A stretch of 64,000 nt of DNA from a virus: positions 62,001 to 126,000 of the IMG/VR virus record IMGVR_UViG_3300009108_000751; one strand, written 5' to 3'. Below, piece after piece: positions 1-64,000 of this stretch. Each line of letters starts with the position of its first letter. Positions within the stretch are counted from its first letter, which is position 1. Made by a program: the position numbers and the translations under genes. Under the pieces are notes generated by a model. It ran no database searches and was not told the origin of the DNA. It saw only the letters and a list, made by a program, of their open reading frames with translations.

Positions 1-864
1 ATTAACTGCCACTCCTACAAGACTTATGAGCTTGTTAGTCAGAGACACCCGACAAAAACTAATTTTATACCTCATGCTCTTCCGGAAGACATTTACTTTC
101 CTATGAAACCCGAGGAGGTTAAGTCAAATAAAAAGCTTCTTTTAGGTGAAGATAGACTAGATCACTTTACTGGAATCTGGATTAATCGAAACGCTAAGCG
201 CAAAAGACCGAATGATGTCTTGATGTCTTGGAAGATGTTTTTAGATGACCTGGAAAAAAAGCACGGTCATAGAAATGCAACTTTGATCATGCACACTGAC
301 CCTTTTGATCAAGAGGGCCCAAATCTACAGAGCACAATGGAGCTACTTGGTATTGTAGATAACGTCTCTATATCAGCGCAGAGGATAGACTTTAATCAAA
401 TGAATGTCCTTCATAACATATCTGATTTCTGTGTCAATATTGCTCTGAATGAAGGATTTGGGTTAACCACCCTAGAATCAATGCAGTGTGGAAAACCGAT
501 AATCGCACTTAAGACAGGAGGCCTAACAAGGCAGGTAGTAGATCATAGAGATGGATCTGAGAACGGAATAGCGCTAGATCCTGATGTTAGATCTCTTGTG
601 GGGAGTCAAATGGTCCCCTATATTTACGAAGACTACTGCAAAAATGAAAGTACTTCTGAGGCTTTTATGAAGATGTATGAGCTCGGACCAGAAGGTAGAA
701 AGAAACTAGGGCAAAAAGCTAGAGAATATGTGCTGTCAGAATTCAAGCTTGAAAAGACTGTTGATTTGTGGGATGAGAGCTTAACAAAGCTCATCGAAGA
801 CTGGAAAAATGACAGGGAAAAAATCTATAAACCCTGGAGAATGAAAGAGATGTCAGGAAAATGA
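1..864 (+). CDS. Glycosyltransferase, GT-B fold, GT4-like (5' partial)
   Basis: The frame is open from the first base of the window, so the gene begins upstream and about 287 C-terminal residues are visible. The internal ATG at 103 is not the likely start, because the upstream residues read on as glycosyltransferase sequence (an N-F-I-P-H-A stretch typical of GT4 enzymes). The C-terminal nucleotide-sugar-binding half carries the E-x7-E motif: E151 and E159, counting from base 1, inside NEGFGLTTLE, followed by a CGKP turn. Such enzymes move a sugar from an activated donor to an acceptor; donor and acceptor cannot be read here. It overlaps the next glycosyltransferase gene by an ATGA junction, so the two are translationally coupled. 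In T4-like phages such enzymes may modify DNA bases, virion proteins or host glycans. The family call is firm, the role is open. Confidence 0.8.
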   Translation: MNCHSYKTYELVSQRHPTKTNFIPHALPEDIYFPMKPEEVKSNKKLLLGEDRLDHFTGIWINRNAKRKRPNDVLMSWKMFLDDLEKKHGHRNATLIMHTDPFDQEGPNLQSTMELLGIVDNVSISAQRIDFNQMNVLHNISDFCVNIALNEGFGLTTLESMQCGKPIIALKTGGLTRQVVDHRDGSENGIALDPDVRSLVGSQMVPYIYEDYCKNESTSEAFMKMYELGPEGRKKLGQKAREYVLSEFKLEKTVDLWDESLTKLIEDWKNDREKIYKPWRMKEMSGK

Positions 865-2027
865 GAAAAGTTGTTTTAAGAGCACCTGTTCTTACACAAA
901 GTGGATACGGAGTTCACAGCAGGCAAGTGGCACGCTGGCTCATCGGCTTAGCAGAAACTAACCAGATCAACTTGACAATTCAATGCGTGCCCTGGGGTGA
1001 TACTACGTGGTTTACTAATGGCGATGCACTTGAGGGATTAATTAATAAGATTTTCAAATATTCGGGAGGAGAGGTTCAAGATGCCGACGTTTCCTTCCAA
1101 GTGATTCTTCCAAATGAGTGGCAAAATATTGCCAAGTATAATGTGGGAATAACTGCAGGAATAGAGACAGATAGGTGCCATCCCAGCTGGATAAACGCAG
1201 TAAACTCTATGCACGCTGTAGTAGTACCGTCAGAGCATGCCAAGAAATGCTTTACAAATACGGGAAGAATAAACAAGGATATTATTGTTATTCCTGAGTC
1301 TTTCCCGGATGTTCTCACCCAAGAACCAGATCTTGAAAAATTTGACTTTAACACCGACTTCAATTTTCTTGTTTTCGGGCAGCTTACAGCCATGAATTTT
1401 CAAGATGATAGAAAAAATATTTTCAACACGCTTAAGGTTCTGGTCAATACTTTCAAAGATAAGGAAGATGTCGGGATTATTCTAAAGTCTAATGTAGGTC
1501 GATCTACAATCATGGATTTTAAGCAAATTCAGGGAGTTTTGACTGCACTCTTAAAATCTATAGGGCACAAAGGAAGTCCAAAAGTTTATCTCTTGCATGG
1601 AAATATGTCTGATGACGATCTACGTGATCTTTATAAGCACCCGAAAGTTAAAGCCCTTGTAACGATGACAAGAGGAGAAGGCTTTGGCCTACCGATCTTA
1701 GAATCAGCTGCATGCGGAGTTCCTGTCGCCGCCACACGCTGGTCAGCCCATACTGATTACATGAAAAGAGATTCTTATTTGAATATCAAATACGATCTTG
1801 TAGAGGTTAGCGATTCCAGAGTTGACGGTAATCTGTTTATCAAGGGAATGAAGTGGGCAGAAGCAAGTGAAAAATCTGCATCTGAGGAGTTAGAAAAGCT
1901 TTATAAGTATTATTCTGTTTATGATAAAAGAGCTCGTGCACACCAGGAGGTAATCCTTGAAAGTCACAGCTTTGATTCGATTCAGGGCAAATACCAAGAG
2001 CATTTTTATAAGCTACTATGTTCATAG
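861..2027 (+). CDS. Glycosyltransferase, GT4-like
   Basis: This 388-residue protein has the full length of a GT-B glycosyltransferase. The N-terminal half starts with a typical first strand and a GYGVHSRQ glycine-rich loop. The C-terminal half has the E-x7-E signature (E273 and E281 in RGEGFGLPILE) followed by ACGVPVAATRWSAHTDY, which fits the donor-binding loop of family GT4. The ATG at 861 overlaps the stop of the preceding glycosyltransferase (ATGA), so the pair is one translational unit and may act in succession on the same acceptor. Nothing in the sequence identifies the sugar. The next small gene overlaps its end by 10 bases. Confidence 0.8.
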   Translation: MRKVVLRAPVLTQSGYGVHSRQVARWLIGLAETNQINLTIQCVPWGDTTWFTNGDALEGLINKIFKYSGGEVQDADVSFQVILPNEWQNIAKYNVGITAGIETDRCHPSWINAVNSMHAVVVPSEHAKKCFTNTGRINKDIIVIPESFPDVLTQEPDLEKFDFNTDFNFLVFGQLTAMNFQDDRKNIFNTLKVLVNTFKDKEDVGIILKSNVGRSTIMDFKQIQGVLTALLKSIGHKGSPKVYLLHGNMSDDDLRDLYKHPKVKALVTMTRGEGFGLPILESAACGVPVAATRWSAHTDYMKRDSYLNIKYDLVEVSDSRVDGNLFIKGMKWAEASEKSASEELEKLYKYYSVYDKRARAHQEVILESHSFDSIQGKYQEHFYKLLCS

Positions 2028-2299
2028 GCCTGATTACATTAAGTATAATATGCGCCATCCAGTTCTTTTTTATAGTTAGATTTGCAAGAGCTGTATTTCA
2101 ATTTGAAGACAGGATCGAGATCGCGCTAGATAAGATAGATGAGTCTTACAGCGTAATTAGTGAGATATTAGAGCGACCTCTTTTTTTTGACAGTCCTGAA
2201 ATTAGAGAAGTTCATAGGCAGATTGGCATGGTCAACACCTATTTACTGAGTGTCGCAAGCGACTTGGCTAATGTTGAAGTCGATCAAGAAGAGGAATGA
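2018..2299 (+). CDS. Small membrane-anchored protein of unknown function
   Basis: This 93-residue protein has one hydrophobic N-terminal segment (about residues 2-22) and then a charged, probably helical cytoplasmic part ending in an acidic tail (DQEEE). The start overlaps the glycosyltransferase gene by 10 bases and the next start follows after only three bases, so it belongs to the same transcript. I do not recognise a named family. From memory, similar single-span proteins occur beside the late sigma gene in marine T4-like phages, but the sequence does not give a function. Confidence 0.6.
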   Translation: MFIGLITLSIICAIQFFFIVRFARAVFQFEDRIEIALDKIDESYSVISEILERPLFFDSPEIREVHRQIGMVNTYLLSVASDLANVEVDQEEE

Positions 2300-2302
2300 G
2301 AT

Positions 2303-3070
2303 TTGACAACTACCAAAAAAGGCAAAGGTAAGCGCAGAAGAAAAAATACAGATCCCAAAGTAGCCCAAAAGAAAAAGCAGATAAAGCTGTATTTTAATGA
2401 AGGTACGCAGAAAGCAATAGAAGAATTCCAGGCGGCAGAAACTGATGAAGAAAAAAATAAGATCTACACTGAGTCTATTCTTCCGGCATTTGACAAGCTT
2501 TCAGAAAACTTAATCTTCATTCATAAGTTCACATCACTTCATGAATCTTACGAGGATTTAAAAAATGACTGCGTTACTTTTCTATATGAGACGCTTTATA
2601 AGTTTGATCCATCGAGAGGGACAAAGGCGTTTTCATATTTTAATGTCGTTGCAAAGAATTTTTTGATTATTAAGTCTAAGCAGAAGACAGCTTTTTTAAG
2701 GAGAAGCGTAAGTATAGAAGATGAAAGAATGTTTTCTGCGGGAGAAAGGCACTCTTACCAAGAAAAAAATGTAGTCGATAGTCCCGTAGCATCTCTGGTA
2801 AAAGAAGATGATCTTAGGCTGATATTTGGTATGCTTAAGCACCTCACAGGAGAGGCGAGAACTGACAATGAAAAAGCTTGCATCAACGCAATCACTACGC
2901 TGTTTGAAAACGCAAATGATCTAGAGTTTCTAAATAAGCGTGCAGTTTTTGTCTATCTTAGAGAGATGAGCGGACTATCACCTAAACAGCTTACGACTAC
3001 GATATCCAACCTTAAGAAAAAATATAGAGCATTGAAAGAAAACGATGAGTTCAGAATCTTCTTCGAATGA
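2303..3070 (+). CDS. Late-transcription RNA polymerase sigma factor, gp55-like
   Basis: The product (255 residues) starts at a TTG, 5-10 bases after an AGAGGAATG ribosome binding site. A very basic N-terminus (KKGKGKRRRK) leads into a sigma region 2-like block: LKNDCVTFLYETLYKFDP, then GTKAFSYFNVVAKNFLI, which fits the core-polymerase-binding and -10-recognition helices of gp55-type sigma factors as I know them from marine T4-like phages. It is longer than T4 gp55 (185 residues). The C-terminal end, EFRIFFE, is hydrophobic and acidic. T4 gp55 uses a C-terminal tail of that character to contact the sliding clamp, so clamp-coupled late transcription is an inference. It would be expected to read the YATATYTA motifs found before the structural genes here. 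Confidence 0.75.
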   Translation: MTTTKKGKGKRRRKNTDPKVAQKKKQIKLYFNEGTQKAIEEFQAAETDEEKNKIYTESILPAFDKLSENLIFIHKFTSLHESYEDLKNDCVTFLYETLYKFDPSRGTKAFSYFNVVAKNFLIIKSKQKTAFLRRSVSIEDERMFSAGERHSYQEKNVVDSPVASLVKEDDLRLIFGMLKHLTGEARTDNEKACINAITTLFENANDLEFLNKRAVFVYLREMSGLSPKQLTTTISNLKKKYRALKENDEFRIFFE

Positions 3071-3368
3071 TCCAAAATCTAAAGAAGAGATTTGGACAGA
3101 AATATATCAGAATGCCTTCCAGGATAGGGAGAAAGCTAGTATGCTGGTTACCAATCTGTGGAAGGAAATAACAGCCGACCCGGAAAAACATATCCTGTAC
3201 GGAACTACAGTATCAAAATACCTAGAAAGAATGGCAAAGTCAAACGACCAGCTTGTTAAGCTAGCAGAGCTTATGCAAAAATCTGATATCGTTGCTGAAG
3301 AAGAAGATATTGACTTAGACGACGTGTACAGCAAGATGGATACAGTAAAAATAAAGCCGTCAGAGTAA
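3045..3368 (+). CDS. Small acidic protein after the late sigma gene
   Basis: This 107-residue protein starts at an ATG 26 bases inside the end of the sigma gene. It is predicted to be mostly helical, with a serine-rich start, a middle region EIWTEIYQNAFQDREKA and an acidic stretch EEEDIDLDD near the end. I do not recognise it by sequence. The coupling to a gp55-like gene, the size (T4 gp33 is 112 residues) and the acidic C-terminal region make a late-transcription co-activator like gp33 a reasonable guess, but no residue-level match supports it. A small terminase or core protein cannot be excluded. Confidence 0.6.
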   Translation: MSSESSSNDPKSKEEIWTEIYQNAFQDREKASMLVTNLWKEITADPEKHILYGTTVSKYLERMAKSNDQLVKLAELMQKSDIVAEEEDIDLDDVYSKMDTVKIKPSE

Positions 3369-3371
3369 ATT

Positions 3372-5018
3372 ATGAGCATGGAAGATTTAAAACATGGCGG
3401 TGACGTCCTCCCCGTACTTAATCAAAATTCAACAGTCATCAAGCAGGCATTGGTCCTGGAAATTGTTGATAACCCGGCTCAATTCAAAAATAATGACTTT
3501 CTTGATGTATTTCTCAAGAAGATCGGAAATGCTCCTACTCCCTATTTGAAGACTAGTCTACCAGGTCCTCTTAGAAGGCAGCTCAAGATGGCTCCGAGAA
3601 ATGCCGTGATTGCTATCTTGCTAGACGATACAAATGCAGCCTCCGGCGGCGCAAAGCTTTTTTATCCTCTTTTTTCCCAGCATTTATCCCTCCCAGTAAA
3701 ACCAGGAGAAAACGTATGGATTATCTCTGAAGCGCTACAAAGTCAATTCAGTGTAACTAAGAGCGAGGTACCGCAAGGAGATTCTGCAGTCGACGGAGAA
3801 TTAATTTGTAGCGGATACTGGATGTCAAGAGTAGTAGCTCCTGACTATGCAGACGATATAAATTTCACTCACGCCGATCGAAGCCGAAGCCAGGAATATG
3901 TTAACCAGCAAAAAGGAAAACGGCCAGCCCAGCTGGCACCCCCGCCGTTTCACAATGGTATTTATTCTAATGATCCTGAAAATCCAGGGTTGGTAAACAC
4001 TTACACTTTGCCGGCCACTAATGATTACAACAGAATCTACATAGAATCTCAATCTAATAGAAGGACGACTAGAGAGCCTGTTCCAGAATTTACCAAGCGC
4101 CCGGGTGATATAGTAATTCAGGGTTCTAACAATGCTTTGATCTGTGTAGGTGAGGATCGACCTAATCCTGGTAACGGTGAGTCCAACGTAAATTACAAAT
4201 CTGAGGCTCCTCTTGAAAAACCACGCCTCGATGCAAAAGCAGGCACTATTGACATGGTCGCCGGAAGAGCCCTGATTAGAGAGGGCGAAAGCTTTAAGTT
4301 CGATCCAGAAAAAATAACTACGGTTGCTAATGCCCGTGAAGGTGAAACAGAGAAAGAAAAGAGATCCTGGGCAAAACCCAATAATGAGCCGTCTCAAAAG
4401 ATAAACGAGGGTGACATAAGCTTTATTAAGGATCTTTCTCGAGTTTATATTTCTATGAAGACAGACGGTGACAAGAACCTTGGATATGAGGAGCCTAAGT
4501 TTCTTCCAAAGATAGGTGAAGAATTTCCTTCTGCTCCTGTAGACAGTTCTGCTTACGTGATATCACGTGCCAAAGAGATAAGAATAGTTGCAGCTCAAGA
4601 AAGAGACGAAGAAGGTGCAATATCCACTGATGTTGCTACTGCAGGCAGCATCCGCATAATCAAAGAAGGTACGAGAGACGAAGATGGGCACTCAATTGAC
4701 CAGGGTGTCATCCAGTTCAATCCTGACGGAACATTAGTCATCGACAGTCCATCGATGATCATTGGCTCTGGTAAAGAGGGTGCAAATGGCGAAGGTACAC
4801 AGGTCTACATCGGAAATAATGCCACTGAACCCCTAGTTCTTGGAAACGCGCTAAGAGTCTTTTTAGGAAAGCTGCTAGGTGCTATGGAGGCAAATGCCCC
4901 CAATTTTGTCGCCACGGGCGTTGGGCCGGGCATATTAAACCCTGCAATTCTAAGTGAGATATCAGCTTTTAAAGCCCAGCTGGATACGATTCTCAGTAAG
5001 AATGCTAAGACTAAGTAG
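3372..5018 (+). CDS. Baseplate hub protein with OB-fold, gp5-like
   Basis: The 548-residue product has an N-terminal region (about residues 20-160) that looks like the OB-fold of T4 gp5 and related hub proteins: a first strand KQALVLEIV, then LPGPLRRQLKMAPRNAVIAIL, a GENVWIIS strand and the GYWMSRV segment. A second set of strands (GDIVIQGSNNALICVG) follows near residue 245. The C-terminal part has GVIQFNPDGTLVIDSP and EPLVLGNAL, like the end of hub or spike proteins that load onto the central tail axis. I see no lysozyme catalytic domain between them, so it lacks the cell-wall-cutting insertion of T4 gp5. It sits just before a hydrophobic protein and the gp25 and gp6 wedge genes. Confidence 0.55.
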   Translation: MSMEDLKHGGDVLPVLNQNSTVIKQALVLEIVDNPAQFKNNDFLDVFLKKIGNAPTPYLKTSLPGPLRRQLKMAPRNAVIAILLDDTNAASGGAKLFYPLFSQHLSLPVKPGENVWIISEALQSQFSVTKSEVPQGDSAVDGELICSGYWMSRVVAPDYADDINFTHADRSRSQEYVNQQKGKRPAQLAPPPFHNGIYSNDPENPGLVNTYTLPATNDYNRIYIESQSNRRTTREPVPEFTKRPGDIVIQGSNNALICVGEDRPNPGNGESNVNYKSEAPLEKPRLDAKAGTIDMVAGRALIREGESFKFDPEKITTVANAREGETEKEKRSWAKPNNEPSQKINEGDISFIKDLSRVYISMKTDGDKNLGYEEPKFLPKIGEEFPSAPVDSSAYVISRAKEIRIVAAQERDEEGAISTDVATAGSIRIIKEGTRDEDGHSIDQGVIQFNPDGTLVIDSPSMIIGSGKEGANGEGTQVYIGNNATEPLVLGNALRVFLGKLLGAMEANAPNFVATGVGPGILNPAILSEISAFKAQLDTILSKNAKTK

Positions 5019-5648
5019 ATGGCGCTCGACCAACAAAAGCTTGTAGATGGTCTAAAAGACGCTTTTGCAAAAGGCAGAGAAGTAGAAGAGAAAACTACAC
5101 AAGATGACCAGGGAAACGAGGTTAAGGTAAGCGAGGCTAAGAATAGTCAATCTGACATCGCCGGCTTTATCGCAGATGCCATCATCACCTATGCTAGTGA
5201 TGCCGAGATAATGATTCCCATACCTTCGACGTTAATAGTGATAGCACCTCCAGCCCCACCCGATGCAGCCTCTGCAGGCGCGAAGCTGAAAGTGAAAACT
5301 GCCCAAGTGGGAAAGCCCGCGCTTCAGACAGCTATTCTTACCAGCATGAACACACAAGATGTGGCGATGACTGCCATCACGAGCGGGATCGTGGCATACG
5401 TTGCGGCTTCATTTATTGCGTTTGCAAATTCCATCAATACCATCACAGGTGCAGGAGCTGCAGTGATGGCTGTACCACCTCTGTTGGTTACGCCTCTTGC
5501 TGTAGGAATAGCGGGAGGTGAGGAGGATGATGTGATCAATGCGATGGCTACTGTGATTCACGCTTCTTTTCTGAGTACCCTCTTTACGGGAGCAGGCGCT
5601 AATACTGCTCCACCTGCTGCAGGTCCAATTGTCAGTACTCTCATGTAG
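5019..5648 (+). CDS. Hydrophobic Ala/Pro-rich protein beside the hub gene
   Basis: The 209-residue product starts directly after the hub gene stop (TAG then ATG). Residues 1-45 are polar and charged. The rest is rich in Ala, Ile, Val and Pro, with alternating hydrophobic segments (IADAIITYASDAEIMIPIP, later GIVAYVAASFIAFANSI) that look like two related halves rather than plain membrane spans. I do not recognise a named family. From memory, similar proteins sit next to hub or spike genes in other marine myoviruses, so a baseplate or tail-tip component is the best inference. A TATATTTAAC motif follows the stop, so the next gene may begin a new transcript. Confidence 0.55.
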   Translation: MALDQQKLVDGLKDAFAKGREVEEKTTQDDQGNEVKVSEAKNSQSDIAGFIADAIITYASDAEIMIPIPSTLIVIAPPAPPDAASAGAKLKVKTAQVGKPALQTAILTSMNTQDVAMTAITSGIVAYVAASFIAFANSINTITGAGAAVMAVPPLLVTPLAVGIAGGEEDDVINAMATVIHASFLSTLFTGAGANTAPPAAGPIVSTLM

Positions 5649-5650
5649 AG

Positions 5651-5660
5651 TATATTTAAC
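5651..5660 (+). promoter_or_regulatory. Candidate late promoter -10 motif (TATATTTAAC)
   Basis: The motif lies in the 79-base gap between the hub-associated gene and the gp25 gene, 77 bases before the ATG at 5728. It matches the YATATYTA pattern found before other structural genes here and resembles the T4 late promoter TATAAATA at most positions. No -35 element is expected for a gp55-type promoter. Confidence 0.4.
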
Positions 5661-5727
5661 TGTTGAGCATGAATACTGATTAATAAAGTCAGTGTAGTAG
5701 TTAGTTATCTACAGGGTTGTGTACAAA

Positions 5728-6201
5728 ATGGCAGCTATAAGCTTTAAGAACGTGGGTGAGAAACTCGACGAATATCAAAATCGTCAAGCAGACATTTCAC
5801 CTACACCTATCGGTATTGCTACTCCCTTAAGGCTGAGTACTACGCAGCAAGATATTTTTGAGATGCACTACGCATTACAAGATCAAATTGAGGATAACTT
5901 AAGAAACCTTATTTTGACAAACCACGGAGAAAGATTAGGTTTATATGACTTTGGTGCAAATTTACAACCCATACTTTTTTCTTTAACGGGCGCATCTTTT
6001 GAAACTGAGTGCATGAGAAGAATTAAGGTGGCAGCAAGAAAATATTTGCCCTTTATTGATCTGGAGACTTTTGAGGTAGCAACTGACAATAGATCAACAA
6101 GTAAGAGTCTTGCGACCATAGCAATCACCCTGGCGTATGGAATACCTGCCTTAGGTGTGACTGGTAAAAAGATGAGCGTCTTGCTCACTGCAGGAGGATA
6201 A
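5728..6201 (+). CDS. 25: Baseplate wedge protein, gp25-like
   Basis: This 157-residue protein has the typical GPW/gp25 family core: DQIEDNLRNLILTNHGERL, then YDFGANLQPILFSL, then the helix ending RKYLPFIDLETFEV. gp25 joins the wedge arms and lies next to the tail sheath in the baseplate. A GTG at 5719 could extend it by three residues, but the ACAGGG ribosome-binding sequence (5712-5717) would almost touch that GTG, so the ATG at 5728 is preferred. It is followed after three bases by gp6, the same order as in many contractile tail clusters. Confidence 0.85.
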   Translation: MAAISFKNVGEKLDEYQNRQADISPTPIGIATPLRLSTTQQDIFEMHYALQDQIEDNLRNLILTNHGERLGLYDFGANLQPILFSLTGASFETECMRRIKVAARKYLPFIDLETFEVATDNRSTSKSLATIAITLAYGIPALGVTGKKMSVLLTAGG

Positions 6202-6204
6202 TAA

Positions 6205-8049
6205 TTGTCGACAAATACAAAAAACAGGTTGACTGCGATTAGAAACAGGTCTTTTTTAAACAAAGACTTCGGAGAGTTTCGTTCACAACTACTCGATTAT
6301 GCCCAGACGTATTTCCCAGATAGGATCCAAGACTTTTCAGAAGCCTCACTTGGCGGTTTATTCCTGGACATGGCAGCATATGTCGGAGACGTAACTGCGT
6401 TCTACCTAGATCACCAATTTAGAGAGCTTGATCCAGAAACTGCTGTTGAAAGAGAAAATATCGAACGCCTCGCGCGTAACGCGGGTGTAGATATTAGAGG
6501 AGCCTCACCCGCTGTATCTGAAGTAACATTCACATTAAAGGTCTCTTCTCAAAAAGTTGGAACAATTTACCAGCCGGCACAATTCTCATTACCCGTGATC
6601 AAGAAGGGCACAACGGTTTCTTCTGATAGCGGAATTACATTTGAACTAACAGAAGACCTAGACTTTGCAGAAAGAAATGAGTTAAATCAATTTTTAGCAG
6701 AAGTAGAAGTAAACGAGTTCAACTCAGATGGGACTCCTAAGAATTATTTTGTATCACGAAAAGGAACTTGCGTCTCAGGAGAAAGAGCGACAGAAAACTT
6801 CACAATTCCGGATGATCATGTCCCTTTTAGAACGATCGTTCTTGCTAATAGCAATGTAAGCGAAATACTAGATGTTAGAGATGATGACGGGAACGAATAC
6901 TATGAAGTGGACGCCCTTACGCAAGATACTGTATTTACAGCAATTCCTAATTTAGACGATGACAATAAAATTGTTAATGACATGATTGCCATCAAGTCGG
7001 CACCTCGTCGATTTGTAAAAGAGGGATCTTCAACCACGGGATTGACTACCCTTCGATTCGGATCTGGAAATCCAGGAACACTCGATGGAGATCTTATTCC
7101 TGATCCATCTGAATTGGCGCTACCTCTTTTTGGAAAGAAGACATTTTCTAAATTCACTATAGACCCAAACAATCTTTTAAAAACAAGAACGCTCGGTCTC
7201 TCGCCTAGAAATACAACCCTGCAAGTTCAATATAGATCCGGAGGAGGCTTGACGCATAACGTATCTGCAAGATCAATAAGCTCAGTTGCCGGACTTATCC
7301 TGGTATTTGAAAAATCTCCAACAGCAGCCGAAGCCCAAGCAGTTAGGGCATCGCTGTTTGTTACGAATGATGCCGAGGCATCGGGAGGAGAAGATCCTCT
7401 CACAATTGAGGAGATAAGAAGCCTTATCTCCGCTGCAAAAAATTCTCAAAATAGAATCGTAAGCAAGCAAGATCTACTATCTAGAATTTATACGATGCCT
7501 TCAACATTTGGAAGGGTTTTCCGAGCTGGAGTATCTGCCAGCGCCAGGAATCCTCTAGCAACTTCTCTTTTTATAGTCAATAGAGATATCGACGGAAGGC
7601 TTACGCTTTCTCCTGATGCTCTCAAGAAAAATTTAGTGACATACCTAAACGAGTTCAGGTTGATATCAGATGCTATTGATATACTTGATGCACCGATCGT
7701 TAATATAGGAGCTGAATTTAAAATAGCAGTTGATCCAAATTTTAGTCCTGATGCAGTTCTTAGATCTTGTATTGGAAAAATTATTAACTACACTAATGTT
7801 GAAAATTTTCAAATCGGAGAACCGATAAGGCAGTCTGATTTGATCAATTTAGTTTATAACACCCCGGGAGTTCTTTCTGTCGTCGATTTAAAGGTTGTCA
7901 ATAAGACGGGCAGTGAAGGTACTAGAAGTTACTCTCAGGTTGTCCACAATATACCTGTTAATACACGCAAGGGTTTGATCTTTCCTCCTGAGGGAGGAAT
8001 TTTTGAAGTTAAATTTCCTAGCCTAGATATTAAAGGTGCGATAGTTTGA
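6205..8049 (+). CDS. 6: Baseplate wedge protein, gp6-like (baseplate J family)
   Basis: The 614-residue product starts at a TTG eight bases after a strong AGGAGG site. The N-terminal part DFSEASLGGLFLDMAAYVGDV, followed by YLDHQFRELDPETAVERENI, fits the start of gp6/baseplate J proteins, which form the inner ring that holds the baseplate together. The C-terminal part has the usual pattern of a domain that begins NYTNVENFQIGEPIRQSDL and ends in a strand-rich tail. It directly follows gp25, the normal partner arrangement. The family call rests on the N-terminal block and gene order; length is close to T4 gp6 (660 residues). Confidence 0.8.
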   Translation: MSTNTKNRLTAIRNRSFLNKDFGEFRSQLLDYAQTYFPDRIQDFSEASLGGLFLDMAAYVGDVTAFYLDHQFRELDPETAVERENIERLARNAGVDIRGASPAVSEVTFTLKVSSQKVGTIYQPAQFSLPVIKKGTTVSSDSGITFELTEDLDFAERNELNQFLAEVEVNEFNSDGTPKNYFVSRKGTCVSGERATENFTIPDDHVPFRTIVLANSNVSEILDVRDDDGNEYYEVDALTQDTVFTAIPNLDDDNKIVNDMIAIKSAPRRFVKEGSSTTGLTTLRFGSGNPGTLDGDLIPDPSELALPLFGKKTFSKFTIDPNNLLKTRTLGLSPRNTTLQVQYRSGGGLTHNVSARSISSVAGLILVFEKSPTAAEAQAVRASLFVTNDAEASGGEDPLTIEEIRSLISAAKNSQNRIVSKQDLLSRIYTMPSTFGRVFRAGVSASARNPLATSLFIVNRDIDGRLTLSPDALKKNLVTYLNEFRLISDAIDILDAPIVNIGAEFKIAVDPNFSPDAVLRSCIGKIINYTNVENFQIGEPIRQSDLINLVYNTPGVLSVVDLKVVNKTGSEGTRSYSQVVHNIPVNTRKGLIFPPEGGIFEVKFPSLDIKGAIV

Positions 8050-8058
8050 GGTACATAG

Positions 8059-9609
8059 ATGTATAGACGACTAAAGGCTACTAAAGACACTTACATTACT
8101 AATAAGATTATTCGTAATAGTTTTAGGGCAACTGATTCCAATGTAGGCGAAGGAGCTACTCTAGATCTTTTTAAGCTTTATAATGAGAATAAGATTGCTG
8201 GTGATGACACTCCTATTGAGCTTACTCGGATTCTAATAAAATTTGACTTGAATCCCCTGCGCGCCCTCACGGGAAGCATACTTGACATAGACAGCACTTC
8301 CTTTAGGTGTGACTTAAAGCTTCACGATGTGTACGGAGGTCAAACTCTTCCTTCTAATTTCAAGGTTGCAGTCTTTCCTCTTTCACGATCATTTGATGAA
8401 GGAGTAGGAAGAGATGTTGTAAAGTTTCAAGACATCGACGCCGCCAACTTTATCACATCATCTGTGACAAATGCATCTCCCACGACCTGGCACCTTACAG
8501 GGGCAAATAAGCAAGGCCTTTTGGGTGCAGCGGATCTGGATATAATATCGTCTGGTAACTTAAACGATGGCGACGGTGTCGCTTTCTTGTATAGCGAGCA
8601 GACTTTCTTAGATGGTACTGAGGATCTTTCTGTCGATGTGACAAAGGTAGTTTCTGCTACATTAGCAAACCAGATACCTGATTTTGGATTTAGAATATCC
8701 TTTTCAGGAACGCAAGAGACAGATACAAAATCTAGATTTGTTAAGCGCTTTGCATCTCGCCACAATAGCAACACAAGAAAACAACCCTCTCTAGACGTTA
8801 GATATGACGATACTATTCAAGATTATCATAAGTCCTTCTTTTTTAACCTCTCAGGATCAATCTTTCTAAACAATTTTGAAAGAGGGCATGCGGCAAACGT
8901 AGTATCAGGCGCCGCCCTAACCCAGATCTCAGGCGACGATTGCATGAATTTAAAATTGCAGACGGGGTCGTACCAGAAAGTAGTATTGGCATCGCAGCAC
9001 TCTTACCCTGGAGGAACTTTGTTTTCCACCGGCGTATACTCAGCTTCATTTGCAATTGATAGCTTTGGTTCTTCTTCTGTAGACAATAACAATACGCTTG
9101 AGGATTTCATAAGGGACAGCGGATCAGTAACATTCACAACGTTTTGGCAGTCTATAGATGAAACAGTAGGTTACCATACGGGAAGCCTTAAAGTTATGGC
9201 TTCTGATACAACAGCATTTGATAATGATCCTGTTAGGTACACCCTGAATATAGCAAATCTTAAGGGAGCTTATAAGTCTGGACAAAAAGTTAGGCTAAGA
9301 ATGGTTGCTTTTGATGCAGACGAACAAGTAAAAGCCCTTAAGCTTCCGCTTTATCGATCTAGCATGATTTTAACCAAGTGCTATTATAGAATTAGAGACA
9401 CATACTCAGACGATGTAGTTATTCCTTTTGATGATGGCGACGGATATAATGGTACCCTTATGTCAACCGATTCAAAAGGAATGTATTTTGATATTTTTAC
9501 CGACGACCTGGACATGGGAAGAGTTTTCACAATTGATGTGAAGATAAAGAGAGATAACTCAACTCAAATATTCAAAAATGTCGGAGGAACTTTTAGGATA
9601 GATCCCTAA
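8059..9609 (+). CDS. Baseplate or tail structural protein (DNRLRE-like start)
   Basis: The 516-residue product opens with YRRLKATKDTYITNKI and goes on with LFKLYNENKIAGDDTPIELTRILIKFDL, which resembles the start of DNRLRE-type beta domains seen in secreted and virion proteins. The rest is rich in beta-type sequence with Ser, Thr, Asp and Asn. It starts with ATG ten bases after gp6 and its stop overlaps the next start (TAATG). Its place between gp6 and a gp7-like protein argues for a wedge or baseplate-periphery role. I cannot assign it to a T4 protein. Confidence 0.6.
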   Translation: MYRRLKATKDTYITNKIIRNSFRATDSNVGEGATLDLFKLYNENKIAGDDTPIELTRILIKFDLNPLRALTGSILDIDSTSFRCDLKLHDVYGGQTLPSNFKVAVFPLSRSFDEGVGRDVVKFQDIDAANFITSSVTNASPTTWHLTGANKQGLLGAADLDIISSGNLNDGDGVAFLYSEQTFLDGTEDLSVDVTKVVSATLANQIPDFGFRISFSGTQETDTKSRFVKRFASRHNSNTRKQPSLDVRYDDTIQDYHKSFFFNLSGSIFLNNFERGHAANVVSGAALTQISGDDCMNLKLQTGSYQKVVLASQHSYPGGTLFSTGVYSASFAIDSFGSSSVDNNNTLEDFIRDSGSVTFTTFWQSIDETVGYHTGSLKVMASDTTAFDNDPVRYTLNIANLKGAYKSGQKVRLRMVAFDADEQVKALKLPLYRSSMILTKCYYRIRDTYSDDVVIPFDDGDGYNGTLMSTDSKGMYFDIFTDDLDMGRVFTIDVKIKRDNSTQIFKNVGGTFRIDP

Positions 9610-12600
9610 TGTCTTCGAAAGACAGATTACAAAACCAGCGCCCAGGCGTTTTTAGACCTTCCGTCGTGAGGGATGAAGGCGGTGGAGCAGGAGTAGTTAG
9701 ATTCATTACCCGGGCCGATCTTGATGCTGGGATATCTTATGAAGACTATTTCATTTACGATGAAAGTACGGGAATAAAATCAACGCAACAAATCCCGGTT
9801 GATTTTAGCAAGTTTCAAAATCATACATTTTTTAATTCTGCCCAAGCTAATGTCAATGTCACTTTTAACAGTCTTATTAATCACTATCCTTTCGATGGAT
9901 CACGAAAAGAATTAGAAAAGTTTTTGAACGGCCTTACGGGTTTTGATAATTACGTTCTTTCACAGTTTCCTACAAATTTAGGTGCACTCGTATTCTCCGG
10001 ATCGACGTCCGGAGCAGCAGATTCTGGGACATACATCGAAGTAAAAGACTTTTCAGGTGCAGATTTTGTCGACTTCTCATCAGATCGATCTGGAAAGAGC
10101 GTGCTCGCCCTGGATGAGAAAAGCTATACTGTAGAAACTCAGATTTTCCCTGCACCTCTAGCCAACGGTAATGAAGTACTTTTTCAAAAAGTTTCTGGTA
10201 GTACAAACGGCTACACGATGGCTATGAAATCTAACGTATCTACGACGGCTGCCGAAGTGATGTTTGCAATACGATCTGGGTCCGCCAACTTAATAGTATC
10301 AGCTTCTATCCCTAAAAATGAATTTAGCCACATTGCTGCTGTTTACGACAGATCTAAAGATGAGGGCAGGTTAAAGCTATATCTTAATTCTAAGCTTGTT
10401 GGGACTTCTTCCAATACTGCGATTTTCGGGCCCATAGACTTCAATAATTCATCTCTCTTTATTGGAACCGGCAGCATTCACCAGGGAATCTTGCATGATA
10501 GCGCAAACTTCACCCCCAGCAGGACATTCTCTGGCTCTTTGGACGAAGTGAGAATTTTTCAAGAAGCAAGAACTGAGCATCAATTAAAGTCCAATCAAGA
10601 GAGAAATGTATTCGCATCAGATCCGCTTCGTCTTTACTATAAGTTTAATGAGCCCTCATCTAGTTTCGGAGATAATTCAATTGTCTTAGATAGCAGCGGA
10701 AAATCCCTGCATTCTCGTGTATCTAACTACACGGTTTATAACAGGGTTACATCAAGTTATCCGGCAGCTCTTTCGTCTGAAGAAAGAAAATTCAATCCGG
10801 TGCTTTTCCCACAATTTGAAAAAGTTATCGATCTTAACGAAAAGTTGCTGGCATCTGCTAGCACATATGATAATGCGAATCCAAACCTTATAACAAGGCT
10901 TGTTCCATCACACTATTTTGATGAGGGCAAAAATTACTTTGCCATGAACACTACAGACGGTGACCTGATACTGCCGTACACCGGATCTTCAATTCCGGGA
11001 TCTGGTGATCTAGGCAGCTCACAGGTTCTAACTGCAATGCTTTTTGTGTGGGCTAAGTTTTTTGACGAGCTTAAAACATCCACAGACCAGTTCTCTAAAG
11101 TCTTAGATCCTGCATACACAAGCGATGAAGGGCTATCAGATTCATTCATTATGTTCCTCGTGAATCATTACGGTTTTGAACCGCCACCTATTCTTACAAA
11201 AGCGACCGCAGAGCAGTACTTTCACGGAGAAAATGTAAAGGGAACCTATACTAACATAGCAGAAAGCCTGCAGTCTATCAGGAACCAGATCCTTAGAAGG
11301 TTCCTTGTAAACATAAAGGATATCATTAGTTCGAAAGGTACGATCCACAGTGTCAAAGCAGCTTTGAGAGCTACTGGCCTGGATCCTGATATCTTAGTTA
11401 GAATCAAAGAATACGGCGGCCCTAAAAAATTTAGCTTCGCTCAGATGAGAACCAATCGATCAACCATACAGTCTTCTATAGACTTTAGTGGGTCAATGAA
11501 CAATACCCGAAATGAGACCATCGATGCGCAAGGATTCACAACATCATCTCCTCGGTTAATAGCTGACTTTTTGACAGGATCGAGAAGGTCTGTAGGTTTT
11601 CCTGAGCCCGTAGGTACATTTGTTCAGCCAAATACAACCTTTGGTGGCTACCACGGAGTAAGCAATGATCTCTCCGACGGATTGTTAACATCTGGGTCTT
11701 GGTCTTATGAGGGAATATATCGATTCCCAGTATCGGGTAGCTTTGCGCTTACACAATCAGCGGCCAGAATCCACATAACAGGAACAACAGCACCTTCTAC
11801 CAAGCACGGTGTCGCCGCCAACTTGCTAGTGATGTCCGGCGCGTCTCCTTCTGTTAAGCTCTTTCTTCGGGCTACCACAGATGCCTATACTGCCGCTGCA
11901 AAGAGGCCTCTTGAGATAACGCTTCCTGGGCCAGATGTGATGGATGGTGAAAAATGGAATCTTTCCTTTGGCAGGATAAGAAACGACCAGGCAGGAACTC
12001 ATCTCTCATCATCGTACTTCTTGAGATGTGCCAAGCAAGAAGGTGGCAGGATATTTGAGTCTTACACGACAGCTTCTTTTTACAAGGAAGACCCGACAGG
12101 CACTGCGTCAAAAGTAGTTTTCCAAAAATCAGGATCCCTAAACACCTCAGGATCGTTTATTGTCATCGGATCCCAGTCTCTGGATACATCTGCAAATTTA
12201 TTCTTAAACGGGCCAGATATTGATGATCAGGCCCAGATAACAAATTTCAGCGGCGAAGTAGCTCAGGTCCGATTTTGGTCAAAAGCGCTCACTGAACCTG
12301 AGTGGAAAGAACATGTAAGGAATCCAACTTCTGTAGGCGTTGAAGCCCCTAGAAAGAATTTTAATTTCAACACAGCGATTACAGGTGCTTTTGAAAGGCT
12401 AAGAATGGATCTTTCCATAGACCAGCCGATCTCAGCATCAGATTCCTCCGGCCAGATTATCTTGACAGACTTCTCGCAAAACAATATTCATGGCACAGGA
12501 TCTGCTTTTGAAGCTTCTAAGACACTGTTTAATTTTGAGAAAGTCAACTTCACTACACTTCCGCCCGCATTTGATGATCTTGAAAACTCTAACAAGATTC

Positions 12601-13121
12601 GACCGCGAAGCTTTGTAAGCTCTTCTAATATTACTGATTTTAGCGCTGCAAAAGCTCCTCTTTATGAGATACCTCCCAACGATCAGCCCCAGGATGACGC
12701 AAGGTTCTCTATAGATTTCTCAGTAACGTCTGCGTTAAACGAAGATATTGTCACTATGTTTGGAACGCTTGACGAGATAGATGACGCTCTTGGCGGAGCC
12801 AATTTACAGTTTTCAGCTGATTATCCCCAACTCCAGGTTTTGCGTGATAATTACTTTAACAAGCTAGAGGAAAAAGTAAGCTTTAAGCAATTTTTAGAAT
12901 TCTTTAGGTGGTTTGATACATCTGTTGGAACCATGCTTGAACAACTCGTTCCAAAAAATTCTAATTTCTTAGGTGTTAACTTTGTTATAGAGCCTCACAG
13001 TCTAGAGCGAGCCAAAGTTCAGTACCAGTATAATGGACAGTATATCGGCGAAGACTTTAGGACTGATCTTAAGGGCCAGTATCTATTACAGCTAATTGAA
13101 GGAAGAGCGAGCAAGTTCTGA
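9609..13121 (+). CDS. Large baseplate wedge protein with two LamG-like domains, gp7/gpI-like core
   Basis: The 1170-residue protein has two concanavalin/LamG-like jelly rolls. The first is at about residues 160-320 (SYTVETQIFP, HIAAVYDR, SGSLDEVRIF), the second at about 700-910 (KWNLSFGRI, FSGEVAQVRFWSKALTEPEW). Between them, near residue 568, lies NIKDIISSKGTIHSVKAALR, which matches the KGT motif of the P2 gpI/T4 gp7 family as I know it. A wedge protein with carbohydrate-binding insertions is the best reading. Start and stop overlap both neighbours (TAATG and TGATG). LamG-like folds bind glycans or stabilise virions; which applies here is open. Confidence 0.6.
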   Translation: MSSKDRLQNQRPGVFRPSVVRDEGGGAGVVRFITRADLDAGISYEDYFIYDESTGIKSTQQIPVDFSKFQNHTFFNSAQANVNVTFNSLINHYPFDGSRKELEKFLNGLTGFDNYVLSQFPTNLGALVFSGSTSGAADSGTYIEVKDFSGADFVDFSSDRSGKSVLALDEKSYTVETQIFPAPLANGNEVLFQKVSGSTNGYTMAMKSNVSTTAAEVMFAIRSGSANLIVSASIPKNEFSHIAAVYDRSKDEGRLKLYLNSKLVGTSSNTAIFGPIDFNNSSLFIGTGSIHQGILHDSANFTPSRTFSGSLDEVRIFQEARTEHQLKSNQERNVFASDPLRLYYKFNEPSSSFGDNSIVLDSSGKSLHSRVSNYTVYNRVTSSYPAALSSEERKFNPVLFPQFEKVIDLNEKLLASASTYDNANPNLITRLVPSHYFDEGKNYFAMNTTDGDLILPYTGSSIPGSGDLGSSQVLTAMLFVWAKFFDELKTSTDQFSKVLDPAYTSDEGLSDSFIMFLVNHYGFEPPPILTKATAEQYFHGENVKGTYTNIAESLQSIRNQILRRFLVNIKDIISSKGTIHSVKAALRATGLDPDILVRIKEYGGPKKFSFAQMRTNRSTIQSSIDFSGSMNNTRNETIDAQGFTTSSPRLIADFLTGSRRSVGFPEPVGTFVQPNTTFGGYHGVSNDLSDGLLTSGSWSYEGIYRFPVSGSFALTQSAARIHITGTTAPSTKHGVAANLLVMSGASPSVKLFLRATTDAYTAAAKRPLEITLPGPDVMDGEKWNLSFGRIRNDQAGTHLSSSYFLRCAKQEGGRIFESYTTASFYKEDPTGTASKVVFQKSGSLNTSGSFIVIGSQSLDTSANLFLNGPDIDDQAQITNFSGEVAQVRFWSKALTEPEWKEHVRNPTSVGVEAPRKNFNFNTAITGAFERLRMDLSIDQPISASDSSGQIILTDFSQNNIHGTGSAFEASKTLFNFEKVNFTTLPPAFDDLENSNKIRPRSFVSSSNITDFSAAKAPLYEIPPNDQPQDDARFSIDFSVTSALNEDIVTMFGTLDEIDDALGGANLQFSADYPQLQVLRDNYFNKLEEKVSFKQFLEFFRWFDTSVGTMLEQLVPKNSNFLGVNFVIEPHSLERAKVQYQYNGQYIGEDFRTDLKGQYLLQLIEGRASKF

Positions 13122-14512
13122 TGAAGACAGGTAAAAATACATCAAAATTCCAATATAATTCATCAAAAGAGAACCAGATAACGGGTTCAAGCGCCCAGTT
13201 TCCTGTTCGTAGACTCTACGGGGGCATACCACCTGTCGCTGCTACTTCAACACTAACGTTTACCGGGACAGGGTCTATCGGAGCCACTATAACATTAGTA
13301 AATACTGCCCAGCTAAGCAGGACCTATACAGTCGCTTCTTCACTCGACGCTGCAGCAAGAGAGTTCCGAGCAACATCTGCGACCCAGGCCCGAGATGATC
13401 TGACAACATGCATCGAAGCTTCAGCAGGCCACAATGGAACAATCATCACTTCAGGGACCTCGACCACCATATTGACCCTCACCCAAGCTGAAGTCGGTAA
13501 GGCTGGAAATACTATAATTCTCTCAAGCAGCTTGAACGTGACCCTGTCTCCCCTAACAGGGAGCTTCTCAGGTGGTCAGGATGGTCGCGACCAGAAATAT
13601 AACCCGCATGCTAAAGAGTACGTTATTGGTGGGGGCTCCGGGAGCTTCACAGCCCAGATTGATCCTTATCGTCAAGGTGTTTCAATACTAACAGATAATC
13701 AGCGCGCCCAGGCAGCACTTCCAACTTTTGATCCAAAGAATACAGGCATTGAAGAAAAATATATTTTTGGGCAGTCCACGCTCTCAGAATTTGCTTGGCC
13801 CTTCATAGAGAAGCCAAACATGGAAAACATCGGTGCAACCGAAGGGCTTTTTGCTTTTGCTCAGGGTAGTATAGCAACTTCATCATTTGTCGATCTAGAG
13901 TATGAAGTTATACAGGCAGATAAGCGATATATTCTAGGAAACATCCTTAACGGGACTGCGGAAGTTTTATCAAGCGTCCGATCAGCATTTGATCCAAAGA
14001 TTTTCTCTCGATCCCTTGATCCAATAGGATCTGATACCCGAACAGGAATCAAAGCGGATATCATGGAGGGAAATTCTTTCTATATGAAGGGTACAAGCAC
14101 GGTTAAGCCCTTAATCCCAATGACTGTGTTTGGCAATTCTCCTTTCGTAGATGGATTTGGAGTTGCAGGTATTGGAATCACAGGTAATCCTGCCAGTATG
14201 TCTCTAGCATCAGGTACAGTTTTTGCTCCTAATAGAAGACATGCCCTGGGAGAGAAATTATACTTTAATGAGACTTACGGCCCAGTACCCTTCGATGAGA
14301 CAGATTTTGAGAGCAGAATGTTTACAAAGGCCCAGATAAACAGTCTTAATTTAGATGCTGACTTTAAGACTGCGCTGCTTAACAATGTGTCAGGATCCAC
14401 AGAAGATCTAATCCCAGACGGTTTTAAATCCGCACGAACAGGATTTATATTTACAAACAATGGATTAAACGTGGACTCCATCGCGTTTGGAGGCCTGAGA
14501 AGAGATGCCTAA
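13121..14512 (+). CDS. Tail or baseplate structural protein, unknown family
   Basis: The 463-residue product starts at an ATG overlapping the previous stop. Residues about 40-155 look like a beta-sandwich module with TLTFTGTGSIGATITLV and later ILTLTQAEVGKAGNTIILS, a pattern common in tail proteins of large marine phages. The remainder, with FIEKPNMENIGATEG and EVLSSVRSAFDP, is not recognisable. It sits between two LamG-containing proteins and overlaps the next start. It is probably part of the distal baseplate or a fibre connector, but that is inferred from position only. Confidence 0.55.
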   Translation: MKTGKNTSKFQYNSSKENQITGSSAQFPVRRLYGGIPPVAATSTLTFTGTGSIGATITLVNTAQLSRTYTVASSLDAAAREFRATSATQARDDLTTCIEASAGHNGTIITSGTSTTILTLTQAEVGKAGNTIILSSSLNVTLSPLTGSFSGGQDGRDQKYNPHAKEYVIGGGSGSFTAQIDPYRQGVSILTDNQRAQAALPTFDPKNTGIEEKYIFGQSTLSEFAWPFIEKPNMENIGATEGLFAFAQGSIATSSFVDLEYEVIQADKRYILGNILNGTAEVLSSVRSAFDPKIFSRSLDPIGSDTRTGIKADIMEGNSFYMKGTSTVKPLIPMTVFGNSPFVDGFGVAGIGITGNPASMSLASGTVFAPNRRHALGEKLYFNETYGPVPFDETDFESRMFTKAQINSLNLDADFKTALLNNVSGSTEDLIPDGFKSARTGFIFTNNGLNVDSIAFGGLRRDA

Positions 14513-17500
14513 GAAGAGACCAGAAAGACTATTAAAGTATGACCTAAAGAAGAAGTTCACGTCAGTGAGCGGTAGCGTATACTTCTCTTCGGGAGACCCT
14601 ACTGAGCACTTGATTCTATGGGCTCGGGCAGCTACAAAAGCCGCTGTGCCCACTACAGCTGAAGACGCTTCCGGCGTAGGGCACTCTGTGGAATTCCAAG
14701 ATTCAGGAGGCTCGGGCGGAGGCGGTCAAAACCAGACTGCTCTTACTACACCCTTCTCTTCTCTAAATCTAGCTAATGTAAATTCCGCGGCTCGATTTCC
14801 TAAGTCATCTACTGTCTATGTAAATGTGGAAGATGCCGCCGATCTCTCATTCGGTGACGGATCAACAGACAGCTCATTCAGCTTATCGACTTGGGTTCAA
14901 ATAACGAGCGCATCTTCTACGGTAGGGCTAGTCCAGAAAGGCTTAGGAACCGGCCTCTCTCCTAATGAATATAAAATCTTTTATCATGATGGTGATCTCA
15001 CGGGTTCTCTTTCTGACGTTTCTGCAAGTGCCGCTCTTAACTTCTTGGCGTCCCCTGGCGCATTATTTTCTGAGAATACTTGGCACCACATAGCATTCAC
15101 ATACAATAATTCACTTACCAAAACCGGAAGAGGTAAGTTCTACTTTGACGGTAGGTTTATTTCGGGTTCGTGCAGTGAAACTGGAACTTATGTTGCTATG
15201 GAGGCAGGCGCCGGCGACCTTAGAATAGCAGAAAACATGAACAACCAACCGATGGAGTTCATGCAAGCCGCAATTTGGACAGGAAAGGTTCTCTCTGCAG
15301 AGGATATCAATGCGCTCTACAATGCCTCAAAGGGTATAAAAGATGTTGCTAAGCAGCGTGTTTACGTAGGGTCTACTGGTATCACCTCGCTCCCAGTGCG
15401 CCCCTATCTGCAGTCAATCGATAATGCTACAGGATCTTATCCTTCCACATATCGGCTCGGTGATTCCAGGACAGGTCACTATTCCTCCTCTTTCGACGAC
15501 ACCTCGGCGATAAGGTTTCAAAAGCAAGGCACAAATTCAGGCCTAAGTGCTCAAGTAACCCTAGGGCAGCAACTTAGACAGGGAAGTCAGTACTCTGGAT
15601 CTCTGGTGGTTGCCCCTAATTCACTACCTGATCTAGCGCTAACTAGTTCTGCTACTAGTGTGATACCAGGGGTCTCTGACGCCCGGGTTCGATTTACCCC
15701 AGGTGACGATTTCACTCCTTATGTTGAAGCCAACCAATACGCCGCCGACGAAACGGCAACAGGAGATGCATTTTGGGCCACGGGAACACTTCCTTCTATA
15801 GTGGGGCAAGGTTTTACGAACCCCTTGTGGTCAAAAACAAAGATTGAGATTGACCTTAATCCCACGACCACATCTGAGATCTTTTGGTCGACAGGATCGT
15901 CGGCGTCTCCTATTGGATCTGGTTTCTCGTACTATAATTTCGATCTTAACCAGTGGGAGATGTTAGGATGTGATATTACTGGAAGTGCGGTTGATTACGT
16001 TAACGCTATTCCTGCGGTCGCTACGGGATCTCTTCTGGCATATGTTCCTGGGCAAAACACATCCTGGGCAGGCCTAGATTCAGTTAGTGATATTATTCGA
16101 CTCCAGTCCGGATATCCTACTACTTACGCAGGCTTCCCGTCAGCCACTCAGTTTAATGCAACTTCTTCGCAGCTTTTTGATGTAAGCTCTGTTATAAGAC
16201 ACCCTTTTATGGTCGAAAAAATCGCCTATGAGTTTAGCGGATCTCTTCCCCTAGGGACACAAAATAACCTAGCAGAAAAGACGTATTTCAATTTTGGGAT
16301 CCTCAATCATCACCAAAATTCTCGACTTTTAAATTCCTTTGCTACAACTTACTTTAACAGTGGGACAAACCAAACAGGTACTCCCAGCACAAATCCATCC
16401 AACTATAGCATGGAGCAAATGCGAGCAGTTGCTGAACGACGCATTACTGTTCCTAAGGACCTCGTCGCCAATGGTGTAGTTGCAATATGTGAAAATTTTG
16501 TTACCAAGCCTATGCAGAGAAGAGATCTGAATATTCAAGTTCCTGCATCACCTTCCCCTTCTGGCAACTCATACAGGGGAACGACGGGATCATTTGTGCT
16601 TAGCATGTCTGCAAATACTCCAGTATATGCGCCAACACTCCAGTATCATAAAGCTTTCACTTCCGGCGGAGGCAGAAAAGGGTGGTCGGGAAACAGTAAT
16701 GATCTTTATAGGTTTTTGTCTTACCAGGGCGGCGGCCGAAGCGGCCTTACTAACGGGATAGACGGAGGTCTTCTTTCTACTGGGCGATCATTCGCAAGAT
16801 CGAATGCTGCCGCAAATTTATCAGGCTCACTTAAAATAATTAGATTTGATGTTGCAACTTCTGGGTTAGGATTCCAGGTATACGATAAAGTTCGACAAGA
16901 TTCACCTTATCTTCTCATGCCCGGTGACAAGCTTAGTTTTTACTGGGCTAACCAGAAGTGGATCGAGTACTCTAATACAACTGAGGATGATGTTAGCAAG
17001 TTTAAGCTCCAGATACACCCAGGACAAGGGAAGCTCGTCCTATATGGCTCCATGATCCGCGATGGAAGAGAGTTTCACCAAGGGCTTAACCAGCACTTGA
17101 CATCGGATGCCATCCACGAGGACGTTCAAAGTTCTGCTACAGATAGCACACCGTACTGCCTCGACCAGTTTAACGTAGAGTATTATCAAACCTATTCAGG
17201 GTCTTACAGTGACTACGCTGTGAAGGGAATACAGTCTAGAAATCCCACGGTAGGCGCTGGAAGGTTAAGCCTAGTACCTCACAGCGTCGTCGGGGGTCAA
17301 GCAGGTACCACAGGTTCTATTTTAAGGGGCGTTCGCTTGGTGGATCTGAATGAACGCTACTTGGATTCCCTGTTCGTGGATCCGAACACTGTTGCCAGGG
17401 TAAATGAGCAAGCTTTTGTGAAACAGCTCAATAACACAGTAGGAACAATATCGCCTGACAGCTCCTTGGGATATTATGTGCTAGGCAGTGCAGATAGCAA

Positions 17501-18404
17501 TTCTAGCGTTTCCAAGTCAGACAGAGTTTGGCCAAGGTCATTTCCTTTTGATGACAGGTATGGCGGAAGCAACCTTGAAAGAGTGGAATCACCGTCTGCA
17601 GCAAGAGTATTAAAAGATTTTACCAATACCGACAACGGAAAAACTCGCAAAAGAAGCGCTAGTATGCTAACAGTCCTCGCAGGACCTCAAGATTCAGGAG
17701 ACTCAAGCACTCAAGTCTACACAGTTATGGACTTTGTGAACACTACTACTTATGAAGCCCTCCAGGAGCAAAGCAGGCAGTTTCTTAAGTACTTCTTTGG
17801 CTTTGGAGACAGTATTGATTATAACCTTCCTCGTGCTGTAAAAAATATGGGGACAGGAACAAACAACTCTTTTCACATCGGCAACGATGTGGAGATCCGA
17901 GGCTTTAAGTACGGGCTCATAAGTGCACTACCGACATTTACTTCCGCTGTTTATCGAAGAGATAGGTTCGGACAAGCTCGGGATATGTTTGAGCAAAGGC
18001 AGTACAGCGCATTTGAGAAGCATAGGTTTGAAATGGAAAGTCCTAACCCTAGGGACAACGAAGGAGAAAGAAAGGACATTCCAGGGCAGTTAGCTTCTGC
18101 TGTGTCCATAGAATTTAAGAAAGTTTCTGCAACAGGTGAAGTCGCTGAAATATTACCCTTGACCAAAACAGATTTTGAAAACATAAAAGCCCTTACTAGA
18201 AATAACCTTCGAGGAGTCTGGGGAAGAGGTTGCAACACTGATCCTTTCGCTAGATCCCAAAGACCATACTTTGATTCTAATCCTCTATTCCCATCGGGAA
18301 GCTTCGGCCAGCAAGGCGAGGAAAAACAAGTTGAGTCAATGCTTAATGATTTAAACCAGGGAAGTATTCTTTCCGATATCACACAAACCACGTTTGGAAG
18401 CTAG
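14505..18404 (+). CDS. Large tail structural protein with LamG-like domain
   Basis: The 1299-residue product begins at an ATG inside the end of the previous gene. A basic N-terminus (PKKRPERLLKYDLKKK) is followed by a LamG/concanavalin-like domain at about residues 95-275, with the strands FSLSTWVQI, NTWHHIAFTYNN, GKFYFDGRFISG and FMQAAIWTGKVLSAEDINALY. The long remainder is rich in Ser, Gly, Tyr and Asn and has no motif I can name. A small hairpin (AAGCTA-GAA-TAGCTT, 18398-18412) spans its stop codon. A baseplate-peripheral or fibre-base protein with a glycan-binding module is inferred. Confidence 0.6.
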   Translation: MPKKRPERLLKYDLKKKFTSVSGSVYFSSGDPTEHLILWARAATKAAVPTTAEDASGVGHSVEFQDSGGSGGGGQNQTALTTPFSSLNLANVNSAARFPKSSTVYVNVEDAADLSFGDGSTDSSFSLSTWVQITSASSTVGLVQKGLGTGLSPNEYKIFYHDGDLTGSLSDVSASAALNFLASPGALFSENTWHHIAFTYNNSLTKTGRGKFYFDGRFISGSCSETGTYVAMEAGAGDLRIAENMNNQPMEFMQAAIWTGKVLSAEDINALYNASKGIKDVAKQRVYVGSTGITSLPVRPYLQSIDNATGSYPSTYRLGDSRTGHYSSSFDDTSAIRFQKQGTNSGLSAQVTLGQQLRQGSQYSGSLVVAPNSLPDLALTSSATSVIPGVSDARVRFTPGDDFTPYVEANQYAADETATGDAFWATGTLPSIVGQGFTNPLWSKTKIEIDLNPTTTSEIFWSTGSSASPIGSGFSYYNFDLNQWEMLGCDITGSAVDYVNAIPAVATGSLLAYVPGQNTSWAGLDSVSDIIRLQSGYPTTYAGFPSATQFNATSSQLFDVSSVIRHPFMVEKIAYEFSGSLPLGTQNNLAEKTYFNFGILNHHQNSRLLNSFATTYFNSGTNQTGTPSTNPSNYSMEQMRAVAERRITVPKDLVANGVVAICENFVTKPMQRRDLNIQVPASPSPSGNSYRGTTGSFVLSMSANTPVYAPTLQYHKAFTSGGGRKGWSGNSNDLYRFLSYQGGGRSGLTNGIDGGLLSTGRSFARSNAAANLSGSLKIIRFDVATSGLGFQVYDKVRQDSPYLLMPGDKLSFYWANQKWIEYSNTTEDDVSKFKLQIHPGQGKLVLYGSMIRDGREFHQGLNQHLTSDAIHEDVQSSATDSTPYCLDQFNVEYYQTYSGSYSDYAVKGIQSRNPTVGAGRLSLVPHSVVGGQAGTTGSILRGVRLVDLNERYLDSLFVDPNTVARVNEQAFVKQLNNTVGTISPDSSLGYYVLGSADSNSSVSKSDRVWPRSFPFDDRYGGSNLERVESPSAARVLKDFTNTDNGKTRKRSASMLTVLAGPQDSGDSSTQVYTVMDFVNTTTYEALQEQSRQFLKYFFGFGDSIDYNLPRAVKNMGTGTNNSFHIGNDVEIRGFKYGLISALPTFTSAVYRRDRFGQARDMFEQRQYSAFEKHRFEMESPNPRDNEGERKDIPGQLASAVSIEFKKVSATGEVAEILPLTKTDFENIKALTRNNLRGVWGRGCNTDPFARSQRPYFDSNPLFPSGSFGQQGEEKQVESMLNDLNQGSILSDITQTTFGS

Positions 18405-18426
18405 AATAGCTTGATTTGAGGGATCC

Positions 18427-21400
18427 TTGGCAGATTTTACCAAATTCTTTGTTAACTCAAAGACAGGAAAGATCGAAACGATCGGCGCTACAAAGATCAG
18501 CGTCATTGATTTCCGTGCCGCTACGGCCCGAGTCGGTTCTGGTGAACTGCCGGGAACTGATACAAGCTTTTTCTCTTCCGGGTCTATTAATGCCAAGTCT
18601 AACAGCAAGTTCGGAATCAGTACTTTCGGCGGGGATCTTGTAACATCCGGAGCCATATTTTCTGAGCTTGGCTTAAGTGGATCTTTGACAAGATTAACGG
18701 ATGGTACTAGCTATCTTATAGCGGGAACTAATATAACCATTAGCTCTTCGTCCAACGGGTCAGTTACTATTACGGGAATAGCACAAGATAGCGAAGTTCT
18801 GGTAAAGGAAGAGCTTAGCACAGACTCCGGCGCCACCACGACGACGTACGCTCTAACAAATACTCCGAATGATGCCGCGGCAATGGCTGTTTATGTCAAC
18901 GGCATACTGAGGCTTTCTGGATCTGCCAATGATTACACTTATGCCCAGGCGTCTAATCAAGTAATTTTCAATCCCTCGCCACCATCTGGAAGCATCATAC
19001 AGGCAATTTTTACGACTGGATCCTCTGGAGGCGGCGAGGGATCTTCAAACGTCTGGTCACGGTCTTCAAATAGTGCTTACCTGACAACTACATCTGATCT
19101 AGTAGGGATAGGTACGTCTTCTCCCGAGGCCAAGCTAGAAGTCTCAAATGCTGTAGATCCCAATAATGATCTTAACGATCCTACAGATTATCAGGCTGTG
19201 CTTAGGCATGGTAGCACGACAACTAACAAAAGTGTTGGTATCGGATTTGTTGTAGACACTGCAGCTGATAATATTGGCGCCGCGATAATTCATAACAGGG
19301 ATGGAAACTACTCACAGGGTAACCTCCAGTTCTACACTAAGAATTCTACAGCAGACGGCGCTGACCCTGCACTGGCACTGACCATAACTAACGACCAAAA
19401 GGTGGGTATTGGGACTGCATCACCCGGTGCAAAAATAGAAGTTCAAGTTTCTAATTCTGATAATACAGGCGGGGTCTTTGTTAACAGTGATGAGACGGGT
19501 GGCTACTACGCGCTCGAGGTTGATGCAGAATCCACTTCTAACCCTGCTGCCTATATTCATGGGTATGGAACTCATCTTGAACAGGACATTTCATCTGGTT
19601 ATGGTTTAAAAGTATCTAGAAATATAGCCGAAGGGGGATCAAATCCGCTGGTTAATATTCACGATGATAATGCCAACAATACGCAGACAACTCTAAAAGT
19701 AACGCAAGATGGCACAGGGGACCTCGTTAATTTTCTAACAGGTTCCACAGAGGTCGTGACTATCGACAACACTGGTCAATTAGGTGTCGGCACTTCATCG
19801 CCTAATGAGAAGATTACGATAGAAGGCGCGATATCTTTTGACGAGTTAGCTTCATCTCCTGGGGCAACTTCTGGATATGGGAAAGTTTTTGTAAAGAGTT
19901 CGGATAGTAAGCTCTACTTTAAAAATGATTCGGGGACAGAGTTTGATTTAACTGCAGCCGCCACCAGCGGGGCACCCACAGATGCCCAGTATGTTGTGCT
20001 TAGTTCAAATGGAGCATTGACCGCTGAAAGGGTTCTGACAGCAGGAAATGGAATTGCCCTAGTAGATAGTGGCTCAGGTGCAAACCTTACAATCTCACAA
20101 AGTATCAACACAGATGATTTCGCATTTGCATCAAATGAGCTTCATTTAGCGACGCAGGTTTTGAAATCCGCGTCTACAGATTCAGGTACTGCAGACGGAG
20201 CAAGCCATACGTTGACTTTCGCAGGCGGCGAAGGCATAGACACATCTGCAGCAGGCTCTACAGTAACAATCTCAGGTGAGAATGCCTCTACTTCTAACAA
20301 GGGCGTCGCATCATTTACAGCTGCAGACTTTACGGTCATCGGCGGCAATGTCAGCCTAGGTGACAATGTCTTGAAGCAGGTAGAAACAGACTCAGGAACT
20401 GCCACAGCGTCATCTCATAAGATCGATATTGCAGGTGGTACCGGGATAAAAACATCAGCGACAGGTGACACAGTAACTCTTGCAATCAATGACAGCGTAG
20501 TAGCTACGCTCTCAGGCTCTGCATTTACGGGCGGTGTCAAGATATCTGATAATCTCAGAGTTACAGGTACAGGTTCTTTTGACACAGGCCTCTCTGGCTC
20601 ACTGACAAGGCTCACGGATGGTTCGTCGTATCTCATAGCTGGAAGCAATATTACTATCACTTCTGCCTCAAATGGCTCTGTTACGATCGCAGGGAATGCA
20701 GGTGACATCACCGCTGTTACTGCCGGAACAGGACTAACTGGCGGGGGTTCATCTGGCGATGTAACTCTTGCGATTGATGACTCTGTAGTAGCTACAATCT
20801 CCGGAGCAAACTTTACAGGTAATGTAGGAGTTACGGGATCTATTAGATCAACCCTTGGTTATTCTGGATCTCTAACAAACCTCCTAGATGGAACTTCTTA
20901 TCTTGCTGCAGGAGCTGGAATCTCGATCTCATCTTCTTCCAATGGGCAAATTGTAATCACGAATGACGGCACTGTTGGCGATATTACTTCTGTAACTGCC
21001 GGCACTGGCCTCACGGGAGGAGGCAGTTCAGGTGATGTAACTCTCAATATCGACGATTCTGTAGTAGCTACGATCTCAGGCTCTGCATTCACCGGCGGTG
21101 TCAAGATATCTGACAACCTTCGAGTCACGGGAACAGGCTCTTTTGACACGGGAATATCGGGATCACTTACCCGTCTCACTGATGGAACCTCCTATCTTGT
21201 AGCGGGTACCAATGTCACAATAACCTCTGCCTCAAACGGCCAGATCACAATTGCTTCATCTGGAGGTGGAAGCGGTACTAGCTTCTTCACATCTCCTGCA
21301 GCGGGAAAGATCAACACCACGGGATCTGCGGTCTTTGCTGGCGGTCAACTAGGAACATCTTACGTTGCAACAACTGTCGGAAGCGATGTCTTCTTCTTCG

Positions 21401-24400
21401 TGAGTGGAGCCATCGACAGTAAAGGCACTGCAATAACAGGGTCAGCAGTCTTCGGCGGTGATCTTTTAGTAAGCGGAAATATCAATGCGCCTAGGGGGAT
21501 GTCAGGATCACTAACTCGCCTTACTGACGGGACATCTTACTTGGCTGCCGGGTCAAACATAACTATTACTTCTTCTTCCAACGGCCAAGTAACCATCGCT
21601 TCCTCTGGGGGTGGAGGCGGGTCCATAACAGTAAAAGAGAACGATGGTGATCCTTCTGTATCTGGTGTAACTACGATCTCATTTGATAATGCGATTGTTA
21701 CAGATGAGGGCAGTAACACAGTCGTGATATCAGGAACCATTGGTACGCCAGAAGATGGAACCTATGAAGACGGTTTATTTACTACGTTTACTAACAAGAC
21801 CTACACGGGCGTTGCAATCGATAAGATTAACGAGGTGCTTAAAGAGCTGGCACCAAGCCCAGCACCTAACCTGGATGATGTCAACTCTTTCAATACAGGC
21901 GATGCAGTTTACTTATCTTTTGGTAGCTCGAATTCCATAAGCGGCTATACTAACGTTGGGTCTTCTGCTGGCGTGGGTTCTGCAGTAGATGTTAACGGAT
22001 TGTACCAGGCTGCAACAAGTAGCAACAACATAAGGACGGCGGCCTACAATCTTACCCAAAGCATGTCAGGTGTCTTAAATGACGACATCGCCGCTGGGTT
22101 CTCTGGTGCAACGCTCAATTATGTCTCACAAAGCTTCGGAAGCGGTGAGCAGGGCTATGTTCACTTAGAGTTAAATGGAACCGTAATCGCAACAGCAAGT
22201 CTATCCGGCACTACGGGCCTTACAACCCGAGGAATCGATCCGCCAGGATCCGGATCAGGAACTTACTTGAATACTAACGGGTCTGGGCTTACCAACTTAT
22301 CTATCACAGGATCGGCTGTCAAAGAGGACGGAACAGACTTTACGTTCTTCCAGCACCGAACCGGAAGATTCTTGATAGCAGCAGATAGTCAGCGAAATGG
22401 CTGGAACTATGCACGGGTCATTCATTATGCTGATGGGGCCACGTCTACAACCAACTATATTGAGTGGGTAAATGATTCTAATTCCGACGCATTAGCTGCT
22501 TCTTCCAATTCTCTCACGCCGCAGCTTTCGGGGAGCCGCCATCTCTCAGGAGTAGAATACTACATCTCTGGAAACGTCAGCTACAAAGTCGCGGTTTCAA
22601 ATGCGTACAGAAACGTCTATGATAATACAGCAATCTCTTTTGAGACGCACAACTGCTCGATTGCCTCACAAGCGAAGCCCACTATTGGCGCCGGCGAAGA
22701 TCACACAAAAGTTCTCCACCTGACAGGGGCAGGTAGCATCACATCAACGACGATGCTTACAAGCTCAGTAACAGCGGGTGTTAATGTTACTCATCCCTTT
22801 AAGGCGAACTTATCAGATGCCGGGAATACAGTAACTGATGGAATCTTGCTCTTCAGTCTTTCAGGAAGCTCTACCTCACAGAGAGAGAAGTTCCAAGAAG
22901 AGACTTACCGCGTAATATCAGGTACATACGCTAATCAGGCAGCTGTAACTAATGCTTCTAATGTGTGGGACTCTGAAGTATTTATGACTGCTAGTAACGG
23001 TGGACACACCGATGGTCTGCAATTCTTTTCTTCGTCACTTCTTTCTCCTACGAATACGCTTTTAAGCGGAGATTTCCGAAATACTGCGGACGGTGGAAGC
23101 ATCCAGTATGCTCCTGCAGGAAACCCAAACTATTCAGGTGTCTCAGGTCAGCGCACTTTCTATCGTCATTTCAAGAATGAGACTGGATCAACACAGTATA
23201 CCGCAAAGATAGCAGTCAGCGGCAGCGGAACTATAGTAGGCCCTTCAACATCTCTAAATTCTTCAAGGTTGAGAATATTCTTAAAAATGGCGTCAGGGTC
23301 AATTGGCTCTACAGGGTGGATGGATCTTTCTTCTGCCTTTAGTTTTGGGAGCTATGAAGATAATGATGGATGCCTTGATGGATCATTTGACAGCTCTTTA
23401 AATGCTAACAATAACGCTAACTTTGGAATACAGGGAATTGCAAATAACGAATATTTGCTAATGAGGGTGGAGGCTGATGAAGCCTGGACCGGGAATATAA
23501 GTGAGATCGAAGTAACATTCGGTGCTGGGACAGGTACAACAGAGTCAGCACCCACGCTTTCAAGGCTCGACTCAGAGGAAGTGGGCGTAACATCCAAGCT
23601 TTCATTTGGATCATCAAAGGCAATATCGGGGTATACCAGTGTTGCAGCTTCGGCAGGACTTGCATCTGCTGTTGATGTTAATGGAACTTACCAGGTCGCG
23701 ACCAGCAGTAATAATTTCCGGCTAGGTACTTTTGACGGAACTAACATCTTTGAAGGAGATCTCAATCCGCAAGTCGCAGCAGATAGTCCCAATTATGTTG
23801 CAAATTCTTTTGATCAGGCAGGGACAGGATCCCTTAGGCTTGAAGTTAATGGGAGCACAGTCCACACACTTTACCTTACAGGATCGACAGGAACCGGAAG
23901 CCCCGGATCTGGAACCGCCGTTCTAACCGGAAGTAATGGATCTGGATTTATCAACGTAAGCACTTTCTCACCTGCAGAATTTAGCAACGGTGTCAAAGAT
24001 TACACTAAACTTTACAGAACTGCAAAATATCGTGTTGGAACAAGCGACCAGAGAAATGGATGGAACTACGCCAGAGTCGTCCACACAGTAACTGGGTCAG
24101 ATAGAGAAACAACTTATGTTGAGTGGGTTAACGACAATGATAGCAATGCCCTTAGTATAAGCAGTGCTTCAATGGGTAATTTTGGAGGAACTAGTCCGTA
24201 TTATCAAAGTGGCATCGCATACTTTGTCAATTGCACTTCTTCAATAAGATATCAGTCTGATAACGGATACAAGAACGTGTACTCGGCTTTGTCAACAGCT
24301 GTAACAACACCGACTGAAACTAATCTCACTATCAACAGCATTATGATAACAGGTTCGGGCGTCACCAACCAGATCGACTCTGGGGACAATTCTACTCTTG

Positions 24401-25305
24401 CATCCCTTGAAACAGGCGTTTCAAACTCTGAAACCTTGCCAATTTTTGTCACGCACTCGATATCATTCAGCCGAAGTGAATCTCTCCCGGGACCGTATGG
24501 ATCAACCGCGTACTCTGTCACAGGAACTGTTAGAGTCAAGCATCCGCTAAAGAGCGATATCACTAGCTCTGGGCTAGCCAAGGGGGTCTTCTTAGTATTT
24601 ACAAGCTCCAACACTTCTGATTTAAATAATAACGAGTATTTCACCAGCGAGAAGTACAGGATCAAGTCAGGCACATACAGCACACAAAATTCAGTTATTG
24701 CAGATTCAGCTGAGTGGCAACCTTCTGCTTCAATGAACAACGGTTCTGATCTAGGCCATTACGCGGGAATGCTTGTGTACAACGATCAGATAATATCACC
24801 GATTTCTGGGGTTCTTGGAGGAGACTACAGATCTTCCGATGATGGTGGATCTCTACAGGCCCCAGAGGGTAATCCAAACTATAGCTCGTTAGGAATAAGC
24901 CACAGAGAATATGAGAGATACTTTAAAAATAATACTACTTCTGATACACCCCAAATTACTATAACCCTTTACGGAGATGCAACTCTGGTAGGAAGATCAG
25001 GGGCGAACTCAGGAAGCTTAGGTGCAAATAAAAACATTCATTGTGATGTCAAGATACCGAGCAAGACAGGTTATTTAGATCTAGCAAAGCCCTCACCAGG
25101 TGCAGGTCCTGTAGCTGATGGTGATGGCGGGCTTAGTGGAGACTTGGATGCTACCGTTGATGGGTCAGGAGCTTCAAATCTTTGCACCTTTAATGGGCAA
25201 ACCCTTGATGGGACGGCGTCAACGCCACAATATGTTATAATAAGAGTAGTCTCAGATAAAGACTTTACAGGGACTGTGACTCGAATTCAAGTTGCGTATA
25301 CCTAG
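18427..25305 (+). CDS. Giant repeat-built tail fibre protein (2292 residues)
   Basis: The gene starts at a TTG about eight bases after GAGGG. The N-terminal half has five copies of a module SGSLTxLxDGTSYL...SNG (near residues 82, 721, 811, 909 and 1024), three VGIGT-type motifs (VGIGTSSPEAKLEV, VGIGTASPGAKIEV, LGVGTSSPNEKITI) and glycine-rich linkers with GTGLTGGGSSGDVTL. These are typical of trimeric beta-fibre shafts. The C-terminal half is a tandem duplication of a domain of about 560 residues (from L1163 and from L1725), each with RNGWNYARV and YxEWVND segments. No S74 chaperone domain is visible. Receptor binding by the duplicated C-terminal domains is an inference. It lies two bases short of overlapping nothing: the next gene starts nine bases later. 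Confidence 0.7.
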   Translation: MADFTKFFVNSKTGKIETIGATKISVIDFRAATARVGSGELPGTDTSFFSSGSINAKSNSKFGISTFGGDLVTSGAIFSELGLSGSLTRLTDGTSYLIAGTNITISSSSNGSVTITGIAQDSEVLVKEELSTDSGATTTTYALTNTPNDAAAMAVYVNGILRLSGSANDYTYAQASNQVIFNPSPPSGSIIQAIFTTGSSGGGEGSSNVWSRSSNSAYLTTTSDLVGIGTSSPEAKLEVSNAVDPNNDLNDPTDYQAVLRHGSTTTNKSVGIGFVVDTAADNIGAAIIHNRDGNYSQGNLQFYTKNSTADGADPALALTITNDQKVGIGTASPGAKIEVQVSNSDNTGGVFVNSDETGGYYALEVDAESTSNPAAYIHGYGTHLEQDISSGYGLKVSRNIAEGGSNPLVNIHDDNANNTQTTLKVTQDGTGDLVNFLTGSTEVVTIDNTGQLGVGTSSPNEKITIEGAISFDELASSPGATSGYGKVFVKSSDSKLYFKNDSGTEFDLTAAATSGAPTDAQYVVLSSNGALTAERVLTAGNGIALVDSGSGANLTISQSINTDDFAFASNELHLATQVLKSASTDSGTADGASHTLTFAGGEGIDTSAAGSTVTISGENASTSNKGVASFTAADFTVIGGNVSLGDNVLKQVETDSGTATASSHKIDIAGGTGIKTSATGDTVTLAINDSVVATLSGSAFTGGVKISDNLRVTGTGSFDTGLSGSLTRLTDGSSYLIAGSNITITSASNGSVTIAGNAGDITAVTAGTGLTGGGSSGDVTLAIDDSVVATISGANFTGNVGVTGSIRSTLGYSGSLTNLLDGTSYLAAGAGISISSSSNGQIVITNDGTVGDITSVTAGTGLTGGGSSGDVTLNIDDSVVATISGSAFTGGVKISDNLRVTGTGSFDTGISGSLTRLTDGTSYLVAGTNVTITSASNGQITIASSGGGSGTSFFTSPAAGKINTTGSAVFAGGQLGTSYVATTVGSDVFFFVSGAIDSKGTAITGSAVFGGDLLVSGNINAPRGMSGSLTRLTDGTSYLAAGSNITITSSSNGQVTIASSGGGGGSITVKENDGDPSVSGVTTISFDNAIVTDEGSNTVVISGTIGTPEDGTYEDGLFTTFTNKTYTGVAIDKINEVLKELAPSPAPNLDDVNSFNTGDAVYLSFGSSNSISGYTNVGSSAGVGSAVDVNGLYQAATSSNNIRTAAYNLTQSMSGVLNDDIAAGFSGATLNYVSQSFGSGEQGYVHLELNGTVIATASLSGTTGLTTRGIDPPGSGSGTYLNTNGSGLTNLSITGSAVKEDGTDFTFFQHRTGRFLIAADSQRNGWNYARVIHYADGATSTTNYIEWVNDSNSDALAASSNSLTPQLSGSRHLSGVEYYISGNVSYKVAVSNAYRNVYDNTAISFETHNCSIASQAKPTIGAGEDHTKVLHLTGAGSITSTTMLTSSVTAGVNVTHPFKANLSDAGNTVTDGILLFSLSGSSTSQREKFQEETYRVISGTYANQAAVTNASNVWDSEVFMTASNGGHTDGLQFFSSSLLSPTNTLLSGDFRNTADGGSIQYAPAGNPNYSGVSGQRTFYRHFKNETGSTQYTAKIAVSGSGTIVGPSTSLNSSRLRIFLKMASGSIGSTGWMDLSSAFSFGSYEDNDGCLDGSFDSSLNANNNANFGIQGIANNEYLLMRVEADEAWTGNISEIEVTFGAGTGTTESAPTLSRLDSEEVGVTSKLSFGSSKAISGYTSVAASAGLASAVDVNGTYQVATSSNNFRLGTFDGTNIFEGDLNPQVAADSPNYVANSFDQAGTGSLRLEVNGSTVHTLYLTGSTGTGSPGSGTAVLTGSNGSGFINVSTFSPAEFSNGVKDYTKLYRTAKYRVGTSDQRNGWNYARVVHTVTGSDRETTYVEWVNDNDSNALSISSASMGNFGGTSPYYQSGIAYFVNCTSSIRYQSDNGYKNVYSALSTAVTTPTETNLTINSIMITGSGVTNQIDSGDNSTLASLETGVSNSETLPIFVTHSISFSRSESLPGPYGSTAYSVTGTVRVKHPLKSDITSSGLAKGVFLVFTSSNTSDLNNNEYFTSEKYRIKSGTYSTQNSVIADSAEWQPSASMNNGSDLGHYAGMLVYNDQIISPISGVLGGDYRSSDDGGSLQAPEGNPNYSSLGISHREYERYFKNNTTSDTPQITITLYGDATLVGRSGANSGSLGANKNIHCDVKIPSKTGYLDLAKPSPGAGPVADGDGGLSGDLDATVDGSGASNLCTFNGQTLDGTASTPQYVIIRVVSDKDFTGTVTRIQVAYT
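21913..23538 (+). repeat. C-terminal fibre domain, first copy of a tandem duplication
   Basis: This part of the giant fibre gene encodes residues from about 1163. It shares with the following copy the ordered landmarks LSFGSS-ISGYT, RNGWNYARV, YxEWVND, VxHPxK, SGTY, DGGS, GNPNYS and RxYxRxFKN. The period is 1686 bases, or 562 codons. Identity is moderate, so the duplication is old or has diverged under selection. Confidence 0.7.
23599..25302 (+). repeat. C-terminal fibre domain, second copy of a tandem duplication
   Basis: This second copy begins LSFGSSKAISGYT (residue 1725) and keeps the same order of landmarks as the first, including RNGWNYARV and GNPNYS. It has a longer insertion before VKHPLK and ends the protein. 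Differences from the first copy are spread along the whole length and not confined to one patch. Confidence 0.7.
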
Positions 25306-25313
25306 GATATAAG

Positions 25314-28300
25314 ATGGCAGGCAAGACAGACAGAACCGGAGTACAATACGCTTTTAAAAAGCTATCTGGTCGTGCGAATACATCTAATATTAAGTCTGAT
25401 GCGCAAGAAGTCATCGGATCAAATATCCAGGTGGGTACGCAAACTATCTTTGGGCAAGATGTACCAGCCTCTGGATCGAGAATAGATTACCAGATCTACG
25501 GAAGCACTGCAGAGTATGTTGTCTTCACTGTTGCTGTTATTACAGGGACTACGTACGATGCAGATTCTGCGACAGGAGGCGGCGGCGACGGAAGTCAAAG
25601 TGCAGGTCCGCATGGTTACAAGCTTTTCCTTACAGGTAATTATGAAGCCCTGTCAAGTAACCCCAAGAAGGGAAAATCTCCTTTCACAGACGGAAGCCTT
25701 GTTCACGAGTCTCTCGGAAGGCTCCAGCTTATTCCTCCCAACTTCTCGCAAGAATCTCCCAATCCTTACATTCTTAAGATTTATGAAGCTGACTCCGGAA
25801 ATGCAAACGAGATCGGAGATGAGATTCCTCTTCTTGATGAAGTCGACTGGACCTTTGATTACTACAATGGAATCTTATTCTTGCAAGACTATGATTCTGG
25901 GAAAATACCAGCATTCGCCAAGGGATTCATTTATATTGGTGATTATCTATCTGCTTCCATCGGGGGCGGAGGAGGTGGAGGAGACGGAGCAGCATCTTAT
26001 GTCGTGATGTCCGCAACGGGCTCCCTAAGCTCAGAAAGAGTGCTGACAGCGGGCTCAGGCATCAATGTCACTGACGCCGGCGCGGGATCCACAGTAACCC
26101 TGAGTGTACACGACAGCGTTGTCGCGACGATATCCGGGTCGACATTCACAGGAGCCACTAAATTCAATTCTGGGTTATCTGGATCACTCACACGCCTAAC
26201 AGGAGGAACGTCTTATCTCGCTGCGGGCTCCAACGTCACAATAACGTCAGCCTCAAACGGCCAGATTACTATTTCTTCAACAGGCGGCGGAGGTGGAGGA
26301 GATTCTGGGCCAACATTCTTCTCTAGCACCACGAACCGTTCGATCTTTACCACAGGATCTACAGCCTTTGTGGGTGGGCAATCCTCCCCTGCAGCACCAG
26401 ATGCACCCAGTGATATCGGAAACGATGTCTTCTTCTTTGTCAGCGGATCTATAGGTTCTAGGGGCTCAGCTGTAACAGGAAGTGCAGTATTCGGCGGAGA
26501 TCTTACTGTTTCTGGAGCTCTGGCATTAAACCAGGGTGCTGCTGCTGGAAGTCAAGTGTTTGTGACAACTGAAGGGAAAGTTGGTATTGGAACCAGCACT
26601 CCCGCTTACAAGCTTTCCGTGGGCGGAAATATGGAGGTGGGTGAGTACATTTATCATAGAAATGATACCGATACCTACATGAGGCTTGAAGCAGACCAGA
26701 TAACGTTTGCTGCAGGCACCGAAACATTATTAACTCTTCGAGAGCACACGCAGGATATCGTGACTATCGGCGACGGAGGAGATGTTGATTTTCAAGTCAA
26801 GACGAGTAATGACGATAACACGCTTTTTGTTCAAGGTAGCTCTGATAGTGTGGGTATCGGATTAAATGCGCCCGCAACCACTCTGCATGTGAAGGATTCA
26901 AGCCCCGGAATCAGAATACAAAGAGAGGCCCAAACTGAAGACAGTACTTTGGACTTCGCAGGCGCTGCAGGAGTCGTCGGAGCTTCTATTGTAAAGGGTG
27001 CCAATACTAACGACTTAATATTCAACGTCTTTAATGGCTCTACTGTCGAGGAGATGCTGAGACTAGGGGGTCACTATTCAGCAGGCAATAGACAAGTAAT
27101 CTTTCTTTCAGGTTCTACCATGCATGCTGGAGCCATGCAACCAAGACAGGCAGCCGATATCGCATTCTTTGTCTCGGGAGCAGTGGGGTCTCGAGCCACA
27201 TCCACCAAGGGTACATCGGTATTTGGAGGCGATATTGCAGTATCAGGTTCGCTGCACGGCCTAATGGGCCTGAGTGGTTCATTAACTCGCCTTGCTGACG
27301 GCTCGTCTTACTTAGCAGCGGGTTCAAATATAACAATTCTGTCAGCCTCAAACGGCCAGATTACGATATCATCAACCGCCGGAGGCGGAGGTTCCGGGGA
27401 CTCTGCAGCACACTACGTAGTTACCGAAGCTACTGGATCACTTTCAAATTACAAGCTAATTGAGGCGGGAACCGGGATTACGCTCACCACAGGGTCGAAT
27501 AGTCTTACAGTTGCATCTGACCTCTCTTTAATACAAGGGCGAAACAAGAAGAGGTATATTGTCACTGCATCACATCCAGCTGATTCCCCGTTTTCAACGC
27601 CCCAGTCAAACTTCTCTCAGGTTGTTTATGATCCCGACCTTATTGATGTGTACCTTAACGGAATGCTCACTCTATCCGGAACTAGCGCCCAAGTTGACTC
27701 CGCTGCGGTTGACTATACGGTGTTCTCCTCCGGATCGATATCGTTCGCCTTCTCTCTTAACCCCTACGATGTTGTCGATGTTGTTCTATCCCAGCTGAAT
27801 TCTGATTCAACCTCCGGCGGCGACGCGTCGGCTACTTACCTCGTGCTTTCAGCGACAGGATCATTAACCAGCGAACGCGTGTTCACTGCAGGTACAGGCT
27901 TATCAACCACAGACGGTGGAGCAGGAAGTACCTACACAGTCGACGTAGATGATTCAGTAGTCGCAACTCTGACAGGATCAGTCTTTACCGGAGGGGTTAC
28001 CGTCCAAGGAGCACTCACATCATCTTTGGGTGTAGGCACGCTAGCAACAAATTCTTCTACAATACACATCAGTGCCTCAAATGCCCCCTCTAGCGGTTCC
28101 GTCTTGGTAGCTAAATCATCAACAGAAGCTGTATGGCAACAGGCTATTGTTTTCGGAGAACAACCTTCCGGGACAAAGAACGGATCAAACCTGACATTCG
28201 CTTTAGGTAATGCTGTTATCAATAACACAGATCTAATGCTATTTGTAAACGGGCTTCTCCAGCTTTCGGGTTCATCTAACGACTACACCCTGACTGGAAG

Positions 28301-28376
28301 TGAGATAAACTTTAACAGTGGGCTTGCACCCTTTTCAGATGATGTCATCACAGCAATCTACAGGCCAAGCAATTAA
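25314..28376 (+). CDS. Repeat-built tail fibre protein (1020 residues)
   Basis: The ATG at 25314 follows a TAGGA site at a normal distance. The first 230 residues form a separate, non-repetitive attachment domain (DRTGVQYAFKKLSGRANTS, later VDWTFDYYNGILFLQDYD and FIYIGDYLSASI), then a Gly-rich hinge. After that come two copies of the same SGSLTRL module found in the preceding fibre gene (near residues 287 and 652), VGIGTSTPAYKLSV and VGIGLNAPATTLHV motifs, and several SATGSLTSERVFTAGTG segments. The C-terminal 60 residues (LMLFVNGLLQLSGSSNDYTL) look like a short beta cap also seen in the neighbouring fibre proteins. It is probably a fibre that joins or alternates with the 2292-residue fibre. 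Confidence 0.65.
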   Translation: MAGKTDRTGVQYAFKKLSGRANTSNIKSDAQEVIGSNIQVGTQTIFGQDVPASGSRIDYQIYGSTAEYVVFTVAVITGTTYDADSATGGGGDGSQSAGPHGYKLFLTGNYEALSSNPKKGKSPFTDGSLVHESLGRLQLIPPNFSQESPNPYILKIYEADSGNANEIGDEIPLLDEVDWTFDYYNGILFLQDYDSGKIPAFAKGFIYIGDYLSASIGGGGGGGDGAASYVVMSATGSLSSERVLTAGSGINVTDAGAGSTVTLSVHDSVVATISGSTFTGATKFNSGLSGSLTRLTGGTSYLAAGSNVTITSASNGQITISSTGGGGGGDSGPTFFSSTTNRSIFTTGSTAFVGGQSSPAAPDAPSDIGNDVFFFVSGSIGSRGSAVTGSAVFGGDLTVSGALALNQGAAAGSQVFVTTEGKVGIGTSTPAYKLSVGGNMEVGEYIYHRNDTDTYMRLEADQITFAAGTETLLTLREHTQDIVTIGDGGDVDFQVKTSNDDNTLFVQGSSDSVGIGLNAPATTLHVKDSSPGIRIQREAQTEDSTLDFAGAAGVVGASIVKGANTNDLIFNVFNGSTVEEMLRLGGHYSAGNRQVIFLSGSTMHAGAMQPRQAADIAFFVSGAVGSRATSTKGTSVFGGDIAVSGSLHGLMGLSGSLTRLADGSSYLAAGSNITILSASNGQITISSTAGGGGSGDSAAHYVVTEATGSLSNYKLIEAGTGITLTTGSNSLTVASDLSLIQGRNKKRYIVTASHPADSPFSTPQSNFSQVVYDPDLIDVYLNGMLTLSGTSAQVDSAAVDYTVFSSGSISFAFSLNPYDVVDVVLSQLNSDSTSGGDASATYLVLSATGSLTSERVFTAGTGLSTTDGGAGSTYTVDVDDSVVATLTGSVFTGGVTVQGALTSSLGVGTLATNSSTIHISASNAPSSGSVLVAKSSTEAVWQQAIVFGEQPSGTKNGSNLTFALGNAVINNTDLMLFVNGLLQLSGSSNDYTLTGSEINFNSGLAPFSDDVITAIYRPSN

Positions 28377-28476
28377 ACAAGAGATCCGGCAACGTATGAC
28401 ATAGGTAATCTCAGGGCTTCTGATGCTTATTCTCCCATTTTAATACCCACTAAAGATAAAATCTTTGATATTTCTC

Positions 28477-28494
28477 TATAGTTACTACCGTTAG
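28477..28494 (+). promoter_or_regulatory. Candidate late promoter (TATAGTTACTACCGTTAG)
   Basis: This 18-base element matches the one at 57786-57803 at 17 of 18 positions. Both lie in gaps shortly before a start codon (41 bases here, to the TTG at 28518). The first eight bases fit the wider YATA-type motif. The unusually long agreement downstream of the -10 suggests extra sequence constraint, for example at the transcription start. Confidence 0.45.
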
Positions 28495-28517
28495 CGCGAA
28501 AGACCGGAGATCATGCT

Positions 28518-28745
28518 TTGCCAGGACAGATATTTGAGACAACTGATTTGGCCCTGGCTGCCTTCTGCAAGAGCAAAGGGTTAGTCCTGGCAGACCTTCG
28601 AAAGAACGATCGAGGTATCGTGACTTTTATCTTTAAAGATGAAAAAAATCTCTCAAAATCGATGATGATCGCATATTTAAACTCGGATGAGCGGAGCTTC
28701 CATGAGTCGCTGAAGGCACTCAAGAGGCTCGCATCATCGATATGA
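28518..28745 (+). CDS. Small DUF5659-like protein
   Basis: This 75-residue protein starts at a TTG seven bases after a CGGAGA site. The ATG at 28513 is in another frame. The sequence pattern, FETTDLALAAFCKSKG, then a strand with DRGIVTFIFKD and a last helix FHESLKALKRL, resembles my memory of the DUF5659 family of small phage proteins. It has no membrane segment and no catalytic motif. It lies alone between two fibre genes with a candidate promoter 41 bases upstream. The function is unknown. Confidence 0.6.
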   Translation: MPGQIFETTDLALAAFCKSKGLVLADLRKNDRGIVTFIFKDEKNLSKSMMIAYLNSDERSFHESLKALKRLASSI

Positions 28746-28761
28746 ATATAAAAATATAAAA
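28746..28761 (+). repeat. Tandem 8-base AT repeat (ATATAAAA twice)
   Basis: Two perfect copies of ATATAAAA stand head to tail just after the small DUF5659-like gene, about 135 bases before the next start. The sequence resembles the T4 late motif TATAAATA in part and may be a promoter or an upstream AT element for the highly expressed fibre gene. Confidence 0.35.
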
Positions 28762-28793
28762 ATCACATCCTGATCCTCACTCCATTCCCAAGA

Positions 28794-28803
28794 CATCCTA
28801 ATA
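28794..28803 (+). promoter_or_regulatory. Weak candidate promoter (CATCCTAATA) of the fibre leader
   Basis: This resembles the CATATCTAATA element of the duplicated leader at 62607 with one base missing. It is 101 bases before the ATG at 28895, similar to the 86 bases in that leader. The match is imperfect. Confidence 0.2.
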
Positions 28804-28831
28804 CCAATGTAGACCTCCAAAGTACCGGTGC

Positions 28832-28848
28832 ACACGCACGTTGCGTGT
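28832..28848 (+). promoter_or_regulatory. Hairpin in the 5' leader of the abundant fibre gene
   Basis: ACACGCA pairs perfectly with TGCGTGT around a three-base loop. It is not followed by a T-run, so it is not a terminator. A 5' hairpin like this may protect the transcript of the fibre gene at 28895, which also has a strong ribosome binding site (AAGGAG, 28882-28887). Confidence 0.3.
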
Positions 28849-28894
28849 CGCGTCAGAAAAAGGATGGCAAGCCATTTAAATAAGGAGAAAAATA

Positions 28895-31135
28895 ATGGCT
28901 ACAACAAAATTAACTGGACGCCAGTTAAATTTCCAAGGTGCTGCAGCCTTCACAGGTTCAAACGGCGCTGCTAACGGAATCATTTTTGACAACGGTGCAG
29001 GACTCGTCCTGTCAGCATCACGTGTCTATCTGGGTCAAGCACCTGCAGATAACCTAGAAGCTGCAACCAAGGCATACGTCGATTCCGTCGCTGGTGGCGG
29101 TGTCACAGCAAATCAAATTGCTTTCGGTAACAGTGACGGCTCAGGTGTTTCATCTGATGGGGGCTTGGTGTATAACCCAAATACAGATATTGTGGGCGTT
29201 TCTGGCTCGATTATGTTCGGTGCCGGCACAACTGCCAACTTCATCTACGGGTCACAAACTGACGGATTACGTCTTTCAGGTTCCAAGGTTGATGTAACAT
29301 CAGCTGCAGGCGTCGCCGTTGCCTCAACAACGTTCGATGTAAACGCATCTGGCAATGTTACAGTCGACTCTTCAGCTGGTACAATCAGCATTGGTGCCGA
29401 CGACGTCGACCAAAATATCAACATTGGTACTGACGGTACGCGTACTATCACTATCGGTGAAGCTGCTGACAGTACGTTAACGCTTAAGTCACTGGGTGGA
29501 ACATTCAGTCTTGATGGAACGGGTCAACTGGTTGATCTTAACTCCGCAGCACTTGATATTGATGCTACCGGCGCGATCACTATTGATGGCACAAGCACGT
29601 TCTCAATTGATGGTGTCGGCGCGTCTAACGTAACAACAAACGGTGCATTGACATTGTCAGGTTCAACGGGATTAAATCTCAAGAACGATTCCGGCACAAT
29701 AGATATGGACAGTCGACAAGGTGCAATCGACATTGACGCTGCTACAACTATCGACATCGATGGTGCAACCGGCATTAATATCGGTAAAGCAGCTGACGTT
29801 GCTATTGATGTTGATTCTGCTGCTTTCGATCTGGACGCGTCCGGCGCGATCACGATTGATGGTACTAGCACAGTCTCCATCGACGGTGCTGATGATATGA
29901 ACTTCTCGATCGCTACTGGCGGTAGTGATGCCAAGGACTTAACTATTGCCTCTACGGGCGGTGGCAATTCTAGTGTCTTGCTTTCATCCGCTGGTACTGG
30001 TGCCGACGCTATGTCTCTTGACGTTAGTGCTGGTTCAATGGTCATTGCTCCGTCGCTCGCCGACGGTCAGACGCTAAAGCTTGGTAAGAACGGTGCAGTT
30101 GAGATGGTGTTTACACCTCACAGTGTAGCTGGCAGTGAGAAGTGGTCCTTGACCAATACTGCTGGTACTGCATCGGATGCCATTGCGCTTTCAGCTACAG
30201 CAGGTGGATTTGCACTCGACGCAGTTCAGGCTTCAACCATCACTCTTGCTTCGGCAGGTGATGCTGATGACTTAACGATCGCAGTGACAGGTGCGAATGA
30301 TGCAAGCCTCTTGCTTACATCCGCTGGTACAGGTGCTGATGCTATTAGCCTCACGACCTCTGCTGGTGGTATGGATCTCACAGTTGCTGGTGCAGCTGCG
30401 GGTGAGGATTTGGACATCGTGGCGAATAGCTCCGTTAACATTAGCGCAGCTGAGGATGCTGCAGACGCGGTCTCGATCAGCGCTACGGGCGGTGGTATTA
30501 ATATCACCTCCTCCGGCGCTACGGCAGGTGATGACATTGATATTACTGCAGTTACCTCGGTTAACATCGAGGGGCAAGAGGCAGATGGCAATGCTGTCGT
30601 TATTAATGCGTCTCATGCTTCGGGTCAGGTCAACATTCGAATCGGGGGTGGCACCGCGTTTTACGCTGACAGCGGCGGAAACAACTTCCACGCCAACTTC
30701 GGCATCCAAAATGCCGGTGTCTTTGTCAGTTCGGGATCAGCGGCCGTCATCCTTCCAAACTACATTCACAACAGTGCTGTGGTGACATCCGGAGCGAGCG
30801 CGAAGGAACAATATGGTACAGTGACTGCCGGCAGTGGACTCGCTGATACGACTCCAACCGGCGGCTCGGGGGATATTGGTATCTCGCTTATGACGGGTAG
30901 CCTTCGTGTTCTTGGGTCAAACTTCATGGGTCAAGGTTCAACGAATCTTCTTCCGGAGTCGCTTCGTGTCTACCAGAACGGTCTACTGTTGGCCTCTGGT
31001 GCAGCGAACGACTACACGATCGCACAATATACATTCACTTCCGGCTCTAAAGTCGGCTTTGATGTGAAGTTGTACACAGCTCCGGTTGTGGGTGACGTGT
31101 TCCAGGTTGATGTTTCTGCCAAAGCCCAGGGTTAA
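28895..31135 (+). CDS. Abundant beta-helical virion fibre protein (746 residues)
   Basis: The protein opens ATTKLTGRQLNFQGAA and has VYLGQAPADNLEAATKAYVD, an N-terminal motif known to me from fibre proteins of large phages. The middle is made of short repeats of the type DxDATGAITIDGTSTxSIDG and LLxSAGTGADAxSL, which should fold into a stacked beta structure. The C-terminal part (LRVYQNGLLLASGAANDYTI) resembles the cap of the preceding fibre proteins. Three features point to high expression: a strong site AAATAAGGAGAAAAA before the ATG, all eight arginines encoded by CGN codons, and its own UUCG-loop terminator. It may decorate the head or form whiskers; the location is not given by sequence. 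Confidence 0.65.
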   Translation: MATTKLTGRQLNFQGAAAFTGSNGAANGIIFDNGAGLVLSASRVYLGQAPADNLEAATKAYVDSVAGGGVTANQIAFGNSDGSGVSSDGGLVYNPNTDIVGVSGSIMFGAGTTANFIYGSQTDGLRLSGSKVDVTSAAGVAVASTTFDVNASGNVTVDSSAGTISIGADDVDQNINIGTDGTRTITIGEAADSTLTLKSLGGTFSLDGTGQLVDLNSAALDIDATGAITIDGTSTFSIDGVGASNVTTNGALTLSGSTGLNLKNDSGTIDMDSRQGAIDIDAATTIDIDGATGINIGKAADVAIDVDSAAFDLDASGAITIDGTSTVSIDGADDMNFSIATGGSDAKDLTIASTGGGNSSVLLSSAGTGADAMSLDVSAGSMVIAPSLADGQTLKLGKNGAVEMVFTPHSVAGSEKWSLTNTAGTASDAIALSATAGGFALDAVQASTITLASAGDADDLTIAVTGANDASLLLTSAGTGADAISLTTSAGGMDLTVAGAAAGEDLDIVANSSVNISAAEDAADAVSISATGGGINITSSGATAGDDIDITAVTSVNIEGQEADGNAVVINASHASGQVNIRIGGGTAFYADSGGNNFHANFGIQNAGVFVSSGSAAVILPNYIHNSAVVTSGASAKEQYGTVTAGSGLADTTPTGGSGDIGISLMTGSLRVLGSNFMGQGSTNLLPESLRVYQNGLLLASGAANDYTIAQYTFTSGSKVGFDVKLYTAPVVGDVFQVDVSAKAQG

Positions 31136-31183
31136 TCCCTAGGGGTTGAGTAGTTGACATACTGATCTTTGTGATCAGGGAAA

Positions 31184-31211
31184 GGGGTCCGCTTCGGCGG
31201 GCCCCTTTTTT
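31184..31211 (+). terminator. Rho-independent terminator with UUCG loop
   Basis: GGGGTCCGC pairs with GCGGGCCCC (one G-T pair) around a TTCG loop closed by C-G, the very stable tetraloop, and six Ts follow. It ends the transcript of the 746-residue fibre gene. Confidence 0.9.
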
Positions 31212-31220
31212 ATTTGCTTG

Positions 31221-31230
31221 CATATTTAAC
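31221..31230 (+). promoter_or_regulatory. Candidate late promoter -10 motif (CATATTTAAC)
   Basis: The motif starts ten bases after the T-run of the preceding terminator and 43 bases before the ATG at 31264, so it can begin the transcript of the following virion genes. It shares CATATTTAACA with the motif at 59115. Confidence 0.45.
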
Positions 31231-31263
31231 ACCAGAACAGTCTTTCTTTTTAATGAAACACAC

Positions 31264-32235
31264 ATGTCAGGTATTCTAAACAGTAAACAGCGTTTTGTCG
31301 ACACAGTGATCACGGCCGAAGGCCGTCGCCAGCTAGCTAGTGGAGAGTTTAAGGTGGAGTTTGCCACCTTTTCTGATAGGGATATCTTCTACGGTAAAGA
31401 TGCTGTCAGTGGAACCATCGATCAATCCGCGATCATTCAGCTAGAAGCAGCGTCAAGTTCTCCGGGAGACATTATAACCCTTGAGACAAATCTGTTCGGA
31501 AATGTGGTTGCAGAGATCGTTGCAGGAGTCTCCTCATCTTTAGCAGATGGTGCACCCATCAGCATGATAGATGGAAAGATCGTCCAGTTTAATTCTGCTT
31601 CGAAAAACGCGATCACGGGTTCTGCCTATAGGGACATGACTAAGCTAATCCTCAATGCGGGAATCAATAACTTTAAAGAGCTCAGCACCATCTCTTCAAT
31701 TGATCCGCTCTTAGAAGATCAGGATTTTAAAATATCTCAGAATGAAGTTACTTTTCGAATAACGGCAGAAAACGTTGACGACTATTGCAGCCTTCCCGTT
31801 GCTGATATCTCTAGGGACGCCGAAAGCGTGCACCAGGATAGGCACTTATCGCACCTAGAAAATTATCGATACTTACCTCCTCGAAACAAGCCGACTCCAA
31901 CTGATCCGAGGGGCAGAATCTTATTTGACTATGCTAATAACAGTCAGGCTGACATAATTACCCGTGAGGATTACGAGAATGAAGTGAGATTCTTACCGAA
32001 GGCTGAGATTGAGTTTACCAATTCGTCAATGGAAAACAACGTTGTAGCACAACTCTATGAAACCTCAGGCGACCAGCTAACTCAGCTTCGTGCAATAGAC
32101 TTTGGAGAGTTTGCAACAGGTGATTCTGAAAGACCTACAAAGCGCGTTTATTTTGTTGGCAAGCTTTATCCTTCAACTAAAGATAAATTTGGAAACTTGA
32201 CGTATGTTAATATGTTTACTTTGGAGTTTGATTAG
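31264..32235 (+). CDS. Virion protein of the EGRRQLA family
   Basis: The start is the ATG at 31264; the open frame reaches back to 31171, but that would run through the terminator and candidate promoter. The 323-residue protein begins with the block RFVDTVITAEGRRQLASGEF, then FATFSDRDIFYGKD. The same pattern appears in the 230-residue protein at 41931. I know the family only as a recurrent structural protein of large marine phages with no T4 name. It has no Shine-Dalgarno sequence I can see. The next gene starts two bases after the stop. A tail or neck role is inferred from position. Confidence 0.65.
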   Translation: MSGILNSKQRFVDTVITAEGRRQLASGEFKVEFATFSDRDIFYGKDAVSGTIDQSAIIQLEAASSSPGDIITLETNLFGNVVAEIVAGVSSSLADGAPISMIDGKIVQFNSASKNAITGSAYRDMTKLILNAGINNFKELSTISSIDPLLEDQDFKISQNEVTFRITAENVDDYCSLPVADISRDAESVHQDRHLSHLENYRYLPPRNKPTPTDPRGRILFDYANNSQADIITREDYENEVRFLPKAEIEFTNSSMENNVVAQLYETSGDQLTQLRAIDFGEFATGDSERPTKRVYFVGKLYPSTKDKFGNLTYVNMFTLEFD

Positions 32236-32237
32236 GG

Positions 32238-35216
32238 ATGTATAACTTACTTCAAAGTAGACCCATTATCAGGGGCAATCAAAGAACATCTCCTGTTAAT
32301 GCCGGGGATATTGTCGTAACAGAGTACTTTGATTTTTCTCAGATAACTAAGGTACGAACTATTCGCCGCCTAAACAGATCAGAGAAATTTATTGCCACGC
32401 TTACTCTTAACTTTTTACTTGACCTAGCTGCTATACAGCGTCTGCAGTCTCACGTAGGCAAAGATGCAGCTATCCTTGATATACGCCTCGTCAATAGTTC
32501 TAACATGCCCAAGGATTCAGCGACCATCGCCGCTGCATCTATTAATTTTTCCCATTTTGTACCAAAAGAACCCACAGATGGTATTCAACCAGTTAGTCTC
32601 GATCTAGAAGTTGATTCTACTAAGGTAAAAGCCCCCGGTTACGACCTCTACCAACCAGGGGATTTTGGTAATGTTGCACAAGATCTTGAGTTTGTTTTTA
32701 CGATCCTTAGATCCTCAGGGGAAGAAGGTGACAAGATCGGCCCCCCAATTCCAGGGGTTTCTTTTTCAAAGCCCTATGACATGGACGAAGATCTAGATGC
32801 TTATTATATCGCTAGACATCCCGTAAAGATCACTGCTGCAGCGACCTCTTATGACCAGACTTTAGTTACACTTTATAAATCGGCTACTTGCAATGCAGAG
32901 TCTGCTGCAGTATTCAGGAGGGTAATATCTCCTGACGGTGAACCCAGCAGCTTTCAATTCGTAACCAATGTTGACTTTTCGGGAGAGAACGATACTTTAA
33001 TTGACGAGAGCTATACAGTTTCCTTTGTCGATGGCAACCCAACATCAAATCCAGATGTACCTTTCGGAGTAATTGATAACACTTTTGCGTACCAATATCG
33101 GGTAATTCCTATCGGGCAGAGGAAGGCCCCGTCTTACGTTTACAGAGATTCTTTCACGACGCCAATAACTCAAGCCAGTGTCTCTATCGGTGACAATTTT
33201 AGAATTCTTCCTGTTTTTGCTCGAGGTGTACACCCGAGAAACGGAGCTGCAGACGTAATAGGTTACCAGCTCACAGATGATAATTTTTTATCACCAAGTG
33301 CCCCAATGGTGAAGTCAACTTCAGATCTAGCTATTGTCTCTTACAGGGCACCTGATTCTGTTGGAGGAATAACAGTTGTTGTGTCGGGCAGAAAGAATAG
33401 CCAGACACCCGCTGCAATCGATTTTGTCAGAAGAGATTTGTCGAAGAACGAACTAAGATTTACACTTATTAGCACTGTCACTAATTCAACACAAAACTCA
33501 CGTCAAATGATCCCAGGCGGCCTCCGGGAAGGTGAACGATTTACGCTAAGCTATGATGATACGAACGTAGTCGATGGGCACACTTACGAATATGCAGTTA
33601 GGACTTATACACGTTCAGGCATAACTCAGCTGTCAGAAGACAAGACTAATGCAACTTACTTTGATCCTAGGCTCCTCGGATCGGAAGACCTTAGCCTAGA
33701 AGTTACCTCATCTCCTTCGCTGGATGATAGCGGTAATGCAGTAATTGATTTCGATGTATTTGTTCCGCAAAATGTTATTTCTCTTCTCGAGTCCCTTCTG
33801 AATAATCGCATAGGTGATCGAGAATCTCCCTTTGCACAAGATATCATTAATCAAAGAAGAAACTTGTCGCCCCAGCCTGTACCTGTCATTAGGCGTCTCA
33901 ATCTAGTGACAGGCGAAGAAGTCTCTTTTAAGCTAATGGGCAGTACAGCTAAAATGTTTGATCTAACTGATAGCGGCACCGCTAACACAACACAGAATAG
34001 GTTTTCTTATCGATTCACAGACGATTCGGTTTCACCTGGAGGCGAATATCAATATGAAGTCTTAGTTAATTTGCGTGACCCGCTTAGCGTGACTGATGAG
34101 ATAACTTCTGTAGTTGAGAGAACTCGACAACCGTACTTGTTTCAATCTTGCAAGATACACAACCCGCTATTTGTCAAGAGGGGAATTCTTCCCCCGACAG
34201 AAAGAGGACAAAATAAAATTCTACAAAGAAATATCAACACAGGAAGAGATCGACTCTTGAATCTGCTAACACCGGCAGATACATGGGATCTGGGAAGAAC
34301 TAGTTTACATAGCCTGGTGCCCAATTCTCCTCTCGTCATCCCGGAGACGGGAACAGATATTAGTAGCCCGAAAGTTCAGACTACAAAAATAGGAGAAGCA
34401 ACAGTAACCTGGAGCATCAAGGGAAGAAATTCTGATATCGACCACTTTAGCGTCTTTGCAATCGATGCATATGAGGATAATGAAAGAAATATATTGACTA
34501 AAAAATCATTGGTTGCTAACATTCCTGCACAATTAGGGTACAATTTTATTGTGGCCAGCAAGATGCCCAGGCTCAAAGAGGAAGATCGACGACAATTTAC
34601 TCTCCCGCTAAGCATGACAATTGATATTCTCGATCTCCAGCGCTCGGTCGACCGACACGAAGTTTCTGTGAGTAGATCTTACCAGATTGTTACTGTAAAT
34701 TCAAAGGGCTCTATAAGCAACGTTAGTGAGACAGAAAAAACTGAGATCTGGAGTTCTAGACTGAAAAGATTCACCACAAATTCAGGTAGAGAACTAAAAT
34801 TTGTGACGCCGCCTGCTAACGTTTTTGAAGGGAAAGAAGCTCCCGGGAACGGTATGTCAATTCAAGATCAAGCTAGAGAATTTGCTGAAGCAAGACCTCG
34901 TGAAGGCGGCAATAAAGGTATCAATAATAATATGGTCCAATTCGACAATTATGTCGCAGGACAAAATAACAACGGCATGAGGGACGGAGCTCCTTACGCC
35001 CAAGATAATCGCAATATCGATAACAGAAGACAAGATAATAGAAATGCAAAGTTAGACCAGGATGCCCCTAGATTTGGGGCTAATTTACCCGGGATGAACC
35101 AGGCACCACCAGATCAGAATAAAAGAGGTGGTCCGCAAGTCTCACCCGGAGAGCTGGATAAGAATAGGAATGGCGGTCAAAAGGTTCAAGCAGGTAATTT
35201 CCGGTGGGGAGGCTAG
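32238..35216 (+). CDS. Large virion protein with FN3-like segments and Asn-rich tail
   Basis: This 992-residue protein begins YNLLQSRPIIRGNQRTSP. Several segments look like fibronectin III or similar beta-sandwich units, for example GEATVTWSIKG with IDHFSVFAI near residue 720 and strand patterns ending in YEYAVRTYTRSG. The last 100 residues are low in complexity and rich in Asn, Gln, Asp, Gly and Pro (DNRNIDNRRQDNRN). Such tails often are flexible linkers in virions. It lies directly after the EGRRQLA-family gene in one transcript. It shares the FN3-like feature with the protein at 39878. No T4 equivalent is evident. Confidence 0.55.
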   Translation: MYNLLQSRPIIRGNQRTSPVNAGDIVVTEYFDFSQITKVRTIRRLNRSEKFIATLTLNFLLDLAAIQRLQSHVGKDAAILDIRLVNSSNMPKDSATIAAASINFSHFVPKEPTDGIQPVSLDLEVDSTKVKAPGYDLYQPGDFGNVAQDLEFVFTILRSSGEEGDKIGPPIPGVSFSKPYDMDEDLDAYYIARHPVKITAAATSYDQTLVTLYKSATCNAESAAVFRRVISPDGEPSSFQFVTNVDFSGENDTLIDESYTVSFVDGNPTSNPDVPFGVIDNTFAYQYRVIPIGQRKAPSYVYRDSFTTPITQASVSIGDNFRILPVFARGVHPRNGAADVIGYQLTDDNFLSPSAPMVKSTSDLAIVSYRAPDSVGGITVVVSGRKNSQTPAAIDFVRRDLSKNELRFTLISTVTNSTQNSRQMIPGGLREGERFTLSYDDTNVVDGHTYEYAVRTYTRSGITQLSEDKTNATYFDPRLLGSEDLSLEVTSSPSLDDSGNAVIDFDVFVPQNVISLLESLLNNRIGDRESPFAQDIINQRRNLSPQPVPVIRRLNLVTGEEVSFKLMGSTAKMFDLTDSGTANTTQNRFSYRFTDDSVSPGGEYQYEVLVNLRDPLSVTDEITSVVERTRQPYLFQSCKIHNPLFVKRGILPPTERGQNKILQRNINTGRDRLLNLLTPADTWDLGRTSLHSLVPNSPLVIPETGTDISSPKVQTTKIGEATVTWSIKGRNSDIDHFSVFAIDAYEDNERNILTKKSLVANIPAQLGYNFIVASKMPRLKEEDRRQFTLPLSMTIDILDLQRSVDRHEVSVSRSYQIVTVNSKGSISNVSETEKTEIWSSRLKRFTTNSGRELKFVTPPANVFEGKEAPGNGMSIQDQAREFAEARPREGGNKGINNNMVQFDNYVAGQNNNGMRDGAPYAQDNRNIDNRRQDNRNAKLDQDAPRFGANLPGMNQAPPDQNKRGGPQVSPGELDKNRNGGQKVQAGNFRWGG

Positions 35217-35225
35217 GTAGCAAAA

Positions 35226-38200
35226 ATGGGTGGTAAAAATAACGCGGGAGTTCCAAAAGGCATCGGCAAAGGCGGGCATGGAAACCCACCTGTAGTCACC
35301 AATAAGCAGACTCAAAATAACAATAAAGGCGGAAAAGGCGCCGGCAAAGGCGGAGGCAAAGGCGCAGGTAAAGGCGGCGCCGGCGGCCAGGATGGTGAAG
35401 ATGCAAATAACGAAGTAGACGCCGACGCAATCGCCAATAACATGGCCCGCTTTCAAGCCGGAATGCAAGCCCAGGCCATAACAGATAGAAGTGATATTGC
35501 AAGAGGCGCACTGGCTAACCAGACAACCCAGTCCTCGCTATCTTTTGCACCTGAATTACAGGAACCCATAGCAGTTGATAAGCAAGATGGCATAAGCTTG
35601 GTGGAGCTTGATGGAAGTGAGTTCCCTGTTCACGAACGAGGAATCTCCATTCGGAAGCCTGAATTAGTCGCTGTGTTTAATTTTGAGCCCGTATTTTCAG
35701 GAAACAGAGTCCACGGCAATCCCGGGAATGCTGAGCGCCTCTTGACTGATGCAGGAAAATTTGTCGATGCACAAGTGAACGCCAGAAAGATAAGAATAAG
35801 TGACATTGAGGTGCTTTTCAACGAGCTCTCTGAAGATCCTGAAAGTCCGTCGGGAAAAATCACGCAAAATATGATTGAAATCTTGGAGGGGAAGATCAGC
35901 GAAGTCAACCAGGACTTTGCAACGATAGACTCTGCTTCTAAGAGCGTGAGCATGTTCTTGGACGCCTTGAATTTAAAGAATCCAAGTGAATCTATAGCTA
36001 AAAAATTCCTGGAGATTAGGAAGGCCAGGTTTGAGAGAAACCCGCTTCTTCTTCCTGACAAATTTATAAGAGAGATGGATTTTCGAACTATCTTAAAGAA
36101 AAATCATGGTTTTACCGATGAGCAAATTAACGCCTTTTCGTCTACTAAGCTTTTTCTCTATTTTCTTTACGACATCAGATCTCTTCTTATGGGCCCGATT
36201 GAGAACCCAAATTATCCACTTCCCTACAGGGGAATAGGAAAGCTAGCGGATCGTCGACTCAATGACATTCCAGAGGGACGCGATGTATTCTTACCCAGGA
36301 CACGCATTGGTGGCCATCCCAATTCTAAAACGCTTTTTGCAGTTCCTTTGATTGACGCTACAGACGGATATGGAAGAGGTGCATTTGGAAGCGGAATATG
36401 CTCCCTGAGTGTTGCCGGCTTGACCGACGAAGGCAACAAGACAAGCTTCCTGGGTCAAATCACTCAAAACAGAGATATTTCAAAGGTCGGCGTTCAGGCA
36501 ACTACGAAAGAATTGTATAACGCTACACTTGAAGGGGTAGGGGCCGGCCTCATCGCGTCCACAATATGCACTGATCTAGCATTCTCTTCTGCGCTGGGTA
36601 ATGATGAATTCGTCCAGGGCCTAAAGGCTTCATTCCCCGCCCGGTCTGTAACAACTCGCGTTGCTGATAGGATAGCGCCCGTCCTACCGTCAGTTGCGGG
36701 AACAATCCAGAACCAGGGCGGCGTTTCACTTCTAGCTTCTGACCGAACAACTTTGCTAGGAACGACGTTTTATGATGACCCGGGCGGTGAAGAAGGTACG
36801 ATCGACGCATCAAAACCTGTAAAGATTTTTGATCCTAGCGAACCAGGGCCCGTTGTGAACGGAGCCCAAAAGATACGCACAAATACCCCGTATAATAAGT
36901 TCTTGAAACCTGTCATAAATGCTTCAAACCAAAACCAGGCTGACTCTGGGGATAAGACTCTCAAAGGGTTTTTAGATCAAGTTCCTGGAACGTTCAATTC
37001 CGCCGCTGCAGCAATGGATTACATGTACGCCACAGATGATCCAATATTAAATCCGAGAGCATTATTAAAGAGAGTGCTAACAAACATTCGGAACAGAATA
37101 CCGGACCTTAACATAACCGGTCCTCTTGACCCAGATAAAAGCTTAACTTTGGGTCCTGCGATCGACTTTTGCTTGTTGTCACAAGGGTTCAAGGACGCAA
37201 CGATGAAAACCGAAATATCCATCCTGAACACCGGAATGGTCGGCTACAGCGGCCCCGGCAGTAGGGAATACCATGTGCATAAGACCAATGATCTTCTTAC
37301 CATGTTCCTGATCTCCTTGTCAAGAACATACTCAGGACAAGGAAAGTATTCCGGGGTTTTGCCTGTCGCAAACGAGCAGGAGACAGCGAATTTTTCTAGA
37401 ATTAACATGTTGCTAGCAAAGTACATTCATCTTAATCTGTTCAACGCATTCCGCGCGCCAAAGCATGAGCTTGCTGTAGCATCTGGTGACCTTGCAATCG
37501 AAAACGGCAGACAGGTCCGAATCAACCCTAAATTAGATTTCACTGAAAATATTAAAGCGTATCCTTCTCCGACTTTAGGCGTCACCAAGCCAGACTTTGA
37601 AGGAAAGTCCTTCTCACCGTCAAGAAACTCAGACGGCCTTAAATACACTAACTGGAAAGAGATACAGGCTAAGCTTAAGTACTATGAGGATAATGTAAAC
37701 ACACCTGGCGATGTGGATGACGGTGGCGTACGCCTCTACAAGATACCGCTGGGCCAACTTGTTGTCCTTTATGGGCACCTTGCCCCCAACACCCGAGGAG
37801 CCCAGTATGGTGCCGGCAACGCCGCCCCGCCGGCTTTACCATTTGGATCTCTCGTTGCCACCGATGCCAACAGCACCACACCAATCAGAAGATTCAAGGG
37901 GTTTGATGTTAAGTCGCGACTACAAAGAATTACAGGCGAAGCTTACGATAGATCCATATTCAAAGACATCATTGAAGACATGGATGTGCTCTTCGAGGCA
38001 GCCATTAGTAGGGGGCCTATAGTTGATGGAACTACGGGAAGAATGATATCGTCTGGCGTTGACCCGGCTTACTTAATTTCGCTTTTAATATCAATGTATG
38101 GGCACATAGTGTTTGATCTTTTGGGAATACACTTTATCCCCCAGGCTGCGCACTCAGGACGAGGAGATTCTCATACGGACGGCAGAAACTGGGCAATCCG

Positions 38201-39866
38201 CAGTACTTGGACAGGTGCAGAAGGTTCTCTTACAGAGGCCGGTGACTGCCTTGCAGTTATGTCTATTAGGAATATTGTAAAGACACGAGAGTTCATAAAT
38301 GAGCTTATTGATTTCGTTGACAACAATGTTAGTCCGGACCCAGGCAAGCCTTTCGGGATCTTTCTAAGACAGTTCGATAAGATCGTAGGACATAACCAGG
38401 CTGTTACCCTCGATAGCATCGATTTCTTCCGGGCCCTAGGAGATCAGCTACAGTCATCAGGTGAAAACTTTCTGTCGTCTTTCCTGGGATCAAATCAGCA
38501 GACTGGAAATGAAGACTCGCTTGAAAGGGTGAGAAATATTCTACCTCTCGCAATTCAGCCTACACAGCTCGTGTCGATGAAAAGCCAGCTGAAAGCAATC
38601 GAAGCAAAATCAGGTCTTGATCGATACTTTGATGACTTTTTTGTCGGAAGATCACAAGAAAATTTCATGTATACACTTTTATCTGACACAGCACCAAACA
38701 GATTTTTACCGAGTGGCCAACAGCTAGATTTGTCCCCAGCTACTGGAGGCAACTTAGATATAGTAACAGTAGGCATTCCGCAAGGGTTCACTGAAAATAT
38801 CTTGCAGACAAACTCAGTCGATGATCCCAATGGGTTCAATGAAAGAAAAGTGGATGTGTACGTTTTTGTCAGGGATCATATTGTCGGCAGCGGCATTAAC
38901 ATTTATCCGGGAAAATGGACTTTTGATTTAGGACTCTTTTTCAATAAAGCCTCAGATCCTGTTGACACCAACTCGGAAACCCGTCCTGAGATGACAACCG
39001 AGCAGGGGATAGAATTCTATAACACCGTAACAGGGAGGCCGTTTCCAAGCGCCGAATTCGCCCTAAAGAACAACGTGACTCTCAGGCGAATAAAAATTGA
39101 CAATCCCACTCCTGAGATTGTCAGTCGACCGGAAGATGTAGAGAAGCAGAAGATTTTTGACAATCACGTCTATGACCAGCTTGCAAAAGTCTACATAAAG
39201 ATCACAACCGGGATGGAGGTCACAGAAGAAAGCTTTTTGCTAGATTCTTCACTCGAGCAAAAGGCTGCGCTAGAACCAGATCTTTCGACTCTTAGATCCC
39301 TTTTAAATACACATCTCTCGAAGCTTCTTGGTAGGGAAGTAACTTTTGACGACTATCTTGCAGGAAACAGGAAGTTTAGGGAGCTTCTTCAAAGGCTAGA
39401 GACAGGCAAAAAGACAACTCAGATTGTTGATGAAATAAGAGCCAGAGTAGAGGGGTCAACTCCTGAGCAAGATATGCTCTCTTCTGAGGACATGGTTGCT
39501 TTTTCAAGGATGATATCTCCCAAGAATCCCATAATTACTCCCGGATTAATGAGAGAGAAAGTTGTATCCCCGAGGGTTTTTGAAAGAGTTTTCTGTCTTT
39601 TCATTGATCCCGACAAGGTAAGAGGAGTTGCGCCTAAAAATAGCGGAGCTATTGCAAATCAAGTTAGAGAAATGTACTCAGGTACGGCAGGTATAGATCC
39701 GGTCCGAGGAAACGGTGCAGCCCTTAAATACGATGAAGCTAGGCTCACTGGACCATTAAACAATATTCCAAGAGCAAGAGCTTATGAGGTTTTAGTTGTC
39801 CCGCACGGAACACCTGTTGTGGCAGAAAACGCTCCTGAGCTTCTCTCCGACTTTAGAGATTATTAA
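35226..39866 (+). CDS. Very large virion protein with Gly-Lys-rich N-terminus
   Basis: The 1546-residue product begins with about 60 residues of low complexity: basic and glycine-rich, with repeats of GKGG and KGAGKGG (about residues 33-55), then an acidic patch. The rest is a normal globular composition with segments such as FAVPLIDATDGYGRGAFG and IIEDMDVLFEAAISRGP that I do not recognise. No catalytic motif stands out. The basic N-terminus could bind DNA or other virion proteins. It follows the previous gene after nine bases and precedes the next with a good AAGGAG site. A large tail or head-tail protein is inferred from context. Confidence 0.5.
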   Translation: MGGKNNAGVPKGIGKGGHGNPPVVTNKQTQNNNKGGKGAGKGGGKGAGKGGAGGQDGEDANNEVDADAIANNMARFQAGMQAQAITDRSDIARGALANQTTQSSLSFAPELQEPIAVDKQDGISLVELDGSEFPVHERGISIRKPELVAVFNFEPVFSGNRVHGNPGNAERLLTDAGKFVDAQVNARKIRISDIEVLFNELSEDPESPSGKITQNMIEILEGKISEVNQDFATIDSASKSVSMFLDALNLKNPSESIAKKFLEIRKARFERNPLLLPDKFIREMDFRTILKKNHGFTDEQINAFSSTKLFLYFLYDIRSLLMGPIENPNYPLPYRGIGKLADRRLNDIPEGRDVFLPRTRIGGHPNSKTLFAVPLIDATDGYGRGAFGSGICSLSVAGLTDEGNKTSFLGQITQNRDISKVGVQATTKELYNATLEGVGAGLIASTICTDLAFSSALGNDEFVQGLKASFPARSVTTRVADRIAPVLPSVAGTIQNQGGVSLLASDRTTLLGTTFYDDPGGEEGTIDASKPVKIFDPSEPGPVVNGAQKIRTNTPYNKFLKPVINASNQNQADSGDKTLKGFLDQVPGTFNSAAAAMDYMYATDDPILNPRALLKRVLTNIRNRIPDLNITGPLDPDKSLTLGPAIDFCLLSQGFKDATMKTEISILNTGMVGYSGPGSREYHVHKTNDLLTMFLISLSRTYSGQGKYSGVLPVANEQETANFSRINMLLAKYIHLNLFNAFRAPKHELAVASGDLAIENGRQVRINPKLDFTENIKAYPSPTLGVTKPDFEGKSFSPSRNSDGLKYTNWKEIQAKLKYYEDNVNTPGDVDDGGVRLYKIPLGQLVVLYGHLAPNTRGAQYGAGNAAPPALPFGSLVATDANSTTPIRRFKGFDVKSRLQRITGEAYDRSIFKDIIEDMDVLFEAAISRGPIVDGTTGRMISSGVDPAYLISLLISMYGHIVFDLLGIHFIPQAAHSGRGDSHTDGRNWAIRSTWTGAEGSLTEAGDCLAVMSIRNIVKTREFINELIDFVDNNVSPDPGKPFGIFLRQFDKIVGHNQAVTLDSIDFFRALGDQLQSSGENFLSSFLGSNQQTGNEDSLERVRNILPLAIQPTQLVSMKSQLKAIEAKSGLDRYFDDFFVGRSQENFMYTLLSDTAPNRFLPSGQQLDLSPATGGNLDIVTVGIPQGFTENILQTNSVDDPNGFNERKVDVYVFVRDHIVGSGINIYPGKWTFDLGLFFNKASDPVDTNSETRPEMTTEQGIEFYNTVTGRPFPSAEFALKNNVTLRRIKIDNPTPEIVSRPEDVEKQKIFDNHVYDQLAKVYIKITTGMEVTEESFLLDSSLEQKAALEPDLSTLRSLLNTHLSKLLGREVTFDDYLAGNRKFRELLQRLETGKKTTQIVDEIRARVEGSTPEQDMLSSEDMVAFSRMISPKNPIITPGLMREKVVSPRVFERVFCLFIDPDKVRGVAPKNSGAIANQVREMYSGTAGIDPVRGNGAALKYDEARLTGPLNNIPRARAYEVLVVPHGTPVVAENAPELLSDFRDY

Positions 39867-39877
39867 GGAGCAGACTT

Positions 39878-41920
39878 ATGGCCAATGCAAACTTCGCAGA
39901 GATATCAGATGCTGCTCACATCTTTAAGATGGCCAGCCCTCTTGTTTTTGATAATTTAAGCACAGAGATACCCGTAGGTACCCAGCCTACCGAATTTGTT
40001 TATAATCACTATGTCTTCGATGAGTCTGTTGATGATGATGCAAAAGCAGCAAAGTCCATTAAAGATCCAGATCCGAATGCTAAGCCAAGATTTGTAAGGC
40101 TTAGTTTTGGAATGCCTGCAGGAATTCCTGTCGACAACAGGTACACTCTAGACGGCCTCAAAAAACACCTCCTGTACAATCCACCCATCCAGGATCCCCC
40201 GCCGTACGATCCCGATGCTATTGAGGCCGAAGTAGTTGAAGGGCGATTGCAAGTTTCTTCAAGAATGATCGCAAACGAGATAAGCCTCCAGGCTAAGCCT
40301 AATTTTGCAAAGTTAGATTTGCAAGACTTAAATGCTGACACAAAGCTTTACAACCTTGTCAATACTTCTGCGCAAAAGAGAATTGCGCAAGAGAATCAAA
40401 GAGTACAAAATGATGTTGATGCGCTAAAAGAAAACTTTTTGTCTAGGAATTTCCAGAGCCAAACTGATCTGGTAAAGGTGCTAAAGCGACAAGTTCCAGC
40501 ATCTGAAGATTTTATATCGAAAGCTATGCATAACCTCGCAGAGTTAAATGAGACTTACATAGACGAAGAGGAACAAAAGCAAATAGTGCAAGATAATTTC
40601 GAAGCTGTAAAGAGAGCTCGATTCACGCCTCAAATATCTATGAAGTTTATCTCAAGCCTCGTGTCGTCAGCAGTCACCGATCCGATAGGAACATATTCTG
40701 AAGAGCTAACGCCGCTCCAGGGCATAGCTTCGCAAGCTCAATCTCGAGCTATAAGCGAGTACATGCCACTAAGCCCGGGATCAGATAAGACTACTGCTAG
40801 CATCGCGGCCCCCAATCTAATCCAAAACCCACCCGACGCGGGCCCAAGAGCGGTCGCCAAGTGGCAACTGTATGCTTTGAAAATGTATTTCGCAGGATAC
40901 ATCATCCGAAAGAATGAGATCTTACCTGATAATTTTGTTGTTGAGAAAGAAGTGATAATGCTCAGCGCAGCACCACCCGGGACTTCACAGGCTAAGGAGT
41001 ACATTGACTTTAAGGTTGCCTACGGTAGAAATTACACGTATACAGTTGAAGCTCTTTATGCTGCGACTTATCAAGTACCGTACGTGACAGATCAAGATGC
41101 CGGAAAAGGCGTAGACGATATAGCTACTGACTCAAATGCACTCCGTCAAGCTTTCTTTGTTTCTTCCCGGCGATCTAGGGCAGCATTCGTAGAGACGATA
41201 GAGAACATTCCACCTAAGCCACCGGAATCCATGCGAATAATGTGGGATCAACAAAGCCAAGGGTCTTTGATAACATGGAATATGCCTGCTAATCCACAGC
41301 GAGACATAAAGCGCTTCCAGGTCTTGAGAAGATCTTCCATCCAGGATCCGTTCGAATTGCAAATTGAGATTGATTTCGACCAGTCTGTTATCAAGTACCC
41401 GACGGTTGAAAGCGTTTCAAGAGAGCTTAAGATAAAATCAAAGGCGCCAATCTTCCATTACATCGACAAGAATATCGACAAGGGAAAACCTTTCATTTAT
41501 ACACTAAGAAGCATAGATGCTCACGGGATGATATCGCAGTACTCCGAGCAAATATCAGTCAAATATAACCGGTTTACTAACAGGCTTGATGCAGCCCTCA
41601 TTTCAACTCGAGGTGCATCAGCTCAATATCCTAATTTTAACCTTATTAGCAGAATGTTCAGCCCAACTATTAAAGATTCTAATCACACAAGAATGAAAAT
41701 TTATTTTGATCCTGAATACTTAAGATTAACCAATGAGGCCCCGGGACAACAAGATCCGGAAGATGTGACACCAAAACTTTTTAATTTTGAGGGTGATGGA
41801 GGTCAAGAGCCTAGATCGAGATTTCAATTGCAAGTTCTAAATGTCGATTTACAGCAAAGTGAAACAATAGATATACTTATACCGTGCAGTAATTCTGCAA
41901 GACAAAAGTATAAACTGTAG
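39878..41920 (+). CDS. Virion protein with FN3-like domain
   Basis: The 680-residue product starts after AAGGAG at a normal spacing. The N-terminal 250 residues look helical (QENQRVQNDVDALKENFL). Around residues 450-570 a fibronectin-III-like unit is visible: ITWNMPANPQRDIKRFQVLR followed by FIYTLRSIDAHGMISQYSE. It resembles the corresponding part of the 992-residue protein upstream. I see no enzymatic motif. It stands in a run of seven structural genes that begins at 31264. Confidence 0.55.
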   Translation: MANANFAEISDAAHIFKMASPLVFDNLSTEIPVGTQPTEFVYNHYVFDESVDDDAKAAKSIKDPDPNAKPRFVRLSFGMPAGIPVDNRYTLDGLKKHLLYNPPIQDPPPYDPDAIEAEVVEGRLQVSSRMIANEISLQAKPNFAKLDLQDLNADTKLYNLVNTSAQKRIAQENQRVQNDVDALKENFLSRNFQSQTDLVKVLKRQVPASEDFISKAMHNLAELNETYIDEEEQKQIVQDNFEAVKRARFTPQISMKFISSLVSSAVTDPIGTYSEELTPLQGIASQAQSRAISEYMPLSPGSDKTTASIAAPNLIQNPPDAGPRAVAKWQLYALKMYFAGYIIRKNEILPDNFVVEKEVIMLSAAPPGTSQAKEYIDFKVAYGRNYTYTVEALYAATYQVPYVTDQDAGKGVDDIATDSNALRQAFFVSSRRSRAAFVETIENIPPKPPESMRIMWDQQSQGSLITWNMPANPQRDIKRFQVLRRSSIQDPFELQIEIDFDQSVIKYPTVESVSRELKIKSKAPIFHYIDKNIDKGKPFIYTLRSIDAHGMISQYSEQISVKYNRFTNRLDAALISTRGASAQYPNFNLISRMFSPTIKDSNHTRMKIYFDPEYLRLTNEAPGQQDPEDVTPKLFNFEGDGGQEPRSRFQLQVLNVDLQQSETIDILIPCSNSARQKYKL

Positions 41921-41930
41921 GAGAGACTAA

Positions 41931-42623
41931 ATGGGTTTTTTGCAGCAAGACACCAATAATATCATTTTAGATGCAGTCCTTACCAACGAGGGAAGACGAC
42001 GACTCGCAGCCAACGATGGAAGCTTTCGAGTAGTTGCTTTCTCTCTCGGTGACGATGAAGTTGATTATAGTATTATTCAAAAATTTGGCAGAAATGTCGG
42101 AAGAGAAAAGATCGAGAAGAATACTCCGATTTTTGAGGCACTTACAAACGCTACTTTGGAAAGTAGAAGCAGGTTGATCACAATAGCAGACTCAAATAAA
42201 GTCTCTCTTGCAACTTATTCTCTTACAAATACGCCCCTGACCTTCAATAACGTAACAGGAACACCAGATAAGCGGCCAGATGTGCAAGCAACTCTACAAG
42301 CGCCAGATTCTTCAGACATACCCTCAGAGATACAGGACTCTGTCCTGGTTGTCTCTGCTGATAGAAGATTTGTTCAAGTGTCCGATTTCACACCCTTCCA
42401 GACGGTTGATAATACAGATTATTATAATATTGTTGCATCAAGTAGAGACGCAAGAACTAGCGTGTTTAGCATTCCATTCGCGCCCAAGACGCTTATTGAC
42501 CAGGACTTCACTATCTACGGGAACAGCACTAACAAGACGCAAATTAGCACGTTTGCGACAATTCAGGGAAGACAATCAGGGCTTTCCAAAACTTTCAATA
42601 TAAAGCTGAACAAGACACAGTAA
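41931..42623 (+). CDS. Virion protein of the EGRRxLA family, second copy
   Basis: This 230-residue protein begins with NIILDAVLTNEGRRRLAAND, then FRVVAFSLGDDEVDY. It shares the pattern DxVxTxEGRRxLA and F-S with the 323-residue protein at 31264, so the two are probably paralogues with a common N-terminal fold. GGAGAG precedes the ATG. The role in the virion is unknown; the pair frames the block of large virion proteins. Confidence 0.6.
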   Translation: MGFLQQDTNNIILDAVLTNEGRRRLAANDGSFRVVAFSLGDDEVDYSIIQKFGRNVGREKIEKNTPIFEALTNATLESRSRLITIADSNKVSLATYSLTNTPLTFNNVTGTPDKRPDVQATLQAPDSSDIPSEIQDSVLVVSADRRFVQVSDFTPFQTVDNTDYYNIVASSRDARTSVFSIPFAPKTLIDQDFTIYGNSTNKTQISTFATIQGRQSGLSKTFNIKLNKTQ

Positions 42624-42638
42624 TTTTAAGAGGATCAA

Positions 42639-43955
42639 ATGAAAGCATTTAGTCAAAACGATATTCAGACAGCACAGTCATTTCTGACACAGCTGGTGGA
42701 TGTGATCCAAGAGGATATTTCAGGCTCAACTACACGAAGAAAATATCAGGTTTTTGTTACAGGTGGAGTAGGCCCCGGAATTACTTCTTCTCTGTTTCAA
42801 ACTGTATATGATCAAGATTTTACTTTGCAAACTGCAAACCCAGTCCTAGATTTGACTGTTGGTCTTTTTCACACAGGTTCAACAGTTTATCTTGTTAAGA
42901 CAGGTGAAGAATCCACCGGCCGCCTCCTCTTTCCTTCATCTTCTGTTATGATGAGAGAAAAGGTTGACATTTACAAAGAGATGGCAAAATCCCTTTTAGG
43001 TGATGCTGATCGAGCTTTTTACGCTCCTTTTGAAAATCAAAACGCAGACAACTCAGCAGACAACGCGCGTACAGGAAACTCCACAGGAGCCTCCGCGGGA
43101 ACTGCAGAGTTTCTCGGCGGTTACGGATCGAAAACGAGGATTGACGAAGCGATCTTCATGACCTTCAAGCGCCTTTTTGTTAGAGACGGAATGAAGAAAG
43201 AGACGTTTGCTTTCAAGATGTACACGACTGCTTCCTTGAATGGAACTGATTTCGTATCAGGGACTAATCTGAGCGTCACTTCTGAGCTTGGATCAACTAT
43301 CTTTACGGATGCTAATTCCTCTGACACTGACTTGAACGCTCCAGTCGGAGGTAGAGTTGGTGAGATTGTCAATTCCTCCAACACAAACAGTAAGGTCGGA
43401 TTGGTATTTTATGATCGAGGTATCGTGGTTCTTGATGCGCGCAAAGTCTTGTCTGGGGCGCAGCATGTCACAGGCGTAATTGCGTCAATGAACGCCAACA
43501 ATCCAAACTCCGTCGGAACAGGGAAGTCTATTATCGGTGATCCCAAAGCCGGTAAGTCTGGTAACCCAGATGCAAGATTTATTCCCGACCTGTTCGTTTC
43601 TGCTTCCGTCGACGATATTGTTGATCACTTAGCTTCCTGCAGGTTTAGTAGCGGATCTCTTACGGCAGCAACTTTCCAAAATAAGACGAGTATTAATTCT
43701 ACGCTTTATTTCGCAAGGGCAAACGCAGATGAATTCAACTACTCATCAAACACAACGTTCTTAGATACTGACGGGAACATCAATGTGATCGATGCCGCTG
43801 CAAGGCAAGATGGATCGCAAAGATCTTTCGCATTTGTAACCAAGGTAGGGCTTCACGATGCTGAAGGTAATCTATTGGCAGTGGCAAAACTTAGTCGCCC
43901 TGTTGAAAAGAACCCAGAGAAGGACATAACGTTTAGAGTCAGGCTTGACTTCTAA
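42639..43955 (+). CDS. Virion protein with FRVRLDF C-terminal motif
   Basis: The 438-residue product has a start after AAGAGGATC. The C-terminal 45 residues contain FVTKVGLHDAEGNLLAVAKL and end in ITFRVRLDF. The next gene product ends in a related way (FVAITGINFHDD and ILFRTKLDF), so this end is probably a shared interaction module. I recall similar C-termini in several structural proteins of marine T4-like phages. The middle has a segment EAIFMTFKRLFVRDGMKKE and a likely beta-rich C-terminal half (VGLVFYDRGIVVLDA). Its function is not known. Confidence 0.6.
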   Translation: MKAFSQNDIQTAQSFLTQLVDVIQEDISGSTTRRKYQVFVTGGVGPGITSSLFQTVYDQDFTLQTANPVLDLTVGLFHTGSTVYLVKTGEESTGRLLFPSSSVMMREKVDIYKEMAKSLLGDADRAFYAPFENQNADNSADNARTGNSTGASAGTAEFLGGYGSKTRIDEAIFMTFKRLFVRDGMKKETFAFKMYTTASLNGTDFVSGTNLSVTSELGSTIFTDANSSDTDLNAPVGGRVGEIVNSSNTNSKVGLVFYDRGIVVLDARKVLSGAQHVTGVIASMNANNPNSVGTGKSIIGDPKAGKSGNPDARFIPDLFVSASVDDIVDHLASCRFSSGSLTAATFQNKTSINSTLYFARANADEFNYSSNTTFLDTDGNINVIDAAARQDGSQRSFAFVTKVGLHDAEGNLLAVAKLSRPVEKNPEKDITFRVRLDF

Positions 43956-43975
43956 GGTCTGTCCCGGAGACCAAA

Positions 43976-46465
43976 ATGTCAGTCCTGAAAGTTGGACCTG
44001 AAAATTTTGAGCTGATAACTATCCAGGCTGCTCCCAAGAATGTCTTTAAATCTGGGACCCTTGGGATAACAGGATCTGCTCCCCTTTTCGCAAGAAAATC
44101 AGATATGCTCAAAGAGGTTGTGCCTTTAGCGCCTCTTTCGCGAAGCTTCTATACAGAAAATACATTTCAGGAAGCGTTCAATGACTATCGTGATAGATCA
44201 TCTCAAGCCGTTAGAGATGCGACGCCAGCCCTCACTGGAAATTTTGAAGGAGCAGCATCGGCCCTATTAGAAAAAGTAAACTCACTTAGTAAGTCTCCGT
44301 CGCAGGATATTGAATCTAAGATCATAAGGTTCGAACCTTCATTTACATTCACAGCAGATACGGGTAGAAAATTAGCTATCACCAACGGATTGATGCCAAC
44401 CTACCTCCCAAGATACCCCACCTCGCAGTTTGCTTATCACAATTATCATACTCTGAATTTTTTCACGTCGTCTCAGGTGCCAAGCTCTGCTGTGCTCCTG
44501 TACCCTAATTCAGCATCTCAAGCAGATCCCAATCAAATCTCAGGATCTTATGTGGTGTCTGATGCGTTTACGTTTGAATTCTACATAAAGCCAAGATGTT
44601 ACTTAGAACAACCAGGATCAGTTAGGGCAGGAACAATCCTTCACTTGAGCTCTACATACGCTGTTTCTTTGATCCCTGGCTCCTCAAGAGACGGCAAAAG
44701 CACACCTGATGCCTTTAGATTACAGCTCCAGCTAAGCCACAGTGCAGATACTGAGCCTCGAAGCGCCACACCAGGCGCCTACCCGAACGACCTAGTATTC
44801 CTCTCAGATGACAATGTTTTAAAGCGGGATCACTGGCACCACGTTGCAATTAGATGGGGAGCCAGCAATGACGGAAAGCAAGGAAATTTTTATGTTGACA
44901 ACGAGTCCGCCGGCAATTTTACCGTATCATTAGCTTCTATAGCACCCGCACCCATGGTTCACAATCCAGGCGTATTGGCGGTCGGAAATTACTTTGTAGG
45001 GTCAAATTCAGGAAACAATAGGCAGACCAGGTTTTTCACTGCCAGAAATGCTGGCCGCGAAGGCCTTGCAATAATGGACCCTGGATCAAATGCTGAAAAT
45101 CCCGTATCTTACAACTTTAATCATCCTCTTACAGCTGAGCTTCACGAAGTAAGAATATTCGACACATTCAGGTCTGACCAGGACATTGTTGACGGAAGCA
45201 AGAGAGGGATCGATCGTACTGCCCCTGGCCTGAAGTTCTATCTTCCGCCCATGTTTACAGCGCACTCCCCCAGAAGAAAACAACTCGGAGGATTTGGAGG
45301 AGTTCTCCAGACACCTTTCTTCGGCTCCCCGGGAAGTACTACAGATCCGTTTAATATCGCTTTGTCGTATGGTGTAGGTGGACATTATCTTAATTTAGAG
45401 AATTTTACGCAAGATTTTGCAACCCGCAACTTCCCCCGGGCGATGAACTTAACAGGTGCCCAAATTACTGCAACGACACAAGCAAAGAGCTGCAATACCT
45501 TCCTTTATTCCACGGCATCTGTCAGATACAGAAATCTTTTTATGCCTCCGTGTGACAACGGTAATTTTATGCCCAATTTTGATCTGATTCGCCAGATTGA
45601 GACAGGTTCATTACCTACCGTTAAGGTGAAAACAGGCTCTAATTATTACAAGTATCGAAATGATCTTGGGGATGTAGATCTTAGCTTGATAAACCTCAGA
45701 GATCAGCTACCGTCAAGCTCTTTTGTAAATTACATAGTCGATTACTCTCCTTTCAATAAGGATGGAGATGAAGAAGTTAATAGAGATCAAAACGGCGCGA
45801 TTATAAGCGATCACATCGTTCACGTGGGTTCCGGATTTGAGAACCAAATTATGGGTCCAGGACCAGGTGACATGGGAATTGACCCAGGAGAGGTCCTCAC
45901 AATCTTCCAGAGAACCCGAGATGACAGCTCTAATGAAATTGTGATGTTCGATATTAGCAATCTGTTCTATGGGTCTAGAATTAAACCTGGAACCTTTAAG
46001 ATAGTTGACACAAATCAAACCGGGTCATTTGGTGCCCAGGCTATGACTCTGAGAGATGACGGTCATGGCAATCTTTATCGTGCAGACGCCAAGACAAAAC
46101 ACGCAACTTGGAACTCTGTAGGGAATGTCTTTTACAACGAAGGAATTGCAATCATTAAATCACCTAACATCCCTCTGTTTGGCAAGACTGATGTTGAGGT
46201 TGAATTTAGAGGAGAGAATGAGGTTCATGTTTCTAAGCTAGACATAGTTGCGCCTGCAGGCATGATCAACTCTTCTTCGAATCCAAATTATATAGTTGCA
46301 TCTTCCTCTCTCGATGCCAATGACCAAAACTCTCAGTTTGTTGCAATTACAGGCATTAATTTTCACGATGACAATCTAAACGTTATAATGAAAACGAAGT
46401 TTGCGCAACCCGTAATCAAGCGAAGTAGCGACAAGATTCTTTTTAGAACCAAACTAGATTTCTAA
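43976..46465 (+). CDS. Virion protein with LamG-like domain and FRTKLDF C-terminus
   Basis: The 829-residue product has a LamG/concanavalin-like domain at about residues 195-395: DAFTFEFYIKPR, HWHHVAIRWGASNDG, GNFYVDNESAGNF and ELHEVRIFDTFRSDQDI. The last 45 residues repeat the module at the end of the preceding protein (GINFHDDNLNVIMKTKF, then FRTKLDF). The two proteins are thus C-terminal paralogues, this one with an added lectin-like insertion. The start follows CGGAGACC, and the stop overlaps the resolvase start (TAATG), which links structural and DNA-metabolism genes in one transcript. Confidence 0.6.
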   Translation: MSVLKVGPENFELITIQAAPKNVFKSGTLGITGSAPLFARKSDMLKEVVPLAPLSRSFYTENTFQEAFNDYRDRSSQAVRDATPALTGNFEGAASALLEKVNSLSKSPSQDIESKIIRFEPSFTFTADTGRKLAITNGLMPTYLPRYPTSQFAYHNYHTLNFFTSSQVPSSAVLLYPNSASQADPNQISGSYVVSDAFTFEFYIKPRCYLEQPGSVRAGTILHLSSTYAVSLIPGSSRDGKSTPDAFRLQLQLSHSADTEPRSATPGAYPNDLVFLSDDNVLKRDHWHHVAIRWGASNDGKQGNFYVDNESAGNFTVSLASIAPAPMVHNPGVLAVGNYFVGSNSGNNRQTRFFTARNAGREGLAIMDPGSNAENPVSYNFNHPLTAELHEVRIFDTFRSDQDIVDGSKRGIDRTAPGLKFYLPPMFTAHSPRRKQLGGFGGVLQTPFFGSPGSTTDPFNIALSYGVGGHYLNLENFTQDFATRNFPRAMNLTGAQITATTQAKSCNTFLYSTASVRYRNLFMPPCDNGNFMPNFDLIRQIETGSLPTVKVKTGSNYYKYRNDLGDVDLSLINLRDQLPSSSFVNYIVDYSPFNKDGDEEVNRDQNGAIISDHIVHVGSGFENQIMGPGPGDMGIDPGEVLTIFQRTRDDSSNEIVMFDISNLFYGSRIKPGTFKIVDTNQTGSFGAQAMTLRDDGHGNLYRADAKTKHATWNSVGNVFYNEGIAIIKSPNIPLFGKTDVEVEFRGENEVHVSKLDIVAPAGMINSSSNPNYIVASSSLDANDQNSQFVAITGINFHDDNLNVIMKTKFAQPVIKRSSDKILFRTKLDF

Positions 46466-47019
46466 TGTCATTTACAATCGGGCTTGATATTTCCACCTCG
46501 TGCACGGGCATATGCGTCCTCAATAAAGATGGCCATCTCAAGATTCTTACACACTTAAAGTATCCTCCTAAGATGTCCCTGTGGGCTAAAGCAGATCTCA
46601 CTAGAGAAACTTTAATGACGCTTAGAGAGCAATACAATCTCGTGATATCCGACTTCTTTGTAGAGGAAAGTTTGCAAAAGTTTCGACCAGGACTTTCGTC
46701 AGCAAAGACTCTAACAACCCTTTCTAAGTTCAATGGGATTGTGTGCTATCTGGGAAGAGAAGTTCTTGGATTAGACCCAGTGTCAATTAATGTTAATGCA
46801 GCAAGAAAGGCCGTCGGGCTAAAAATTCCAAGAGGATCTAATGCTAAAGATATCGTTCATAGCTGGGTATCCGAAGAGACTAGTTACGATTGGCCTACTA
46901 AGATTTTAAAGAGTGGACCTCGCAAGGGGAAGGAAGTAATGATCAATGAGTGCTATGATATGGCTGATGCATATCTTATCGCTCGAGCAGGCCAGAATCT
47001 TGTAAATCAGGATACTTGA
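46465..47019 (+). CDS. RuvC-like Holliday junction resolvase
   Basis: The 184-residue protein has the RNase H-fold signature of RuvC-type nucleases: the first acidic residue D8 in TIGLDISTSCTGICV, acidic residues E67-E68 at the end of the DFFVEES strand, and D165/D168 in ECYDMADAYLIA near the C-terminus. RuvC-type enzymes cut four-way junctions, here most likely to debranch replicated phage DNA before packaging, the role of T4 endonuclease VII, which is not related. It is the first gene of an island that also encodes a primase and the SbcDC fusion. Arginine codons are mainly AGA, like the structural genes. Confidence 0.75.
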   Translation: MSFTIGLDISTSCTGICVLNKDGHLKILTHLKYPPKMSLWAKADLTRETLMTLREQYNLVISDFFVEESLQKFRPGLSSAKTLTTLSKFNGIVCYLGREVLGLDPVSINVNAARKAVGLKIPRGSNAKDIVHSWVSEETSYDWPTKILKSGPRKGKEVMINECYDMADAYLIARAGQNLVNQDT

Positions 47020-47035
47020 ATCTTATAATTATTTG

Positions 47036-48004
47036 ATGAGCTTATCGACGACTGAAGAAAAGGTCTCCTTCGTAAGGAGCGTTTTCGGTAAAACCCGGCT
47101 GATGAATGACGGCATTAATGCACACGTCAGATGCCCTGAGTGCGGCAAGGGTGACAAGAAGAAATTTGTAATTAGGTTAGATAACGATTTATGCCACTGC
47201 TTTGTTTGTGGCCTTAAAGGGCGAACCCTAGCGCCCATCCTCAAGAAGTACTTTCCAAAATATCACAGAGAGTATTGCGAGAAGTTTCTGGGAACTGATC
47301 TTGCATCTTCGCCGGATGATGTCGAGAAAGACTTAGAAGTCAGACTACCTGATGATTTCACTCTGCTTGTAGATCCTGCCATAAATCTAGGTGATCCCGA
47401 TATCCGTGATGTTCTTGCTTATCTTAAGCGAAGAGGAATGAAAAACCGGGACATGTGGTACTTTAAGTTCGGAGTCTCTGTTCACAGCGGATTCAGGAGA
47501 CGCGCCATCTTTCCATCGTATGACGCGGAAGGAAAACTTAATTTCTATACAGGTCGAGACATTGACGGTGAAAGGTTTCCCAAGTACTTAAATGCGTCAG
47601 TTGACAAAAAGGAGATGGTCTTCAATGAACTGTTTATTGACTGGTCATCTGAGTTAACGATAGTGGAAGGGCCATTCGATTTAGTTAAATGCAATGATAA
47701 TGCAACATGTCTTCTTGGGTCTTTTCTGGCCCGAGACTCGCTGTTATTCCAAAAGATTATTGAGCATAAGACGCCAGTACTCCTTGCCTTGGATCCTGAT
47801 GCTAAGACAAAAACTATAAAAATAGCACGATCCTTGTTAGAATATGATGTGCCTGTTCGTATGCTCGATCACGGAGAGCATGACGATGTCGGTGACATGA
47901 CGAAGCAAGAGTTCTCAAGGAGGAGGCAACATGCTAAATCGTGGAACAACACACAAGGCCTGTTAGCAAAAATCCAAAATATGACACTAGGAAGCGTCCT
48001 TTAA
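47036..48004 (+). CDS. DNA primase, DnaG/gp61-type
   Basis: The 322-residue protein has the N-terminal zinc-binding domain (C33-P-E-C36, then C55-F-V-C58) and a TOPRIM domain (E211 in LTIVEGPFDLVK, D253 and D255 in LLALDPDA). It would make RNA primers at the replication fork. A short middle region (YTGRDIDGERFPKYLN) fits the RNA-polymerase part of DnaG-like primases. No helicase domain is attached. The first possible start is a TTG at 47033, directly followed by ATG at 47036, which I chose; no clear ribosome binding site precedes either. It lies between the resolvase and the SbcDC fusion. Confidence 0.8.
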   Translation: MSLSTTEEKVSFVRSVFGKTRLMNDGINAHVRCPECGKGDKKKFVIRLDNDLCHCFVCGLKGRTLAPILKKYFPKYHREYCEKFLGTDLASSPDDVEKDLEVRLPDDFTLLVDPAINLGDPDIRDVLAYLKRRGMKNRDMWYFKFGVSVHSGFRRRAIFPSYDAEGKLNFYTGRDIDGERFPKYLNASVDKKEMVFNELFIDWSSELTIVEGPFDLVKCNDNATCLLGSFLARDSLLFQKIIEHKTPVLLALDPDAKTKTIKIARSLLEYDVPVRMLDHGEHDDVGDMTKQEFSRRRQHAKSWNNTQGLLAKIQNMTLGSVL

Positions 48005-48007
48005 TAT

Positions 48008-51000
48008 ATGACAATAAAAGTAGCACACATAGCTGATGTTCACTTTCGCAGCTTATCAAGGCACCAGGAGTACCGTCAGGTTTTCCAGGATTTTGTGCAG
48101 CAGTGTAGAGAGCTAAAACCTGATGTTATCTACGTCGGCGGTGACATCTATCACACAAAGACACAGGGGATCTCTCCTGAGCTGATCGATGAGCTTACAC
48201 ACTGGATGAGAACGCTGGCAGACACAGCACCTCTTCACATGATCCTCGGCAACCATGATGGAAATCTTGTAAATGCCGGCCGACAGGACGCTATTACGCC
48301 CATCTTTGATGCGCTTGATCACCCCAACGCTTTCCTCTACAAGAAATCAGGCATCTATCCAACTGGAGTCCCAGGCTATAACTGGGCAGTCTTCTCATGC
48401 TTTGACGAAGAGGGGTGGAAAGACGTCAAGCCTGTTGAGGGCGAGATCAATATCGCTACTTTCCACGGCTGTGTGGTAGGATCAAAGACAGACCAGAACT
48501 GGGAGCTTGAGGGCGATGTACCCCTTAATTTCTTTGACCCTTACGACTTTACGATGCTGGGAGATATTCACAAGTTCCAGATCCTAAACGAGGAAAAGAC
48601 CGTTGCTTACCCAGGCTCTACAGTCCAGCAAAATTACGGAGAAGACCCAGATAAAGGATTTCTCTTTTGGGATATCAGGTCACCAGATGATTTCGATCTT
48701 ACGTTCCATCGCCTAACTAATCCACACCCCTTTGTCACAGTGGATTGGCAGGGTAATGTGCGTGACACGCTGCATGAGGCCAAGAAGTATAAGAAGGGTT
48801 CACGCTTCAGATTGCGAACCACTGAGAATATTCCCCAGCTTGAGATCAAACAGATTCACAACGAGTTGAAGGTGGCCAGGAATGCCAAAGAAGTCGTTTG
48901 GAAGTTTGATCAAGGGGTCGATGCAAATGACATTGTAGACAGTGAATCTCTTATCAAAAAGGAAGACCTTCGCGATCCTAAAGTACAGATGAAGATCTTA
49001 GGTGAATACGCGACCATCACTAAGTTTGATGACGAGGAATGGGAAGAGATTGGGAAGCTTGTCGATCGATACATTGCACTTGCCACGCAGGATGAGGATG
49101 TGGCGCGCAACGTGAAGTGGTCTATCAAGGAAATTGAGTTTGACAATGTCTTTTCATATGGCAAAGGTAACAAGATTAACTTTGAGAACTTAAACGGTAT
49201 CACTGGTATTCTTGGCAAGAACCGAAGCGGTAAATCCTCTATCGTAGGTACGCTGGTTTACACCCTTTTCAACTCCACTGATCGAGGTTCCATCAAGAAC
49301 CTTCACGTGATCAACAGCCGAAAAGGTCACTGTAGTGCAAAGATGCGTTTCTCAGCCAACAACAAGCGCTACGTTGTGGAGCGCCAAAGCGTACGCAAAG
49401 AAGACAAGAAAGGCCACGTCTCAGCTATTACATCCCTGAACTTCTACCGCGAGGATCCAATGGGTAACGTGATCGAGGATCTCAATGGTGAGCAGAGAAC
49501 CCAGACTGAGAAGGTTATACGTAAGATGCTAGGAAACTCTGAGGATTTCTTGATCACATCCTTAGCGACTCAAGGAAGCATGAACCACTTTATCTCTCAC
49601 GGTTCATCTCATCGGAAGACTATACTTTCCAAGTTTCTCGATCTTGATATCTTTGAGCGCATGGCTGAGTTTGTCAAGCATGACTCCGCATCGATCCGAG
49701 GCAAGATGAGCAACTATCCTGAGCGTGACTGGAATGCTTCAATTGTTGCCCTTAGGAATAAGCGCCGCAAGTACGATGCACAGATCGAGGAAATAGAGCA
49801 TGAACTGGCATCCTTTCGAGAAGACCAGCAAAAGCTTCAGATACAGCTAAGTAACTTTACCGAGGCTGATCTCGTCGACGAGCGTGAGGTTGATGAACAG
49901 AAGGAAGAGCTTCGAAAGGCAAAAGAAAAGTTCGATGATCTTACAGAGAAATGTGACCAATGCGTCGACGAGATTGAAAAGCTGAGCGAACAGGTTGAGG
50001 CCATCGAGGCAGTCAAGGAGCAGTTTCCTATTTCCGAGATTCGTGAGCAGTACGAGAACCTCCAGGATCTGGAGCGCTCCCTCACTAATCTGGAGCACCA
50101 ACGCGAGGTGGCGCGCCAACTCTACAAGAGCCAAGAACGTTCAGTGAAAATTTTAGATGAGGTCCCTTGCGGCGACCAGTTCCCCACTTGCAAATTCATT
50201 AAAGACTCACATAAGAACAGCAGGCTTATCGCCAAGCAGAAAGAGATTATCGACGAGCAGTCATCTGAACTACGAGCGATTCGACGAGCAGTAAAGAAGT
50301 TGCAGGAGCAGAATCTTAAGGAGAAGATCGACAAGTATGACACGCTTCTTACGAGGCTGTCTGATACGGAAGTAAAGGTATCCCGTAAGCAGTCTGAGTA
50401 CGATCTTTTCTCACGTGACTTGGACGTGGCTGAGGATCATATGCTTCGATGCAAAAAAGTCCTGGTGGAGATGAAGCTTCGTGTTAATACATCAAACCTA
50501 ACTGAGGCAGCTCGTAGAGTTAAGGATATGCTGGGCGACATTAACAGCCAGATTAAAAAGAAGGACGCGCAGCGCATTTCCGCAGCAGAAATGAAAGGAA
50601 ATACCGATAGCCAGATTAAAAAGCTACAGACTGAACGTGATGACTTTGCTGAACTGAGAAAAACCTGGAAGATGTATGACTTTCTCATGAAGTCCTGGTC
50701 CAAGAAGGGTATTCCCACTCAGATTATTCGAACGCAGCTTCCTGTTATCAATACAGAGATCGAGAAGATCTTAAGTAGCGTCACAGACTTTACTGTTAAG
50801 CTTGAAGCTGATAACGACTCTAACGCTCTTGATATTTTCCTAGACTATGGTGACAGCAAGCGTATTATTGAGCTGGCTTCTGGTATGGAAAAGATGATAT
50901 CTTCTCTAGCAATGCGGGTGGCCTTGCTAAATGTTTCATCTCTTCCGAAGACAGATATGCTCATCATCGACGAAGGTTTTGGCACCCTTGATGAGACAAA

Positions 51001-51151
51001 TGTTGAGGCATGTAACAGGCTTTTAACTTCCCTTAAGAAGTGGTTTAAGAATATTCTTGTGATCACTCACGTTGATTCTGTGAAAGATGTCGTCGATCAA
51101 GCGATTGAGATCGGAAACAAAGGTATAGATTCCTATGTCCACCTTGAATAG
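48008..51151 (+). CDS. Fused SbcD-SbcC (Mre11-Rad50, gp47-gp46) protein
   Basis: One uninterrupted frame of 1047 residues holds both subunits of the recombination nuclease complex. Residues 1-340 are a full Mre11/SbcD phosphoesterase: D10-x-H12, D46 in GGDIYH, GNHD (81-84), H153 and GDIH (185-188). Residues 370-1047 are a Rad50/SbcC ATPase: Walker A GKNRSGKSS (403-411), coiled coils around a hook with C721 and C728 (CGDQFPTC, not the usual CxxC), a signature-like LASGMEKMISS near residue 955, and Walker B MLIIDE (984-989) followed by a D-loop. In T4, gp46 and gp47 are separate proteins that resect DNA ends for recombination-dependent replication. Arginines are mostly CGN here, unlike the neighbours. 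No strong ribosome binding site is visible. Confidence 0.85.
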   Translation: MTIKVAHIADVHFRSLSRHQEYRQVFQDFVQQCRELKPDVIYVGGDIYHTKTQGISPELIDELTHWMRTLADTAPLHMILGNHDGNLVNAGRQDAITPIFDALDHPNAFLYKKSGIYPTGVPGYNWAVFSCFDEEGWKDVKPVEGEINIATFHGCVVGSKTDQNWELEGDVPLNFFDPYDFTMLGDIHKFQILNEEKTVAYPGSTVQQNYGEDPDKGFLFWDIRSPDDFDLTFHRLTNPHPFVTVDWQGNVRDTLHEAKKYKKGSRFRLRTTENIPQLEIKQIHNELKVARNAKEVVWKFDQGVDANDIVDSESLIKKEDLRDPKVQMKILGEYATITKFDDEEWEEIGKLVDRYIALATQDEDVARNVKWSIKEIEFDNVFSYGKGNKINFENLNGITGILGKNRSGKSSIVGTLVYTLFNSTDRGSIKNLHVINSRKGHCSAKMRFSANNKRYVVERQSVRKEDKKGHVSAITSLNFYREDPMGNVIEDLNGEQRTQTEKVIRKMLGNSEDFLITSLATQGSMNHFISHGSSHRKTILSKFLDLDIFERMAEFVKHDSASIRGKMSNYPERDWNASIVALRNKRRKYDAQIEEIEHELASFREDQQKLQIQLSNFTEADLVDEREVDEQKEELRKAKEKFDDLTEKCDQCVDEIEKLSEQVEAIEAVKEQFPISEIREQYENLQDLERSLTNLEHQREVARQLYKSQERSVKILDEVPCGDQFPTCKFIKDSHKNSRLIAKQKEIIDEQSSELRAIRRAVKKLQEQNLKEKIDKYDTLLTRLSDTEVKVSRKQSEYDLFSRDLDVAEDHMLRCKKVLVEMKLRVNTSNLTEAARRVKDMLGDINSQIKKKDAQRISAAEMKGNTDSQIKKLQTERDDFAELRKTWKMYDFLMKSWSKKGIPTQIIRTQLPVINTEIEKILSSVTDFTVKLEADNDSNALDIFLDYGDSKRIIELASGMEKMISSLAMRVALLNVSSLPKTDMLIIDEGFGTLDETNVEACNRLLTSLKKWFKNILVITHVDSVKDVVDQAIEIGNKGIDSYVHLE

Positions 51152-51422
51152 AGAAATAACATATCATGAAGACGGCTTTGTAATAAGTAAAGAGCCTGAC
51201 AATTCAACCCAACCCCTAGACTGTCCCGTATGCGGATATTTCATGCTAACCGACACAGATTCTCATGCCTGGAACGAATACAGCTGCTGTCACGAATGCA
51301 CTATCACATGGGCAGAAGGCCCAAATAAGAAAAAATGGAAATCAGGCTGGCGACCCGACCCAGAAGTGATCAGCGCAGAAGTGAAAAGACGCAGCAAGAT
51401 CGTTCCTCGGTTAAAATTGTGA
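51135..51422 (+). CDS. Small zinc-ribbon protein
   Basis: This 95-residue protein has two cysteine pairs, CPVC near residue 30 and C-C-HEC near residues 51-55, followed by WAEGPNKKKWKSGWRP. The spacing suggests one zinc ribbon. The start lies inside the last codons of the SbcDC gene. I recall similar small zinc proteins in marine T4-like phages, with no assigned role. The basic C-terminus would allow nucleic-acid binding, but that is not shown. Confidence 0.65.
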   Translation: MSTLNREITYHEDGFVISKEPDNSTQPLDCPVCGYFMLTDTDSHAWNEYSCCHECTITWAEGPNKKKWKSGWRPDPEVISAEVKRRSKIVPRLKL

Positions 51423-51431
51423 TTATGCGTG

Positions 51432-51446
51432 ATAGTTAATAACGTT
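51432..51446 (+). promoter_or_regulatory. Candidate promoter (ATAGTTAATAACGTT) before the packaging genes
   Basis: The element lies in the 43-base gap before the gene at 51466. With the preceding G it agrees with the first 16 bases of the 28477 element (TATAGTTACTACCGTT) at 13 positions. The distance to the start codon, 34 bases, is in the range of the other candidates. Confidence 0.3.
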
Positions 51447-51465
51447 CCATTGTGAGGTAATTAGT

Positions 51466-51891
51466 ATGCTTTCATCCGAAGACGTAAATGCGATTGGTCA
51501 ACTAACCAATACAACCTTTGGTTACTCATCCACAGGTGAGACCACCTATCAAGTCCCGGCAGGTCGTTCAATCACTTGTAAACTAAGTGGTGAATCCGGC
51601 GAAGACCAACTTATAGTTAAGTTCGTCACTGTCATCACTTTGCACGAATCTGAAAGAAACCTTTTAGATCCCAAGAATCCGGCAGCGCAGCAAGCAGAGC
51701 TCGAATCTATCAAGATGATAAAAGACTACACTGACAATCTTAAGAAGTCTTATAAGGATTCGATGGATAAAAGCTTAAAGCTAAAAGAAGTTAGTAGCAC
51801 AGACAGTATTGAGCTGGTAAACTACAATATTTTTAGCCCGGTGAGACAAGTATATTACAGACGAAACACGGTCTATAACGTGAGCATCTAA
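51466..51891 (+). CDS. Unknown protein coupled to the large terminase
   Basis: The 141-residue product starts after GAGG and its stop overlaps the terminase start (TAATG). The first 60 residues look beta-rich (ETTYQVPAGRSITCKLSGESG) with one central strand DQLIVKFVTVITL; the rest has a helical charged segment (YTDNLKKSYKDSMDKSLKLK) and a final strand region VRQVYYRRNTVYNVSI. The small terminase subunit often occupies this place, but such subunits are mainly helical, so I do not call it that. A virion or packaging accessory is possible. Confidence 0.5.
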   Translation: MLSSEDVNAIGQLTNTTFGYSSTGETTYQVPAGRSITCKLSGESGEDQLIVKFVTVITLHESERNLLDPKNPAAQQAELESIKMIKDYTDNLKKSYKDSMDKSLKLKEVSSTDSIELVNYNIFSPVRQVYYRRNTVYNVSI

Positions 51892-53495
51892 TGGCTTCTA
51901 AGCCAGGAAAACAAGCTCAAGTAAAAGAGATCATCCAGTGCGGAAAAGACTCTCTTTACTTCATGCAAAAATATGTAAAGATCCAGCATCCCACTAGAGG
52001 TTTGATCTCATTTGACACGTTTCCATTTCAAGATGACTGTGTCACGCATTTTAACGATAATCGATTTAATGTTATTCTCAAGTCCCGACAGCTAGGGCTC
52101 TCCACCCTGGTCGCGGCCTACGCATTATGGATGGGGATCTTCCAGCGAGACAAGAACATACTGGTTATTGCGACAAAGCTTTCAGTCGCTCAAAACTTCA
52201 TTAGAAAAGTCAAGGTAATGCTGAGGTCACTACCTCCGTGGCTTGTATTACCTGAAGTTACCGCTGATAACAAGCAGACAATAGAGTTTAGTCACGGCTC
52301 AGTTATCAAGGCTATTCCAACCTCCGATGATGCAGGTCGTTCTGAAGCGCTGTCGCTTCTCATTATAGATGAGGCCGCATTCGTTAAGAACTTTGATACG
52401 CTGTGGATGGGTTTATATCCTACCTTATCCACAGGTGGTCGAGCCATTGTTCTCTCTACTCCAAATGGCGTGGGCGGTCAATATCATAAGCTCTACACAG
52501 AAGCAATGTTAGGTGAGAATGAGTTTAACTCAATTAACTTACCCTGGAGCGTGCATCCAGAGAGAGATGAAGAGTGGTTCCAGAGAGAAACTCGCAACAT
52601 GTCAAAGAGGCAGATTGCCCAAGAGCTTCTGTGTGACTTTGTGGCATCAGGTGAGACATTTCTTCAATCTGATCATCTTGAGTGGATTAGGGAGAATATT
52701 CGAGAGCCAAGAGAAAGAAAATTTGAAGACAGGAATTTGTGGGTCTGGGAGAACCCATTGTCTGCTCACAAGTATGTAATGTCTGCAGACGTCTCTCGAG
52801 GAGATGCAAAGGATTATTCCACATGCCACGTCATCGATGTTACGACATCGGAAATTGTCGCTGAATACAAAGGTAAAATACCACCAGATAGATTTGGGGA
52901 AATGCTAGATGATCTAGGGCGTCAGTACAACAATGCTTTACTAGCCCCTGAAAACAACACCTTTGGCTACACTACTGTTATGAAACTAAAAGAGCTTAAT
53001 TACCCTAATCTTTACTATCAAAAAGCCCGCGGTGTTTACCTGGGAAGCTACACACCCCAGTCTGAGAAAGAAGTGGGTGGATTTTCCACGCAAGGACAGT
53101 CTCGAGTTCAAATTATTTCTAAGCTCGAAGAGATGATTCGTAACAAGATGCTTAAGACATACTCACAGCGCCTTTATGATGAGCTTAAAACCTTTGTCTG
53201 GAAAGGGCAAAAACCCCAGGCAATGAAAGGCCAGCACGATGATCTCGTGATGAGCTTAGCGATTGGAACCTGGCTTTTCGATATATACGGAGGCGGTGGC
53301 GGATCGTCTAATTCTGACCTTAACGAAGCAATGATCGCAGCAATGTCTACGGAGTCTCGTCCTGCCTCTGATCTTTCTCAAGATAGAAGAGCACCGTTCC
53401 CTACCAACCCATTCAAACCTGTCCAGCAAGAATCGTGGGAAAAGGGTAATAAAGGGTTTGACCCTAAGAGAGATTATGACTGGTTGCTTAAATAG
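51891..53495 (+). CDS. 17: Terminase large subunit, gp17-like
   Basis: The 534-residue protein has the ATPase and nuclease domains of a packaging motor. The Walker A region is SRQLGLST (65-72), in which the usual lysine is replaced as in many large terminases; R66 may serve. Walker B is LLIIDE (156-161). The C-terminal RNase H-like nuclease has D300 in MSADVSRGD, E354 in APENN and D450-D451 in GQHDDLVMSLA. It cuts and pumps DNA into the prohead through the portal, whose gene follows. The start overlaps the preceding stop. After the stop comes a gap of 73 bases with a candidate promoter. Confidence 0.9.
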   Translation: MASKPGKQAQVKEIIQCGKDSLYFMQKYVKIQHPTRGLISFDTFPFQDDCVTHFNDNRFNVILKSRQLGLSTLVAAYALWMGIFQRDKNILVIATKLSVAQNFIRKVKVMLRSLPPWLVLPEVTADNKQTIEFSHGSVIKAIPTSDDAGRSEALSLLIIDEAAFVKNFDTLWMGLYPTLSTGGRAIVLSTPNGVGGQYHKLYTEAMLGENEFNSINLPWSVHPERDEEWFQRETRNMSKRQIAQELLCDFVASGETFLQSDHLEWIRENIREPRERKFEDRNLWVWENPLSAHKYVMSADVSRGDAKDYSTCHVIDVTTSEIVAEYKGKIPPDRFGEMLDDLGRQYNNALLAPENNTFGYTTVMKLKELNYPNLYYQKARGVYLGSYTPQSEKEVGGFSTQGQSRVQIISKLEEMIRNKMLKTYSQRLYDELKTFVWKGQKPQAMKGQHDDLVMSLAIGTWLFDIYGGGGGSSNSDLNEAMIAAMSTESRPASDLSQDRRAPFPTNPFKPVQQESWEKGNKGFDPKRDYDWLLK

Positions 53496-53517
53496 CTTTA
53501 CAAAACCCACAAAAGAT

Positions 53518-53528
53518 TATATTTATTT
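53518..53528 (+). promoter_or_regulatory. Candidate late promoter -10 motif (TATATTTATTT)
   Basis: The motif lies in the gap between the terminase and portal genes, 51 bases before the portal ATG. It fits the YATATYTA pattern. A TAGGAG ribosome binding site follows 12-17 bases before the start. Confidence 0.4.
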
Positions 53529-53568
53529 GACGTAGTGCTCACTACCTCTAATGTAGGAGCGGCAAAGA

Positions 53569-55464
53569 ATGGCCGAAAACGATAATTTCTTTAATAGGCT
53601 CACCAGGCTCTTTAGATCTGGCCCACTTGTTAAGAGAAAAGTTAAAGCAGCGAGAGCTCCCAACATGGGAACTCTTCTCCAGCAGTTTCAAAAATCTCAA
53701 AGTCACGTTTACGCAAACGCGATCAGCGCATACGGGATGTACGATCGCATGTCCCGATATGCCGACTTCCAGGAAATGGAAGCAACTCCTGAGATTGCAT
53801 CTGCTCTCGACATCTATGCAGATGAGTCCGTATCACAAGATGAGGTCGGACGCTGCTTGCACATCTATTCAGAGAATGATAAGATTAGAAGGGTTTTAGA
53901 GGAGCTTTTTTATGACAACCTCAACATCGACTTCAATCTTAATCCATGGGCAAGAAATCTTTGTAAGTACGGGGACTTCTTTCTCTTTCTAGACATATCT
54001 CCAGAATACGGTGTCCTGAACGGGATTCCGATCCCTGTTAATGAGATCGAACGCGAAGAAGGCTTTGATCCTGATGATCCGATGGCAGTGCGATTCCGGT
54101 GGGTAACTCAAGGAAATAAGATTCTTGAGAACTGGCAGATCGCCCACTTTAGGCTTTTAGGTAACGATGCATTTCTCCCCTATGGCTCTTCTGTTATCGA
54201 ACCAGCACGAAGGATTTGGCGACAGCTTATCCTCATTGAAGATGCAATGCTTGTTTATCGCGTGATTCGTTCACCGGAACGACGGGTTTTTAAAATCGAT
54301 GTCGGAAACGTTCCACCAGAAGAAGTTCAAAACTACATGCAGCAGGCGAAGTCTGCGCTTAGAAGCTCGCAAGTTGTAGACAAAACTACGGGACGTGTCG
54401 ATCTTCGCTACAACCCGCTTTCAGTTGATGAAGATTATTTCCTTCCCGTCCGCGGCCAAGCAGATGGTACTGCTATCGATACACTTGCAGGCGGGCAGAA
54501 CACCACAGCTATTGAGGATGTTGAGTACATCCAAAAGAAACTTTTTGCGGCACTTAAGGTTCCAAAGGCTTACTTGGGCTACGACGAAATGCTTAGCTCT
54601 AAAGCAACATTGGCCCAAGAAGATATTCGTTTCTCTAGGACGATCAACAAGGTCCAAAGGGTCATGATATCAGAGCTTAACAAGATCGCAGCTGTTCATC
54701 TTTATGCTAACGGCTTTGACGGAGAAGATCTTGTAGACTTCACTCTTAAGCTTTCAAATCCATCAACCATAGCACAACAACAAAAGCTTGAGCTCTTTAG
54801 AACAAAGTTCGAAATCGCCGGCCAATCACCTGAAGGTATGCTTTCTAGAGACTTCTTGAGAAAACGTGTTCTCGGTCTTACAAACGAAGAAATCAAGATG
54901 ATTGAAGAGCAAAAAGAAGAAGATAAGATGCGTGATCTGGAGGTTGAAGCTATTACGCTTCCTGAGACTGAAGGTGAAGCTGCATCCCCTGCAGGCATTG
55001 ACTTAGGCGAGGAAGAACCTGCCCCACCCGAAGAAGAAGATCTTGAGACAGCACAAGAGAAAAAGGGTGATGACTTACTTTTAGGGACTGATGATGTTCC
55101 CCAAGAGGAAGCAGAAGAAAAGCCGGCAAAATCCGAAAAGCCTGTAAAAGCAAGCTCAAATGTAAAGGGGCCCAACAAGCCACGATCAGCTAACAAAGCG
55201 TTTGATGGAAGAGTTTATCAACTGAGGCCGCAAGGTTCCCCGGGATACACAAGCTCTAAGAAAGAAAGATACATTAATAACAGTCTTGGTGACAAGGAAG
55301 CTATTAGCCCAGACTTAAGTGTTAGGTTCGAAAGTCAAGTGAATAGACAAAACCAGATGTCTGCACAGCTCAAACAGACTTTAAAAAGCCTTGAGAAAAG
55401 CATAGGTAATATAGGAAAGTCCTCTGCTTTGCTCGTTGAGGGAGATAATGATGACGAGACATAA
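53569..55464 (+). CDS. 20: Portal protein, gp20-like
   Basis: The 631-residue protein is the vertex ring through which DNA enters and leaves. The N-terminal region YRMSRYADFQEMEATPEIA-like (MYDRMSRYADFQEMEATPEI, then ALDIYADES) and the middle WRQLILIEDAMLVYRV with RSPERRVFKIDVGN are typical of T4-type portals. The stretch AALKVPKAYLGYDE is the usual loop before the C-terminal stem helices. The last 170 residues are an acidic, low-complexity extension (EEEPAPPEEEDLETAQE), longer than in T4 gp20 (524 residues in total), that may bind core proteins. The next gene starts inside its end. Confidence 0.9.
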   Translation: MAENDNFFNRLTRLFRSGPLVKRKVKAARAPNMGTLLQQFQKSQSHVYANAISAYGMYDRMSRYADFQEMEATPEIASALDIYADESVSQDEVGRCLHIYSENDKIRRVLEELFYDNLNIDFNLNPWARNLCKYGDFFLFLDISPEYGVLNGIPIPVNEIEREEGFDPDDPMAVRFRWVTQGNKILENWQIAHFRLLGNDAFLPYGSSVIEPARRIWRQLILIEDAMLVYRVIRSPERRVFKIDVGNVPPEEVQNYMQQAKSALRSSQVVDKTTGRVDLRYNPLSVDEDYFLPVRGQADGTAIDTLAGGQNTTAIEDVEYIQKKLFAALKVPKAYLGYDEMLSSKATLAQEDIRFSRTINKVQRVMISELNKIAAVHLYANGFDGEDLVDFTLKLSNPSTIAQQQKLELFRTKFEIAGQSPEGMLSRDFLRKRVLGLTNEEIKMIEEQKEEDKMRDLEVEAITLPETEGEAASPAGIDLGEEEPAPPEEEDLETAQEKKGDDLLLGTDDVPQEEAEEKPAKSEKPVKASSNVKGPNKPRSANKAFDGRVYQLRPQGSPGYTSSKKERYINNSLGDKEAISPDLSVRFESQVNRQNQMSAQLKQTLKSLEKSIGNIGKSSALLVEGDNDDET

Positions 55465-56284
55465 TAAAAAAAGAAACTCTGGCCTTCTTTACGAGTTTTT
55501 AGTAAGAAAGATTTCTCGATCTTTAGTGGAGGGCGACAATAGTAGCGCCAACATTTCTAAGAATATTCTAAAAAAATATTTTTCTACTGGGACCGAAGTT
55601 CACAAAGAGTACAGGCTTATCAATGCTCTTGTTAATGTTCCCGTAGGAAGTGAGGCTGTTGCACAAGCAGTTTTACAGGAAGCAAGAAATGCATCACGCA
55701 GGTTCGACTCTAAGATGCTGAGGACTGAGAAAGATAATTTGATAAGAGAGATAAATCATGAATTTGGGCCTGAGGCAGTCTATGCTGAATCAGTTCCAGA
55801 CTATAAGTCATATGCTACGGCTTCTACTCTTGTGAAGTACTGGAGAGAAGAAAAGGAACTTGATCTTAGTACAGTCGTTAGATACGAAAAAGTTCTTATC
55901 GAATCTTTGGCACGCCCCCTTGAAGAAAAAATAATAGAGGAAGCAGATCCTCAAGTTGACAATCTCGTAGTCAAAGTTGCGACTGATAAGATGCAAAGAA
56001 AATATGAGACAAGACTGAATAAAACGCAATCAGATCTTATCAATCTTTACGCAGTTGAAAACAAGCACGATGCCACGAGAGAGATGATTGAGGGCATCGT
56101 AGAAAGCACGCTGGCAAATTTAAAAGCTTACGGTGCATCCCAAAATGAAAGTTTTGCAAGCAAGGTTCAAAGCGTATCTGAAAGCATTAGAAGCCTCAAT
56201 ATCGAAGAAGTCAATGATACCCTTATTGCTAAAACCCTGGAGATCGTTGAGCTAAATGAAGAATTACAGGGAGCTATAAAATGA
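55448..56284 (+). CDS. Probable head-core protein between portal and protease
   Basis: The 278-residue product begins at ATGATG after GAGGGAG and overlaps the portal end by 17 bases. An earlier TTG (55436) is in frame but lies before the ribosome binding site. The protein is highly charged and looks almost fully helical (SGLLYEFLVRKISRSLVEGD, later VNDTLIAKTLEIVELNEEL). In T4 the core proteins gp67 and gp68 lie between portal and protease, so a prohead core role is an inference from position and composition. I cannot match it to either. It overlaps the protease start by ATGA. Confidence 0.6.
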   Translation: MMTRHNKKRNSGLLYEFLVRKISRSLVEGDNSSANISKNILKKYFSTGTEVHKEYRLINALVNVPVGSEAVAQAVLQEARNASRRFDSKMLRTEKDNLIREINHEFGPEAVYAESVPDYKSYATASTLVKYWREEKELDLSTVVRYEKVLIESLARPLEEKIIEEADPQVDNLVVKVATDKMQRKYETRLNKTQSDLINLYAVENKHDATREMIEGIVESTLANLKAYGASQNESFASKVQSVSESIRSLNIEEVNDTLIAKTLEIVELNEELQGAIK

Positions 56285-56904
56285 AATTATTGACCGAGTG
56301 CATGACATTTGAATATGATTCGAATCTTATTAAAGAGCAGGCGCAAACTGAGGATGGTAGATTTCTTATGAAGGGAGTTTTGCAGAAAGCAAATACTCTT
56401 AACCAGAATGGGCGAGTTTATCCCCTTGATATTCTCCGGAGAGAGGTGCAGAACTACCAGCGATTTATCGATGAAGGTAGAGCTCTTGGCGAACTAGATC
56501 ACCCGGATACTTCTGTTGTTGAACTAAAGAATGTTTCTCATGTAATTCGAGAAGCACATATGGATGGCGACATCTGCTACGGAACTCTTGAGGTCCTAGA
56601 TACACCGAACGGGCAAATATTAAAGAGCTTGGTTGAGAGTGGTATCAAGATAGGCATTTCTTCTCGCGGCGTAGGCTCTACGCGAAGCGAAGGCGGCCAC
56701 CAAGTTGTTCAAGATGATTTCCAATTAATTTGCTGGGATATCGTGTCAGAGCCTTCAACACCAGGTGCCTTCGTAATGAAGGAAGGTAGAGACCTAACAC
56801 CGGATGAGATCGCCCAGGTTCAAGCTTATTTTGGTCCAGGAGACAAGATCAACCGGATCATGAATTCAATTTTAGAATGGAATGGAGACGCAAATGCCTC
56901 TTGA
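56281..56904 (+). CDS. 21: Prohead core protease, gp21-like
   Basis: The 207-residue protein has the serine protease signature of the prohead protease family: H74 in GELDHPD and S127-S128 in GISSRG, with the supporting segment QNGRVYPLDILRREV and the end DIVSEPSTPGAFV. It matures the prohead by cutting the scaffold and the capsid N-terminus, in T4 after L/I-x-E. Matching L-A-E-G sites are visible near the N-termini of the small protein at 57349 and the capsid protein. The start overlaps the upstream gene (ATGA). Confidence 0.85.
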   Translation: MKLLTECMTFEYDSNLIKEQAQTEDGRFLMKGVLQKANTLNQNGRVYPLDILRREVQNYQRFIDEGRALGELDHPDTSVVELKNVSHVIREAHMDGDICYGTLEVLDTPNGQILKSLVESGIKIGISSRGVGSTRSEGGHQVVQDDFQLICWDIVSEPSTPGAFVMKEGRDLTPDEIAQVQAYFGPGDKINRIMNSILEWNGDANAS

Positions 56905-57349
56905 TTACCCAAACTGGGGCGCAGGTGATGTCCCATCTTACCAACTCTCAGGTGTGCCATTTGTTACATCATCAAATGGTGCTGAAGTGAGCACAACCCC
57001 AGTCAAGGTACAATTACCTGGCGTCTCAAGATTTCTAGTTATTAAAGAAACCGCAGGCCAGGATCTGAGAGTAGGCTTTTCCGTTGCTGGTGTCAACGGC
57101 ACCGGAGGCGTTTCTGGCTCGGTTCCTACGAATCCAGCTGGTGGTGAGTCTGCTGCTGACAGAAGAAACTATTTTGTCGTAGAAGCTAATACTACTTCTC
57201 CCCGACTAGAGATTAGATGCAAGACCCTTTACTTCCGTCGCGACGGTTCCTCCGACGCCGGATTTTCCATCATCGCAGGAATCACACCAATAGGTACCAG
57301 CCAGTTCCCGCCTCTGACAGGATCCAGCGGATATGACGGGATCGGATAA
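56894..57349 (+). CDS. Unknown beta-rich head protein
   Basis: The start is the ATG at 56894, seven bases after GGAG; the in-frame ATG at 56882 has no such site. The 151-residue product begins PLDYPNWGAGDVPSYQ and is beta-rich with Gly, Ser and Thr (FLVIKETAGQDLRVGFSV, later LEIRCKTLYFRRDG). This looks like a jelly-roll or Ig-like fold. It overlaps the protease end and the next start (TAATG). A capsid decoration or vertex protein is a guess from position and fold. Confidence 0.55.
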   Translation: MPLDYPNWGAGDVPSYQLSGVPFVTSSNGAEVSTTPVKVQLPGVSRFLVIKETAGQDLRVGFSVAGVNGTGGVSGSVPTNPAGGESAADRRNYFVVEANTTSPRLEIRCKTLYFRRDGSSDAGFSIIAGITPIGTSQFPPLTGSSGYDGIG

Positions 57350-57765
57350 TGAAATTGACCCGAGCTAAGCTTAAAGATCTTATAAAAGAATGCATTGTTG
57401 AAGTGCTAGCTGAAGGGCTTGGTGGAGCAACCTTGACCGAGGCTTCTGTGAAAGCAAAGCCGGCCAGAAATCATAAGAAAACACACACGCATACTCGGCG
57501 CAAGGCTTTGGATTCTATAAAATTCGACCAGCGAGTAAATGAGGCTGCATCATCAATGACCGCAGATCCCGTAATGCAATCTATCTTTTCAGATACAGCA
57601 AAAACAACCCTTCAAGACCAGCTCCAGCACACGCATAATTCTCCTTCCATCCCCCCGGGCGCTGATGCTGCAACACGTGCTGCAGCCCTTTCCACGCCCG
57701 AGGATCTTTTTGAAGGATCTTCTAATTGGGCTACCCTGGCATTTAATGACGGCATCAACAAATAA
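57349..57765 (+). CDS. Small prohead core candidate with gp21-type cleavage site
   Basis: The 138-residue protein starts with a basic amphipathic helix (LTRAKLKDLIKECIVEVLAEG). It includes L20-A21-E22-G23, which fits the L/I-x-E rule for T4 gp21 cutting. The middle has a basic, histidine-rich stretch (HKKTHTHTRRK), and the end is SSNWATLAFNDGINK. The scaffold protein ends in a comparable NRWALLAGIK. Such shared ends can mark proteins that dock on the same capsid or core site. I infer a minor core or internal protein. The function is not proven by any family match. Confidence 0.55.
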   Translation: MKLTRAKLKDLIKECIVEVLAEGLGGATLTEASVKAKPARNHKKTHTHTRRKALDSIKFDQRVNEAASSMTADPVMQSIFSDTAKTTLQDQLQHTHNSPSIPPGADAATRAAALSTPEDLFEGSSNWATLAFNDGINK

Positions 57766-57785
57766 TTTCAAGTTTGTTTTGAGAG

Positions 57786-57803
57786 TATATTTACTACCGT
57801 TAG
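57786..57803 (+). promoter_or_regulatory. Candidate late promoter (TATATTTACTACCGTTAG)
   Basis: This matches the 28477 element at 17 of 18 bases and contains the -10-like TATATTTA. The gene start (57813) is only 27 bases from its first base, and TAGGAGA at its end also serves as ribosome binding site. Confidence 0.5.
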
Positions 57804-57812
57804 GAGAATCCT

Positions 57813-58310
57813 ATGGCACGCAATAAATTTTCTCACAATAGCATGGGGAACCTTATAGAGGTTCGAAACCCTTCTAATCCCGGTCTTCCCGGAAATAGAA
57901 ATGACGCTACGCTTAAAGAAGCTTTCGGATCTTCTCCGATCTATTCTCCTGGTGCAGACAATACTGTTAAGAAGCAGTTTGAAAATCTAGTAATGCAAGG
58001 TGTCCTTGTAGGGGAGGGCCGCAAAGGATCTGGTTTTGGATTTTCCATTTTTAATAGAGACTTTGTCGATGCTCCTGAAGTTGAGGGAGTTGAGAAAGAT
58101 AACAGTGGAGCCGCCGTGGCAAGTCCATACGTTCCTAATGTTGCATCACCAAACTCTTCGGGACAAGTTGAAAAAGTTGTTGTTCCAAACCGACCTGCAG
58201 GCGGAGATTTTGTAGGTGACAGCTTAAGAGATCCAAAAAGCACCTCGGCAGATATTTCTAACGTGAAGATAGGTTCTTATGGTCTTGGCGTAAGCTCAAA
58301 CCAGAGTTAA
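57813..58310 (+). CDS. Unknown head-cluster protein (165 residues)
   Basis: The ATG follows TAGGAGA by five bases. The product is rich in Asn, Ser, Gly and Pro and has a middle segment EGRKGSGFGFSIFNRDFVDAP. The rest (NVASPNSSGQVEKVV, FVGDSLRDPKSTSAD) looks loosely folded. I do not recognise a family. It has its own candidate promoter and stands in the head-assembly block, so a minor head protein is the simplest inference. Confidence 0.55.
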   Translation: MARNKFSHNSMGNLIEVRNPSNPGLPGNRNDATLKEAFGSSPIYSPGADNTVKKQFENLVMQGVLVGEGRKGSGFGFSIFNRDFVDAPEVEGVEKDNSGAAVASPYVPNVASPNSSGQVEKVVVPNRPAGGDFVGDSLRDPKSTSADISNVKIGSYGLGVSSNQS

Positions 58311-58319
58311 TATTTTTTA

Positions 58320-58883
58320 ATGTCAGCACTTTATGAAGCATACGTAAGCTTTCCGCGCTATGACGCACGAAGCGGGCTTGGTTATGGTGCTGCAGATTCT
58401 GCTGTAAAACCAGGCCTATCAGTCGGAAAACCGATGTCAATGCCTGGGCTCTATCCCTACAAAGAGCCTCCCACAGACGTCGATGACGACGGAGAAGACC
58501 TTCCCGCCAAGGACAAAAAGAAGGTAATTAATAAAGTGGGTGGCATTACTCGTATTAACGATCCTTTTTCTAGTAACTGGGTAGATAGAGGCGCTTTTGT
58601 TAACTGGGCAACTCGCCTTGATTTATACGAAGCAAGAAACGCAGTAGACTTAGAGGACGTTGTAAGAGGACTCGAGGGAAGTAGTTCAACAGGTGGCATG
58701 AGTCAATTTGTTGCTATGGGAAATGGGGCGGGAATTTATAAGACCCGGTATGGAAAAACAATAGGAATGGATATAGGCGGCAGGCCACAATCATATTCTG
58801 CGACAAAGACAACAAAGAAGATACCTCCATCTTTATCAGACTTTATCAAAGACTATCTAAGGGATGAAGATGAAGAGATCTAA
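58320..58883 (+). CDS. Unknown head-cluster protein (187 residues)
   Basis: The ATG lies nine bases after the preceding stop without a visible Shine-Dalgarno sequence. The product begins SALYEAYVSFPRYDARSG, has an acidic-basic linker (DDDGEDLPAKDKKK), a globular middle with WVDRGAFVNWATRLDLYEAR and an acidic end (FIKDYLRDEDEEI). No family is recognised. The end of the gene overlaps the start region of the bS21-like gene, so the two are co-expressed. Confidence 0.55.
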   Translation: MSALYEAYVSFPRYDARSGLGYGAADSAVKPGLSVGKPMSMPGLYPYKEPPTDVDDDGEDLPAKDKKKVINKVGGITRINDPFSSNWVDRGAFVNWATRLDLYEARNAVDLEDVVRGLEGSSSTGGMSQFVAMGNGAGIYKTRYGKTIGMDIGGRPQSYSATKTTKKIPPSLSDFIKDYLRDEDEEI

Positions 58884-59097
58884 GAAGTTTCCCGCAGAAT
58901 ATGGTGTCGTTGTAAGGTCTAGACCAAGAGAAAGTACCGACAAATTAATTGCCCGTTTTAAGAGGATGTATAAGCGCTCTGGGTTACAAACTGAAGTAAG
59001 AGAAACGTATATGCAGCGCTTTATGTCAAGATCAGAGAAAAAGAGAATGAAAAAAAATAGAGCAAAGAGAAGGGCTCTGAAAAACAGCAAAGGGTGA
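58870..59097 (+). CDS. Ribosomal protein bS21-like protein
   Basis: The start at 58870 is six bases after AAGGG; an earlier ATG at 58864 touches that site. The 75-residue product has the bS21 pattern: strand VVVRSRPRESTDKLIARFKR, helix YKRSGLQTEVRE, then the basic helix RSEKKRMKKNRAKRRALK. bS21 sits at the mRNA exit of the small ribosomal subunit and helps initiation. Phage bS21 genes are known from marine phages and may take over host ribosomes for phage mRNA. A basic scaffold or core protein of T4 gp68 type is the main alternative, because the gene stands between head genes. The match is by pattern only. Confidence 0.65.
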   Translation: MKRSKKFPAEYGVVVRSRPRESTDKLIARFKRMYKRSGLQTEVRETYMQRFMSRSEKKRMKKNRAKRRALKNSKG

Positions 59098-59114
59098 TTT
59101 TTTCTTCGAATAAT

Positions 59115-59124
59115 CATATTTAAC
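59115..59124 (+). promoter_or_regulatory. Candidate late promoter -10 motif (CATATTTAAC)
   Basis: The motif is identical over ten bases to that at 31221 and both continue with A. It lies 30 bases before the scaffold start and would serve both scaffold and capsid genes, since no further motif is seen before the capsid gene. Confidence 0.45.
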
Positions 59125-59144
59125 AGTGTAGATGGGTGAGGACT

Positions 59145-60566
59145 ATGACCAGTAATCTCTATGAAGAAGCCATTGCAGATGCTCGAAAGTTACGTGAGAT
59201 AGCTGAGCAAAATGCTAAAAATGCGATCATTGAATCGATAACACCAAAAATTCGTGACTTAATAGAATCCCAAATAATTGGGGACGAAGTGGATTTTGAC
59301 GAATCTGATATCATAGAAGAAACAGCTGCTCAGGCTTCTCAAGATGATGATCAAGAATTCGATATGACTCCCGAAGCTGCGCAAGAGCTCAGGACCATGC
59401 TTGAAAACGATTCGCCTGAAGAGCAGGACGCTCCACCCGATCCCAATAGCGAAGAAGCTTCAATAGTTTCTTCTGCCGCTTATATCAAAGAATGCAATGA
59501 GTACATCGAGACAGTCCGCGAAGTACTCGAAAAAGTCAGGGGAACTAACCCGGCTGAACTTAATGAACAGGACTTACAAAAATATTTGGCTCTGGTCGCA
59601 ATATCAGACCGAGCAGTTAATAAATTATCCGAAATGATGGCAACCGCCGAAGGTATGCAAATCTTCGAAGGTGTCATCCAGAACTCTCAAGATCAGATTC
59701 ACAACTTTAAAAAGGAGATAAAAGAAATGAAGAGATCACTAAGGGACCTATTGTCCGAGGAAGTTATAACCATAGAGCTGGATCTCGGTGAGGATGCCGT
59801 AGTGGATTCTGAAGAAATCTCAGTTAAGGTTAAAGAAGAAGAGCCCCCACTTATCGACGCCGAAGCCGGCGAAGACGAAGAAGAGGGCGACGAAGATGTC
59901 GATGTCGAAGAAGTCGATGTCGATGTCGATGTCGATGTCGAAGAAGACAAAGTCAAAGTCGGAGAGCTTGAAGAGATGATCCTTGAGCTTGAAGAGGAAG
60001 AGGAAGAGGAAGAAGACATGGAAGAAGATGACATGATGGAAGGCCTCGACGACGACACTGTTCTTGAAATTGACGAAAACATGCTGCGCGAGGAGCTCGC
60101 TAAGATTATGCAAGAAAGCGAAGAGTCCGCAGAAGAAGTTATTGAAGAAGCCTCGGAAGAGGAAGAAGTATTAGAAGAAACGGCCGAGTCAGTCGCCACC
60201 GAGCAAAATGACGAACTCCAAGCCGAGATAGAGAGCTATCAGAGCGCAGTTGCTGACCTCCAGTCACAACTCGCCGAGATGAGCTTGTTTAACGCGAAGC
60301 TGCTCTACACCAATAAGCTGCTAATGAATAGCGATCTCAGCCAGACCCAACGGGCACAGGCCATAGAAACGCTCGATGACGCCGCAAGCTTGCGAGAGGT
60401 GAAGCTTCTATTTAAGACTCTTACAGAGTCATTTAGTAAGCGCGCAGAGGATAAAACATCTTCTCGCAATATCGGCGGCGCAAGTCGTCCAACCAAGTCT
60501 GCATCAATGAACTTGAATGAGTCCACCGAGGCTAATCGATGGGCATTGCTGGCAGGCATAAAGTAA
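59145..60566 (+). CDS. 22: Prohead scaffold (core) protein, gp22-like
   Basis: The start is ATG 59145 (TSNLYEEAIADARKLREIAE); a GTG at 59136 is also in frame. The 473-residue protein is strongly acidic and helical. Residues about 220-350 are almost all Glu, Asp and Val, with a VDVDVDVDVE run. The conserved part is C-terminal: LFNAKLLYTNKLLMNSDLSQ, then IETLDDAASLREVKLLF, typical of gp22-type scaffolds in marine T4-like phages. It ends NRWALLAGIK, comparable with the small protein at 57349. It is longer than T4 gp22 (269 residues) through the acidic inserts. It guides capsid assembly and is removed by the protease. Confidence 0.85.
   Translation: MTSNLYEEAIADARKLREIAEQNAKNAIIESITPKIRDLIESQIIGDEVDFDESDIIEETAAQASQDDDQEFDMTPEAAQELRTMLENDSPEEQDAPPDPNSEEASIVSSAAYIKECNEYIETVREVLEKVRGTNPAELNEQDLQKYLALVAISDRAVNKLSEMMATAEGMQIFEGVIQNSQDQIHNFKKEIKEMKRSLRDLLSEEVITIELDLGEDAVVDSEEISVKVKEEEPPLIDAEAGEDEEEGDEDVDVEEVDVDVDVDVEEDKVKVGELEEMILELEEEEEEEEDMEEDDMMEGLDDDTVLEIDENMLREELAKIMQESEESAEEVIEEASEEEEVLEETAESVATEQNDELQAEIESYQSAVADLQSQLAEMSLFNAKLLYTNKLLMNSDLSQTQRAQAIETLDDAASLREVKLLFKTLTESFSKRAEDKTSSRNIGGASRPTKSASMNLNESTEANRWALLAGIK
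59913..59940 (+). repeat. GTCGAT hexamer tandem repeat in the scaffold gene
   Basis: About 4.7 perfect in-frame copies of GTCGAT encode alternating Val and Asp. A unit of six bases keeps the frame, so copy number can vary without breaking the gene. Confidence 0.85.
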
Positions 60567-60597
60567 AGAAAACTTTAAAATCTAAGGGAGATTTATA

Positions 60598-62514
60598 ATG
60601 TCTAAGTTTTCACTCGAAACGCTAGCCGAAGGAATTCGGTCGCGTCACATGGGTGAGGAGAACTCCCGCTTGGTCGAAAAGTGGTCTCGCACCGGTCTGC
60701 TCCGCGGCCTGGAATCAACAAAGCGCGAAAACATGGCGCGCCTTCTTGAGAACCAGACTGCAGAGCTTCTTCGTGAGCAAAGCACAATCGGCACAGGCGG
60801 CGGAGCTGGCACCGCTTCTGGTGACCTTCGCGGTTTCTCCAATATCGCCTTTCCAATCGTTCGTCGTGTATTCGGCGGACTTGTCGCAAATGAGCTGGTA
60901 TCCATCCAGCCCATGAGCTTGCCTTCTGGCCTGCTCTTTTATCTTGACTACACCTACGGTTCTAACGTTGGTGGTGACGCATCTCTCACAACGGGCGATG
61001 CAGGAACCTACGACAAAGAAACGTATCAGCGTGGTCAATCCATCTATAACAACCCAACTGGCAAGGGCGTACGCTCTGGTTCATTGGCAACAGGCGGTCA
61101 GTATGACTTGGTCGGTGCAACTTACTCTAAGGTGCACAGCTCCTCGATCTCACCAACCGTTATGTTTGCTGGTGCACACGGTGCAAACTCATCCTTGACA
61201 TCCGGTTCGTTGTGCCATGCCACAGGTTCAGATGCTAAGTTGCTCCAATTCGATCCTCAAGTTCTTGACTTGATCGAAAACGATCCCGGTCTTGACGGTG
61301 ATGGACGCTTCTGCATCGTCATTGTGGACGTCACTGATGCACCCTTTAACAATGTCGATCTTACGAACGCCAAGGACATTTCCTTGTTCTCAGCAGTTCC
61401 TGAGGTTCGTACAGGTGTTAAAGAGCTTGGTGCTAGCTTCCAGGGCGGCAAAGGTATTCTTAACCTCCGTCGCTTGAACCAGCTTGGTACGTTTGCGAAC
61501 AACAAGTTTACCGCAGATCCCATGGTAACAAGAAGCACATCAAATGCTGCTCTCTTGACAGTTATGTCTGGTAACTTCAGCGGTAAAATTGATGCCGGTG
61601 ATGCTGCTACAGCATACCTCTCAGCATCATATGCCATTGGCCCAACATTGAATGTAGAAGACGGTTCTGGTTCTACCCTTACCATTCCTTCATTCGAATC
61701 TGATTTCGGTACTACACCTTCACCAGTGATCCCTGAAATCGACATTAAGGTTGAGTCCATCGCAGTTACAGCTGCTACACGCAAGCTGAGAGCTCGTTGG
61801 TCGCCAGAATTGGCACAGGACCTTAACGCATACCACAGCCTTGACGCTGAGGTTGAGTTGACACAGATCCTTTCTGAGCAAGTTGCTCTTGAAATCGATC
61901 GTGAAATCCTGAATGACCTGCTTAGCGAAGCCCAGGGCGCAAACCTTTACTGGTCACGTGCTCCAGGCAAGTTCCTGAACAAGGAAACAGGCGCCGAAGT
62001 TAAGTTGAATGACAGCTTATCTGCAGGTCCTCGTTTCACAGGCACAGTTCGCGAATGGTACGAGACCCTGGTCGAGTCCGTTATCGATGTTGCTAACACC
62101 ATCCACCGCAAGACACTCCGTGGTTCCGCGAACTTCGTGGTCACCTCTCCGGATGTCTGCACAATGTTCGAAGCTTCAGTGATGTATCGCCCAAGCCTCA
62201 GCATTGACAGCGAAGGTCAGGTTTCCTCCCCATTCAGCCTCGGTGCTGAAAAGGTTGGTACCTTGAGCAACCGCTTTACGGTCTACAAGGACCCATACTT
62301 CCCTCGCAACAAGATTCTTGTTGGTTATAAGGGTGGTAGCTACCTTGAGACAGGATACGTTTATGCTCCGTATGTTCCGCTGATCGTCACACCAACGATC
62401 TTCGCGCCAGAAGACTTCACCCCTCGTAAGGGCGTGATGACTCGCTACGGCAAGAAGATGGTTCGCGCTGACTTCTACGGTACCGTTACGGTTGCTGACT
62501 TGAACGTCATCTAA
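60598..62514 (+). CDS. 23: Major capsid protein, gp23-like
   Basis: The 638-residue protein has the HK97-type T4 gp23 layout. The N-terminal region (residues 1-60) is helical with L9-A10-E11-G12 and L58-R59-E60 in sequence positions that fit gp21 cleavage; T4 gp23 is cut after residue 65, so E60 is the best counterpart. The mature part starts near GTGGGAGTASGDLRGF and continues with NIAFPIVRRVFGGLVANELVSIQPM and LLFYLDYTYG, typical of gp23. The C-terminal NKILVGYKGGSYLETGYVYA is also conserved. Codon use is strongly shifted to CGN arginines (only two AGA seen). GGGAG precedes the ATG, and a GAAA-loop terminator follows. Confidence 0.95.
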   Translation: MSKFSLETLAEGIRSRHMGEENSRLVEKWSRTGLLRGLESTKRENMARLLENQTAELLREQSTIGTGGGAGTASGDLRGFSNIAFPIVRRVFGGLVANELVSIQPMSLPSGLLFYLDYTYGSNVGGDASLTTGDAGTYDKETYQRGQSIYNNPTGKGVRSGSLATGGQYDLVGATYSKVHSSSISPTVMFAGAHGANSSLTSGSLCHATGSDAKLLQFDPQVLDLIENDPGLDGDGRFCIVIVDVTDAPFNNVDLTNAKDISLFSAVPEVRTGVKELGASFQGGKGILNLRRLNQLGTFANNKFTADPMVTRSTSNAALLTVMSGNFSGKIDAGDAATAYLSASYAIGPTLNVEDGSGSTLTIPSFESDFGTTPSPVIPEIDIKVESIAVTAATRKLRARWSPELAQDLNAYHSLDAEVELTQILSEQVALEIDREILNDLLSEAQGANLYWSRAPGKFLNKETGAEVKLNDSLSAGPRFTGTVREWYETLVESVIDVANTIHRKTLRGSANFVVTSPDVCTMFEASVMYRPSLSIDSEGQVSSPFSLGAEKVGTLSNRFTVYKDPYFPRNKILVGYKGGSYLETGYVYAPYVPLIVTPTIFAPEDFTPRKGVMTRYGKKMVRADFYGTVTVADLNVI

Positions 62515-62540
62515 GCGACAATAGAAACTTCGGTTTCATG

Positions 62541-62572
62541 AAGGGGAGTCCGAAAGGGCTCCCCTTTTTTTT
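62541..62572 (+). terminator. Rho-independent terminator after the capsid gene
   Basis: AAGGGGAGTCC pairs with GGGCTCCCCTT (one G-T pair) around a GAAA tetraloop and is followed by six more Ts. It isolates the capsid transcript from the small genes downstream. Confidence 0.9.
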
Positions 62573-62606
62573 GTCTCTTTATTTCCTTAAGATTCCAGCA
62601 CGGGAA

Positions 62607-62617
62607 CATATCTAATA
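62607..62617 (+). promoter_or_regulatory. Candidate late promoter of the first small virion gene
   Basis: CATATCTAATA fits the YATATYTA pattern and opens the duplicated leader. It lies 86 bases before the ATG, longer than for most other candidates, which leaves a leader of about 75 bases. Confidence 0.45.
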
Positions 62618-62705
62618 GTAGGCCCGTCACATTGCATAAGGGTGAACTCGCCACCGTGCCGGAATCATGCGAACAAAATAAAGGAGAAAATTATGCCAAA
62701 GGTTA
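62607..62705 (+). repeat. 99-base promoter-leader repeat, first copy
   Basis: This block is identical base for base to 63150-63248. It starts with the promoter-like CATATCTAATA, includes the whole leader with AAAGGAG and ends 13 bases inside the coding region, after the codons for MPKV. The 543-base spacing equals the distance between the two start codons. GGTG and CACC (62641-62655) can form a small hairpin. Confidence 0.95.
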
Positions 62706-63061
62706 TTATTTCTGATGATAAAGGTCTGAACCAAACCGCAGGTTCGGGGCTGGAGTCTAGGAGCGCTCACTATAGTAGCTACGGGACTACTACAGCTTTA
62801 GCAACAGGTTCTTTCCCGCTTCTTCCTGCGGGAATAGTAAACACTGTTGACAGCACTAACAACGCACATGGTGTTAGATTGCCCAACGCTGCAGGAGCAG
62901 GTCAGATCATGATCGTTAGAAATGTAGACAGTGCTCAGGACTGCGTTATTAGAAATCAAGCTGAGACAGGTGCCATCCTTGTCACGCTCGGCGAAGGTAA
63001 GACTGCTCTTTTCGTAAGTACAGCTTCTGGAAATAACTGGTCTGGAAGTCAGCTCGACTAA
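62693..63061 (+). CDS. Small virion (decoration-like) protein, MPKV paralogue 1
   Basis: The ATG at 62693 follows AAAGGAG at seven bases. An in-frame GTG at 62642 is rejected because the whole upstream stretch is the untranslated leader repeated before the next gene. The 122-residue product shares its start, MPKVxxSDxKGLxQT, with the next gene product and then differs: it has a beta-rich body (GVRLPNAAGAGQIMIVRNVD, GKTALFVSTASGNNW). Such small Gly/Ala/Ser-rich proteins placed after the capsid gene commonly decorate the head surface. The location and role are inferences. Confidence 0.65.
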   Translation: MPKVIISDDKGLNQTAGSGLESRSAHYSSYGTTTALATGSFPLLPAGIVNTVDSTNNAHGVRLPNAAGAGQIMIVRNVDSAQDCVIRNQAETGAILVTLGEGKTALFVSTASGNNWSGSQLD

Positions 63062-63089
63062 AAGAAAACTCAAAAGTGTTATTGCAATC

Positions 63090-63115
63090 AAGGTGCTCAA
63101 TCGAGCACCTTTTTT
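63090..63115 (+). terminator. Rho-independent terminator after MPKV paralogue 1
   Basis: AAGGTGCTC pairs perfectly with GAGCACCTT around AATC, followed by four more Ts. The gene is thus a unit with its own promoter and terminator. Confidence 0.85.
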
Positions 63116-63149
63116 GTTTGAATATTTTCTTCTTTTTTAAGATCTTCCC

Positions 63150-63160
63150 CATATCTAATA
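63150..63160 (+). promoter_or_regulatory. Candidate late promoter of the second small virion gene
   Basis: CATATCTAATA opens the second copy of the leader, 86 bases before the ATG at 63236, and lies 34 bases after the previous T-run. Confidence 0.45.
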
Positions 63161-63248
63161 GTAGGCCCGTCACATTGCATAAGGGTGAACTCGCCACCGT
63201 GCCGGAATCATGCGAACAAAATAAAGGAGAAAATTATGCCAAAGGTTA
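63150..63248 (+). repeat. 99-base promoter-leader repeat, second copy
   Basis: This copy is identical to 62607-62705. The sequences just outside the block differ at both ends at once (A against C before, T against C after). The sharp edges indicate a recent copy event or strong conservation of this segment only. Confidence 0.95.
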
Positions 63249-63682
63249 CGTATTCAGATTCGAAGGGGCTCGTCCAGACGTCAGGTGCTGGGATGGCTCT
63301 AACCGGCTTCATGCATGGTCAAAAATGCCCACAGAAGTCGGTAACAAGCACAGACACGCTTACTGTTGAAGACAGTGGCAAGTTAATTACCCTGACGGGA
63401 TCAGCATTTACTTTGTCGCTGCCCAGTGTCTCAGCGGCAAAAGGATGCCACTATACGATCGTTGCTGGTCAAGCTGCGAATTATGTCCTTTCTGAGCTCG
63501 TCGGAACTGACGACAACGTTTTGACGATGGTAAGCGTAAATGCGTCTGCTACTGAAAGAGATCACGCTTTTACCACAGCTACTCTGAGTGGCGGAGCTAT
63601 CGGAGACAGGTTTTACGCCGTCTCTAACGGAACTTGGTGGGTCATCACGGCCTTCGCCAATGCTGCCGTAGCCGCCGCATAA
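63236..63682 (+). CDS. Small virion (decoration-like) protein, MPKV paralogue 2
   Basis: The 148-residue product starts with MPKVTYSDSKGLVQTSGAG, close to the start of the preceding paralogue (MPKVIISDDKGLNQTAGSG), and then has another body: DTLTVEDSGKLITLTGSAF, LSLPSVSAAKGCHYTIVAGQ and a C-terminal NGTWWVITAFANAAVAAA. The shared first 20 residues suggest one docking peptide carrying two different outer domains. It has the same leader and ribosome binding site as its neighbour and its own terminator, so it is expected to be abundant. Head decoration is inferred. Confidence 0.65.
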   Translation: MPKVTYSDSKGLVQTSGAGMALTGFMHGQKCPQKSVTSTDTLTVEDSGKLITLTGSAFTLSLPSVSAAKGCHYTIVAGQAANYVLSELVGTDDNVLTMVSVNASATERDHAFTTATLSGGAIGDRFYAVSNGTWWVITAFANAAVAAA

Positions 63683-63727
63683 TATAGTGGTTGACAGCTA
63701 AGACTTAGTACTGTCACACTAGAAGAG

Positions 63728-63760
63728 AAAGGCGCCCCCAAGTGGGGCGCCTTTTTTTTT
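63728..63760 (+). terminator. Rho-independent terminator after MPKV paralogue 2
   Basis: AAAGGCGCCCC pairs with GGGGCGCCTTT around a five-base loop (CAAGT), and nine Ts close the element. It is the strongest T-run of the four terminators. Confidence 0.9.
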
Positions 63761-63796
63761 GTTCGTTTTTTCGTCTAGACCTAAGTCTCGTGACTT

Positions 63797-63806
63797 CATA
63801 CTTATA
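63797..63806 (+). promoter_or_regulatory. Weak candidate late promoter (CATACTTATA)
   Basis: The sequence continues CTGTGAG, similar to CATATTTAACAGTG at 59115. It is 34 bases before the GTG at 63831 and directly follows a terminator, so a promoter is expected in this gap. Confidence 0.3.
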
Positions 63807-63830
63807 CTGTGAGAGTTTCTGGAGAGCCTT

Positions 63831-64000
63831 GTGGCAACATTCGCTAATACAACTAACCCAACACCATTCGGTGCTTTTGATAGTGACTCAGAGTTTCAAT
63901 CTGAAGCAGACAAGATGGTTACTTTTGTTAAGAGGAAGCTCGGAGATGACATTCTGTCTGTCGAGTTGACCAAAAAGCAGATCTGGGCTTGTTTCGAAGA
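63831..64000 (+). CDS. Neck or head-completion protein candidate (3' partial)
   Basis: The gene begins at a GTG after GGAGAG and runs out of the window, so only 56 residues are visible. They include FGAFDSDSEFQSEADKMV, then FVKRKLGDDILSVELTKKQI and WACFE. I remember this pattern from structural proteins of marine T4-like phages that follow the capsid gene and are annotated as head completion or neck (gp13-type) proteins. The visible part is too short to confirm it. The stop codon and the remaining gene lie beyond the window. Confidence 0.55.
   Translation, partial: MATFANTTNPTPFGAFDSDSEFQSEADKMVTFVKRKLGDDILSVELTKKQIWACFE

Follow-up and report, generated by a model that had tools for sequence, protein, structure and literature searches.

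We analyzed a 64,000-nucleotide window (positions 62,001 to 126,000) of the 235,681-bp IMG/VR virus record IMGVR_UViG_3300009108_000751. It contains an open reading frame in which a complete Mre11/SbcD nuclease and a complete Rad50/SbcC ATPase are fused into a single chain. A preliminary description made from the letters alone had placed one frame of 1047 codons at 48008-51151 (+), and an ORF call confirmed exactly these limits. The gene, its parts and its neighbors are as follows (window positions; aa refers to the fusion protein):

46465..47019 (+), RuvC-like Holliday-junction resolvase (phrog_827, phrog_159)
47033..48004 (+), DnaG-type primase, TTG start, immediately upstream of the fusion gene (profile match)
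48008..51151 (+), Mre11-Rad50 (SbcD-SbcC) fusion gene, ATG start, 1047 aa, no internal stop
48008..48760 (+), Mre11/SbcD nuclease core, aa 1 to about 251, phosphoesterase motifs I-V: D10/H12, D46, N82/H83, H153, D186/H188
48761..48976 (+), putative Mre11 capping-domain region, aa about 252-323, from its position, predicted secondary structure and the architecture of Mre11
48977..49084 (+), helix-loop-helix, helices 324-334 and 342-359 (AlphaFold), predicted Rad50-binding domain of Mre11
49085..49114 (+), linker of about 10 residues, aa 360-369, leading to the first Rad50 strand (AlphaFold)
49115..49645 (+), Rad50 N-lobe, aa 370-546, Walker A GKNRSGKSS 403-411, Q-loop Q522
49646..50698 (+), antiparallel coiled-coil arms, aa 547-897 (547-718 and 732-897; AlphaFold), with the apex loop, aa 719-731 (50162-50200), carrying hook residues C721 and C728
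50699..51148 (+), Rad50 C-lobe, aa 898-1047, signature SGMEK 958-962, Walker B IIDE 986-989, D-loop, H1021
51891..53495 (+), T4-type terminase large subunit, downstream of the fusion gene (profile match)

Profile and structure searches assigned the two halves to the same families. Pfam placed Metallophos at residues 3-188 (1.4e-11) and AAA_23 at 376-649 (1e-6), with a SbcC_Walker_B match at 955-1007 (6.9e-4) that fell under the curated cut-off. PHROG 77, a 967-position profile with an SbcC-like annotation, matched residues 252-1043 (5.9e-56), extending into the Mre11 part. In a phmmer search of the PDB the N-terminal part matched SbcD/Mre11 chains and the remainder matched Rad50 chains. The earlier claim of a genuine one-chain Mre11-Rad50, its nuclease lying on the N-terminal side of its ATPase, was right. 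Locally the AlphaFold model is of good quality (mean pLDDT 80), while its pTM of 0.48 leaves the relative placement of the halves not established; fold matches to the model in the PDB were SbcD (7dog, 4lu9), SbcCD (7yzo, 7yzp) and Rad50 (3auy, 5dny).

The nuclease half carries all five phosphoesterase motifs with their metal-binding residues. Across an alignment of 100 family sequences D46, H49, N82, H83, D84, H153, D186 and H188 are invariant, as are D10 and H12 wherever the aligned row has a letter there (97 sequences). Every motif position given in the preliminary description – D10/H12, D46, GNHD 81-84, H153, GDIH 185-188, Walker A 403-411 and Walker B D988/E989 – was correct, but that reading had overlooked two peculiarities: the form of motif V and the C721-x6-C728 spacing of the hook. 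In this family motif V reads GDxH rather than the usual GHxH, and motif II reads GDxxH. We considered these forms as diagnostic of fusions and rejected them, because unfused phage proteins carry both: among the comparison proteins, GDxH occurs in the Mre11 of PG07 and MAR10, and GDxxH in that of SPO1L1.

These departures raise the alternative that catalysis has changed in this protein and that its nuclease half serves mainly a structural purpose. D186 and H49, the residues concerned, are invariant in the 100 sequences, and Mimivirus R555 shares both departures, with GDxxH in motif II and Asp in place of the first His of GHxH (PMC3175470). Yet the other metal ligands are also invariant, Asp can ligate metal, the unfused phage proteins just named share one or the other form, and invariance itself argues for function. 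We therefore regard a structural nuclease half as very improbable. Because GDxH in motif V and SGME in the ABC signature both depart from the E. coli type, the protein can be called no more than presumably active.

The ATPase half has a complete bipartite ABC head, with Walker A, Q-loop, signature, Walker B, D-loop and H-loop all present. G408, K409, S410, Q522, C721, C728, S958, G959, M960, E961, D988 and E989 are invariant in the 100 aligned sequences, and conservation of the catalytic and hook residues in these family members is far beyond chance. The signature is SGME in all 100, rather than SGGE or SEGE; Mel-JY01, LR756501, LR756508 and pT24 share it, and it is absent from the unfused proteins compared. 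At the predicted apex of the coiled coil both cysteines are retained, but their spacing is not that of a CxxC zinc hook: it is C-x6-C (VPCGDxFPTCKFI) in 98 of the 100 members, with a longer insert in the other two. The hook is CxxC in the comparison proteins, among them those of T4, cyanophages, T5-type phages and E. coli. The ATPase half is thus Rad50-like with a variant hook, not a textbook Rad50. We found no paper on a C-x6-C hook in the open-access literature.

Homologues of gp47 and gp46 lie adjacent or nearly so in many phages, which makes it conceivable that two such genes were joined here by a sequencing or assembly error that removed a stop or frame boundary. To examine other members of the family we assembled 126 IMG/VR loci, 47 from one scan and 80 from a profile scan, with one locus in both; the 80 were fetched from at least 580 relatives, and the 126 include some contigs that were retrieved twice, each time with other flanks. 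A single open frame runs through both halves (at least 1000 query residues covered) in 117 loci, which comprise 99 distinct sequences at 41-100% identity. The remaining nine are eight loci cut by contig ends and one, L042, that is split. The preliminary description had named a stop or frameshift between the halves, in reads or relatives, as what would undo its reading, a concern that the 117 one-frame loci answer; searches for further split copies of the fusion gene found none. One-chain versions were found in deposited phages as well as in these loci, including Mel-JY01, a complete phage genome with the same arrangement.

At the junction, the stretch 340-374 is 34 or 35 residues long in 100 of 100 aligned sequences. 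Across residues 325-385, comparison with L001, a protein 87% identical, gave 8, 4 and 37 differences at codon positions 1, 2 and 3, changing 11 of 61 residues; comparison with L032 gave 12, 6 and 34. Mostly third-position substitutions are the pattern of a stretch that is translated straight through. On the strength of the one-frame relatives and this substitution pattern we rejected an assembly error, which is now only barely conceivable. The architecture of the junction also follows published fusions: Yoshida et al. considered a bridge of 9-12 residues necessary between the Mre11 C-terminus and the Rad50 N-terminus (PMC3175470), and the predicted helix-loop-helix (324-359) is followed here by a predicted linker of 10 residues (360-369), within that range.

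Two distant relatives carry the fusion gene as two ORFs: L042 (3862-7075) and L050 (LR756508.1, a 484-kb uncultured phage; 1944-6169). Their split point is identical, just after nuclease motif V (GDIHxxQ), and both first pieces finish with additional acidic tails that look alike. The two pieces of L050 are separated by an ORF that weakly matches a TnsA-like endonuclease (PF08722, 5.8e-6); in L042 the ATG of the second ORF overlaps the end of the first. An Rfam search found no introns in either locus. The splits resemble the homing-endonuclease 'genes in pieces' of Aeh1 nrdA (PMC2988022).

Outside viruses the matches were partial. Among GTDB genomes, 12 archaeal matches were SMC-like proteins aligned over only ~50 residues around Walker A, and a candidate junction-spanning match, L054, was rejected because its ORF matches only residues 373-426. 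Among the plasmid matches listed, similarity was limited to the ATPase half, at 21% identity.

We placed the family in quick maximum-likelihood trees of Rad50 heads and of concatenated heads plus nuclease. The preliminary description had suggested a distinct phage subfamily, and the family indeed forms one clade with 98% support. Its sister comprises Mel-JY01 and the split LR756508 gene; next out are LR756501 and pT24, two long branches whose join is unsure. The T4-type unfused proteins lie elsewhere, with the fusion protein of phage XacN1 beside them on a long branch (99* support in the concatenated quick tree); given this grouping, XacN1 is probably an independent fusion. On the tree the fused state requires three changes, which would fit fusion having occurred more than once and agrees with the recurrent origin proposed for Mre11/Rad50 fusions (PMC3175470).

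The source of the window is an uncultured T4-related marine phage: its record carries a T4-type portal (PF07230, 1.2e-76), a T4-type prohead protease and the T4-type terminase. In a Pfam search the 235,681-bp record, which may be incomplete, contained one Metallophos and one AAA_23 match, and no second Mre11/Rad50 or separate gp46/gp47 gene was found in it. A RecA-family gene is present at G000:149435, together with a partial A-family polymerase match; no B-family polymerase was found in the record. Gene order around the fusion is fixed – RuvC-like resolvase, primase, fusion, T4-type terminase – at 46465-53495 and in 116 related loci. The RuvC-like gene is upstream in 79 of the 87 loci with more than 2.5 kb of upstream sequence, and the primase in 89 of the 98 with more than 1.2 kb. 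In 116 of the 117 one-frame loci a terminase ORF follows, its start lying 521-1609 nt (median 661 nt) downstream of the fusion; in the remaining locus the sequence stops 652 nt past the fusion gene. The window also encodes an 829-aa protein (43976-46465) directly ahead of the RuvC-like gene, in which Pfam places a Laminin_G_3/concanavalin-like domain right at its cut-off (3.8e-6).

We consider it highly probable that the protein is a single-chain Mre11-Rad50 end-resection enzyme for recombination-dependent replication, perhaps also serving concatemer maturation. Fusion in one chain fixes the Mre11:Rad50 stoichiometry at 1:1. Two such chains would pair by way of the nuclease domains and the ATP-engaged heads to form an M2R2 particle. 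Driven through its ATP cycle, the enzyme would resect double-strand ends with its nuclease and so provide 3' overhangs for a phage RecA/UvsX-like recombinase, as gp46/gp47 do in T4, the model for this analogy (PMC3175470). By this analogy an M2R2-type resection enzyme for recombination-dependent replication is the most likely identity. The location between resolvase/primase and terminase suggests a role in replication and possibly the processing of branches or ends before packaging, a link to packaging that gene order alone brings in.

The same gene order could instead point to a job different from, or additional to, that of gp46/gp47: the protein would process ends or branches in step with packaging, together with the RuvC-like resolvase and terminase, rather than work mainly in early recombination and replication. 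The near-constant downstream terminase and the upstream RuvC-like and primase genes fit such a role, and T4 instead keeps gp46/47 in its replication cluster beside 45, 44 and 62. Phage gene order, however, often reflects inheritance, and the primase neighbor argues for replication; we give this alternative some weight but think it unlikely. A more far-reaching version, in which the protein is a functionally distinct, packaging-linked Mre11-Rad50, would draw together the single chain, SGME, the fixed position beside the terminase and resolvase, and a longer C-x6-C hook that coordinates or tethers differently; the protein would then process branched concatemers for packaging, either in addition to initiating recombination or in its place. 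This appears somewhat less likely again. We therefore retain the resection enzyme for recombination-dependent replication as our reading.

The preliminary description implied that the fusion was new, which does not hold. Yoshida, Claverie and Ogata (Virol J 2011) had already reported Mre11/Rad50 fusions for Mimivirus R555 and a further twelve proteins, spanning Bacillus phage 0305phi8-36, plasmids, bacteria and eukaryotes, and argued that the helix-loop-helix and 9-12-residue linker are compatible with the two-protein complex (PMC3175470). One-chain proteins also occur in the deposited phages Mel-JY01, XacN1 and pT24. Knowledge that such fusions exist is therefore unchanged; the family described here is a well-populated branch, widespread in aquatic phages, of fusions known since 2011. 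In that study R555 homologues were abundant in viral-fraction aquatic metagenomes, some with phage primases on the same scaffolds, and the full fusion was confirmed for only a few long environmental sequences (PMC3175470). A single scan of the collection gave no fewer than 580 matching stretches, an abundance that confirms at full length what had been seen in short metagenomic reads. New here are a supported phage clade with full-length cases, its catalytic Mre11 residues, SGME, the altered hook and the fixed synteny. We found no later paper on one-chain phage Mre11-Rad50 in the open-access literature, and no biochemistry on this clade. A constitutively 1:1 Mre11-Rad50 would be easy to work with experimentally, being encoded by one gene, free of subunit mixing and fixed in its linker, and its C-x6-C hook offers a natural variation on a zinc tether that has been studied extensively.

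Compared with R555 and its relatives, the phage protein has the same order in one chain, Mre11 N-terminal and Rad50 C-terminal, with a helix-loop-helix region and short linker, and it too is aquatic with a primase neighbor, as for the metagenomic homologues of R555 (PMC3175470). R555, compared by its published description, differs in length (1351 aa versus 1047 aa here) and the C-x6-C hook is a feature of the phage protein. Giant-virus fusions (Tupanvirus, Harvfovirus, Yasminevirus), at about 18-21% identity to the phage protein, were the top structure-search matches, with phage one-chain proteins also among the first.

Among phages, a similar fusion is that of Microcystis phage Mel-JY01 (PP395634), whose WWT39521, annotated 'AAA domain containing protein', is one 1066-aa ORF that aligns over its full length, with the SGMEK signature, GDIH and a primase-like gene upstream; it differs in its 28% identity, CxxC-type hook and position as a sister lineage outside the family clade. 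Xanthomonas phage XacN1 ORF305 (1099 aa) is likewise a one-chain Mre11-Rad50 of a jumbo phage, though it groups with T4-type unfused proteins. A 1310-aa 'DNA repair' protein of Tenacibaculum phage pT24 (L156, 3980-7912) looks like a one-chain Mre11-Rad50, and phage PTm1 has a similar protein. The annotated one-chain Mre11-Rad50 of Yersinia phage vB_Yru_GN1 (L052, LC779065.1, 2010-4805) lacks N-terminal motifs I and II in the alignment, and its nuclease half may be truncated or inactive. The pairs gp47 and gp46 of T4, and their cyanophage, T5-type and SPO1-type counterparts, have the same two functional halves and a recombination or end-processing role, but they are two chains with a CxxC hook, other signature sequences and a separate clade in the trees, and in T4 they sit with 45/44/62, whereas the fusion sits beside the terminase.

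Follow-up and report, generated by a model that had tools for sequence, protein, structure and literature searches.

A gene resembling that of ribosomal protein bS21 lies among the head genes of a virus in the stretch of 64,000 nucleotides analysed here (the window), raising the question of whether it is a true member of the bS21 family and, if so, what such a protein would do in a head operon. bS21 is a small, late-joining protein of the 30S subunit that is located next to the anti-Shine-Dalgarno sequence, at the channel through which mRNA exits.

Identification of a divergent bS21 homologue

A preliminary description of this DNA had proposed that positions 58870..59097 (+ strand) encode a basic protein of 75 residues with the layout of bS21. 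The ORF encodes the product as described, and 27 of its 75 residues are lysine or arginine. An in-frame ATG at 58864 would yield a protein of 77 aa, but the start at 58870 appears likelier because a Shine-Dalgarno-like TAAGG (58858..58862, + strand), located in the terminal part of the upstream gene, is better placed for it. Throughout the 235,681-base virus record containing the window, this ORF is the sole match to PF01165.

Analysed as a single sequence, the protein has PF01165 as its top Pfam family (E 1.1e-5), and S21 is its top family in both NCBIfam and PHROG (21469). The Pfam score of 25.5 bits and the NCBIfam score of 21.6 are below the curated cut-offs of 27 and 28.95, which therefore do not by themselves assign it to bS21 (PF01165 / TIGR00030); these cut-offs are classifier thresholds and not a biological trait. 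Relatives were collected from viral contigs, with the bS21 protein and the neighbouring protease as queries and subsequent iteration of a profile, which resulted in 37 distinct proteins. A profile of 36 phage homologues compared with the PDB matched bS21 and nothing else (28 of 28 matches at E up to 0.01, the best at 6.4e-11). PF01165 was matched by 26 of the 36 family members (best E 2.1e-16), and three relatives occupying the same slot (L059, L061, and L073) exceeded the Pfam cut-off. With a profile built from distant relatives only, leaving out the window's own clade, the window protein scored 43 bits, compared to 14 bits for the best of 20,000 composition shuffles and -2.5 for the reversed sequence. 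Though sub-threshold on its own, the protein is filed here as bS21-like because the profile and the relatives point there, and at the level of sequence these comparisons confirm the ORF as a divergent member of the bS21 family. The layout seen earlier is thus real. According to the preliminary description, it would have been contradicted by a profile search that placed the protein with gp68-type core proteins and not with bS21, and the search gave the reverse result.

Structure prediction, also proposed earlier, agreed with this assignment. The AlphaFold2 model (pLDDT 80) contains three helices (25-39, 41-51, and 56-76) and has the architecture of bS21, that is, an extended N-terminus followed by helices of which the last is strongly basic. 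Foldseek against the PDB returned bS21 chains as the top matches, but with weak E-values (0.7 and above), which is unremarkable for a helical protein of small size and extended shape; compared to bS21 of P. aeruginosa, the model gave a Z of 6.3 and 2.4 A over 61 residues. The predicted fold therefore matches bS21.

The preliminary description had further expected that comparison with bacterial bS21 would help to name the host, and on this point no host was obtained. The comparison with bacterial genomes yielded no cellular relative of the window protein, and tblastn of the protein against the phage collection gave no match. A second phage group (L007-L014) carries, ahead of the scaffold gene and around position 6000, a canonical bS21, and its nearest cellular relatives in the scan were mostly bS21 of Omnitrophota; since this group is only distantly related to the window, the match is uninformative for the host of the latter. 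The rpsU matches to Acinetobacter phage MD-2021a were left out, because the record under that name, CAKLQH020000004.1 (L126), resembles bacterial chromosome and contains purF, pyrD, and gcp as well as rpsU.

Organization of the head operon

The gene is placed, as previously claimed, among head genes and just before the scaffold. On one strand (+) and in a T4-like order, the cluster comprises the large terminase (51891..53495), a gp20-type portal (53569..55464), a gene of 282 aa, a gp21-type prohead protease (56281..56904), four small genes of 155, 138, 165, and 187 aa, the bS21-like gene, a putative gp22-type prohead scaffold (59145..60566), and a gp23-type major capsid protein (60598..62514; PF07068, E 6.5e-75), with terminase, portal, and protease assigned by Pfam and PHROG. 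The scaffold gene has no confident family match and is labelled gp22 by its position, its acidity (136 D+E of 473 residues), and its richness in [IL]xE (25 sites). The gene of 187 aa (58320..58883, +), likewise without a confident family match, ends 14 nt inside the bS21-like gene (20 nt if the start is 58864), and this overlap of the start with the preceding stop suggests translational coupling of the two genes.

The genes of 138, 165, and 187 aa (57349-58883) lack confident Pfam or PHROG matches, yet recur in related loci. The 138-aa protein contains five [IL]xE sites compared to 0.9 expected, a hint that it may be a core protein processed by the protease.

Presence, absence, and inheritance among related phages

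In all fetched relatives that have the bS21 gene, it has the sense orientation and immediately precedes the scaffold, and in most of them it overlaps the preceding stop by 1 to 35 nt, with starts chosen mechanically. Among loci with a recognised scaffold, the slot was filled in 52 and empty in 29, counts that include repeated fetches and near-copies, the 52 corresponding to 37 distinct proteins. Where the slot was empty, the preceding gene and the scaffold were 9-83 nt apart. This clean absence from 29 related head operons indicates that the bS21 gene is accessory to head assembly, and a core head protein common to all relatives is thereby ruled out. Elsewhere in four slot-empty records of 106 to 278 kb (G005, G008, G009, and G010), which may be fragments, no PF01165 match was found by a search of limited sensitivity that also missed the divergent copy of L030.

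A portal and protease tree of 62 rows (36 with and 26 without bS21) required four changes in a clustered pattern and does not separate gain from loss. Across 31 distinct loci, bS21 distances followed portal distances closely (Mantel r 0.92), and none of 5000 permutations reached a value as high, so within this lineage the gene has been inherited along with the head genes and not newly acquired. Compared to the two nearest distinct relatives, dN/dS of the bS21 gene was 0.11 and 0.14, more distant pairs being saturated at silent sites, and these values show it to be under purifying selection.

Proposed role and alternative explanations

It has been reported that bS21 is loosely bound and exchangeable on the 30S subunit near the anti-Shine-Dalgarno, and that in Francisella the choice of bS21 homologue alters the proteome after transcription (PMC9578407). 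The bS21 of phage HTVC008M was detected in ribosome fractions of E. coli (PMC6375957), and in lake phages bS21 transcripts accompany late structural transcripts (PMC9723584). In the window no T4-type late promoter TATAAATA was found; from the position in the operon, late synthesis of its bS21 can fairly be assumed. Taking the operon position together with the findings from Francisella, HTVC008M, and the lake phages, we infer that the bS21 homologue is probably synthesized alongside the head proteins and incorporated into 30S subunits of the host, where it biases initiation. It would be translated together with the head genes, would replace or supplement host bS21 on the 30S subunit while head proteins are synthesized, and initiation would thereby be biased toward phage messages or away from host messages.

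The preliminary description had suggested that the bias would favour late messages with strong AAGGAG sites. Shine-Dalgarno sites are indeed used in the window, since 15 of 40 starts have at least five matching bases as compared to 81 of 1124 ATGs at large. However, in related phages without bS21 the corresponding head genes have Shine-Dalgarno sequences of similar strength (per-locus mean 4.62 with and 4.43 without bS21, p 0.16; p 0.75 for the major capsid protein gene), and in both groups Shine-Dalgarno use is well above background. Single genes differ in both directions, the portal site being stronger and the protease site weaker in phages with bS21, by statistics that ignore phylogeny. A preference of bS21 for strong Shine-Dalgarno sites is therefore not supported. 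A narrower version of the proposal, which we consider doubtful, is that the bS21 copy would be an operon-coupled translation factor dedicated to head proteins, made in step with the scaffold through the overlap with the preceding gene, and giving late, capsid-specialised ribosomes in a host that uses Shine-Dalgarno sites, by a rule other than Shine-Dalgarno strength.

The biased initiation proposed here has to be weighed against three other explanations. E. coli ribosomes with the bS21 of HTVC008M had lost nearly all activity in vitro, about 5% remaining (PMC6375957), and it follows as an alternative outcome that entry into the ribosome mainly damages or shuts off host translation late in infection, not favouring phage messages. 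We find this unlikely; E. coli was a mismatched host in that experiment, and a late shut-off would also strike capsid synthesis unless phage messages were spared. A protein derived from bS21 could also have lost its ribosomal role and now reside in the prohead as a small basic core or internal protein of the gp67/gp68 type, which would suit the invariable position immediately before the scaffold, the pairing of a strongly basic product with a very acidic neighbour, and the vertical inheritance along with the head genes. Such a prohead role is disfavoured by the clean absences, with the neighbours nearly abutting in operons without the gene, and we regard it as improbable. Moreover, the bS21 profile has been kept, no match of the window protein to a known head-core family was found in Pfam or PHROGs at E up to 1, and it contains none of the [IL]xE motifs cleaved by gp21 that abound in the scaffold, whereas 24 of the 37 family members have at least one.

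The third explanation, a chance resemblance of a short Lys/Arg-rich ORF to bS21, could draw on the single-sequence scores below the curated cut-offs, but is already refuted, its probability being negligible, by the low scores of the shuffles and the exclusive matches of the profile to bS21, as well as by the conservation of the homologues under purifying selection.

Relation to known phage bS21 genes

Phage bS21 genes were widely reported in 2019 (Mizuno et al., 2019, PMC6375957), and in 2022 they were described near protease, portal, terminase, and capsid genes together with a hypothesis of late translation (Chen et al., 2022, PMC9723584). The translation-biasing mechanism is thus not new, having been proposed for phage bS21 in both years. 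Phage bS21 genes beside capsid genes being known already, the window is a solid new example. What it adds is a divergent bS21 lineage missed by curated cut-offs and single-sequence annotation, the exact overlapping slot in a T4-like head operon, the co-divergence of bS21 and portal, and related phages, some having bS21 and some not, that match in the rest of their head operons. Such matched pairs are natural experiments on the effect of phage bS21 on translation.

Bacteroidetes usually lack Shine-Dalgarno sites, and the window differs from the Bacteroidetes phages in using them. In the Bacteroidetes jumbo myophages (PMC9723584), bS21 is likewise surrounded by genes for terminase, portal, prohead protease, and capsid, and a late-stage role was proposed; its gene is encoded on the reverse strand there, however, and does not share one operon with them, whereas the bS21-like gene of the window has the sense orientation, overlaps the gene upstream of it, and is followed immediately by the scaffold. 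The bS21 of Pelagibacter phage HTVC008M belongs to the same family and was found by the phage profile (E 8e-10), but its gene has CobS and Hsp20 genes nearby and is some 16 kb away from that of the capsid. In the T4-like head operon of the cultured Microcystis phage Mel-JY01 (PP395634.1), a sense-strand gene annotated as RpsU lies between those for the prohead protease and the capsid, although two more genes separate it from the gene in the scaffold position and sequence similarity is low. The uncultured huge phage LR756508.1 (484 kb), a record without annotation, has a bS21-like ORF immediately followed by the scaffold and capsid genes, but its product is highly diverged and scores 25 bits against the phage profile.

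Other features of the window

No tRNA genes were found in the window. After the capsid gene, a direct repeat of 147 nt (87%; 62607-62753 and 63150-63296) spans the leader and the initial codons of two small consecutive genes, both without a Pfam match. At 48008-51151, a single ORF of 1047 aa fuses a calcineurin-like phosphoesterase (gp47/Mre11-like) to an SbcC/Rad50-like ATPase (gp46-like); gp46 and gp47 are separate genes in T4.
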